A program made the position numbers and the translations under genes. A DNA stretch of 36,139 bases, taken from an uncultured Clostridia bacterium. GTDB lineage: Bacteria > Bacillota > Clostridia > TANB77 > CAG-465. This document shows positions 1 through 36,139 of the stretch, piece by piece. The notes under the pieces are model-generated. The model was given only the letters and a program-made list of their open reading frames with translations, ran no database searches and had not been told where the DNA came from. The stretch is taken from positions 106,136-142,274 of the forward strand of contig CALXES010000002.1 of NCBI GenBank assembly GCA_944387385.1, written 5' to 3'. How positions within the stretch are numbered: position 1 is the first letter of the stretch; each line of letters begins with the position of its first letter.

Positions 1-1260
1 ATTATTAAAAACAACACATTTTTTAGGAGTAAAATTAATTTCTCTTTTTCCTAAATCAACTCCCCATTTATTTAATATATATACATAATCTTGATACACA
101 TAATAATTAATCCAATCACTACTTATCATATCTTTAGGAACAGAATCAATTGTAGTTGAACTTATTTTATTTCCTGAATATCCTATATTTTCACTAATAT
201 ATGTATTATTACTTATATCTCTTTCCAAAAATGTATAATAATTATCATTTAAAGCTACAAAAATCATCTGCGTACTATCAAATTCTTTTAATATATTTAT
301 ATTACCATTATCTATATCTATTGATATTATACTATCATCTAAGAGTGCATAAATAGTTTTTCCTTCAACAATAAAATCATATACAAAATTATTATCTAAA
401 GAAACTATATCTGTAAGCTGTTCATCTTCTTTTTTGTTTATATCTATCTTACGAAATTTTATTCCTATATTTGAAGAATCGGTCACAGCTTCACAAAATA
501 CCATTTTTCTTCCATTATCTAATAATTTTAATGAAATTATATTCTCTTGACTAAGATATGCGTCATACAGGCTTTTTCCAGCTTTATTGTATACTCCAAT
601 TATATTATTATATCCATTTTCTACAGAATATTCTACTGCAATATTACCAGCACTATCTAAAAAGGCATTCTTTATAGCACCATCTAATTTTTTGTTTAAT
701 ATCTCATTTCTTCCTTCAAAAAGATACATCATACCTGTTGAATTGTTAGTAACTAACATATATCTTTCTTCTACATATATATTAGGAGAAAAGCTATCAG
801 AAAATGTATAAGACCAAGTTAAGTTTGAATTTTCATCATATGTACTTATTGTATTGTTTGAATATACAAAAAGCTCATCATTAAACTCACCATATATATC
901 ATTCTCTTTTGTAACAAGTTCAATCTTATTATCTTCAATATTTTCTGAAATACTTGTCATATGAATACCAAATATTGGTCCAAAAGAATATAATGACCAG
1001 CATACAATAACTATGATTATAATAATAGTCACAATTGCTTTAATATTAATATTATATCTTATTTTAGTTCGTTCAATTATTTGACCATTTGCATTTCTTT
1101 CAAACTTTCCTATTCTTTTATTTCTTTGATTATCTAATTCTTCTCTATTTCTATTTACTATATCTACTCCCTGCTCTAAATCATCATCAATTGATAAATC
1201 TAATGTATCTTTTTTTTCTTCGTCTAAAAATACAGATGAATTTTTATTCTTCTTCTTCAT
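1..1260 (-). CDS. Membrane-anchored DUF5711-like protein (3' end outside window)
   Basis: This open frame of 420 codons starts at ATG 1258-1260 and has no stop before the window edge, so it is partial at its C-terminus. The N-terminal 70 residues are polar and charged. A single hydrophobic segment at about residues 73-92 should anchor the protein in the membrane. The rest is an extracytoplasmic region of short beta-like stretches rich in Asn, Ile, Asp and Tyr, which suggests a repeated-strand (propeller-like) fold. The layout recalls the clostridial DUF5711 family, whose function is unknown; that name is from memory. The start lies 17 nt inside the end of rarA, with a GGGAG ribosome site inside rarA, so translation is probably coupled. 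Confidence 0.7.
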   Translation of the reverse strand, partial: MKKKNKNSSVFLDEEKKDTLDLSIDDDLEQGVDIVNRNREELDNQRNKRIGKFERNANGQIIERTKIRYNINIKAIVTIIIIIVIVCWSLYSFGPIFGIHMTSISENIEDNKIELVTKENDIYGEFNDELFVYSNNTISTYDENSNLTWSYTFSDSFSPNIYVEERYMLVTNNSTGMMYLFEGRNEILNKKLDGAIKNAFLDSAGNIAVEYSVENGYNNIIGVYNKAGKSLYDAYLSQENIISLKLLDNGRKMVFCEAVTDSSNIGIKFRKIDINKKEDEQLTDIVSLDNNFVYDFIVEGKTIYALLDDSIISIDIDNGNINILKEFDSTQMIFVALNDNYYTFLERDISNNTYISENIGYSGNKISSTTIDSVPKDMISSDWINYYVYQDYVYILNKWGVDLGKREINFTPKKCVVFNN

Positions 1261-2497
1261 AAAAATTCTCCCATTCCCTTGGCTCATAGTATTTTGCGCC
1301 AATCAAATTGTCTGGTAAATATTGTTGTTCAACTTTACCATGATCATAATCATGAGGATACTTATATCCATTTCCATATCCAAAATCTTCCATCCCTGAA
1401 GCAGCTGCATTTCGAATATGCATTGGGACTTGTCCAATATCTTTAGTTCTTACATCTTCTAAAGCCTTATTAATTCCTCTATAAGATGTATTAGATTTAG
1501 GACTAAGAGCAACAGTTAAAGCAGCTTGCGCTAAAATTATTCTAGCTTCTGGCATACCAATTTGATGAACAGCGTCCATAGCAGCAACTGCTACTCTTAA
1601 AGCTTCACTATTTGCAAGTCCGACATCTTCTGAAGACTGTATTACAATTCTTCTTGCAATAAACATCGGATCTTCTCCAGCATCAAGCATTCTAGCTAAA
1701 TAATGAAGAGTCGCATCTGGATCTGAACCTCTCATAGATTTAATAAATGCAGATATAACATCATAATGTGAATCATCCGTCTTATCATAAATTGCCTTTT
1801 TTTGTTGCACACAATTGACAACTATATCTCTAGTTATAACAATTTTTCCTGATTTATCCATATCTGTGGTTATAACTGCTAACTCTAGTGCATTAAGTGC
1901 TGTTCTAACATCACCATTAGAACACATAGCTATATAATCTAATGCTTTGTCTTCTATAGCTATGTTATAATTTCCTAAGCCATTCTCTTTATCCTTTAAA
2001 CAGTTATTAAGTATATTTATTACATCTTGTTGATTTAGCTCTTTAAACTTAAATATAGTTGATCTAGAAATTAAAGCTTTATTAACAGAAAAATATGGAT
2101 TTTCAGTAGTAGCACCAATTAATATAACAGTTCCTTTTTCAACATGTGGTAATAAAGCATCTTGTTGAAGTTTATTAAACCTATGAATTTCATCAATAAA
2201 AAGTATTACTTTACCAGTTGGATTAGTAAATATATTTTGAGCTTCATCTACTACTCTTTTTATATCACTAACTCCAGCAGTTGTAGCATTTAATGTTACG
2301 AATTTATTTTTTGTTGTACTTGCAATAACTCTAGCAAGAGATGTTTTACCACATCCTGGTGGTCCCCAAAATATAGCAGAAGTAAGTTTATCTGCTTTAA
2401 TTAACCTATACAACAATTTATCTTTACCTACAATTTCTTCTTGTCCATAAAAATCTTCTAATTTTGTAGGTTTCATTCTATATGCAAGTGGTTCCAT
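1244..2497 (-). CDS. rarA: Replication-associated recombination protein A (MgsA/RarA AAA+ ATPase)
   Basis: The protein has 417 residues, normal for the family. RarA/MgsA is a tetrameric clamp-loader-like AAA+ ATPase that acts at stalled or gapped replication forks with SSB. Visible motifs are Walker A GPPGCGKT at 45-52, Walker B FIDEIHRF with Asp102-Glu103, a sensor-1 stretch GATTENP at about 128-134 and a likely arginine finger in LISRS near 145. The C-terminal half carries the family's oligomerisation region. The start has a GAGGTG ribosome site and its own TTGCTT-17-TATAAT promoter just outside the neighbouring insertion sequence. It overlaps the downstream DUF5711-like gene by 17 nt, so the two are probably one transcript. 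Confidence 0.95.
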   Translation of the reverse strand: MEPLAYRMKPTKLEDFYGQEEIVGKDKLLYRLIKADKLTSAIFWGPPGCGKTSLARVIASTTKNKFVTLNATTAGVSDIKRVVDEAQNIFTNPTGKVILFIDEIHRFNKLQQDALLPHVEKGTVILIGATTENPYFSVNKALISRSTIFKFKELNQQDVINILNNCLKDKENGLGNYNIAIEDKALDYIAMCSNGDVRTALNALELAVITTDMDKSGKIVITRDIVVNCVQQKKAIYDKTDDSHYDVISAFIKSMRGSDPDATLHYLARMLDAGEDPMFIARRIVIQSSEDVGLANSEALRVAVAAMDAVHQIGMPEARIILAQAALTVALSPKSNTSYRGINKALEDVRTKDIGQVPMHIRNAAASGMEDFGYGNGYKYPHDYDHGKVEQQYLPDNLIGAKYYEPREWENFYEEEE

Positions 2498-2530
2498 TAC
2501 ACACCTCTCTTATTATATTTATTCTTAATT

Positions 2531-2559
2531 ATTATATAATAAAACTTAGTTATAAGCAA
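2531..2559 (-). promoter_or_regulatory. Promoter of rarA
   Basis: On the minus strand, TTGCTT (2554-2559) and TATAAT (2531-2536) are separated by 17 nt. It lies between the IS200-type element and the rarA start, so the insertion leaves rarA expression intact. Confidence 0.6.
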
Positions 2560-2602
2560 GAATTATTTAACATAAGACAATAATATATATGAAAATAAAA
2601 AT

Positions 2603-2621
2603 CTACGGGTATAACCCGTAG
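2603..2621 (-). repeat. IS200-type right-end hairpin
   Basis: A perfect 7-bp palindrome CTACGGG/CCCGTAG has a 5-nt loop. It matches the left-end hairpin in sequence and is the probable TnpA recognition structure. On the minus strand it is followed by an AT-rich tract, so it could also act as a weak terminator for tnpA. Confidence 0.7.
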
Positions 2622-2674
2622 TTTTTCTTCGCGCCCTATAAGGGACTATTGCGAGCAACCTCTCAAGAGGTATC

Positions 2675-3160
2675 TTAGTCCGACAACCGCAATCCTACTC
2701 GATACCCTTTAAAAGGGTCTATATATTCCTTTATTGTCATTTGATCTGATATCATGTCTTCTTCTATCTGATTTCTTATATATTCTTCTATTTTTCTTTT
2801 ATTTTTTCCTACTGTACTTACGTAATATCCTTTTGCCCAGAAGACACGATTTCCATATCTATATTTTAAATTTGCATGTCTTTCAAATATCATTAAACTG
2901 CTTTTTCCTTTTAAATATCCCATAAAACTTGATATACTTAATTTTGGTGGTATGCTTACCAACAAGTGTATATGATCTTTACATGCTTCTGCTTCTATTA
3001 TTGTTACTTCTTTTCTTTCACATAGTGTTCTTATTATCATTCCTATTTCTTGCTTTAATTCTCCATATATCTCTTGTCTTCTATATTTTGGTGCAAATAC
3101 TATATGATACTTGCATTCCCACGTTGTATGTGCTAAACTTTCTGTGTATGAATTTTTCAT
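2675..3160 (-). CDS. tnpA: IS200-family Y1 transposase TnpA
   Basis: The product has 161 residues from ATG 3158-3160, the usual size for a single-domain HUH/Y1 transposase that moves single-stranded DNA through hairpin ends. The HUH motif is DHIHLL, with His63 and His65. The helix IEEYIRNQ carries Tyr127, the position of the catalytic tyrosine in the family, so the enzyme looks intact. A GTG nine bases upstream is in frame, but it overlaps the AAGGAGAG ribosome site, so the ATG is preferred. That ribosome site can pair with an upstream 9-nt complement, which implies low translation. Bases 2704-2718 inside the gene form a near-perfect palindrome around ACCCTTT. Confidence 0.95.
   Translation of the reverse strand: MKNSYTESLAHTTWECKYHIVFAPKYRRQEIYGELKQEIGMIIRTLCERKEVTIIEAEACKDHIHLLVSIPPKLSISSFMGYLKGKSSLMIFERHANLKYRYGNRVFWAKGYYVSTVGKNKRKIEEYIRNQIEEDMISDQMTIKEYIDPFKGYRVGLRLSD
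2678..2688. repeat. Internal inverted repeat of the IS, copy 1
   Basis: GTCCGACAACC lies in the last codons of tnpA. It is the exact reverse complement of 3190-3200 in the tnpA leader. Confidence 0.7.
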
Positions 3161-3167
3161 ACGTATC

Positions 3168-3226
3168 ACTCTCCTTCTAGTTAATGTTTGGTTGTCGGAC
3201 CATTTACATTATACTACAAGGAGAGT
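3168..3226 (-). promoter_or_regulatory. Anti-Shine-Dalgarno hairpin in the tnpA leader
   Basis: ACTCTCCTT at 3168-3176 (plus strand; the ribosome site when read on the minus strand) is the exact reverse complement of AAGGAGAGT at 3218-3226. In a minus-strand RNA that begins upstream, the two would form a 9-bp stem that masks the tnpA ribosome site, as is known for IS200 of enterobacteria. A TATAAT box at 3208-3213 lies between the two arms, so RNA started there would lack the masking arm. Confidence 0.6.
3190..3200. repeat. Internal inverted repeat of the IS, copy 2
   Basis: GGTTGTCGGAC lies in the tnpA leader and pairs exactly with 2678-2688 at the end of the gene. Confidence 0.7.
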
Positions 3227-3268
3227 TCTTTTTTCTGTTACTTTGTGCAAAACTATAAGTCTTTTTGA

Positions 3269-3289
3269 ACCACAGGCATAGCCCGTGGT
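3269..3289 (-). repeat. IS200-type left-end hairpin
   Basis: ACCACAGGC/GCCCGTGGT forms a 9-bp stem with a 3-nt loop; one pair is G-U in minus-strand RNA. It is homologous to the right-end hairpin and is probably bound by TnpA. Confidence 0.7.
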
Positions 3290-3310
3290 TTTCCCTAAAA
3301 CCAATAAAAA

Positions 3311-3344
3311 ATCCAAAAAGATACAAAAATATATCTTTTTGGAT
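3311..3344 (-). terminator. Terminator of the zinc-ribbon/DUF4352-like gene
   Basis: A perfect 13-bp stem (3311-3323 with 3332-3344) has an 8-nt loop and is followed on the minus strand by TTTTTT. Confidence 0.85.
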
Positions 3345-3368
3345 AAATAAAATAACTTATTTGCAAAT

Positions 3369-4001
3369 TTATTTTACTCTAAATATTACCTTTTCGCTAG
3401 TTAAAGCATTCGTTTCATACTCTATTGTAACATCCGATGCGTCAACTGGTACTTGAAAATATACTGTTCCTGTGGCCTTTTTACCTGAAGATAAACTTGC
3501 AGAAAAAATAGAATCATCAGCAGAATAAAAACTATCACAATTATATCCATCTGCATAACAAGTAAAATCTAGAGATGTTGCTAATTGATCACTACTAGAT
3601 AAATTTTCAAACTCAAAAGTAGCTGCTATAACTTTACATCCATCATTTACTGTAGCATATTGACTATATCCAGTAAAATTATCATTTAAAGATTGATAAG
3701 TAAGTTTTAAAAAATTATTAGTAAAAGTTTCCCCAACATTATATTCAGTTTTTTCTTCCGGTTGAACTTCGGAGTTTGAATTATCTTCTACTTGTGTATT
3801 TGAACTATTATTATTATTTTCTGAATTAGTATCATCACTACTAGAACCTCCTATAGCTCCGATAATAACAAGAACTAATAAAACAATAAGAATAATTTTA
3901 ACTACTGATACACTCTGTCTCTTTTTACAATTTGGACATATTTTGGCTGATTCATCCATTTCTGTTCCACAGTATTTACATTTTTTTACTTTGTTTTCCA
4001 T
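3369..4001 (-). CDS. Zinc-ribbon membrane protein with DUF4352-like extracellular domain
   Basis: The 210-residue protein has three parts. An N-terminal zinc ribbon has Cys8, Cys11, Cys22 and Cys25 in two CxxC knuckles. One transmembrane helix spans about 32-51. A Ser/Asn/Asp-rich linker then leads to an Ig-like C-terminal domain at about 85-210, in the style of DUF4352 proteins (telomeric-repeat-like or MPT63-like fold). The zinc ribbon should face the cytoplasm and the Ig-like domain the outside. The biochemical role is unknown. A strong GGAGGAG ribosome site precedes the ATG. It is transcribed divergently from the XRE regulator at 4142, with which it shares an operator-like dyad, and it ends in a strong terminator. 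The domain order is clear; the family name is from memory. Confidence 0.8.
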   Translation of the reverse strand: MENKVKKCKYCGTEMDESAKICPNCKKRQSVSVVKIILIVLLVLVIIGAIGGSSSDDTNSENNNNSSNTQVEDNSNSEVQPEEKTEYNVGETFTNNFLKLTYQSLNDNFTGYSQYATVNDGCKVIAATFEFENLSSSDQLATSLDFTCYADGYNCDSFYSADDSIFSASLSSGKKATGTVYFQVPVDASDVTIEYETNALTSEKVIFRVK

Positions 4002-4055
4002 AACTCCTCCTATATAAAAATAAATTTTAACAAATAATATTATTAAGTCAATTTA

Positions 4056-4084
4056 AGTATATATCAATTTAAATTAAAAGTCAA
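4056..4084 (-). promoter_or_regulatory. Promoter of the zinc-ribbon/DUF4352-like gene
   Basis: Minus strand TTGACT (4079-4084), 17 nt, TATACT (4056-4061). The -35 overlaps the left arm of the dyad at 4081-4098. A second possible pair, TTGACT-16-TAAAAT, lies closer to the gene. Confidence 0.65.
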
Positions 4085-4098
4085 CGACACATCGTTGA
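4081..4098. promoter_or_regulatory. Putative operator between divergent promoters
   Basis: The dyad TCAACGA-CACA-TCGTTGA has two perfect 7-bp arms. It touches the -35 box of both the minus-strand promoter (4079-4084) and the plus-strand promoter (4095-4100). This is where an XRE-type dimer would be expected to repress both genes. Binding by the 79-residue regulator is an inference. Confidence 0.55.
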
Positions 4099-4124
4099 TT
4101 ACAAAAAATTTTTCTTGTTATAAT
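4095..4124 (+). promoter_or_regulatory. Promoter of the XRE regulator
   Basis: TTGATT (4095-4100), 18 nt, TATAAT (4119-4124), followed by AGGAGG and the start at 4142. Confidence 0.65.
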
Positions 4125-4141
4125 TTTAATAGGAGGATTTT

Positions 4142-4381
4142 ATGACAATATCTGAAGCAGTCTCTAAAAGAATTTTAAATCTCTGTAATAACTATAATAT
4201 AAGTATTAATAAACTTGCTACAATTAGCTATCTAACGCAGTCTACTGTTCAATCCCTAATTAATGGTGATAGTAACAATCCCAAGCTTTTAACTATAACA
4301 CGAATTTGTTATGGTCTAAACATCTCTTTATCTGATTTTTTTGATGATGATTTATTTAAAAACTTAGATATAAAAATATAA
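4142..4381 (+). CDS. XRE-family helix-turn-helix regulator
   Basis: The product is a 79-residue protein that is little more than one Cro/CI-type DNA-binding domain. Helices 2-3 lie around residues 20-42 (INKLATISYLTQSTVQSLIN) and are followed by the typical LLTITRICYGLNISLSDFF helix 4-5 region. There is no sensor domain, so it probably acts as a simple dimeric repressor. It is the only plus-strand gene in the window. It has a clear AGGAGG site and promoter and ends in a strong bidirectional hairpin. The dyad over its -35 suggests autoregulation and control of the divergent zinc-ribbon gene. Short single-HTH proteins of this kind are common in Firmicutes; the targets here are inferred from position only. 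Confidence 0.9.
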   Translation: MTISEAVSKRILNLCNNYNISINKLATISYLTQSTVQSLINGDSNNPKLLTITRICYGLNISLSDFFDDDLFKNLDIKI

Positions 4382-4417
4382 AGCATAGATAAATTATGAA
4401 TTTTTTTATCTATGCTT
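4381..4417. terminator. Bidirectional terminator between the XRE gene and the transketolase operon
   Basis: A perfect 13-bp stem (4381-4393 with 4405-4417) has an 11-nt loop. T-rich tracts follow on both strands, so it can end the convergent transcripts from both sides. Confidence 0.8.
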
Positions 4418-4424
4418 TTATTAT

Positions 4425-5330
4425 TTAAAATTTACTTATTATATTTTCTTTTGTAAGTCCAAAATATTTATAAACTTCTTTAGCACTTCCAGATTTTCCA
4501 AATGTATCGAGTATTCCTATTTTATCTAATTTTTTTGGATATTCTTCACATAGTATATTTGAAATAATACTTCCAATTCCACCTATTACACTATGATCTT
4601 CTATTGAAACTAATTTTTCAGTTTCTTTTGCACATTTTAATATCGCCTCTTTGTCTACCGGTTTTATACTGTATAAGTCTACTACTCTTATATGTTTTCC
4701 TTGATTTTCCAATTCTTTTTTAGCCTCAAGTGCAATACTTACTGTAGAGCCATATGCAAATACAGTACCATCTTTCCCTTCACCAAAAGTATGTGATCCA
4801 CCTATATTAAATTCAAAGCTATCATCATATATATCCTCAACATCACTTCTTCCAAGTCTTATATATTTTGGTCCTTCTTCGTTCATACATTTTGAAAGTA
4901 TTTTTTTAGTACTAATATCGTCTGCTGGAGATAAAACTTTCATAGTAGGTATTACATTCATTAAAGCAACATCTTCTATGCATTGATGAGTAGGACCATC
5001 TTCTCCTACCATAACTCCAGCATGCGTAGCACATAAATTAACATTAACATGCGAATAAGCTGCAGTATTTCTTACCTGATCATAAGCTCTTCCAGCCATA
5101 AATATTGCAAATGTAGATGCAAATACAGTTTTTCCTCCAAGCGCTAATCCACAAGCAGTTCCAACTAAGTCTTGTTCGGCAATACCAACATCTATATGTC
5201 TTTCTGGATATTCCTTTCTAAACATATCTGTTTTTGTTGCTGAAGCCAAATCTGCATCTAAGACTACAACATTTTCATCTTTTCCTATTTCAACTAAAAA
5301 TTCGCCATAAGCTTTTCTTGTTGATTTCAT
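4425..5330 (-). CDS. tktB: Transketolase, C-terminal subunit
   Basis: This 301-residue protein corresponds to the pyrimidine-binding (PYR) and C-terminal domains of transketolase, encoded apart from the thiamine-diphosphate-binding half at 6244-7047. The likely cofactor-activating glutamate is Glu52 in DVGIAEQDLVG, and the GEDGPTHQ loop with His115 contacts the cofactor and substrate. With the N-half it should transfer two-carbon units between ketose and aldose phosphates in the pentose phosphate pathway. The start ATG shares one base with the stop of the upstream coiled-coil gene (TAATG), with GAGGTGAG inside that gene, so translation is probably coupled. It is the last gene of the operon and is followed by a strong terminator. 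Confidence 0.93.
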   Translation of the reverse strand: MKSTRKAYGEFLVEIGKDENVVVLDADLASATKTDMFRKEYPERHIDVGIAEQDLVGTACGLALGGKTVFASTFAIFMAGRAYDQVRNTAAYSHVNVNLCATHAGVMVGEDGPTHQCIEDVALMNVIPTMKVLSPADDISTKKILSKCMNEEGPKYIRLGRSDVEDIYDDSFEFNIGGSHTFGEGKDGTVFAYGSTVSIALEAKKELENQGKHIRVVDLYSIKPVDKEAILKCAKETEKLVSIEDHSVIGGIGSIISNILCEEYPKKLDKIGILDTFGKSGSAKEVYKYFGLTKENIISKF

Positions 5331-6232
5331 TAACTCACCTCTTCAATCACATTATTAAAATTAAGTAGCTCTAAAGTTGATATATCATTTAAAAGCATTT
5401 CATTATACATCTTATACTCTGATACTTTAGGCTTAACATTTTTATTTGAATTTATTCTATCAAGCATAGTTGTGTTTTCTGCATTAATAGTATTTAAAAA
5501 ATCTCTATTAAAGAAAAAAGGAATTTTTTTATCATTATCTATTATTGTTAATGCATTAACATTTAACTCTCCTAATTCATATTCTGATACAATACTTTTA
5601 ACAAAAGAATCTATAGCATCTGATTTATATCCACAGTTATTAGTAATGCTAACTATTTCATATAAGCTTTTATTCTCTGGAATATATTTTTTATTTATTA
5701 CTTCAAGTCTCTTCAAATTATAATTTTCAAGCATAGCTTTTTTTATTTTAGTTTTTCCAGTCAATTTATCTAAAATACTTACTTTTGAATACTTATTAAT
5801 ATTTGAATCAATTTGTTTTAACTCCTCTTCTCTTATTAAATCATTTGCCCTAGAAGCTATTAAGTTTATATATTGCTTTAATTTCAACTCATTATTTTCA
5901 TTTATTAATTCATTAATATTTTTTAGTTTTATATCATCTAAATATAAAATATTATTCAACAATTTATATTCCTCTATATTTTCTTCATCTTCTAATTTTT
6001 GATCATACTTTTGTATTATTTCATCAAGCTTACTAATATAATCGTTAAGTTTATCTAAGACTTTATCGTTTGTATCTTTTAACTCCTCTACTTTAATGCC
6101 AATATTTTGAGCAAAATTATATTTAGTGATAAATTCATCATTATTTTTTAAAATATTTTCATTAATTTTTGTAGCTTTATCCTTTAATTTATCTAATCTA
6201 AAACTAAGATCTTTTTTAGATATATTTTCCAT
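5330..6232 (-). CDS. Coiled-coil protein of unknown function inside the split transketolase pair
   Basis: The product has 300 residues and no recognisable family. There is no signal peptide or transmembrane segment, so it should be cytoplasmic. Residues 1-170 are Lys/Glu/Asn/Leu-rich with heptad-like spacing and probably form coiled coil. The C-terminal part, about 170-300, is less charged and more globular (around NKSLYEIVSITNNCGYKSD and KKIPFFFNRDF). It lies 11 nt after the transketolase N-half and overlaps the start of the C-half by one base, with good ribosome sites at both junctions. It is therefore a real operon member and not a passenger with its own promoter. A role in assembly or localisation of the transketolase, or in the surface-glycan genes upstream, is possible but unproven. 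Confidence 0.75.
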   Translation of the reverse strand: MENISKKDLSFRLDKLKDKATKINENILKNNDEFITKYNFAQNIGIKVEELKDTNDKVLDKLNDYISKLDEIIQKYDQKLEDEENIEEYKLLNNILYLDDIKLKNINELINENNELKLKQYINLIASRANDLIREEELKQIDSNINKYSKVSILDKLTGKTKIKKAMLENYNLKRLEVINKKYIPENKSLYEIVSITNNCGYKSDAIDSFVKSIVSEYELGELNVNALTIIDNDKKIPFFFNRDFLNTINAENTTMLDRINSNKNVKPKVSEYKMYNEMLLNDISTLELLNFNNVIEEVS

Positions 6233-6243
6233 TACCTTCCTCC

Positions 6244-7047
6244 CTATTTAGAAAGTTCATCCATTGCTATTTTATATTCTTCATCATTTGGAGCTTTACC
6301 ATGCCAAGAAGCATTATTTTCCATAAATGATACGCCCTTTCCTTTTATAGTTTTAGCAATTATCATATTAGGTTTTAGTGATTTATCTGTATTATCTATT
6401 GCATCTAGGATCTGGTTAAAATCATGACCGTCAATTTCTTGAACATTCCATCCAAAAGCTTCAAATTTTTGTCTTAAGTTATCCACACTCTTAACATATA
6501 ATATATTTCCATCTATTTGTAAACCATTGTAATCTAAAAATGCAACAACATTATTTAATTTATATTTATTTGCAGTCATACATGCTTCCCATATTTGTCC
6601 CTCTTCAATTTCTCCATCGCCTAAAAGACAATAAATTTTGCCATCTTCATTACTAAGTTTTTTAGCAATTGCCATTCCATTTGCTATAGATAGCCCTTGA
6701 CCTAATGATCCGCTAGAAACATCAACACCATTTATTTTATTTGAAGGATGTCCTTCTAAGTAACTATCAATTTTTCTAAGAGTTTTTAAATCTTCATGTG
6801 GAATAAATCCTTTACTAGATAAAATAGCATAATATGCTGGGGCACAATGTCCCTTTGATAGAACAAACCTATCAACTCTATTTCCTCTAGCATCTTTATT
6901 TAAATTCATTTTACAATGAAATAATGCAACAAGTATATCGGTACACGAAAGGGATCCACCTGGATGTCCTGATTTAGCATTGTATATCATATCTATTATA
7001 TCTCTTCTAATACCAGTTGCAATTTTTTTTAACTCTATTATATCCAT
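6244..7047 (-). CDS. tktA: Transketolase, N-terminal (thiamine diphosphate-binding) subunit
   Basis: The 267 residues cover the PP domain of transketolase. Visible landmarks are GHPGG with His28, SKGHCAP with His67, the SSGSLGQG loop at 111-118, and the cofactor/metal motif starting GDGEIEEGQ at 143 and ending near Asn174. All key residues look intact. It works as a heterodimer with the 4425-5330 product, but a 300-residue unknown gene separates the two, where split pairs are normally adjacent. A strong AGGAGG ribosome site lies 9 nt after the Alg13-like gene, so it is part of the rnc operon. Split transketolases serve either central metabolism or sugar supply for surface glycans; the position next to glycosyltransferases leaves both open. 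Confidence 0.93.
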   Translation of the reverse strand: MDIIELKKIATGIRRDIIDMIYNAKSGHPGGSLSCTDILVALFHCKMNLNKDARGNRVDRFVLSKGHCAPAYYAILSSKGFIPHEDLKTLRKIDSYLEGHPSNKINGVDVSSGSLGQGLSIANGMAIAKKLSNEDGKIYCLLGDGEIEEGQIWEACMTANKYKLNNVVAFLDYNGLQIDGNILYVKSVDNLRQKFEAFGWNVQEIDGHDFNQILDAIDNTDKSLKPNMIIAKTIKGKGVSFMENNASWHGKAPNDEEYKIAMDELSK

Positions 7048-7056
7048 ATATTCCTC

Positions 7057-7524
7057 CTATATTTCTCTTCTTAGTATTTGTATATAATTATCATTTGAAT
7101 CATATTTTTCAAAACTTGTATTTCTTGCCTTTTTTATTAATTCATCAAAATTATCTATACCATCTTTATAATATAAAATGTATCCTTCCTTTTCTAAAGC
7201 TTCGCAAATTTCAATTTGATGATCATTAATATGCTCACCATACTTTGCAAGTCGTGGAATAGCTATAACTTTTTTCCCTTTTTTAATTGCTGAAAAAATT
7301 GTACCAACGCCTCCATGCGAGATCACTAAATCAGCCTTTGATATATAGTCTTCCATCTCATCTAATGGAATAAAATCAAAAGCTTTAATTCTCTTACTAT
7401 TGTTACATTTAGTATATCCTTTTTGTACTACTAATTCTTCTTTTTTTAATTCCTTACTGCTTCTAATTAGATCAAATAATCTATCAAAGGCTTGTTTTTG
7501 AGTTCCTACTGTTACTAGTACCAT
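7057..7524 (-). CDS. Alg13/EpsF/PssE-like glycosyltransferase catalytic subunit
   Basis: This 155-residue protein matches the C-terminal (GT28) lobe of MurG-like glycosyltransferases. It starts VLVTVGTQ and has the nucleotide-sugar binding stretch SHGGVGTIFSAIKKGKKVIAIPR at about 89-112 and a conserved HINDHQIEI helix. Proteins of this size work as a pair with an Alg14-like membrane subunit, here the gene immediately upstream with a gap of one base. Together they would add one sugar to a lipid-linked acceptor at the inner face of the membrane. The sugar and acceptor cannot be told from the sequence. Confidence 0.85.
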   Translation of the reverse strand: MVLVTVGTQKQAFDRLFDLIRSSKELKKEELVVQKGYTKCNNSKRIKAFDFIPLDEMEDYISKADLVISHGGVGTIFSAIKKGKKVIAIPRLAKYGEHINDHQIEICEALEKEGYILYYKDGIDNFDELIKKARNTSFEKYDSNDNYIQILRREI

Positions 7525-7525
7525 A

Positions 7526-7990
7526 TTATATCAACCTTCCTATATACTCCGCTTTATCGTATTTTTCTTCTAACGTTTTCCACTGAACGTAGAATTTATC
7601 TGCAATTTTATATACATTATTTCCTGTACCAGATAGCTCTTTTATTTTTGCCATAGTTTCAATATATATAACTTTTGCGCCAAAGAATTTTCCCACATAG
7701 CAAAAAAAGCCTCCTATTTGGGCACCCGTTGATACTATAGTATCAGGCTTAAACTTAGCAACTATTTTTATTGTTAAAAAGATATTTTGAATTATTGTCC
7801 AGACATATTTTAATTTATTCTTACAAGGTCCATATTTGATAAATTTCATATTATACTTATTAGCTAAGTCTTTAGTAACATCCGTCTTTTCTGTAACAAG
7901 CAAATAATCATATTCTTTAAAAAGCTCTTGTAATTTAAGTATTTCTGTTAAATGTCCGCCAGAGCTTGCTGCAAAGATTACCTTCTTCAT
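7526..7990 (-). CDS. Alg14/EpsE/PssD-like glycosyltransferase membrane subunit
   Basis: The 154 residues match the N-terminal acceptor-side half of a MurG-like enzyme, as in Alg14 and the PssD/Cps14F proteins. It opens with the glycine-rich loop FAASSGGHLTEILKL. A hydrophobic patch around 62-100 likely attaches it to the membrane, and STGAQIGGFFCYVGKFFGAK is typical of the family. It should recruit the Alg13-like subunit encoded next. The start ATG directly follows the stop of the radical SAM gene, with AAAGGAG inside that gene, so the genes are co-translated. Confidence 0.87.
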   Translation of the reverse strand: MKKVIFAASSGGHLTEILKLQELFKEYDYLLVTEKTDVTKDLANKYNMKFIKYGPCKNKLKYVWTIIQNIFLTIKIVAKFKPDTIVSTGAQIGGFFCYVGKFFGAKVIYIETMAKIKELSGTGNNVYKIADKFYVQWKTLEEKYDKAEYIGRLI

Positions 7991-9010
7991 CTAATTCTCT
8001 CCTTTTACCATATATCTTACATTATACTTATCTTCAAAATATATCTTATTTATTCTTTTAGGTCCTACCGTAACTGATATATACTTATTTGGAACAAATA
8101 CTTCTATATTCTCATTATAATTATTAATGCTTTTTTCTATCTCATCTCTAATAATTTTTGCTATAACATATTCTGCAAAGTTATCACATACTGGGCCAAA
8201 TATATTTGCGTTAGAAGAAGTAATTTCAGAAGTGGATTGTAAACCTAAACGTATAATAGAAACATTTGTCTTCTGACACTCTCTAATAACCGCCACACAT
8301 CTTTTAATGGCATCATTTATACTTAGTGGAATATAGTGCTTTAAATTATACATATCATATAATTCACTATCTTCTATAACATATACAGGATATATTCTTA
8401 GCTGTGTAGGATTTAATTTTAGACATTCTTTTATTGTATATATTTCTGTATCAATTGTACTTTTTGGAAGTCCAATCATAATCTGATGACCAAGATTTAT
8501 ACCAAACTCTTTTATTAATTTTGATGCTTTTTTTACATCAAGAGATGTATGACCTCGCTTAGCGAAATTTAAAACATTATCATCCATAGACTGAACCCCA
8601 AGTTCAATTGTACCAACGTTGTATTCTTTTAAAATATTTAGTATATTTTCATCAATATAATCTGGCCTTGTAGATAATCGTATACTATCTACCTTTCCAG
8701 CATCTACATATTTTTTAGCCACTCCTAAATATTTCCTTTGAAGATCTATATCTATTCCTGTAAAACTGCCACCAAAAAAAGCTATCTCAATTTTCTTATT
8801 AGATGAATTATAATATCCTAAATATGTATTAATTATATTATCTATCTCTTCTATGTCAACATTTTTTATCTGTCCACTAATTCTTTTTTGATTACAAAAA
8901 ATACAATTATTAGGACATCCTTTATGTGGTATAAATATAGGAATAGTATATTGGTTCTCTTTATTAGTAAAATTACAAAGTATCTTATTTAAATCAAGTT
9001 TAATTTTCAA
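7991..9010 (-). CDS. Elp3-related radical SAM protein of unknown substrate
   Basis: With a TTG start at 9008-9010 the protein has 339 residues. An in-frame ATG at 9023-9025 would add five residues, but it overlaps the GGAGGAG ribosome site that sits 6 nt before the TTG, so the TTG is favoured. The radical SAM cluster motif is CPNNCIFC with Cys32, Cys36 and Cys39, followed by the glycine motif IAFFGGSFTG and the STRPDY and ELGVQS stretches seen in Elp3-like enzymes. The acetyltransferase domain of true Elp3 is absent; a short C-terminal beta-rich tail replaces it. From memory, clostridia often keep such a gene directly after rnc. The substrate is unknown; tRNA modification is a guess from the Elp3 relationship. 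Confidence 0.85.
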   Translation of the reverse strand: MKIKLDLNKILCNFTNKENQYTIPIFIPHKGCPNNCIFCNQKRISGQIKNVDIEEIDNIINTYLGYYNSSNKKIEIAFFGGSFTGIDIDLQRKYLGVAKKYVDAGKVDSIRLSTRPDYIDENILNILKEYNVGTIELGVQSMDDNVLNFAKRGHTSLDVKKASKLIKEFGINLGHQIMIGLPKSTIDTEIYTIKECLKLNPTQLRIYPVYVIEDSELYDMYNLKHYIPLSINDAIKRCVAVIRECQKTNVSIIRLGLQSTSEITSSNANIFGPVCDNFAEYVIAKIIRDEIEKSINNYNENIEVFVPNKYISVTVGPKRINKIYFEDKYNVRYMVKGEN

Positions 9011-9713
9011 GTAAGTCTCCTCCATTTAAAAGAGCTTCATGTGCTGCATTTTGTTCTGCTTGTTTTTTACTTTTTCCTTGACCTTCACCTATTTTTTGAC
9101 CATTAAAAAACAAATCGATTGTAAATACTTTTGCATGCTCAGGGCCCTCTTCTTTTTGCAATTTATACTCTATCTTTACGTTACCATTTCTTTGTAATAT
9201 TTCTTGTAATTGTGTCTTATAATCTGTATTAAGATTTCCTCCTGCAAGTACAGTCTTTATCTCTACATCTAGTAACTCTAAGCATATATCTCTTGCTATT
9301 TCATAACCGCCATCTAAATATATAGCTCCTAAAGTTGCCTCAAATGCATCGGCAATAATAGCATCTTTTAACATTCCATTTGAGTTTTTTTCACATTTAC
9401 CAAGATATATATACTCATGTCCATTAATTCTTTTAAATGCCCTACTAAGTGATGCTTCACAAACAATAGCTGCTCTCTTTTTTGTCATTTCTCCTTCAGA
9501 TAACTCAGGAACTTGAGAAAATAATAAATCTGAAATAATGTGTTCTAAAATAGCATCACCTAAAAATTCAATTCTTTCATTATACATATCATAATCTGGA
9601 TTAGATTGCTCATATGCATATGATTTATGTGTAAGAGCCATCTTTAATAACTTTGGATTATTAAAAATATATTTTAATTTAGCTTCTAATTGTAACACTT
9701 TTTCTTTTTCCAT
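9000..9713 (-). CDS. rnc: Ribonuclease III
   Basis: The 237-residue protein starts at ATG 9711-9713 behind GAAGGAG. The open frame continues upstream, but the upstream codons cover the promoter. The RNase III signature ERIEFLGDA is at 47-55. The acidic catalytic residues are visible as Glu50, Asp53, Asp122 and Glu125, in the family order. A double-stranded RNA-binding domain fills about 164-231. The enzyme processes rRNA precursors and cleaves structured RNA. It is the first gene of a seven-gene operon with its own TTGAAA-17-TATAAT promoter, and it overlaps the radical SAM gene by 11 nt. Confidence 0.96.
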   Translation of the reverse strand: MEKEKVLQLEAKLKYIFNNPKLLKMALTHKSYAYEQSNPDYDMYNERIEFLGDAILEHIISDLLFSQVPELSEGEMTKKRAAIVCEASLSRAFKRINGHEYIYLGKCEKNSNGMLKDAIIADAFEATLGAIYLDGGYEIARDICLELLDVEIKTVLAGGNLNTDYKTQLQEILQRNGNVKIEYKLQKEEGPEHAKVFTIDLFFNGQKIGEGQGKSKKQAEQNAAHEALLNGGDLLEN

Positions 9714-9734
9714 AAATTTTTCTCCTTCATATAC

Positions 9735-9763
9735 ATTATATATTAGATTATAGCTTTTTTCAA
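9735..9763 (-). promoter_or_regulatory. Promoter of the rnc operon
   Basis: Minus strand TTGAAA (9758-9763), exactly 17 nt, TATAAT (9735-9740). The -35 begins one base after the T-tract of the acpP terminator. The start point would fall about 15-20 nt before the rnc ATG. Confidence 0.8.
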
Positions 9764-9764
9764 G

Positions 9765-9794
9765 AAAAAAAAGCACCTTAGTAAACTAAGGCAC
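9765..9794 (-). terminator. Terminator of acpP
   Basis: A 9-bp stem (9786-9794 with 9773-9781, two G-U pairs in RNA) has a 4-nt loop and is followed by eight T residues on the minus strand. Confidence 0.85.
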
Positions 9795-9806
9795 AATTTA
9801 TATTTC

Positions 9807-10043
9807 CTATTGATTATTTTCAATATATGTAACTACATCACCAACAGATGTAATTTTTTCTGCTTCTTCTTCTGGAATTTCCATATCAAATTCTTCTTCC
9901 AAAGCCATAATTAATTCAACAATATCAAGTGAATCAGCTCCTAAGTCATCGATAAAAGTTGTTTCAGTAGTAATTGAATCTGTATCGTCTATACCTAATT
10001 GCTCACTAATTACTTCTTTTACTTTTTCTAAAACTGTATCCAT
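9807..10043 (-). CDS. acpP: Acyl carrier protein
   Basis: The 78-residue acidic protein starts at ATG 10041-10043 behind GGAGGTG; an upstream in-frame start would put 16 unlikely residues in front. The phosphopantetheine attachment site is Ser38 in [10 protein letters not shown]. Length and acidity are those of the type II fatty-acid synthase carrier. It carries growing acyl chains as thioesters. It is monocistronic, with its own TTGACA-17-GATAAT promoter and a terminator before rnc. The rest of the fab cluster, which precedes acpP in many Firmicutes, is not here; tuf is. Confidence 0.96.
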
Positions 10044-10116
10044 TTTATACACCTCCTCAAGATTTCTTTTACACTTTATATGATTGCTCACACAAAAATA
10101 TTCTAAACATAACTTT

Positions 10117-10145
10117 ATTATCTAATATTTATACAATATTGTCAA
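10117..10145 (-). promoter_or_regulatory. Promoter of acpP
   Basis: Minus strand TTGACA (10140-10145), 17 nt, GATAAT (10117-10122). The leader is about 65 nt and contains no clear FapR-like palindrome that I can see. Confidence 0.8.
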
Positions 10146-10207
10146 GGAATTTTTTAGTTTTTATATAAAATATTATAATTTAATTATAAATATTCCTTTT
10201 ACACATA

Positions 10208-10235
10208 AAAAATAAGAGCCTAAGCTCTTATTTTT
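10208..10235 (-). terminator. Terminator of the str operon (after tuf)
   Basis: A perfect 12-bp stem (10208-10219 with 10224-10235) with loop CTAA has T-rich flanks on both strands. Confidence 0.88.
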
Positions 10236-10254
10236 CTATATATTAAGAATAATA

Positions 10255-11457
10255 TTATTCTTTAATATCTGATACTGATCCAGCACCAACTGTTTTACCA
10301 CCTTCACGAATAGCGAATTTTAATCCTTTTTCAATAGCTATTGGAGTGATAAGTTTTATTTGCATTGTTACGTTATCACCTGGCATTACCATTTCTGTTC
10401 CTGCAGGTAATTCAATAACACCTGTAACGTCAGTTGTTCTGAAATAGAATTGTGGTCTATATCCGTTAAAGAATGGAGTATGTCTTCCACCTTCTTCTTT
10501 AGTTAGGATATATACTTCTGCTGAGAATTCAGTATGTGGATGAATTGAACCAGGTTTAGATATAACTTGACCTCTTTCAATTTCATTTCTTTGAACTCCT
10601 CTTAGAAGTACACCAGCATTATCTCCAGCTTCAGCAGAATCTAGAGATTTTCTGAACATTTCGATACCAGTTACTACTGTTTTCTTCTTTTCATCAGAAA
10701 GTCCAACAATTTCAACTTCTTCACCGATTTTTAAAGATCCTCTTTCGATTCTACCTGTTGCAACTGTACCTCTACCTGTGATAGTGAATACATCTTCAAC
10801 TGGCATTAAGAAAGGTTTATCTACATCTCTTTGTGGATTTGGAATGTATGCATCAATTGTATCTAATAATTCTTTGATGCAAGCATATTCAGGTGCATTA
10901 GGATCTGTTGAAGTAGATTCAAGAACCTTTAATGCAGAACCTTTAATAATTGGAGTAGTGTCTCCTGGGAAATCATATTTAGATAATAGATCTCTGATAT
11001 CCATTTCAACTAATTCTAATAGTTCAGGATCATCTACCATATCGCATTTGTTCATAAATACAACTATGTAAGGAACACCAACTTGTCTTGCAAGTAAGAT
11101 ATGTTCTCTAGTTTGTGGCATAGGGCCATCTGCAGCAGAAACAACAAGTATTGCACCATCCATTTGTGCAGCACCAGTGATCATGTTTTTAACATAGTCA
11201 GCGTGTCCTGGACAGTCAACGTGTGCATAGTGTCTGTTTGCTGTCTCATACTCAACGTGAGCTGTAGAGATAGTAATACCTCTTTGTCTTTCTTCAGGAG
11301 CTCCATCGATTTGATCATAAGCTTTGAATTCAGCTCCGCCAGTTAAGCTACAATATTTAGTAATTGCAGCAGTTAAAGTAGTTTTACCATGGTCAACATG
11401 TCCGATTGTACCAATGTTAACGTGTGGTTTAGTTCTTTCAAACTTAGCTTTTGCCAT
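10255..11457 (-). CDS. tuf: Elongation factor Tu
   Basis: From the ATG at 11455-11457 (AAGGAGG ribosome site) the product has 400 residues beginning [12 protein letters not shown], the standard bacterial start. GTPase motifs are GHVDHGKT (19-26), the switch stretch [13 protein letters not shown] and NKCD, followed by the beta-barrel domains 2 and 3. It delivers aminoacyl-tRNA to the ribosome. As last gene of the str operon it is separated from fusA by about 125 nt. That gap holds a long inverted repeat and a possible internal promoter, which would allow higher tuf than fusA expression. Confidence 0.98.
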
Positions 11458-11517
11458 TTTAATATTCCTCCTTAAATTTTTCAACTAATGTGCACGCATA
11501 GTGCATCAATTATAGTT

Positions 11518-11546
11518 ATTTTACTACACTTTTTCTATTTTTGCAA
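11518..11546 (-). promoter_or_regulatory. Possible internal tuf promoter
   Basis: Minus strand TTGCAA (11541-11546), 17 nt, TAAAAT (11518-11523). Its -35 sits in the loop of the 14-bp inverted repeat at 11526-11558. A small hairpin TGCAC/GTGCA (11491-11505) lies in the resulting tuf leader. Confidence 0.45.
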
Positions 11547-11558
11547 TAGAAAAAGTGT
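11526..11558. repeat. 14-bp inverted repeat between fusA and tuf
   Basis: Two perfect 14-nt arms (11526-11539 and 11545-11558) surround a 5-nt loop. No T-tract follows on the minus strand, so it is not a standard terminator. It may stabilise RNA ends, pause polymerase, or control the overlapping promoter. Confidence 0.7.
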
Positions 11559-11583
11559 AAATAACATTATTTTAATATCTAGA

Positions 11584-13668
11584 CTAGTCCTCTTTTTTAG
11601 CTCTTTGAGAAACTATTGTCTCAAGTACTGATTTTGGAACTTCTTCATAATGAGATGGTTCCATAGAATAAGTACCTCTACCTTGAGTTTTAGATCTCAA
11701 GTCTGTAGCATATCCAAACATTTCAGAAAGTGGTATAAATGCATGTATTGTTGTAATACCTTGTTCTGTATCCATACCTTCCATTCTTCCACGTCTTGAG
11801 TTTACATCTCCGATAACGTCTCCCATATATTCTTCAGGAACAACGATATCAACTTTCATTATTGGTTCAAGTAAAGCAGCTCCACCTTGACGACAAGCTT
11901 CTTTAAATGCCATAGATCCTGCAATATGGAATGCAGCTTCTGAAGAGTCAACTTCATGATAAGAACCATCAACAAGTGCAACTTTAACATCTACAACAGG
12001 ATATCCAGCTAGAACACCAGCTTTCATTGCATCTTGAACACCTTCGTCAACTGGTTTTACGTATTCTTTAGGAACAACACCACCAACAATTTTAGATTCA
12101 AATGAATATCCTTTTCCTTGCTCATTAGGTTCAACTTCAAGCCAAACATGACCATATTGACCTTTACCACCAGATTGTCTGATGAATTTTCCTTCAACCT
12201 TAACTGGTTTTCTAATTGTTTCTTTATATGCAACTTGTGGTTTACCAACATTTGCATCAACATTAAACTCTCTTCTTAATCTATCAACAATAATATCTAG
12301 GTGTAATTCACCCATACCAGCAATTATTGTTTGACCAGTTTCTTGGTTTGTATAAGTCTTAAATGAAGGATCTTCTTCTGCTAATTTTTGTAAAGCTACA
12401 GCCATCTTTTCTTGGTCAGCTTTAGTCTTTGGTTCAATTGATATATCAATAACTGGTTCTGGGAACTCAATTGATTCAAGAATTATTGGATGTTGTTCAT
12501 CTGTTAATGAATCACCTGTTGAAACATCTTTTAAACCAACTGCACAGGCAATGTCTCCAGAGTATACTTTATCTATATCTTGTCTAGAGTTTGCATGCAT
12601 TTGAATAAGTCTTCCTATTCTTTCTTTTTTACCTTTACTAGCATTTAATACATAAGAACCTTTCTCTAATGTACCTGAATATACTCTAAAGAAAGTTAAT
12701 TTACCTACATATGGATCAGTCATTATTTTAAATGCTAAAGCAGCAAATGGTTCGTCATCAGAAGATTTTCTCTCTGACTCTGTTCCATCCTCTAATATAC
12801 CTTTTATATGTGGTATATCAGTTGGAGCTGGCATATAATCTACAATATCGTCAAGTAATTCTTGAACACCTTTGTTTTTATATGAACTTCCACATGTAAC
12901 TGGAACTAAAGTATTTGCAATTGTAGATTTTCTAATTGCAGCTTTAATTTCTTCTACTGTAAATTCTTCACCATTTAGATATTTTTCCATTAGATCATCA
13001 TCAATTTCAGCTAAGTGCTCAATTAATTCTGTTCTATATTTTTCAGCATCAGCTTTCATATCTTCAGGAATAGCTTCTGTTCTTACATCTTGACCTAATT
13101 CGTCATAATGAACATATGCTTGCATCTTTACCAAATCAACAATTCCTTTGAAATTATCTTCTTTTCCTATTGGAAGAGCAATTGGAATTGCATTTGCTTT
13201 TAATCTATCTCTTAATTGATGTACACAAAGCATAAAATCTGCTCCTGTAACATCCATTTTATTTACATATACCATTCTTGGTACACTATATTTATCTGCT
13301 TGTCTCCAAACAGTCTCTGTTTGTGGTTGTACACCACCTTTTGCAGCTAAAACTGTAACTGCACCATCTAATACTCTAAGAGATCTTTGAACTTCAATTG
13401 TAAAGTCAACGTGTCCTGGAGTATCTATAATATTTATTCTATTATTTTTCCAAAAGCATGTTGTAGCTGCTGATGTAATTGTTATACCTCTTTCTTGTTC
13501 TTGAGCCATCCAATCCATTGTTGCAGCACCATCATGAACTTCTCCTATTTTATGTGTTTTACCAGTATAAAATAGTATTCTTTCTGTAGTAGTTGTTTTA
13601 CCAGCATCAATGTGAGCCATGATACCGATATTTCTTGTCCTCTCAAGAGGATACTCTCTTCCTGCCAT
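11584..13668 (-). CDS. fusA: Elongation factor G
   Basis: The 694-residue five-domain GTPase drives translocation on the ribosome. It starts [26 protein letters not shown]-like, with the P-loop AHIDAGKT at 18-25, RGITI in switch I, DTPGHVDF and NKMD. Domain IV is recognisable by [18 protein letters not shown] and domain V by the C-terminal [14 protein letters not shown]-type stretch. Length and motifs are canonical and no resistance-type change stands out. It lies 42 nt after rpsG in the str operon, with a GGGAGG ribosome site. Confidence 0.98.
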
Positions 13669-13710
13669 GAAAAATTAGCCTCCCTTCTATTAATTATAAT
13701 AATACTAATT

Positions 13711-14232
<522 letters not shown>

Positions 14233-14298
14233 TCAAAAATATTTAATTCTTGTAAGTGCTCGGTTTAATATCTTAAACTTAAGCGCCTAACTTAATTA

Positions 14299-14715
14299 TT
14301 ATTTTTTCTTTGCCTTTTTTGCACCATATTTTGATTTTGCTTGTACTCTATCAGCAACACCTGCTGTATCAAGTACACCTCTAACAATGTGATAACGTAC
14401 ACCTGGTAGGTCTTTTACTCTTCCACCTCTGATTAAAACAACACTGTGTTCTTGTAGGTTGTGACCAATACCTGGAATATATGCTGTTACTTCCATTGTG
14501 TTTGTTAGTCTAACTCTGGCTACTTTTCTTAAAGCAGAGTTTGGTTTCTTTGGAGTTTGAGTTTTAACAACTGTACAAACACCTCTTTTTTGTGGAGATG
14601 ATTGATTTGTAGCAGCTTTCTTTCTTGAGTTATATCCTCTTTGTAAAGCTGGAGATTTAGATTTTGTTGTTTTGTTCTCTCTTCCTTTTCTAACTAATTG
14701 ATTAAATGTAGGCAC
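14299..14715 (-). CDS. rpsL: Ribosomal protein S12
   Basis: The 138-residue decoding-centre protein starts at GTG 14713-14715 behind GAGGGGTG. It has the roughly 13-residue insertion after residue 20 that marks Firmicutes S12 compared with E. coli. TPKKPNS is intact, with Lys56 equivalent to E. coli Lys43, and the PGVRYH loop is intact, so the usual streptomycin-resistance positions look wild type. It is the first gene of the str operon, from a TTGACT-17-TATAAT promoter. Confidence 0.97.
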
Positions 14716-14771
14716 TTAAATTCACCCCTCTTTCCTTAATTTAATGTAATAACTACATTAGTACGTTAAAT

Positions 14772-14800
14772 ATTATACTAAAAGTTAAAATAAAAGTCAA
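14772..14800 (-). promoter_or_regulatory. Promoter of the str operon
   Basis: Minus strand TTGACT (14795-14800), 17 nt, TATAAT (14772-14777). The leader to the rpsL GTG is about 50 nt. Confidence 0.82.
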
Positions 14801-14838
14801 TGTTTTAAAGAAATGTTACATAATTTTTTTAAATAAAA

Positions 14839-14869
14839 AAAGTCCTTTAAGTATTACTTAAAAGACTTT
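14839..14869 (-). terminator. Terminator of the transglutaminase-vWA operon
   Basis: Arms 14839-14853 and 14855-14869 pair with one mismatch and almost no loop, and a T-tract follows on the minus strand. Confidence 0.78.
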
Positions 14870-14876
14870 ATTATTA

Positions 14877-17393
14877 TTAATTATTTTCCTCAACATTTGG
14901 ATAACTTAAGCAAATTCCTACATCTATACCTTGATACTTAAATTTATACTCATAAGTGTCTGTTACAACATTAGAAATTTCTGCAATATCTGAGAATTTA
15001 TATCTTTCTACTTCAATGTATTTTGGAATACCTGCATAGTTAGGATCATATACTTCAATTTTATACTTATTCATATTTTTTGAATCTGCAAGTAATTTAG
15101 TAGCAAGAACTGTATAATCATCGTTTATTCTAATCATAACAGGTTCTCCATCTGATAAAGTCTCAGTTAATGTATCAAATGCTGTATCATTATTATCATA
15201 GAAGTAGAACTTCTCATCTCTATATTTAGTTATATCAAGTCTTGCTAATAATTTTAACATTTCTGCATCATCATCTTCTAGTGTGCTTTGTGATTGTGTT
15301 TGCTGCTGTTCTTCCTCATCAGCAAGCAAATAAGTCATATCAAATCTAATTGATTCATATTGTCTAAATCCTGCATTTTCTCCATTATATGGAACACTAT
15401 ATGTTGTAAATCCAACTGATTGTAATTCTTGTTTTATTGTTGGATTTATAGTTAGTGTACCGCTAGTAACTGTAGATGACCAGAAATTATCTGGAAGCTC
15501 AGACAATACACTTAAAGAAGTTGGTGTATATGTTCTTAATGTTGTTCCTTCCTCAACTAGATTCAAAGAATCTACTGTTGGAGCTTCTACAACAGTTCCA
15601 TCAGAAGTTGTTATTCTTTTTGCTCCAAGTCTACTTGGTAAATCATTATCATAGAACAATTTAGCATATAAAACCATACCATATCCATAACCATGTTCTA
15701 CTTGTGTATTAGAAAAGTTAGAAAACGAAAATCCATCTCTTCCAACTAAAAATCCCGAATCAGCTATAACTACAGAATCATCCACTCCATCATTTGTAGT
15801 ATCATATAAATTATAGTTTAGCTCTGCTGCAATCAAATCAAATGTTGCTTCTAAATCATCGGCAGTTGCTGCAAAATAATATTTACCATTTGTCTCATCT
15901 GCAATATTAACTAAGTTCTCCTCGTCAATAGTTTCACCAAGACCAATTGTATATACTTTTATGCCCTTTTCTTTTGCAAGTGCAATTTGCTCATCTAATA
16001 ACTCGTCATCATAGCCTTCACCATCTGTATCTTGTCCGTCTGATAATAGTACAATGTATCTTCTATTTTGATTTTCATCATCACTAAACATTGCAACTCC
16101 ACCTTCAAGACCAGCTCCTATATATGTTCCAGAGAAATTTTCCGGATCAGTTTTTATTGTACTTATTCTATTTTTTATAGTAGCTTTATCTTGTGTTAAT
16201 CTAGATAACTCAGTATATTCAAATGTAAATTTACCAGCTCCAAATCTATAATTTCCTTGTAGTTTGTCTATAAGATCATTTACAACATCTACTCTTTTAA
16301 ACTCTGGATCATTTTCTTCACTATCTGCAAATTCATCAACAGAATACATAGAACCTGAGTTATCTATTATAAATACAAGCTCTGTTGATAGGTTTGAAGT
16401 AAGTTTTGAAGAATCTGCAACAAAATACTTACCTAATGTTTCTGTTGAAAAAGATAATGTTGAAGAACCAGTATCTATCTCAGTCATTATTTTTGTAAAA
16501 GTATTATTATCCTCATTTAATTCATACACTGCAAGTGATGACTCTGAAAGTCCCATTTCACTTACTGTTTGTTTATCATATGATATTGTGATTTTAGCAT
16601 CGTCTAGTTGTGCTTCTGTATATATAGAATATACACCATCTAATACAGAACTTACATTATCAAGAGTCTCAGTTTTATATTTATCAATTGAAGTTCTTGT
16701 AAAGTTACCTTTACCAGTCATGTCAAGCTTAACACCGTTATTTTCAAATGTATACTCTAATTCTCTTTCACCATCATTTACCCCATCACCTTTTGTATCA
16801 GCTTTTAAAGGATCAAGTTCCATTATGATTTCATCTCCATCATATAGCCCATCTCCATCTGTATCATTTTGAGTTGTACTTGTTCTACTATTAGAGCCTT
16901 CATATAAATCTGTTAAACCATCACCGTCTGTATCTTGACATAGTATTTCATAATCACTATTTTTATATAATTCAGATAACTCATTACCAATTATAGTTAC
17001 ATATTTTGTTCCAGTTGCTTCTCCATTATTTGCGGTAATTGAATAAGTCCCCTCATCAACTGGTAAATTCCATGTAGCTACTCCATTTTGATCTACCTCT
17101 ACACTTCCAGCACTTACCTCCCATGTAAATGTACTATCAATTGGTTCTCCATATTTTTGTGCAGAAGCAGTATATTGCAAACTTCTAGCTTTAGTTCCTA
17201 TTATATTTCCAATTTCAGTATCTGCATCAGCTATAGTAATTTTTACAGGAGTCATTAAAATAAAGATTATCATAAGTCCTATAAGTAATAATATAGCTAT
17301 AAAACTAATTATTATTAAACCTTTTCTATGATCATCAATAAAGTCCAATGTATCATCTCTTAAATCTAGAAAAAAATCTTTAAAATTATTCAT
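14877..17393 (-). CDS. Large membrane-anchored vWA protein with calcium-binding (TSP3-like) repeats
   Basis: The protein has 838 residues from ATG 17391-17393, which follows AAGGAG; an ATG ten codons upstream overlaps that site. A short cytoplasmic N-terminus leads to one transmembrane helix at about 25-48. An Ig-like region follows, then three DxDxDG calcium loops at about 154-212. A vWA domain at about 337-525 has an intact MIDAS motif DNSGS (Asp344, Ser346, Ser348), Thr423 and Asp452. A fourth loop DTTNDGVDD follows near 531-539. The last 130 residues (GEPVMIRINDDYTVLATKL, then YKIEVYDPNYAG) resemble a C39-like peptidase fold without the expected histidine. It is probably an extracellular metal-dependent adhesion or sensing protein and shares an operon with the transglutaminase-like protein. 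There is no sortase signal. Confidence 0.85.
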   Translation of the reverse strand: MNNFKDFFLDLRDDTLDFIDDHRKGLIIISFIAILLLIGLMIIFILMTPVKITIADADTEIGNIIGTKARSLQYTASAQKYGEPIDSTFTWEVSAGSVEVDQNGVATWNLPVDEGTYSITANNGEATGTKYVTIIGNELSELYKNSDYEILCQDTDGDGLTDLYEGSNSRTSTTQNDTDGDGLYDGDEIIMELDPLKADTKGDGVNDGERELEYTFENNGVKLDMTGKGNFTRTSIDKYKTETLDNVSSVLDGVYSIYTEAQLDDAKITISYDKQTVSEMGLSESSLAVYELNEDNNTFTKIMTEIDTGSSTLSFSTETLGKYFVADSSKLTSNLSTELVFIIDNSGSMYSVDEFADSEENDPEFKRVDVVNDLIDKLQGNYRFGAGKFTFEYTELSRLTQDKATIKNRISTIKTDPENFSGTYIGAGLEGGVAMFSDDENQNRRYIVLLSDGQDTDGEGYDDELLDEQIALAKEKGIKVYTIGLGETIDEENLVNIADETNGKYYFAATADDLEATFDLIAAELNYNLYDTTNDGVDDSVVIADSGFLVGRDGFSFSNFSNTQVEHGYGYGMVLYAKLFYDNDLPSRLGAKRITTSDGTVVEAPTVDSLNLVEEGTTLRTYTPTSLSVLSELPDNFWSSTVTSGTLTINPTIKQELQSVGFTTYSVPYNGENAGFRQYESIRFDMTYLLADEEEQQQTQSQSTLEDDDAEMLKLLARLDITKYRDEKFYFYDNNDTAFDTLTETLSDGEPVMIRINDDYTVLATKLLADSKNMNKYKIEVYDPNYAGIPKYIEVERYKFSDIAEISNVVTDTYEYKFKYQGIDVGICLSYPNVEENN

Positions 17394-17456
17394 AACATCA
17401 TTTCTCCTTAGTTTTATATACATAATTATTATATATTATATAAAAAATTAATTCAA

Positions 17457-18641
17457 CTAATTTTTTGGTATTATTATAGCATTTTCTATATTGTAATAAT
17501 ATAATCTAGTACCGTCTAAAAATGTTGAATCAATATCTCTAAGTGCAATTAAAATCGTTGAAATTTTATTTCCAACATTACCTTCTACATAAAACTCAAT
17601 ATAATTGTCCTCAGCAAAGACATTACATATGCTTTCAAGTCTTTGATAAATATCATCATCTTCTCTTATTATTAAATCATTATAATTATAATAACTACAT
17701 GTGTTGCCTTGTGATTGAGGAAGTAATTCCTCATTATCTATAATAGCAAACTTTTTAAATGCTTCTGTATTTAAATTAAAATATGCATGGTTTACAATTC
17801 CAGTTTCTTCATAAATCGAATGAGAAGAAGTTAAATCAACATGATACCATTCGTTATTGATATTTACCATGTTCCAAGCATGTGGATTTCCGTCTAAACT
17901 TCCTAATACAATAATACTATTAATACCAGCTCTATTATATATAAGTTGAAGTGCCTTTGTAAAGCTATCACATACACCTACATTTTCAAGAAGAGTCCCT
18001 TCTGCAGTATGATATTCTCTAGGTAAATCATCTAAATGTGAATATTCAACAGCATATGATAGTCTATCATGTATTTTAAGTTCTTTCTCAAAATCATTAA
18101 GTCCTTCTAAACCTTCTAAATATTCATCTATTTTTTTAGACATCATTTCTATTTTTTTATTAACTTCATCAATAGATTCTTCTGTATAATTTACTCTAAT
18201 ATATCCTAAATTCCCCTCAAAAGAAGATAATATATATGATGAGTACTCAGACTGTAAATAAAACACCTCTGGATGATCATTAATAAAAGCTTCTATAGCA
18301 ATACTAACTTCAGATGCAAATTTATCTTTATCTTGTGCAATATAATCTCTTATAACAAATTCATTTTGAAAATTTTTTACACCATTTGCAATAGATTCAT
18401 ATATTTTCTTTTGATCATCTGTTAAAAAGCTATAATAATATGCATTCATCTGTATTCCTAGTTCATTTATTTTAAAATCGTTATTATACTCTTCAAATGA
18501 GTTTGTATTCTCTTCTATTTCTTTTCTAACAAAATTTCCTGTCTTTGTAGGTATATCTGTAAAAAAAGATATATATGTTATTGAAACTATAATAAATATT
18601 ATCAAAAAAAAGTTTAAAAAGCTTTTTATTGTTGACTTCAT
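17457..18641 (-). CDS. Membrane-anchored transglutaminase-like protein
   Basis: The 394-residue protein starts at ATG 18639-18641 behind AAAGGAG; an upstream ATG seven codons earlier contains that site. An N-terminal hydrophobic segment at about 8-28 anchors it or serves as an uncleaved signal. A transglutaminase/papain-like core follows, with the triad visible as Cys224 in VGVCDSF, His254 in NPHAWNMV and Asp269 in WYHVDLT. Such extracellular domains act as peptidases or crosslinkers; the substrate is unknown. The 60-180 region is charged and helical. It has its own promoter right after the rpoC terminator and is followed 63 nt later by the vWA gene, which makes a two-gene surface module. Confidence 0.87.
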   Translation of the reverse strand: MKSTIKSFLNFFLIIFIIVSITYISFFTDIPTKTGNFVRKEIEENTNSFEEYNNDFKINELGIQMNAYYYSFLTDDQKKIYESIANGVKNFQNEFVIRDYIAQDKDKFASEVSIAIEAFINDHPEVFYLQSEYSSYILSSFEGNLGYIRVNYTEESIDEVNKKIEMMSKKIDEYLEGLEGLNDFEKELKIHDRLSYAVEYSHLDDLPREYHTAEGTLLENVGVCDSFTKALQLIYNRAGINSIIVLGSLDGNPHAWNMVNINNEWYHVDLTSSHSIYEETGIVNHAYFNLNTEAFKKFAIIDNEELLPQSQGNTCSYYNYNDLIIREDDDIYQRLESICNVFAEDNYIEFYVEGNVGNKISTILIALRDIDSTFLDGTRLYYYNIENAIIIPKN

Positions 18642-18666
18642 ATTACATCTCCTTTTGTACATATTT

Positions 18667-18695
18667 ATTTTATATTAAATACAACATTTTTTCAA
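18667..18695 (-). promoter_or_regulatory. Promoter of the transglutaminase-vWA operon
   Basis: Minus strand TTGAAA (18690-18695), 17 nt, TAAAAT (18667-18672). The -35 begins two bases after the rpoC terminator T-tract. Confidence 0.72.
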
Positions 18696-18696
18696 T

Positions 18697-18726
18697 AAAA
18701 AAGGGTACATAAATAAATATGTACCC
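18697..18726 (-). terminator. Terminator of rpoBC
   Basis: GGGTACATA/TATGTACCC (18703-18711 with 18718-18726) with a 6-nt loop is followed on the minus strand by six T residues. Confidence 0.87.
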
Positions 18727-18736
18727 AATTATATTC

Positions 18737-21700
18737 TTATTCAACAATATTTGAATTTTGTGAATAAACCATATCTTCACTAGAATCATCTTTTAAAACT
18801 TTTTTTATTACATCTTCATCAACAACTGGCTCTTCTGATTGTTTTAAGTCTTCTTCTGTTACTATTTCAATGTCTTTTACATCAACAATACCAGTTCCAG
18901 CTGGAATTAAACGACCAATAATTACATTTTCTTTTAATCCTTGTAATTTATCTATTTTTCCTTTAATAGCAGCATCAGTTAAAACTCTTGCTGTTTCTTG
19001 GAATGATGCAGCAGATAAGAATGAATCTGTAAGTAAAGCAACTTTTGTGATTCCAAGTAATACTTTTTTACCTTTAGCAAGTTTTTTACCTGCAGCTTTA
19101 GCTTCTTTATTTGCTTTGTTAAACTCTGTCATATCTATTGTAGATGCAGCAATTAAATCTGTATCACCAGCATCTTCAACATATACTTTTCTTAGCATTT
19201 GACGAGCAACAATTTCGATATGTTTATCATCAATATTAACACCTTGTGTTCTATATACTTTTTGAACTTCTTCAATTAAGTAGTTTTGAACAGCAACTTC
19301 ACCTTTAATACGTATAATATCATGTGGATCTAAAGAACCCTCAGTTAATCTGTCACCTGCTTCTATTTTTTGTCCATCTGTAACAGCAAGTCTAGCACCA
19401 TATGGTATTAAGTATTTTTCAGCAGTTTTTTCGTCGTCTACAACTGTAACTTCTTTATTATTTCCATGATCTCCTATTGAAACTGTACCATCAATTTCAG
19501 AAACCATAGCAACACCCTTTGGCTTTCTAGCTTCAAATAACTCTTCAACTCTAGGAAGACCTTGTGTTATATCTCCACCAGCTACACCACCAGAGTGGAA
19601 TGTTCTCATTGTTAACTGAGTACCAGGCTCACCTATTGATTGAGCAGCTATAATACCTATAGCTTCACCAACAGATATTGGTTCACCAGTTGCAAGGTTT
19701 TTACCATAACATTTAGCACAAACACCTCTTACAGATTCACAAGTTAAAGCAGATCTAATTTTTACTTGCTCAATTCCTGTGTCTACTATAATTTTAGCAA
19801 TTTTATCTGTAACATATGTTCCATTTGGTACTATAATGTCACCATTTTTATCTAAAATATCTTGTGCAAGATATCTTCCTTCTATTCTTTCTTCAAGTTT
19901 TTCAATAGCTTCTCCAGATTCCTTAATAGTTTGTACAACTAATCCCTCATGTGTTCCACAGTCATCTTCCATTACTATAACATCTTGGTTAACATCAACA
20001 AGTCTTCTTGTTAAGTATCCAGAGTCAGCAGTTCTTAATGCTGTATCAGCAAGACCTTTTCTTGCACCGTGTGATGATATGAAGAATTCAAGAACATCTA
20101 GACCATCTTTAAAACAAGATTTAATTGGTATTTCAACTGTTTTACCTTCTGTATCTGCCATAAGTCCACGAATACCAGTTAACTGTCTAATCTGTGTTGG
20201 GTTACCTCTGGCACCAGTATGAGCCATCATTTGAATTGGATTTAATTTATTTGGATTACTCATAACTGCTGCTTGAATATCATCTGTTGCTTTTGACCAA
20301 ACTTTTATTGTTTCGTTATATCTTTCTTCATCAGTTATAAGACCACGTTTAAAGTTTTTACGAATACCTTCAACTTTTGCTTCTGCATCTGCTAATATTT
20401 GAGCTTTTGCCTCAGGTACTTCCATATCAGCAACAGAAACTGTTACAGCAGCTTTAGTAGAATATTTATATCCATTTGCTTTTATATCATCAAGAACAAC
20501 TGATGTAGCAGATATACCATGTTTAGAAATACATTTATCAACTATATTGCCTAGTTCTTTCTTTCTAACTGGGAAATCAATTTCAAGTTTTAATTCATTT
20601 CCTGGTATTGTTCTATCAACAAATCCTAAGTCTTGTGGTATATAGCTATTAAATATTAATCTACCTGGTGTAGCATCGATAATTCCTGTAACATCCTCAC
20701 CATCAACGCTTCTTGTAACTCTTACTTTAATTGCTGAATGAATTCCTAAAACTCCTTGATCGTAGGCCATTAAAGCCTCGTCCTCGCTTGAGAATACTTT
20801 TCCTTCTCCTGGCTCGCCATCAACGTCAACTGTTAAATAGTAACTTCCAAGTATCATATCCTGTGATGGAACTGCAACTGGCTTACCATCTTGAAGTTTT
20901 AATAAGTTGTTTGAAGCAAGCATTAATAATTTTGCTTCAGCTACAGCTTCTGGAGATAGAGGAACGTGAACAGCCATCTGGTCACCATCAAAGTCAGCAT
21001 TAAATGCAGTACATACTAATGGATGTAGTTTTATTGCTCTTCCTTCAACAAGTACTGGTTCAAATGCTTGAATACCAAGTCTATGTAGTGTAGGAGCACG
21101 GTTTAACATTACTGGTCTGTCCTTTATAACATCCTCTAAAACATCCCATACTGAAACATCAACTTTTTCAACTAAAGTTTTTGCATTCTTTATGTTGTTA
21201 GCAATTCCTCTTGCAACTAATTCTTTCATTACAAAAGGTTTAAATAGCTCTAAAGCCATCTCTCTTGGTAGACCGCATTGATAAATTTTTAATTCTGGTC
21301 CTACAACGATAACTGAACGTCCAGAATAATCAACTCTTTTACCAAGTAAGTTTTGTCTAAATCTACCTTGTTTTCCTTTTAACATGTCAGATAAAGATTT
21401 TAAAGCTCTTCCGCCTGCACCTGTTATAGGTCTACCACGTCTACCATTATCTATTAAAGCATCAACTGCTTCTTGTAACATTCTTTTTTCATTTCTTACA
21501 ATTATATCTGGTGCTTCTAACTCTAGTAATTTTTTTAATCTATTATTTCTATTTATAACTCTTCTGTATAAATCGTTTAAATCAGATGTAGCAAATCTAC
21601 CACCATCAAGTTGAACCATTGGTCTCAAATCTGGTGGAATTACAGGTAAAGCTTCTAAAATCATCCACTCTGGGCGATTTCCTGATGTAATAAATGCTTC

Positions 21701-22342
21701 AACTGTATCTAATCTTTTAATTATTTTTTGTCTTTTTGCTCCATTTGCTTTTTCAAGTTCTTTTCTTAATTCTTTTTCTAATTTTTTAAGATCTACTTTA
21801 GCAAGTAATTCTTTAATTGCTTCTGCACCCATTCCAACTCTTAATGAATCACTACCATATTTTTCTAAAGCTTCTCTATACTCTTTTTCATTTAATATAT
21901 CACAAACTTTAAATGCAGTATCTTTAGCATCAAGAACAATATATGATGCATAATATAATACTTTCTCTAAAGCTTTTGGAGATATGTCAAGTAAAGTACT
22001 CATTCTTCCTGGAATTCCTTTGAAAAACCAGATATGTGAAACAGGACAAGCAAGCTCTATATGTCCCATTCTCTCACGTCTTACTTTTTTCTTAGTAACT
22101 TCAACGCCACATCTGTCACAAATTATTCCTTTATATCTAACTTTTTTGTATTTACCACAATAGCATTCCCAGTCTTTTGTTGGTCCAAAAATCTTTTCAC
22201 AAAATAGTCCGTCTCTTTCTGGTTTAAGTGTTCTATAATTGATAGTTTCTGGTTTTTTTACTTCTCCTTTTGACCACTCTCTAATTTTTTCTGGAGAAGC
22301 AAGTCCGATACTTATTCTATCAAAATTATCCATATCTTGCAT
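18737..22342 (-). CDS. rpoC: RNA polymerase beta' subunit
   Basis: The 1201-residue subunit has the compact Firmicutes architecture. The N-terminal zinc site is Cys60, Cys62, Cys75 and Cys78. The catalytic magnesium motif NADFDGD is at 448-454 (Asp450, Asp452, Asp454). The second zinc site lies in [13 protein letters not shown] together with an upstream DDCGTHEG. The trigger-loop region reads [19 protein letters not shown]. No truncation or inserted element is visible. It follows rpoB by 27 nt, with a GGGGG ribosome site, and ends in a strong terminator. The genes that often follow (an L7Ae-like protein and rpsL) are separated from it by two surface-protein genes. Confidence 0.98.
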
Positions 22343-22369
22343 TTTATTAATCCCCCTTACACCTTTTTA

Positions 22370-25300
22370 CTATTCTTCATAGTCATTATAATCATCTAAT
22401 TCATAATCAGAAGTGCCTTGATTTAATTCTTCATTTGTTAATTCTCCGTCTTCTTCAACTGACATTCCATCTTCTTCAGATGAAAGACTAGTCATCATAT
22501 CACTTGGAACAATAGCATCATTATCATCTTCAATTGATTCTTTTAATTCAACATGCTCATCTTGCTTATATAATTTTAAATCTAAAGCTAAACTTTGTAG
22601 CTCTTTTGTTAAAACTCTAAATGATTCTGGTATTCCTGGTTTTGGTATACTTTCGCCTTTAACTATTGCTTCATAAGTTTTTAAACGTCCAACAATATCA
22701 TCTGATTTAACAGTTAATATTTCTTGTAAAATATATGATGCACCATAAGCTTCAAGTGCCCAAACTTCCATTTCACCGAATCTTTGTCCACCAAATTGAG
22801 CTTTACCTCCAAGTGGTTGTTGAGTAACTAATGAGTAAGGTCCAATTGAACGAGCATGGATCTTATCTTCAACCATATGATATAACTTAAGCATATACAT
22901 ATATCCAACTGTAACTTTTCTATCAAATGGTTCTCCTGTTCTACCATCACGAACTAAGAATTTACCATCAGGATCTAATCCTTTCTGCTCAAACAATTCT
23001 CTAATTTCAGACTCTTTTGCTCCGTCAAATACTGGTGTAGCTATCTTCCATCCATATAGACTTGCAATATAGCCTAAATGAACTTCTAACACCTGACCAA
23101 CATTCATACGTGATGGAATACCAAGTGGATTTAATAGCACTTGTAAAGGTGTACCATCTGGTAAGAATGGCATATCTTCTCTAGGTAATATACGAGAAAT
23201 ACATCCCTTATTACCATGACGTCCAGCCATTTTATCACCAACAGATATTTTTCTCTTTTGTGCTATATATATTCTTACTACTTTATGTACTCCAGCGGCT
23301 AATTCATCACAGTTATCTCTTGTAAATATCTTTACATCAACAACTGTACCAGATTCACCATGAGGTACTCTTAAAGAAGTATCTCTTACTTCTCTTGCTT
23401 TCTCACCAAATATTGCTCTTAATAATTTTTCTTCTGCTGTAAGTTCAGTTTCACCTTTTGGTGTAACTTTACCAACAAGTATATCTCCTGGAACAACTTC
23501 TGCTCCAATACGAATTATTCCGTTTTCATCTAAGTTCTTAAGTGCAGCTTCACCAACTTGAGGTATATCTTTTGTAATTTCTTCTGGTCCAAGTTTTGTA
23601 TCTCTAGCTTCACAATCATAATCTTCAATATGAATAGAAGTTAATACATCGTCTTTAACCAAATCTTCAGAAATTAATATAGCATCCTCATAGTTGTATC
23701 CTTCCCAAGTCATAAATCCAATAAGTAAGTTCTTACCTAAAGCCATTTCTCCATTTTGTGTAGAAGGACCATCAGCTATAACTTCACCTTTCTTTACTTT
23801 TTCACCTTTCTTAACGATAGGTTTTTGTGTAATACAAGTACCAGCATTTGATCTTTGATATTTAATTAGATTATATTCATCTTTTCCAACTTTTGTATCA
23901 ACAACAATCTTATCTGCACTAACAAATGATACAACACCATCATTTTTAGCAACAATAACAATACCTGAGTCAACTGCGGCTTTATATTCAATTCCAGTTC
24001 CAACAATAGGACTATCTGTTTGAATTAAAGGAACAGCTTGACGTTGCATGTTTGCACCCATAAGTGCTCTATGTGCGTCATCGCTTTCAAGGAAAGGTAT
24101 CATAGCTGTTGCAACAGATACAAGTTGCTTTGGAGATACATCCATTAAATCAACTTTATCACTTTCAACTTCTTCAATTAAATCTCTAAATCTTACTTTT
24201 ACTCTTTTATTTACAAATTTATTATCTGCATCAAGTGGTTCGTTTGCTTGCGCAACAATATATTTATCTTCCTCATCAGCAGTCATATATCTAATTTCAT
24301 CTGTAACAACACCTGTTGCTTTATCTACAATTCTATATGGTGTTTCAATAAAACCATATCTGTTTATTTTAGCAAATGTAGATAATGAAGATATAAGACC
24401 AATGTTTGGACCTTCTGGAGATTCAATAGGACAAAGTCTACCATAATGAGTATGATGAACGTCACGAACTTCAAATCCTGCTCTTTCTCTAGATAGACCA
24501 CCAGGTCCTAATGCAGATATTCTTCTTTTATGAGTAAGTTCTGCAAGAGGATTTATTTGATCCATAAATTGAGACAATTGAGAACTTCCAAAAAATTCTC
24601 TTAATGCTCCAACAACAGGTTTGATGTTAATTAATGTTTGTGGTGTTGCAACATCTAAATCTTGTGTTGCCATTCTCTCACGTACGACTCTTTCAAGTCT
24701 TGCAAGACCAATTCTAAATTGATTTTGTAATAATTCACCAACACATCTAACACGTCTATTTCCTAAATGATCTATATCATCTGTTGAACCAAGACCAAAT
24801 CTTAAATTCATAAAATAGTTTATTGATGCCATAATATCATCAAGTGTTGCGCATTTAACAACTAATTTTTCTCTATTTAGTCTAATTTGCTTTCTTAATT
24901 CTTTTTCATCAGCATCTCCAACTTTTTCTAATAATTCTTTTAAAGCTGGTAAATAAACTTCTTCTTTAATTATATCTTTATCTATATCAATACCTAAGTA
25001 CTTAGATATATCTACTGTGTTATTTCCAATTATTTTTATTCTCTTTTCATCTCTTGTAATATATACTACATTAATACCAGAGTGTTTTATCTTTTGTGCA
25101 ACTTCTTCTGTAATTACTTCACCAGCAGAAACTAAAATTTCTCCATCTTCATTAATTACATTTTCAGCTGCTATTTCTCCAACAGTTCTTTCAGCTATAC
25201 TTAACTTTTTATTATATTTGTATCTTCCAACTCTAGCCAAATCATATCTTCTTGGTTCGAATAATAGTCCAAACAATAATGATTTTGCTGTATCAACATG

Positions 25301-26038
25301 TAATGGTTCATTAGGTCTTATTTTCTTATATATTTCTAGTAAAGCTTCATCTTGTGTTTTTGCCATATCTTTATATAGGTTTTCATTAATCAAATCATCT
25401 TCAAATAAATCCATTATTTGTTGATCTGTTTCAACTCCTAAAGCCCTAATTAAAGTTGTAAGTGGAACTTTTCTTGTTCTATCAACCCTTGCAGAATATA
25501 CATCTGAAGAATCTGACTCAAGTTCAATCCAAGTACCACGAATTGGCATGATAGTTCCAGAATATAAAAATTTACCTGTCTTATCTCTTTGCGCATCAAA
25601 ATATACGCCTGGTGATCTAACAAGTTGTGAAATTACAACTCTTTCGGCACCATTTATCAAGAAGGTACCACTATCTGTCATAACTGGTAAATCACATAAA
25701 AAGATCTCTTGCTCTTTTATTTCACCAGTTTCACGGTTTATTAATCTAACTTGTACTTGTAATCTTGAAGAATAGCTTGTATTTCTTGCTTTTGCTTCTT
25801 CAATAGTGTACTTTGTTTCATCTTCTAGTCTATAGTCAACAAATTCTAATAATAAATTACCAGAAAAGTCACTAATAGGTGAAGCATCAGATAAAACATC
25901 TTTAAGTCCAGATTTTAAAAACCAATCGTAAGATTGTTTTTGGATATCAATTAGGTCTGGTAAATCAACGACCTCCTTGATACTTGAAAAGCTCATTCTT
26001 GTTGCTTTTCCGTTTTTTACTTCATGAATACGACTCAT
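22370..26038 (-). CDS. rpoB: RNA polymerase beta subunit
   Basis: The product has 1222 residues from ATG 26036-26038. An ATG two codons earlier lies too close to the GGGGG ribosome site, and a longer upstream frame has no other support. The rifampicin-pocket stretch ([20 protein letters not shown], then RISALGPGG) keeps the usual drug-contact residues, so nothing suggests resistance. The beta-specific stretches [12 protein letters not shown] and [21 protein letters not shown] are present. The C-terminus ends in an acidic Glu/Asp-rich tail of about 55 residues. rpoB is not preceded by rplJ-rplL here but by prfA, and it has its own perfect consensus promoter with a leader of about 190 nt. Confidence 0.98.
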
Positions 26039-26228
26039 TTCCATACCCCCAACTGCGCTTAAAAAAGGCAACAAAAAGTCAAACTAGTTTACATAATTTT
26101 TAAAATTTTCAACTAATTTGATTATTTTCATATACCTTTCTTTTAACTATTTTTTATGATTTTTTCCAACTATTTCAACCATCCTTTGCATCATAGTTTA
26201 CATAGTAATTTCAATTAGAAATAACATT
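26039..26228 (-). promoter_or_regulatory. Long untranslated leader of rpoB
   Basis: About 190 nt lie between the expected start point and the rpoB ATG. They hold an exact 11-bp direct repeat (TATGTAAACTA on the minus strand, at 26194-26204 and 26085-26095) and several AGTTGAAA-like units around 26105-26116, 26140-26150 and 26161-26173. I recognise no known leader family and no strong terminator. The remainder of the 289-nt gap holds the promoter and the prfA terminator. Confidence 0.45.
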
Positions 26229-26234
26229 TGTTCT

Positions 26235-26263
26235 ATTATATCATAAGAAAAAAATAGTGTCAA
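26235..26263 (-). promoter_or_regulatory. Promoter of rpoBC
   Basis: A perfect consensus: minus strand TTGACA (26258-26263), exactly 17 nt, TATAAT (26235-26240). Confidence 0.9.
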
Positions 26264-26298
26264 CAAAAAAATCCACATTTTTAAAATTTATAAATGTC

Positions 26299-26322
26299 AA
26301 AAAAACACCTAAAAAGGTGTTT
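26299..26322 (-). terminator. Terminator of prfA
   Basis: AAACACCT/AGGTGTTT (26303-26310 with 26315-26322) with loop AAAA has seven T residues at its 3' side on the minus strand. Confidence 0.85.
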
Positions 26323-26327
26323 CTTAT

Positions 26328-27389
26328 TTATATGTTTCCTTCTTTTAATCTATCTGCTCTATCTGCTGCAATTAAAGCTTCAACCATTTCATCAATATCT
26401 CCATTTAAAAAAGTCTCTAATTGATAAATTGTATAATTAATTCTATGGTCAGTAACTCTACTTTGTGGGTAATTATATGTTCTTATTTTTTCACTTCTTG
26501 CACCACTACCAACTTGAAGTCTTCTAGTATTAATTCTTTGACTATCACGTTCTTCTATTTGTTTTTCATATAGCTTTGAACGTAGCATTTTCATTGCAGT
26601 TTCTTTATTTTGAAGTTGAGATCTTTCATTTTGACAAGAAACTACTATCCCTGTTGGAATATGAGTTATTCTAATTGCAGATGAAGTCTTATTTACGTGT
26701 TGTCCACCGGCTCCACTAGCTCTATATGTATCAATTCTTAAGTCATTTTGATTAATCTCTATTTCTACATCCTCAACTTCTGGTAAAACAGCAACTGTTG
26801 CAGTAGATGTATGAATTCTTCCACTTGCTTCTGTTTCTGGAACACGTTGTACTCTATGTACTCCACTTTCAAATTTTAGTCTACTATATGCACCTTTACC
26901 TTTGATCATAAAGGAAATTTCTTTTATTCCTCCAATTTCAGTTTCATTTATATCTATTATTTCAACTTCCCATCTTTTAAGTTCTGCATACATTGTATAC
27001 ATTCTATAAAGGTTATGTGCAAATAATGCCGCTTCTTCTCCACCAGCACCAGCCCTTATTTCTATTATAACGTTACTATCATCATTTTCATCTTTAGGAA
27101 GTAATAAAATTTTTAATTCTTCTTCAAGAGCTGGTATCTTTTCTTTTAAAGAATAATATTCCTCAGAAGCTATTTCTTTTAGTTCAGGATCATCCATAAC
27201 TGCTTTTGCACTTTCCATATCTTCTACTACTTTTTTATATTCTAAATATTTATCTACTACATCTTTCATACTAGATTGCTCTTTTACATATTTTCTCCAA
27301 CTTGCTTGATCAGCAATAACATCTGGATTTGATATAAGATCAGTTAGTTCTAAATATTTTTTATATAATGATTCTAATTTTTCAAACAT
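26328..27389 (-). CDS. prfA: Peptide chain release factor 1
   Basis: The 353-residue class I release factor starts at ATG 27387-27389, 6 nt after GGAG; earlier in-frame codons cover the -10 box of its promoter. The stop-codon reading motif is PET at 184-186, which is of the RF1 PxT type (UAA/UAG). The peptidyl-hydrolysis GGQ is at 228-230 in [11 protein letters not shown]. The GGQ methyltransferase gene prmC, a common neighbour, is not beside it. It appears monocistronic, with its own promoter and terminator. Confidence 0.97.
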
Positions 27390-27424
27390 ACTATTCTCCA
27401 TTCTATCTAAAATTCTACCATAAT

Positions 27425-27453
27425 ATTTTAACACATTTTAATTGCTTTTTCAA
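27425..27453 (-). promoter_or_regulatory. Promoter of prfA
   Basis: Minus strand TTGAAA (27448-27453), 17 nt, TAAAAT (27425-27430). Confidence 0.72.
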
Positions 27454-27481
27454 CTATATTTAGTTCTCTTTCTTTTTACAT

Positions 27482-27506
27482 AAAAAAAGATGGATTTACT
27501 CCATCT
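27482..27506 (-). terminator. Terminator of divIVA
   Basis: AGATGGA/TCCATCT (27488-27494 with 27500-27506) with a 5-nt loop is followed by seven T residues on the minus strand. Confidence 0.85.
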
Positions 27507-27524
27507 AAAACTTATTTATCAAAC

Positions 27525-27968
27525 TTAATTATCTTCATTTAATATTTTTAATTGAGCTTCAAGCATTGATTGTACTTTTATTTTATAAATTTGCATTTCC
27601 TTTTTCTTTGTTTCTATATCAACTTCCGCTTTAATTATTTGTCTTTGTAATTCTTCTAATCTATTTTGAGCGCTAACCTCAGCACTACTTTTCATACTTT
27701 CTGCAGCCTTTTGGGCTTCAAGCTTTATACTATCTGCTTCTGTTTGAGCATTTTCTACTGTTTTATCTATTCCAGCTTCAAGCGCACTATAATAGTCAAC
27801 TGATTGTTGTAGTGTTTGAACCTGTCCCCTAAGCTCATTATTCTCTTTATATAACTTTTCATAATCACTCATAACCAAAACAAGGAAGTCTTCAACATCT
27901 TTTATATCATATCCACCTAGTTTTGCTTTTTTAAAAACCTTATTATCTATATCAATTGGTGTTAGCAT
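27525..27968 (-). CDS. divIVA: DivIVA-domain cell-division/polarity protein
   Basis: The 147-residue protein begins with the DivIVA membrane-binding signature: MLTPIDIDNKVFKKAKLGGY, then DVEDFL. It continues as a long coiled coil rich in Glu, Gln and Ala (about 35-140). DivIVA-type proteins gather at negatively curved membrane, at septa and poles, and recruit partners. The size is shorter than B. subtilis DivIVA, and GpsB-like relatives exist, but the coil length favours DivIVA. It follows sepF, as is common in Firmicutes, but a terminator-like hairpin lies between them. The start has an AAGGAGG site. Confidence 0.88.
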   Translation of the reverse strand: MLTPIDIDNKVFKKAKLGGYDIKDVEDFLVLVMSDYEKLYKENNELRGQVQTLQQSVDYYSALEAGIDKTVENAQTEADSIKLEAQKAAESMKSSAEVSAQNRLEELQRQIIKAEVDIETKKKEMQIYKIKVQSMLEAQLKILNEDN

Positions 27969-27994
27969 AACACATATCCTCCTTACTTAAATAT

Positions 27995-28015
27995 AAAAAC
28001 AGGTCCAAAGACCTG
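27995..28015 (-). terminator. Terminator or attenuator between sepF and divIVA
   Basis: CAGGTC/GACCTG (28000-28005 with 28010-28015) with loop CAAA has a 5-T tract on the minus strand. Only about 26 nt separate it from the divIVA start, which leaves no room for a promoter after it, so some readthrough is probable. Confidence 0.75.
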
Positions 28016-28030
28016 CTTTTTATGCATTAA

Positions 28031-28576
28031 TTACTTAAGCCAAGAAAAAGATTGTCTTTGTTCTTGTTGTTGTTTATTTAATTGTGCATTTTCTAAATCA
28101 TTTTGTATCTCAACAGTTCTAGGAGTCATTAAATAGATTAGACTAGAAACTTTTTGTATATTTCCTTCAATCATAAATGTAGCTCCACTTAAGAAATCAA
28201 GAACACGTCTTGCATCTTCTTTTCCAACATTCTCAAGATTTATAATTACAGATTTTTTACTCTTAAGATATGTTCCTACTTCTTCTACATCATTGTAGCA
28301 TGTTGGTTGTGTTATAACCATTTTAGAAGAAGACATTCCATTATTAACAGAAATAACCTTAGTTGGTCTATTATTAGCATCTTCAACTTCTCTTACTGAA
28401 GCTCTTGCTCTACTTCTAGCACCACCTTGTTGACTATACATATCTGCATCATCATCAGTCTCTTCTATATATTCATCATCATTGTAATTCTCATCGTATC
28501 CATCTTCGTAAACTTCATCTTCGTTACCACCAATTCCAATTACTTTTAAAAACTTATTTACAAATTGTGCACTCAT
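28031..28576 (-). CDS. sepF: Cell division protein SepF
   Basis: The 181-residue protein has an N-terminal amphipathic segment (MSAQFVNKFLKVIGIGG) for membrane binding. A disordered acidic Asp/Glu/Tyr-rich linker follows at about 18-70. The conserved SepF core is at about 85-165, recognisable by SVIINLENV, then RRVLDFLSG and MTPRTVEI. SepF tethers FtsZ filaments to the membrane and shapes the Z-ring arcs. It has its own TAGACA-17-TAAAGT promoter downstream of the M23 genes, and divIVA comes next. Confidence 0.94.
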   Translation of the reverse strand: MSAQFVNKFLKVIGIGGNEDEVYEDGYDENYNDDEYIEETDDDADMYSQQGGARSRARASVREVEDANNRPTKVISVNNGMSSSKMVITQPTCYNDVEEVGTYLKSKKSVIINLENVGKEDARRVLDFLSGATFMIEGNIQKVSSLIYLMTPRTVEIQNDLENAQLNKQQQEQRQSFSWLK

Positions 28577-28643
28577 ATAAAATAACCCCCTACGATATCT
28601 TTAATCTTTAAACATATTAAAGCCGCTAATATCTTTGTTTTAA

Positions 28644-28672
28644 ACTTTATCACAAATATATTCATTTGTCTA
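28644..28672 (-). promoter_or_regulatory. Promoter of sepF
   Basis: Minus strand TAGACA (28667-28672), 17 nt, TAAAGT (28644-28649). I see no clear terminator between the M23 gene and this promoter. Confidence 0.55.
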
Positions 28673-28698
28673 TACTTTAATATATTTGTAACATAATT

Positions 28699-29931
28699 TT
28701 AACTAAAATATGACATTGGATTAACAGCTGTTCCATTTACTCTTACTTCAAAATGTAAATGAGCTCCATAAGAATTTCCTGTATTTCCGCTATATCCTAT
28801 AACTTGTCCTTGTGTAACAGTTTGTCCTACACTTACATTTACACTAGATAAATGTCCATATAATGTATAAAGCCTATTCCCATTTGAATCCACACCATTA
28901 TCTAGCATAATATAGTTACCATATCCAAGACCATTTGCTGTAGAAAATGAATGGTCTTTATATCCTCCAGAAGTATATGGACCATTTGGATCATTTGTAA
29001 CTGTTACTGCACGAATTACAGTTCCAGACGCAGCTGCAAATACTTGTGTTCCTATTGAAACACCAATATCTGTTCCTGAATGCCAAGACTGATATCCACC
29101 AGGATTATACCAACCAAACCCTGCTGTTATATAAGAGCTAGTTGTTGGCCATAAGAAAATACCTGAAAAATAACCATTATTTTGATTGCTTTGTGAAGCT
29201 TTAGCAATTTCTTCTTGTAATTTTGCTTCTGCTTCTTCTTGCTCGTCAAGTAAAACTTTTGATGCAGCTAAAAGCATTGTTTTTGAAGAATTTAAACTAT
29301 CAACTTTCTCTTGTTTTTCACTTTTTATAGATTCTAATTCACTAGATGACTTTTCATAGTCATAGCTAAGTTGTTCTACAGATAATTTTCCCTCTTCAAT
29401 ACCATTTTTTAGGTAATCTACATATTCTTTTTGTGTTTTCATATTGCCAATTAATGATTGGTCATATTCTAATATACTAGTATATACATTTAGCTTTGAA
29501 AAGAAATCTCCAATTCCATCTGATGAAACTAATATTTCAAATACACTTGGAATTCCATTTTCATATATTGTTCTTAGTCTTGTTGTATATACATCTTGTG
29601 CACTATTATATAATTGCGCTGAATTTTGTAAATCTTCTTGATACTGTGTTACTTGTGAATTAATTGTATCAATTTGTGTTTGTAGCTCAGTAATTTTATC
29701 TGTATATGTAGCAATTTCAGAATCAAGTACAGCAATTTCATCTAAATACCCCTCAACTTCATCTTCTACAGCGCTTATTGCACTAGCATTTTGACTTATT
29801 TGATTCTTTATACTATTTAATTCATTTCTTGCATCTGAAACAGCATCTGCAAAACAAACATAATTAACATTAAAACTTATCGATATAATACCAAAGGTCA
29901 TTAAAAGTCGTTTTAAGCTACCCCTTTTCAT
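28699..29931 (-). CDS. Secreted coiled-coil M23 peptidoglycan endopeptidase (second copy)
   Basis: The 410 residues comprise a signal peptide (about 6-28), a long coiled coil (about 30-245, with a conserved YENGIPSVFEILVSS hinge near 123-137) and a LytM/M23 domain (about 255-410). Metal and catalytic residues are intact: HSGTD with His284 and Asp288, GHL with His360, and HLHFEV with His391 and His393. The architecture is that of EnvC/PcsB-type hydrolases controlled by FtsEX, which here lies two genes upstream. It probably cleaves cross-bridges at the division site. It lies 15 nt after its paralogue, with a GGGGGAG ribosome site. Confidence 0.92.
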   Translation of the reverse strand: MKRGSLKRLLMTFGIISISFNVNYVCFADAVSDARNELNSIKNQISQNASAISAVEDEVEGYLDEIAVLDSEIATYTDKITELQTQIDTINSQVTQYQEDLQNSAQLYNSAQDVYTTRLRTIYENGIPSVFEILVSSDGIGDFFSKLNVYTSILEYDQSLIGNMKTQKEYVDYLKNGIEEGKLSVEQLSYDYEKSSSELESIKSEKQEKVDSLNSSKTMLLAASKVLLDEQEEAEAKLQEEIAKASQSNQNNGYFSGIFLWPTTSSYITAGFGWYNPGGYQSWHSGTDIGVSIGTQVFAAASGTVIRAVTVTNDPNGPYTSGGYKDHSFSTANGLGYGNYIMLDNGVDSNGNRLYTLYGHLSSVNVSVGQTVTQGQVIGYSGNTGNSYGAHLHFEVRVNGTAVNPMSYFS

Positions 29932-29946
29932 TAATATCTCCCCCTC

Positions 29947-31167
29947 TTATAATATTGTAAATGATATACTAGGGAAAAATTGTAATGGATCTACTCTTTG
30001 ACCATTTTCCCTAACCTCTAAATGTAAATGTGGACCAGTTGAGTTACCTGTAGTTCCAACATAGGCAATTAATTGTCCTTTTTCTACTGTTTCTCCCTCT
30101 TTTACAACTAATGAACTACAATGTCCATACAATGATATGTATGAAGAATTATTATCTGTACATTCTCCATGATTTATAATTATATAATTACCATATCCAT
30201 AATTACTATATCCTGAAGTTGTAACAACTCCAGATTGAATAGCATAAATTGGTGTACAATTTATATTTGCACCAGCTATATCTGTACCAGTATGAGCACT
30301 TCCTGCTGGGTCTACCAAATTATATACCTCACCAAAACTTGTTGTAATTGTTGTAAATCCTGGTGTAGGATAAAAGAATTCAGTTCCTGTAAAAGTACTT
30401 GCAGTACCGTTTTGTATTTGTTCTGCTACTTCATTAATAACTTTTGCAACTTCATTATCTATATCTGAAATAGCCTGTTTTCTCTTTTCTGTAAGTAGTT
30501 TAGACGCTTCTTCAAGTTCTGAAATTTGAGTTTCAAGCTCACTCATTTTGTCTACTTTCTCTTGTCTTTTATCTTCTAACTCTGCTTTAACATCTTCTAA
30601 ACCAGTTTTTAAAGCATCAAGTTGTTTTCTTTCTAATTCAATATCGCCTTTTATATAATTTATATAGTTTTGTTTATCTTGATAGCTATTCATAAGTGTT
30701 TTATCGTGATCTAATATCATACTATATAAATTTAGTTTTATCATCAAATCTGTAAAACCATTTGATGTAATTATTATTTCAAAAATACTAGGCATTCCAT
30801 TTTCATATATTGATCTTAATCTATTTGCATATGTACTATTAACTATGCTATACTCTTCATTTGCATTTGCTAAATCATCATCTAACTCTTCAAGTGTTGT
30901 TTCAACTTCATCAATATCATTTTGAATACTATCTAAGTTTTTAGCATAAGCTAAAACTTCGCTATCAATTTCTGCTACATCATATGCATATAACGCAAGT
31001 TCTCTTTCAACACCTGTTAGTTTTGAAGCATTTTCTAATTGTTCTTGCTTTACTGCTTCTAATTGTTCTTCATAATTTGCTAAATTATCAGCTCCATATA
31101 CTATTAATGAATTAGATAAAAATACTATACAAATAATAATTATTATCCTTCTTTTTATCTTTTTCAC
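29947..31167 (-). CDS. Secreted coiled-coil M23 peptidoglycan endopeptidase (first copy)
   Basis: The 406-residue protein starts at GTG 31165-31167, 6-7 nt after GGAGGAG. A signal peptide (about 7-25) precedes a coiled coil (about 28-250) carrying the same YENGMPSIFEIIITS hinge as its neighbour. An M23 domain (about 262-398) has His292 and Asp296 in HTGTD, His349 in GHC, and His380 and His382 in HLHLEV. The two copies are clear paralogues but differ throughout. It follows ftsX by 11 nt and so is the likeliest direct FtsEX-activated hydrolase. Confidence 0.92.
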   Translation of the reverse strand: MKKIKRRIIIIICIVFLSNSLIVYGADNLANYEEQLEAVKQEQLENASKLTGVERELALYAYDVAEIDSEVLAYAKNLDSIQNDIDEVETTLEELDDDLANANEEYSIVNSTYANRLRSIYENGMPSIFEIIITSNGFTDLMIKLNLYSMILDHDKTLMNSYQDKQNYINYIKGDIELERKQLDALKTGLEDVKAELEDKRQEKVDKMSELETQISELEEASKLLTEKRKQAISDIDNEVAKVINEVAEQIQNGTASTFTGTEFFYPTPGFTTITTSFGEVYNLVDPAGSAHTGTDIAGANINCTPIYAIQSGVVTTSGYSNYGYGNYIIINHGECTDNNSSYISLYGHCSSLVVKEGETVEKGQLIAYVGTTGNSTGPHLHLEVRENGQRVDPLQFFPSISFTIL

Positions 31168-31178
31168 TTAAACTCCTC

Positions 31179-32066
31179 CTATGCTTTTAAATATTTTTTA
31201 AGTGATATTGCACTACCAAAAATACCTATAAATAAACCAAGTGCTACATATGCAATTAAAATTTGATACCAAATTGTAGAATAAGGTATAAACTTAAATA
31301 CTCCTAAAGCATAACTTGAATTTAAACTAGCATATATATATACGTAAACTATAGATATTATTATAAATGAAATTAGAGCAGACATAATTCCCATTATTGC
31401 ACCTTCAACTATAAATGGTTTAACTATAAAACTATTTGTAGCTCCTATGTAACGCATAATAAATATCTCTCTTTTATTTGAATATACAGCAAGTTTAATT
31501 GTATTTGATATTATAAATACACTTACAACTAATAATACTATTCCAACACCAAGTAAGAAGTAGTTTGCAACCTTTGAAATTGAAATAACAGCTTCAATTG
31601 TATCAGCATTATATTTTACATTATATATTCCGTCAATTTTTTCTACAGCTTCTTTTATAGTCTCAGCTTCTTCAATATTTGTAAATTTAACTATAAATGA
31701 TGCTGGAAAAATTTCTAAATCTTCAAGTCCTTCTAAGAAATAGTCTTGATCTTTAAATTGCTCTTTTGCATCTTCATATGCTTCAGATTTACTCATATAT
31801 TGAATTTCAGATACACCAGGTATTAATCTTATTTCATCTTCCATATAGGCTACATCTTCATCTGTAGCTTTATCTTCAATAAACGCTTGTAAACCTTGTT
31901 CAAGTCTTAAAGTCTCAACATTTTTATTTACATTTTGTAGTATAATTATAAAAATACCAAGTATTAACATAGTTGCACAGATAATAAGCATAGTAGAGAT
32001 TGTCTTAGAGCCATGTTTATTTAAATTATTATAACCTTCTTTAATTAAATAAGTATTTGTTGTCAT
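31179..32066 (-). CDS. ftsX: Cell division membrane protein FtsX
   Basis: The 295-residue permease-like partner of FtsE has four membrane segments: about 22-45, 168-192, 215-240 and 262-288. The extracellular domain between the first two (about 46-165) is the part that binds coiled-coil hydrolase regulators in other bacteria. The cytoplasmic stretch FIMRYIGATNSFIVKPF between helices 2 and 3 is the FtsE-contact region. Its start directly follows the ftsE stop with no gap, so the two are translationally coupled. Confidence 0.95.
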   Translation of the reverse strand: MTTNTYLIKEGYNNLNKHGSKTISTMLIICATMLILGIFIIILQNVNKNVETLRLEQGLQAFIEDKATDEDVAYMEDEIRLIPGVSEIQYMSKSEAYEDAKEQFKDQDYFLEGLEDLEIFPASFIVKFTNIEEAETIKEAVEKIDGIYNVKYNADTIEAVISISKVANYFLLGVGIVLLVVSVFIISNTIKLAVYSNKREIFIMRYIGATNSFIVKPFIVEGAIMGIMSALISFIIISIVYVYIYASLNSSYALGVFKFIPYSTIWYQILIAYVALGLFIGIFGSAISLKKYLKA

Positions 32067-32741
32067 CTAGTACACTCCTCTCGCTTCATCTTTAATTATT
32101 TTACCATGATCAAGTGCAATAACTCTTTTATTTAGAGTATCCACTATATCCTTAGCATGTGTAACAACTAAAATTGTTGTACCTCTTGCATTAATTTCTA
32201 GTAAAGTTTTAAAGATTTCTTCTGCTGTTTTAGGGTCTAGATTACCTGTAGGCTCGTCTGCAATTAGTATAGGTGGTTTTGTTGCAAGAGCTCTTGCAAG
32301 CGCAACTCTTTGCTGCTCTCCACCAGATAATTGATTTGGATAAAATTTTTCTTTTCCAGATAGTCCAACCATTTGTAAAACAGTTTTAAGTTGTGTTTTT
32401 ATTTCCCTTTCAGATGCTTCTATTACTCTTAAAGCAAAAACAATATTTTCTTCAACTGTTCTGTCATATAATAGTCTAAAATCCTGAAATACAAATCCAA
32501 TTTTTCTTCTTAAATAAGGGATATCCTTTTTCTTCATTCTTGTTATATCTTTTCCCTCAACAAGAATTTTTCCAGATGTTGGATCTTCCTCTTTTATTAA
32601 AAGTCGTAAAAATGTAGATTTTCCTGAACCTGATGGCCCAACTAAAAATGCAAATTCACCTTTGTTTATTTTCAAAGTAACATTATCTAAAGCAACGATG
32701 CCATGATCATATTTTTTTACTATATTTACAAATTCTATCAT
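32067..32741 (-). CDS. ftsE: Cell division ATP-binding protein FtsE
   Basis: The 224-residue ABC ATPase has Walker A GPSGSGKST (35-43), the Q-loop in FVFQDFRLL, signature LSGGEQQR from 138, Walker B ILIADEP at about 158-164 and a switch histidine in VVTHAKD. FDRTV-type and LLYDRTVEENI stretches are typical of FtsE. It powers FtsX conformational changes that switch on a periplasmic or extracellular amidase or endopeptidase, here presumably the two M23 proteins. A probable TAGACA-17-TAATAT promoter lies in the gap after ruvA. Confidence 0.96.
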   Translation of the reverse strand: MIEFVNIVKKYDHGIVALDNVTLKINKGEFAFLVGPSGSGKSTFLRLLIKEEDPTSGKILVEGKDITRMKKKDIPYLRRKIGFVFQDFRLLYDRTVEENIVFALRVIEASEREIKTQLKTVLQMVGLSGKEKFYPNQLSGGEQQRVALARALATKPPILIADEPTGNLDPKTAEEIFKTLLEINARGTTILVVTHAKDIVDTLNKRVIALDHGKIIKDEARGVY

Positions 32742-32782
32742 TCGTATTTTCCTTTCATATATCTATACACTCTTCCATTAAA

Positions 32783-32811
32783 ATATTATCATAAAACAAA
32801 ATAATTGTCTA
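32783..32811 (-). promoter_or_regulatory. Promoter of the ftsEX-M23 operon
   Basis: Minus strand TAGACA (32806-32811), 17 nt, TAATAT (32783-32788). The same unusual -35 is used by the sepF promoter. Confidence 0.55.
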
Positions 32812-32818
32812 CCTTGTT

Positions 32819-33409
32819 CTATAAGTTTTGCATTTCTTTAAGTACCTTACGTATAATATTTTCTACACTATCATCACTTAAGTCTAATCTTGAAATAACT
32901 TCTTTAATTTGTCTTTGATTATATCCTAACACTTCAAGTGCAGTAATTGCCTCCTCAATATTTTTAGAATTATTCTGTTTTAAAGTTATACTAACTTTTT
33001 CAGTCTTATCTTTTAAAACTTTATCTTTAAGTTCAAAAATAATTTTTTGTGCCATTTTAGGACCAATACCTGGTACACTCTTTAAAGCTGCAACATTTTC
33101 TGTAGCTATTGCTACACCTAAACTTTCTACATCTACATTAGATATTATGCCAAGTGCTACTCTTGGTCCTACTCCACTTACAGTAATAAGTTTTTTAAAA
33201 AACTCTAGACTTTCACTTGTCTTAAATCCAAAGAGCCTCATATCATCTTCTCTAACATTTAAGTATGTATATATTTTTATATTATCTCCTAAATTTAATG
33301 ATAATATGTCTGATTCTGGCATATTTATCTCATAACCTATATTATTTACATCTATTATTATCTTATCTTTATATATACTGTCAACTTTTCCATTAAAAAA
33401 AGCGTACAT
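32819..33409 (-). CDS. ruvA: Holliday junction DNA helicase subunit RuvA
   Basis: The 196-residue protein starts at ATG 33407-33409 after GAGGTG; an in-frame GTG three codons earlier is part of that ribosome site. Domain I is an OB fold (1-63). Domain II has the two helix-hairpin-helix motifs (VSGVGPRVALGI and VPGIGPKMAQKI). A flexible linker rich in Lys and Asn leads to the RuvB-binding domain III. RuvA tetramers bind four-way junctions. The usual partner gene ruvB does not follow; ftsE does. Confidence 0.95.
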   Translation of the reverse strand: MYAFFNGKVDSIYKDKIIIDVNNIGYEINMPESDILSLNLGDNIKIYTYLNVREDDMRLFGFKTSESLEFFKKLITVSGVGPRVALGIISNVDVESLGVAIATENVAALKSVPGIGPKMAQKIIFELKDKVLKDKTEKVSITLKQNNSKNIEEAITALEVLGYNQRQIKEVISRLDLSDDSVENIIRKVLKEMQNL

Positions 33410-33453
33410 TTCTTTCACCTCAAATTATATTTTACACAAAAAAATTTTTAAAG

Positions 33454-33681
33454 TCAATTTATTCTCATATTATCCACAATATCCATAATATTTTCATAAT
33501 TTCCACACATTACTTTATCTATAAATTCTTTTTTATCATCATAATCCACATTTTCCTTAGTTAAAATAATCTGAACTTTATTCTTTTCTTTCTTTTCATA
33601 ATTTAAAAACCAGTAATTCTCCATAACAAAGCATATACACCATATACCAATAACGGATATTACAAATATAATATAATCCAT
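33454..33681 (-). CDS. Small single-span membrane protein of unknown function
   Basis: This 75-residue product starts at ATG 33679-33681, 6 nt after AGGTG; a GTG three codons upstream overlaps that site. One hydrophobic helix at about 3-20 is followed by a basic stretch and an acidic helical tail (DYDDKKEFIDKVMCGNYENI). No family is recognised. It precedes ruvA by 44 nt with no terminator between, so the two are probably co-transcribed. Confidence 0.65.
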   Translation of the reverse strand: MDYIIFVISVIGIWCICFVMENYWFLNYEKKEKNKVQIILTKENVDYDDKKEFIDKVMCGNYENIMDIVDNMRIN

Positions 33682-33697
33682 ATAAATCACCTGCTAT

Positions 33698-33726
33698 ATT
33701 ATATGAAAACAAATTTTTAACGTTAA
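33698..33726 (-). promoter_or_regulatory. Possible promoter of the small membrane protein-ruvA unit
   Basis: Minus strand TTAACG (33721-33726), 17 nt, TATAAT (33698-33703). It begins within the T-tract of the upstream terminator. Confidence 0.5.
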
Positions 33727-33758
33727 AAAAGAACAGGTACAAAAATTTGTACCTGTTC
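33725..33758 (-). terminator. Terminator of the 181-residue protein gene
   Basis: A perfect 13-bp stem (33731-33743 with 33746-33758) is followed by six T residues on the minus strand. Confidence 0.88.
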
Positions 33759-33765
33759 AATTATT

Positions 33766-34311
33766 CTAGAAGCTTCTTTTAACTTTGAATTTAATTGAGT
33801 AAAACACCCTATTTGTATCAAACAAAAGATATGCAAAATTCTCATCAAATTCCTCAGGCTTTACTTCTAGAATTTTGTTTACCCTCATTATGTCTCCATC
33901 GTCGGCAATAAAAATCTTAGAAGCTTTTAAATCTCTTTTAAGAAGATCTACACCCTTCGGTGCTTGATTATAAGGTTTATACTTTTCATCCAATAATTGA
34001 CTTAAGTCAATCATTTGACATGTGTATTCCTCATCATCAGCTCCATAAAGGATAACTTGTCCATCCTCAACTACTATCTCTTTACTTCTAGTGAAGATTC
34101 TAGAAAGAATTGAAGATTTTTCCTCTCTTTGAGATTTCTTTTCAGCCTTTTGTGCTTCTTTCTCTTCAATTTTTTTTCTGTTTTCTTCTTTTTTTAGGTT
34201 GATTTTAGCATTTTTCTTTTCTAAAGTTGTACCATTGTACATAAAGCTATTAAATGCTTTTTTTCCTCCTAAAACAAGATTTTCAGATTTTAAAAATAAT
34301 TCCTTTGCCAT
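33766..34311 (-). CDS. Unknown 181-residue soluble protein with charged coil
   Basis: Translation probably starts at ATG 34309-34311, 8-9 nt after AGGAG; an ATG two codons earlier is too close. No family is recognised and no signal or membrane segment is present. Residues 40-75 are an almost uninterrupted Lys/Glu helix. The C-terminal part (about 80-181) is a compact mixed domain with DGQVILYGADDEEYTC and FAYLLFDTNRVFYSIKFK. The gene stands alone between strong signals: a perfect consensus promoter, a leader of about 97 nt with competing hairpins, and a strong terminator. That suggests significant, regulated expression. Confidence 0.72.
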   Translation of the reverse strand: MAKELFLKSENLVLGGKKAFNSFMYNGTTLEKKNAKINLKKEENRKKIEEKEAQKAEKKSQREEKSSILSRIFTRSKEIVVEDGQVILYGADDEEYTCQMIDLSQLLDEKYKPYNQAPKGVDLLKRDLKASKIFIADDGDIMRVNKILEVKPEEFDENFAYLLFDTNRVFYSIKFKVKRSF

Positions 34312-34408
34312 ATTCATCGGCTCCTTTCTAATAATTATTAAAATAGTCAAATTTAATGGCGTATCAACAGCCTATCAAATTTGACAGGCAATATAACAAT
34401 ATTAACCT
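34312..34408 (-). promoter_or_regulatory. Structured leader with mutually exclusive pairings
   Basis: In RNA terms (minus strand), one hairpin pairs GCCTGTCA with TGATAGGC (plus-strand span 34370-34389). A competing fold pairs GTCAAATTT (34377-34385) with AAATTTGAC (34346-34354), enclosing a GGC/GCC helix with a 9-nt loop (34358-34372). The two folds share bases and cannot form together. The AGGAG site lies about 25 nt further on. I recognise no known riboswitch class. Confidence 0.4.
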
Positions 34409-34414
34409 ATCATA

Positions 34415-34443
34415 ATTATACCACATTTATATATTTATGTCAA
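34415..34443 (-). promoter_or_regulatory. Promoter of the 181-residue protein gene
   Basis: A perfect consensus: minus strand TTGACA (34438-34443), 17 nt, TATAAT (34415-34420). Confidence 0.88.
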
Positions 34444-34464
34444 TTTATTATGTTTGAAATTATA

Positions 34465-34510
34465 CTAAAAAACAAGATAAACTAAATATTTAGTTTATCT
34501 CTTGTTATTA
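34465..34510 (-). terminator. Terminator of the HAD-like gene
   Basis: GATAAACTAAA/TTTAGTTTATC (34476-34486 with 34489-34499) extends through a small bulge and is followed by a T-rich tract on the minus strand. The stop codon of the gene lies inside the stem. Confidence 0.75.
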
Positions 34511-34949
34511 TTTTTTCAACGAGTAAAATATGACTATCATTTAAGCCTCCATTAGAACTAAAAGAAGTTTGTACCAAGTTTTTTTCAAGACCTACATAGT
34601 CTGAAAAAAAATCATCATCAAGTATTACAAAATTTTTCACTTTACTATGATTGCTAAGCCATTCTCGTATTTCTTTTCCTCTTTTATCTCCATAGTTTTT
34701 TGTTTTATCTAAGATACCTAAGTCATATTTTTTAAATACTCTTTCTATTGTCTGCATATCTGCAATTTTCCATGAAGATGTAATAACAATCTTTAAATTA
34801 AATTTTGAGACAATCTTTTTTAAGACAACCATGCACTTAGGATCAAAAAATTCTTCTCGTTCTAGTCTTTTTTTCTTTTTTTCATATAATGAAGTTAAAT
34901 ATTCGTGTGAATTTAAAACACCATCAACATCTAGAAATAATACATTCAT
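34482..34949 (-). CDS. HAD-superfamily hydrolase-like protein
   Basis: The 155 residues open with FLDVDGVLNS, the HAD motif I with nucleophile and acid Asp7 and Asp9. VITSSWK is the motif II serine region. FVILDDDFFS near 108-117 matches motif IV. There is no large cap domain, as in the small HAD phosphatases sometimes found in nucleic-acid end-repair contexts; that likeness is tentative. The substrate is unknown. The start has a GAGGTG ribosome site. It is a separate unit between two terminators, apparently from an extended -10 promoter. Confidence 0.85.
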   Translation of the reverse strand: MNVLFLDVDGVLNSHEYLTSLYEKKKKRLEREEFFDPKCMVVLKKIVSKFNLKIVITSSWKIADMQTIERVFKKYDLGILDKTKNYGDKRGKEIREWLSNHSKVKNFVILDDDFFSDYVGLEKNLVQTSFSSNGGLNDSHILLVEKIITRDKLNI

Positions 34950-34979
34950 AGAATCACCTCTTATTATACAATTTTTATC

Positions 34980-34988
34980 ATTATATCA
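34980..34988 (-). promoter_or_regulatory. Possible extended -10 promoter of the HAD-like gene
   Basis: Minus strand TGATATAAT has a TGn extension but no good -35. A second TATAAT lies at 34963-34968. Confidence 0.35.
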
Positions 34989-35002
34989 CAGTAAATAAAA
35001 AA

Positions 35003-35026
35003 AATAACCTGCAAATGCAGATTATT
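35003..35026 (-). terminator. Terminator after the 42-residue ORF
   Basis: CTGCA/TGCAG (35009-35013 with 35016-35020) extends by AATAA/TTATT past one mismatch, with about eight T residues following on the minus strand. The ORF's stop codon lies in the outer stem. Confidence 0.75.
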
Positions 35027-35150
35027 CATTTTTATTATTTTGCAATAATTCATTGTAATGCTCTAAAGAAGCTTTTTTATCTTTAACATTCATTTCAAGT
35101 GATTTTAAAAATTCTGTTCTATTATCTTCATTTACTCTATTACTTTCCAT
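35022..35150 (-). CDS. Small 42-residue hydrophilic protein
   Basis: A short reading frame starts at ATG 35148-35150 with a very good ribosome site (AAGGAG, about 8 nt before) and ends right in a terminator stem. Both facts argue that it is translated. The product is charged, rich in Asn, Glu and Lys, with a helical stretch EFLKSLEMNVKDKKASLEHY, and has no membrane segment. No family is recognised. It follows the DUF2238-like membrane protein by 52 nt without a terminator and is likely its operon partner. Confidence 0.6.
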   Translation of the reverse strand: MESNRVNEDNRTEFLKSLEMNVKDKKASLEHYNELLQNNKNE

Positions 35151-35202
35151 ATCAAACTCTCCTTATTTTTATATTTATCTAATTACATATGAATACATAG
35201 TA

Positions 35203-35991
35203 TTAATCATTCTTCACAGGTATAAAATTACTTGCAAATTTATACTTATCTCTATTTCTAATATATAAGTATCCAATAAAGCTAAATGTAACTGCTCCCA
35301 CAAAATTTACGATCAAATCTTTCATTGTGTCTATAATACCAATATCCAAGTATCCGCCATTAATAATAATTTGGCCGTCACTAGTATTTATTTGTGTAGA
35401 TTCAATATCGTTTATTCTTACCGGTGTGTTGCTTTTATTTGGATCTAATTCTACAGTAGAAATACTTGTTACTATTCTATCTTTTTGCATATCTGTTCTT
35501 AGATATGTATCAGCTGTATATTCAAAAAATTCCCAAAGCACTCCAATAGTCATAGAAAAACAAAATGCAACTATAGCAACAAATATAGGTGATAGGTTTA
35601 TTTTCTTACTATTCTCATTTAATATATCAACTAAAGAAAAACCAATTCCTGCCGCTAAAAAGCCATTAATAGTATGAAGAATTGTATCCCAATGTGGAAT
35701 TATACCATAGAAATTGTTAATCTCACCTAATATCTCAGCAGAGAAAATAAATAGATAAATAATACTCTCTAAAACTGATGGTAATGTTATCTTTAACTTA
35801 TATTCAATAAAAGTTGGAACTGTAAATAATATTAAAGATAATAAACATAAAGCTGCATTATTCCAATCTCCATGAATTATTTGAAGTACCATACATAAAA
35901 GAATTAATGCTCTTAATATAAAATATACAAGCAAAGAACTCTTCTTTGTTTCTTTATATTTTTCTTTAAGACGTTTTATATATTTACTCAT
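35203..35991 (-). CDS. Multi-span membrane protein resembling DUF2238/YjdF
   Basis: The 262-residue protein starts at ATG 35989-35991, 8 nt after GAGG; a TTG seven codons upstream is possible but lies in the -10 region. About six hydrophobic helices are visible. Family-like signatures are HWDTILHTINGFLAAGIGF, LWEFFEYTADTY and GIIDTMKDLIVNFVGA, whose charged residues inside helices suggest a channel or enzyme site; the name is from memory. A polar loop of about 45 residues between LWEFFEY and the DTMKDL helix looks larger than usual. Function unknown. Confidence 0.75.
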   Translation of the reverse strand: MSKYIKRLKEKYKETKKSSLLVYFILRALILLCMVLQIIHGDWNNAALCLLSLILFTVPTFIEYKLKITLPSVLESIIYLFIFSAEILGEINNFYGIIPHWDTILHTINGFLAAGIGFSLVDILNENSKKINLSPIFVAIVAFCFSMTIGVLWEFFEYTADTYLRTDMQKDRIVTSISTVELDPNKSNTPVRINDIESTQINTSDGQIIINGGYLDIGIIDTMKDLIVNFVGAVTFSFIGYLYIRNRDKYKFASNFIPVKND

Positions 35992-36011
35992 TGTATCATC
36001 CTCACAATACA

Positions 36012-36040
36012 ATTATACAAAAGCTAATTAAATAAAGCAA
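36012..36040 (-). promoter_or_regulatory. Promoter of the DUF2238-like gene
   Basis: Minus strand TTGCTT (36035-36040), 17 nt, TATAAT (36012-36017). Confidence 0.7.
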
Positions 36041-36053
36041 TAGAAAACAAAAA

Positions 36054-36075
36054 AGCTAGGTAAAAAAACCTAGCT
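36054..36075 (-). terminator. Terminator of the tRNA transcript
   Basis: AGCTAGGT/ACCTAGCT (36054-36061 with 36068-36075) with a 6-nt A/T loop is followed by six T residues on the minus strand, four bases after the tRNA 3' end. Confidence 0.88.
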
Positions 36076-36079
36076 ACTT

Positions 36080-36139
36080 TGGCTCCTCAAGTAGGGCTCG
36101 AACCTACGACCCTTCGGTTAACAGCCGAATGCTCTACCA
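36080..36139 (-). tRNA. tRNA-Asn (anticodon GUU), 5' part outside window
   Basis: The last 60 nt of a tRNA gene are visible on the minus strand. They comprise the end of the D arm (TGGTAGAGC), an anticodon arm with stem TTCGG/CCGAA and loop CTGTTAA (anticodon GTT), and the T arm GTAGG-TTCGAGC-CCTAC. The acceptor 3' strand follows, with discriminator G and an encoded CCA ending at 36080. The 5' acceptor strand lies beyond the window. A terminator follows at once, so this is the last gene of its transcript. Confidence 0.93.

Follow-up and report, generated by a model that had tools for sequence, protein, structure and literature searches.

A candidate RNA refolding cascade in the leader of an orphan gene of uncultured Clostridia

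Introduction

An orphan gene of an uncultured Clostridia bacterium (GTDB lineage Bacteria; Bacillota; Clostridia; TANB77; CAG-465) is preceded by a leader that can fold in mutually exclusive ways, and the question raised by this locus is whether the leader is an RNA switch and, if so, of what kind. The DNA analyzed, which from here on will be referred to as the window, is the whole stretch of 36,139 nt at positions 106,136-142,274 of the forward strand of contig CALXES010000002.1 (assembly GCA_944387385.1). Searches of an open-access library gave no description of this leader, and, to our knowledge, leaders in which all alternative folds are visible in covariation are rare. On balance, we lean toward the view that this leader acts in cis, gating translation of the orphan gene through a cascade of RNA refolding.

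Results

Promoter and leader of the orphan gene

The promoter, the leader, and the orphan gene all lie on the minus strand of the window (Table 1). The first-pass annotation had described the promoter as a perfect consensus, and we indeed find 12 matches in 12 positions between TTGACA, which starts at 34443, and TATAAT, which ends at 34415, with a TG preceding the -10 element. All 13 homologous loci have TTGACAT...TATAAT at the corresponding position, and most of the 13 leaders start with AGGT or AGAT at the predicted +1. Setting the +1 of the window by its distance from the -10 element places it at 34408, which, with the ATG at 34311, gives a leader of 97 nt, the length that had been estimated; transcription of the leader is inferred from the promoter. 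The promoter pattern itself is widespread (26 of 28 genomes of the genus match), and, among 30 matches that were fetched and inspected by eye, those before other genes lacked this leader. Overall, all 13 homologous loci carry a near-identical promoter and a structured leader.

Table 1. Features of the orphan gene locus in the window
Feature	Position	Strand	Basis
Promoter: -35 TTGACA and extended -10 TGnTATAAT, 17-nt spacer	34415..34443	-	12/12 sigma-70 consensus
Segment 1, transcript 5' end (AGGTTAATAT)	34399..34408	-	Predicted +1; P1 partner is segment 2
Segment 2 (ATATTGCCTGTCA): P1 3' arm and P2 5' arm	34382..34394	-	Swap test, P1 and P2
Segment 3 (TGATAGGC): P2 3' arm and P3 5' arm	34370..34377	-	Pair counts, 8 leaders
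Segment 4 (GCCATTAAATTTGAC): P3 3' arm; GCCAT able to pair with start-codon region (P4)	34346..34360	-	
Shine-Dalgarno AAAGGAG	34321..34327	-	Sequence
Start codon and codon 2 (ATGGC), complementary to segment 4 GCCAT (P4)	34307..34311	-	Own-versus-swapped test
Orphan gene, 181 aa	33766..34311	-	

Both of the folds proposed earlier can be drawn in the leader of the window. In the first, GCCTGTCA (34389-34382) is complementary to TGATAGGC (34377-34370). In the second, GTCAAATTT(GAT) (34385-34374) pairs with (ATT)AAATTTGAC (34357-34346) in a long stem, which encloses a GGC/GCC helix (34372-34370 with 34360-34358) and is present in the minimum-free-energy fold; the GTCAAATTTGAT/ATTAAATTTGAC pairing in this stem lengthens the helix that we call P3 below in the species of the window. 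The fold is better than chance as judged by dinucleotide shuffles (z -2.85 over 105 nt, with 1 of 200 shuffles equal), and the first 70 nt have a folding z of -5.05. The coordinates given to the leader in the first-pass annotation were right, but the functional unit also takes in a 5'-terminal hairpin (34408-34386) and the start-codon region.

Four successive pairings in 13 homologous leaders

Comparison of the 13 leaders revealed that each of four segments (AGGTAAT, ATTGCCYRTC, GATGGGC, and GCCCATC, in the order of segments 1 to 4) complements the next, giving four successive helices: P1 (segments 1-2), P2 (segments 2-3), P3 (segments 3-4), and P4 (segment 4 with the start-codon region). P2 and P4 are incompatible with P1 and P3. 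Because MAFFT alignments of all 13 leaders were unreliable, we used a hand alignment and then an alignment-free swap test with controls. The hand alignment is biased toward pairing by construction, and rows were dropped from it for L006 (P1 and P3), L011 (P3), and L004 (P2 and P3). In the eight alignable leaders, 56 of 56 P2 cells and 45 of 49 P3 cells (91.8%) are paired, compared with 28-40% and 31-56%, respectively, when the arms are slid, and each of the two helices has two pairs in which both sides have changed. P3 passes a column-shuffle control (0 of 500) and P2 fails it (48 of 500). In L010, a linked G-C-G-C to A-T-A-T change runs across segments 1-4 of the hand alignment; L006 and L011 have no clear P3.

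The swap test compares the duplex energy of two windows from the same leader with the energies obtained when the partners are exchanged between species. In a map of 121 window pairs from 11 leaders (L001 and L012 were dropped from the 11-leader tests as near-duplicates), the 15 strongest signals all come from P1, P2, P3, or P4 windows. The observed value was reached in 0 (P1), 0 (P2), 11 (P3), and 23 (P4) of 50,000 permutations with 11 leaders and in 0, 0, 1, and 1, respectively, with all 13; as the species are related, the swap permutation does not amount to a phylogenetic test. The non-partner pairs 1-3, 2-4, 1-start, 2-start, and 3-start were not significant in this test, and the pair 1-4 gave a weak signal (308 of 50,000), as would be expected if segment 1 resembles segment 3. 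When 15-nt leader windows were scanned against the start region, the sole peak lay at +41 to +63.

The swap z-scores are not normally distributed, and the raw z overstates. In five homologous control stretches outside the leader, z fell below -3.5 in 1, 0, 3, 0, and 0 of 66 tests each; a z of 3-4 is therefore not decisive, and the support for P3 and P4 is weaker than z alone would indicate. The upstream control stretch probably holds a real terminator of the HAD gene. With calibrated values, p < 0.001 was obtained in 6 of 30 local leader tests versus 3 of 228 local tests in coding sequence and in 2 of 47 leader-by-start tests versus 1 of 576 leader-by-coding-sequence tests. We conclude that support is strong for P1 and P2, good for P3, and moderate for P4. 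The covarying pairs that the earlier reading had called for in homologous leaders are thus present, in places with several segments changed together, and both of its mutually exclusive alternatives are maintained across the 13 leaders, as a switch of RNA folds would have them.

Matched inverted repeats could also arise at the level of DNA. One such explanation is that the segments, which closely follow a strong promoter, are a cluster of inverted operator half-sites to which a repressor binds; half-sites are indeed repeated in inverted orientation, and on the complementary strand the swap signals of P3 and P4 are equally strong. However, in all 13 leaders the fold of the transcript strand is more stable than that of the complementary strand (z below -2 in 12), and the P1-P3 helices contain 26 G.U and 1 A.C against a composition baseline of ~2:1 (p = 0.0006) in a scoring that treated G.U and A.C alike. 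This excess favors RNA over a DNA operator; the 6 G.U and 4 A.C of P4 alone are uninformative. Further, the spacing of the segments is variable, and complementarity to the start codon would not be expected of an operator, so we regard the operator as quite improbable. Quasi-palindrome template switching in replication, which would keep the repeats matched without selection, suits the short adjacent inverted repeats of P1-P3 but predicts neither the G.U excess nor a P4 that spans a separate AT-rich linker, and we consider it extremely improbable.

The annotation had recognized no RNA class in this leader, and our searches agree: at the Rfam gathering score, tRNA alone is matched in the window, and the leaders of the 12 other loci have no match. 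Weak snoRNA and miRNA matches (E ~2) were rejected as chance. A model of the leader (R1), run over 28 genomes, returned eight best matches that are all leaders of the orphan gene, five of which were used in building it; the remaining matches have E values of at least 0.09, and none of the 7 of 35 that were inspected is a leader of this kind. R1 misses the leaders of L004, L005, L006, L010, and L011. A ligand-binding riboswitch in particular is not supported. The alternative folds do lie close to the start codon, as in a ligand-sensing riboswitch, but the unpaired parts and loops of the leaders differ in length and sequence with no conserved aptamer core, Rfam matches are absent, and a single gene is concerned, which makes a riboswitch very improbable.

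Predicted folding order and access to the start site

The four pairings, their conservation, and the order in which they are predicted to fold are computed here, the last from partition functions of growing transcripts. In this prefix folding, all 13 leaders are dominated by P1 at 30 nt and by P2 at 44 nt. At 64 nt, P1 and P3 are dominant together in 10 of 13, and L006, L010, and L011 retain P2; L004 finishes in another fold. At full length, L003, L012, and L013 have at least five expected P4 pairs and are divided between the P1+P3 and P2+P4 states, and L007 is divided between P1/P3 and P2.

The possible targets of segment 4 differ between leaders. P4 falls on the start region in L008 (TACCCAT/ATGGGTA), L004 (AGCCAT/ATGGCT), and L003 (CGCCCAT/ATGGGTG) and over the Shine-Dalgarno (SD) sequence in L012 (CCTATC/GATAGG) and L013 (TTCACCT/AGGTGAA); it is poor in L009, L010, and L011 (-3.4, -2.2, and -5.2 kcal/mol, respectively). 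In the close pair L001/L002, a change of GCCAT to CCCAT in segment 4 is matched by a change of ATGGC to ATGGG at the start. In all 12 leaders tested (L004 was left out), forcing P1 and P3 leaves the SD at least slightly more accessible than forcing P2 does, and the loss with P2 forced is at least 0.15 in eight of these. In the leader of the window, SD accessibility is alike in both states (0.65 and 0.64), and P4, which has 5 bp (GCCAT/ATGGC), has an equilibrium occupancy of ~0.1 pair. The link to the ribosome site that had been proposed is real in most relatives, through pairing of segment 4 with the start codon or SD, but weak in the copy in the window.

These predictions suggest the following sequence of events. 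Segment 1, at the extreme 5' end, would pair with segment 2 to form P1; segment 3, on emerging, would capture segment 2 to form P2; and segment 4 would in turn capture segment 3 in P3, allowing P1 to re-form. Once the start region has emerged, segment 4 may quit P3 for the start codon or SD (P4), alongside P2. The start site would thus be free with P1 and P3 and blocked with P2 and P4, and several leaders would be balanced between the two states. We infer translational control, and which state is ON, from this arrangement. Such a leader would act as a kinetic gate without a small-molecule ligand, delaying or limiting initiation on new transcripts, and might be tipped by a trans factor such as an RNA-binding protein, possibly the orphan product itself. 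For the species of the window, the prediction is a closed state that is seldom occupied; given a P4 of ~0.1 pair at equilibrium, it may be relevant solely while the RNA is being transcribed or in the presence of a partner molecule, or it may be decaying.

A simpler role for the 5'-terminal hairpins would be to stabilize the mRNA by blocking 5'-end-dependent decay, with the alternative pairings a by-product and no switching. The exact location of P1 at the predicted +1 in most leaders would suit this role, as would the mostly open SD, which comes after the paired segments. For stabilization, however, one hairpin suffices, and here segment 2 matches both 1 and 3, segment 3 matches 4, and segment 4 matches the start, each with a specificity for its own leader; we therefore think this explanation unlikely. 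An ermC-type translational attenuator, in which stalling of a ribosome on a leader peptide shifts the pairings, shares the identical 1-2/2-3/3-4 logic, and 9 of 13 leaders have a possible ATG, GTG, or TTG in the first 13 nt with a frame of at least 6 codons. The peptide is conserved solely within the closest pairs (L001/L002 and L012/L013), though, L009 and L011 have no such ORF, and most of these frames have little space for an SD upstream, all of which makes attenuation of this kind distinctly unlikely. Two further candidates were rejected. A terminator switch or transcription attenuator would need a terminator with a U-run, and no terminator-like site lies between 34312 and 34408 in the window. 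As to an RNA thermosensor, the predicted folds of the 13 leaders show no consistent change in start-site access between 15 and 48 °C.

Comparison with known systems

Folding pathways with coupled covariation are known best from toxin mRNAs. In hok mRNA, linked changes in mutually exclusive helices reportedly reflect conservation of the folding pathway, which runs through metastable 5' hairpins and determines whether the start site is accessible. The leader described here shares such linked covariation of helices that exclude one another with the hok family (hok/sok, type I toxin-antitoxin). In contrast to hok, the product here is a protein of 181 aa with a charged helix and a beta domain and not a small hydrophobic toxin, and the whole cascade lies within the 5' leader. 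Opposite the leaders, the best antisense promoter-like sites match 8-10 of 12 consensus positions, and their positions differ. PMC6733600, which also treats folding-pathway covariation in toxin mRNAs and cites a 1997 paper on hok covariations, describes how, in aapA3/IsoA3 of Helicobacter pylori, successive transient hairpins sequester the SD during transcription (PMC6733600) and then give way to a 5'-3' long-distance interaction, with an antisense RNA acting on the system (PMC6733600). The likeness to aapA3 lies in the successive transient hairpins; here the alternation is among four leader segments and the start region.

In translational attenuators of the ermC type, helices 1-2, 2-3, and 3-4 are mutually exclusive and control initiation. 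The helices are mutually exclusive here too and would likewise control initiation, but there is no conserved leader peptide, and the start blocker is segment 4, one step further along. Thermosensing leaders of the cspA type are long and control translation through alternative folds; unlike them, the leader here has no consistent predicted response to temperature, and its product has no sign of being a cold-shock protein. The logic of the leader thus resembles that of the hok and aapA3 mRNAs and of the attenuators, but the leader is not a member of those families because the type of product differs and a conserved leader peptide is lacking.

It is possible, though doubtful at present, that the leader represents a class of RNA timer that is new and needs no ligand. 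Its five-part strand-exchange relay (1-2, 2-3, 3-4, and 4-start) would be contained in the first 60 nt of an mRNA that is chromosomal and encodes no toxin; the start codon would open and close in step with transcription, and selection would keep the relay while most of the bases change. If true, timed refolding would be in use outside toxin-antitoxin systems, before an ordinary chromosomal gene. The 13 divergent natural versions make the strand-exchange relay directly testable, and the leader offers a starting point for understanding a gene family that is restricted to the genus and kept beside ruvA.

The orphan gene family and its neighborhood

Of 28 genomes of the genus, 13 encode a homologue of the orphan protein, one close relative being from an uncultured Clostridia metagenome-assembled genome (MAG). 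Searching 191 genomes sampled from the order with a 13-row profile gave 14 matches at E <= 0.01: the 13 homologues of the genus and a member of another family (E = 0.0017, covering 61 of 179 positions). Outside the genus, therefore, none of the sampled genomes convincingly holds a homologue. The orphan gene adjoins ruvA in 11 of 13 loci, the remaining two being at contig ends, and is preceded by a HAD_SAK_2 gene in 8 of 13; on account of these conserved neighbors, it looks chromosomal and vertically inherited. A second, partial copy in G020 (L014) was omitted, as no leader lies within its contig.

The description of the protein as an orphan stands: comparison with Pfam, NCBIfam, PHROGs, and PADLOC gave no reliable match, and no relative was found in viral contigs. 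PHROG 12214 (function unknown) was the best candidate, with an E value of 1e-4 at best and in 2 of 13 members, and was rejected as probable coiled-coil similarity; the one match in a PDB sequence search was rated chance. AlphaFold2 predicts the structure with a mean pLDDT of 71.9 (~90 over residues 91-180). The N-terminal half is helical and charged and is modeled with low confidence, and the C-terminal domain (approximately residues 81-180) is rich in beta structure and modeled with confidence. This fold had no Foldseek match in the PDB at E <= 0.001, and VIA-align gave a best Z of 3.9, which does not in itself demonstrate a new fold.

ruvA is present in 26 of 28 genomes, and the sequence upstream was examined in 18 of these 26 loci. 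In one further genome (L089, in G004), a 162-aa protein is encoded upstream of ruvA behind a promoter of the same type. The leader at this syntenic, divergent locus forms one large hairpin with a 3-bp P1 and no good P4. The protein is similar in size to the orphan protein but hardly at all in sequence (hhalign probability 3%) and is possibly a fast-diverged or replaced member of the family. The ruvA matches in G007:C14 and G013:C1 (L099 and L100) have one internal stop each, due to either assembly error or a pseudogene. In many loci, a small ORF resembling a membrane protein lies directly before ruvA (at ~33440-33690 on the minus strand of the window); by eye, it ends in a sequence like DNMRIN in several loci. 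A 12-bp bidirectional terminator-like hairpin at 33731-33758 separates the orphan gene from the ruvA region. On the other side, a 42-aa ORF (MESNRVNEDNRTEFLK...) is found at 35020-35151 on the minus strand, and a similar small ORF lies upstream of the gene in L012 and L013. A tRNA gene is located at the contig end (36083-36139 of the window), and in L012 (1-700) 23S, 5S, and tRNA genes precede the locus. The orphan gene thus probably adjoins an rRNA operon, which would explain the many contig ends.

Finally, we note a CRISPR array in an uncultured Clostridium MAG (L016, 2793-3225), which lies beside an ORF (3504-5390) that, judged from its motifs, looks like a reverse transcriptase-Cas1 fusion. 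The genome of the array has no copy of the orphan gene and no other copy of the spacer that matches G014 (see below). Taken together with its edges, one spacer agrees with the G019 orphan gene at 50 of 53 positions, and another is an exact match to a gene start in G014. Four of six spacers resemble the ribosome-binding site and ATG of genes, all in one orientation, which would fit spacers taken from mRNA.
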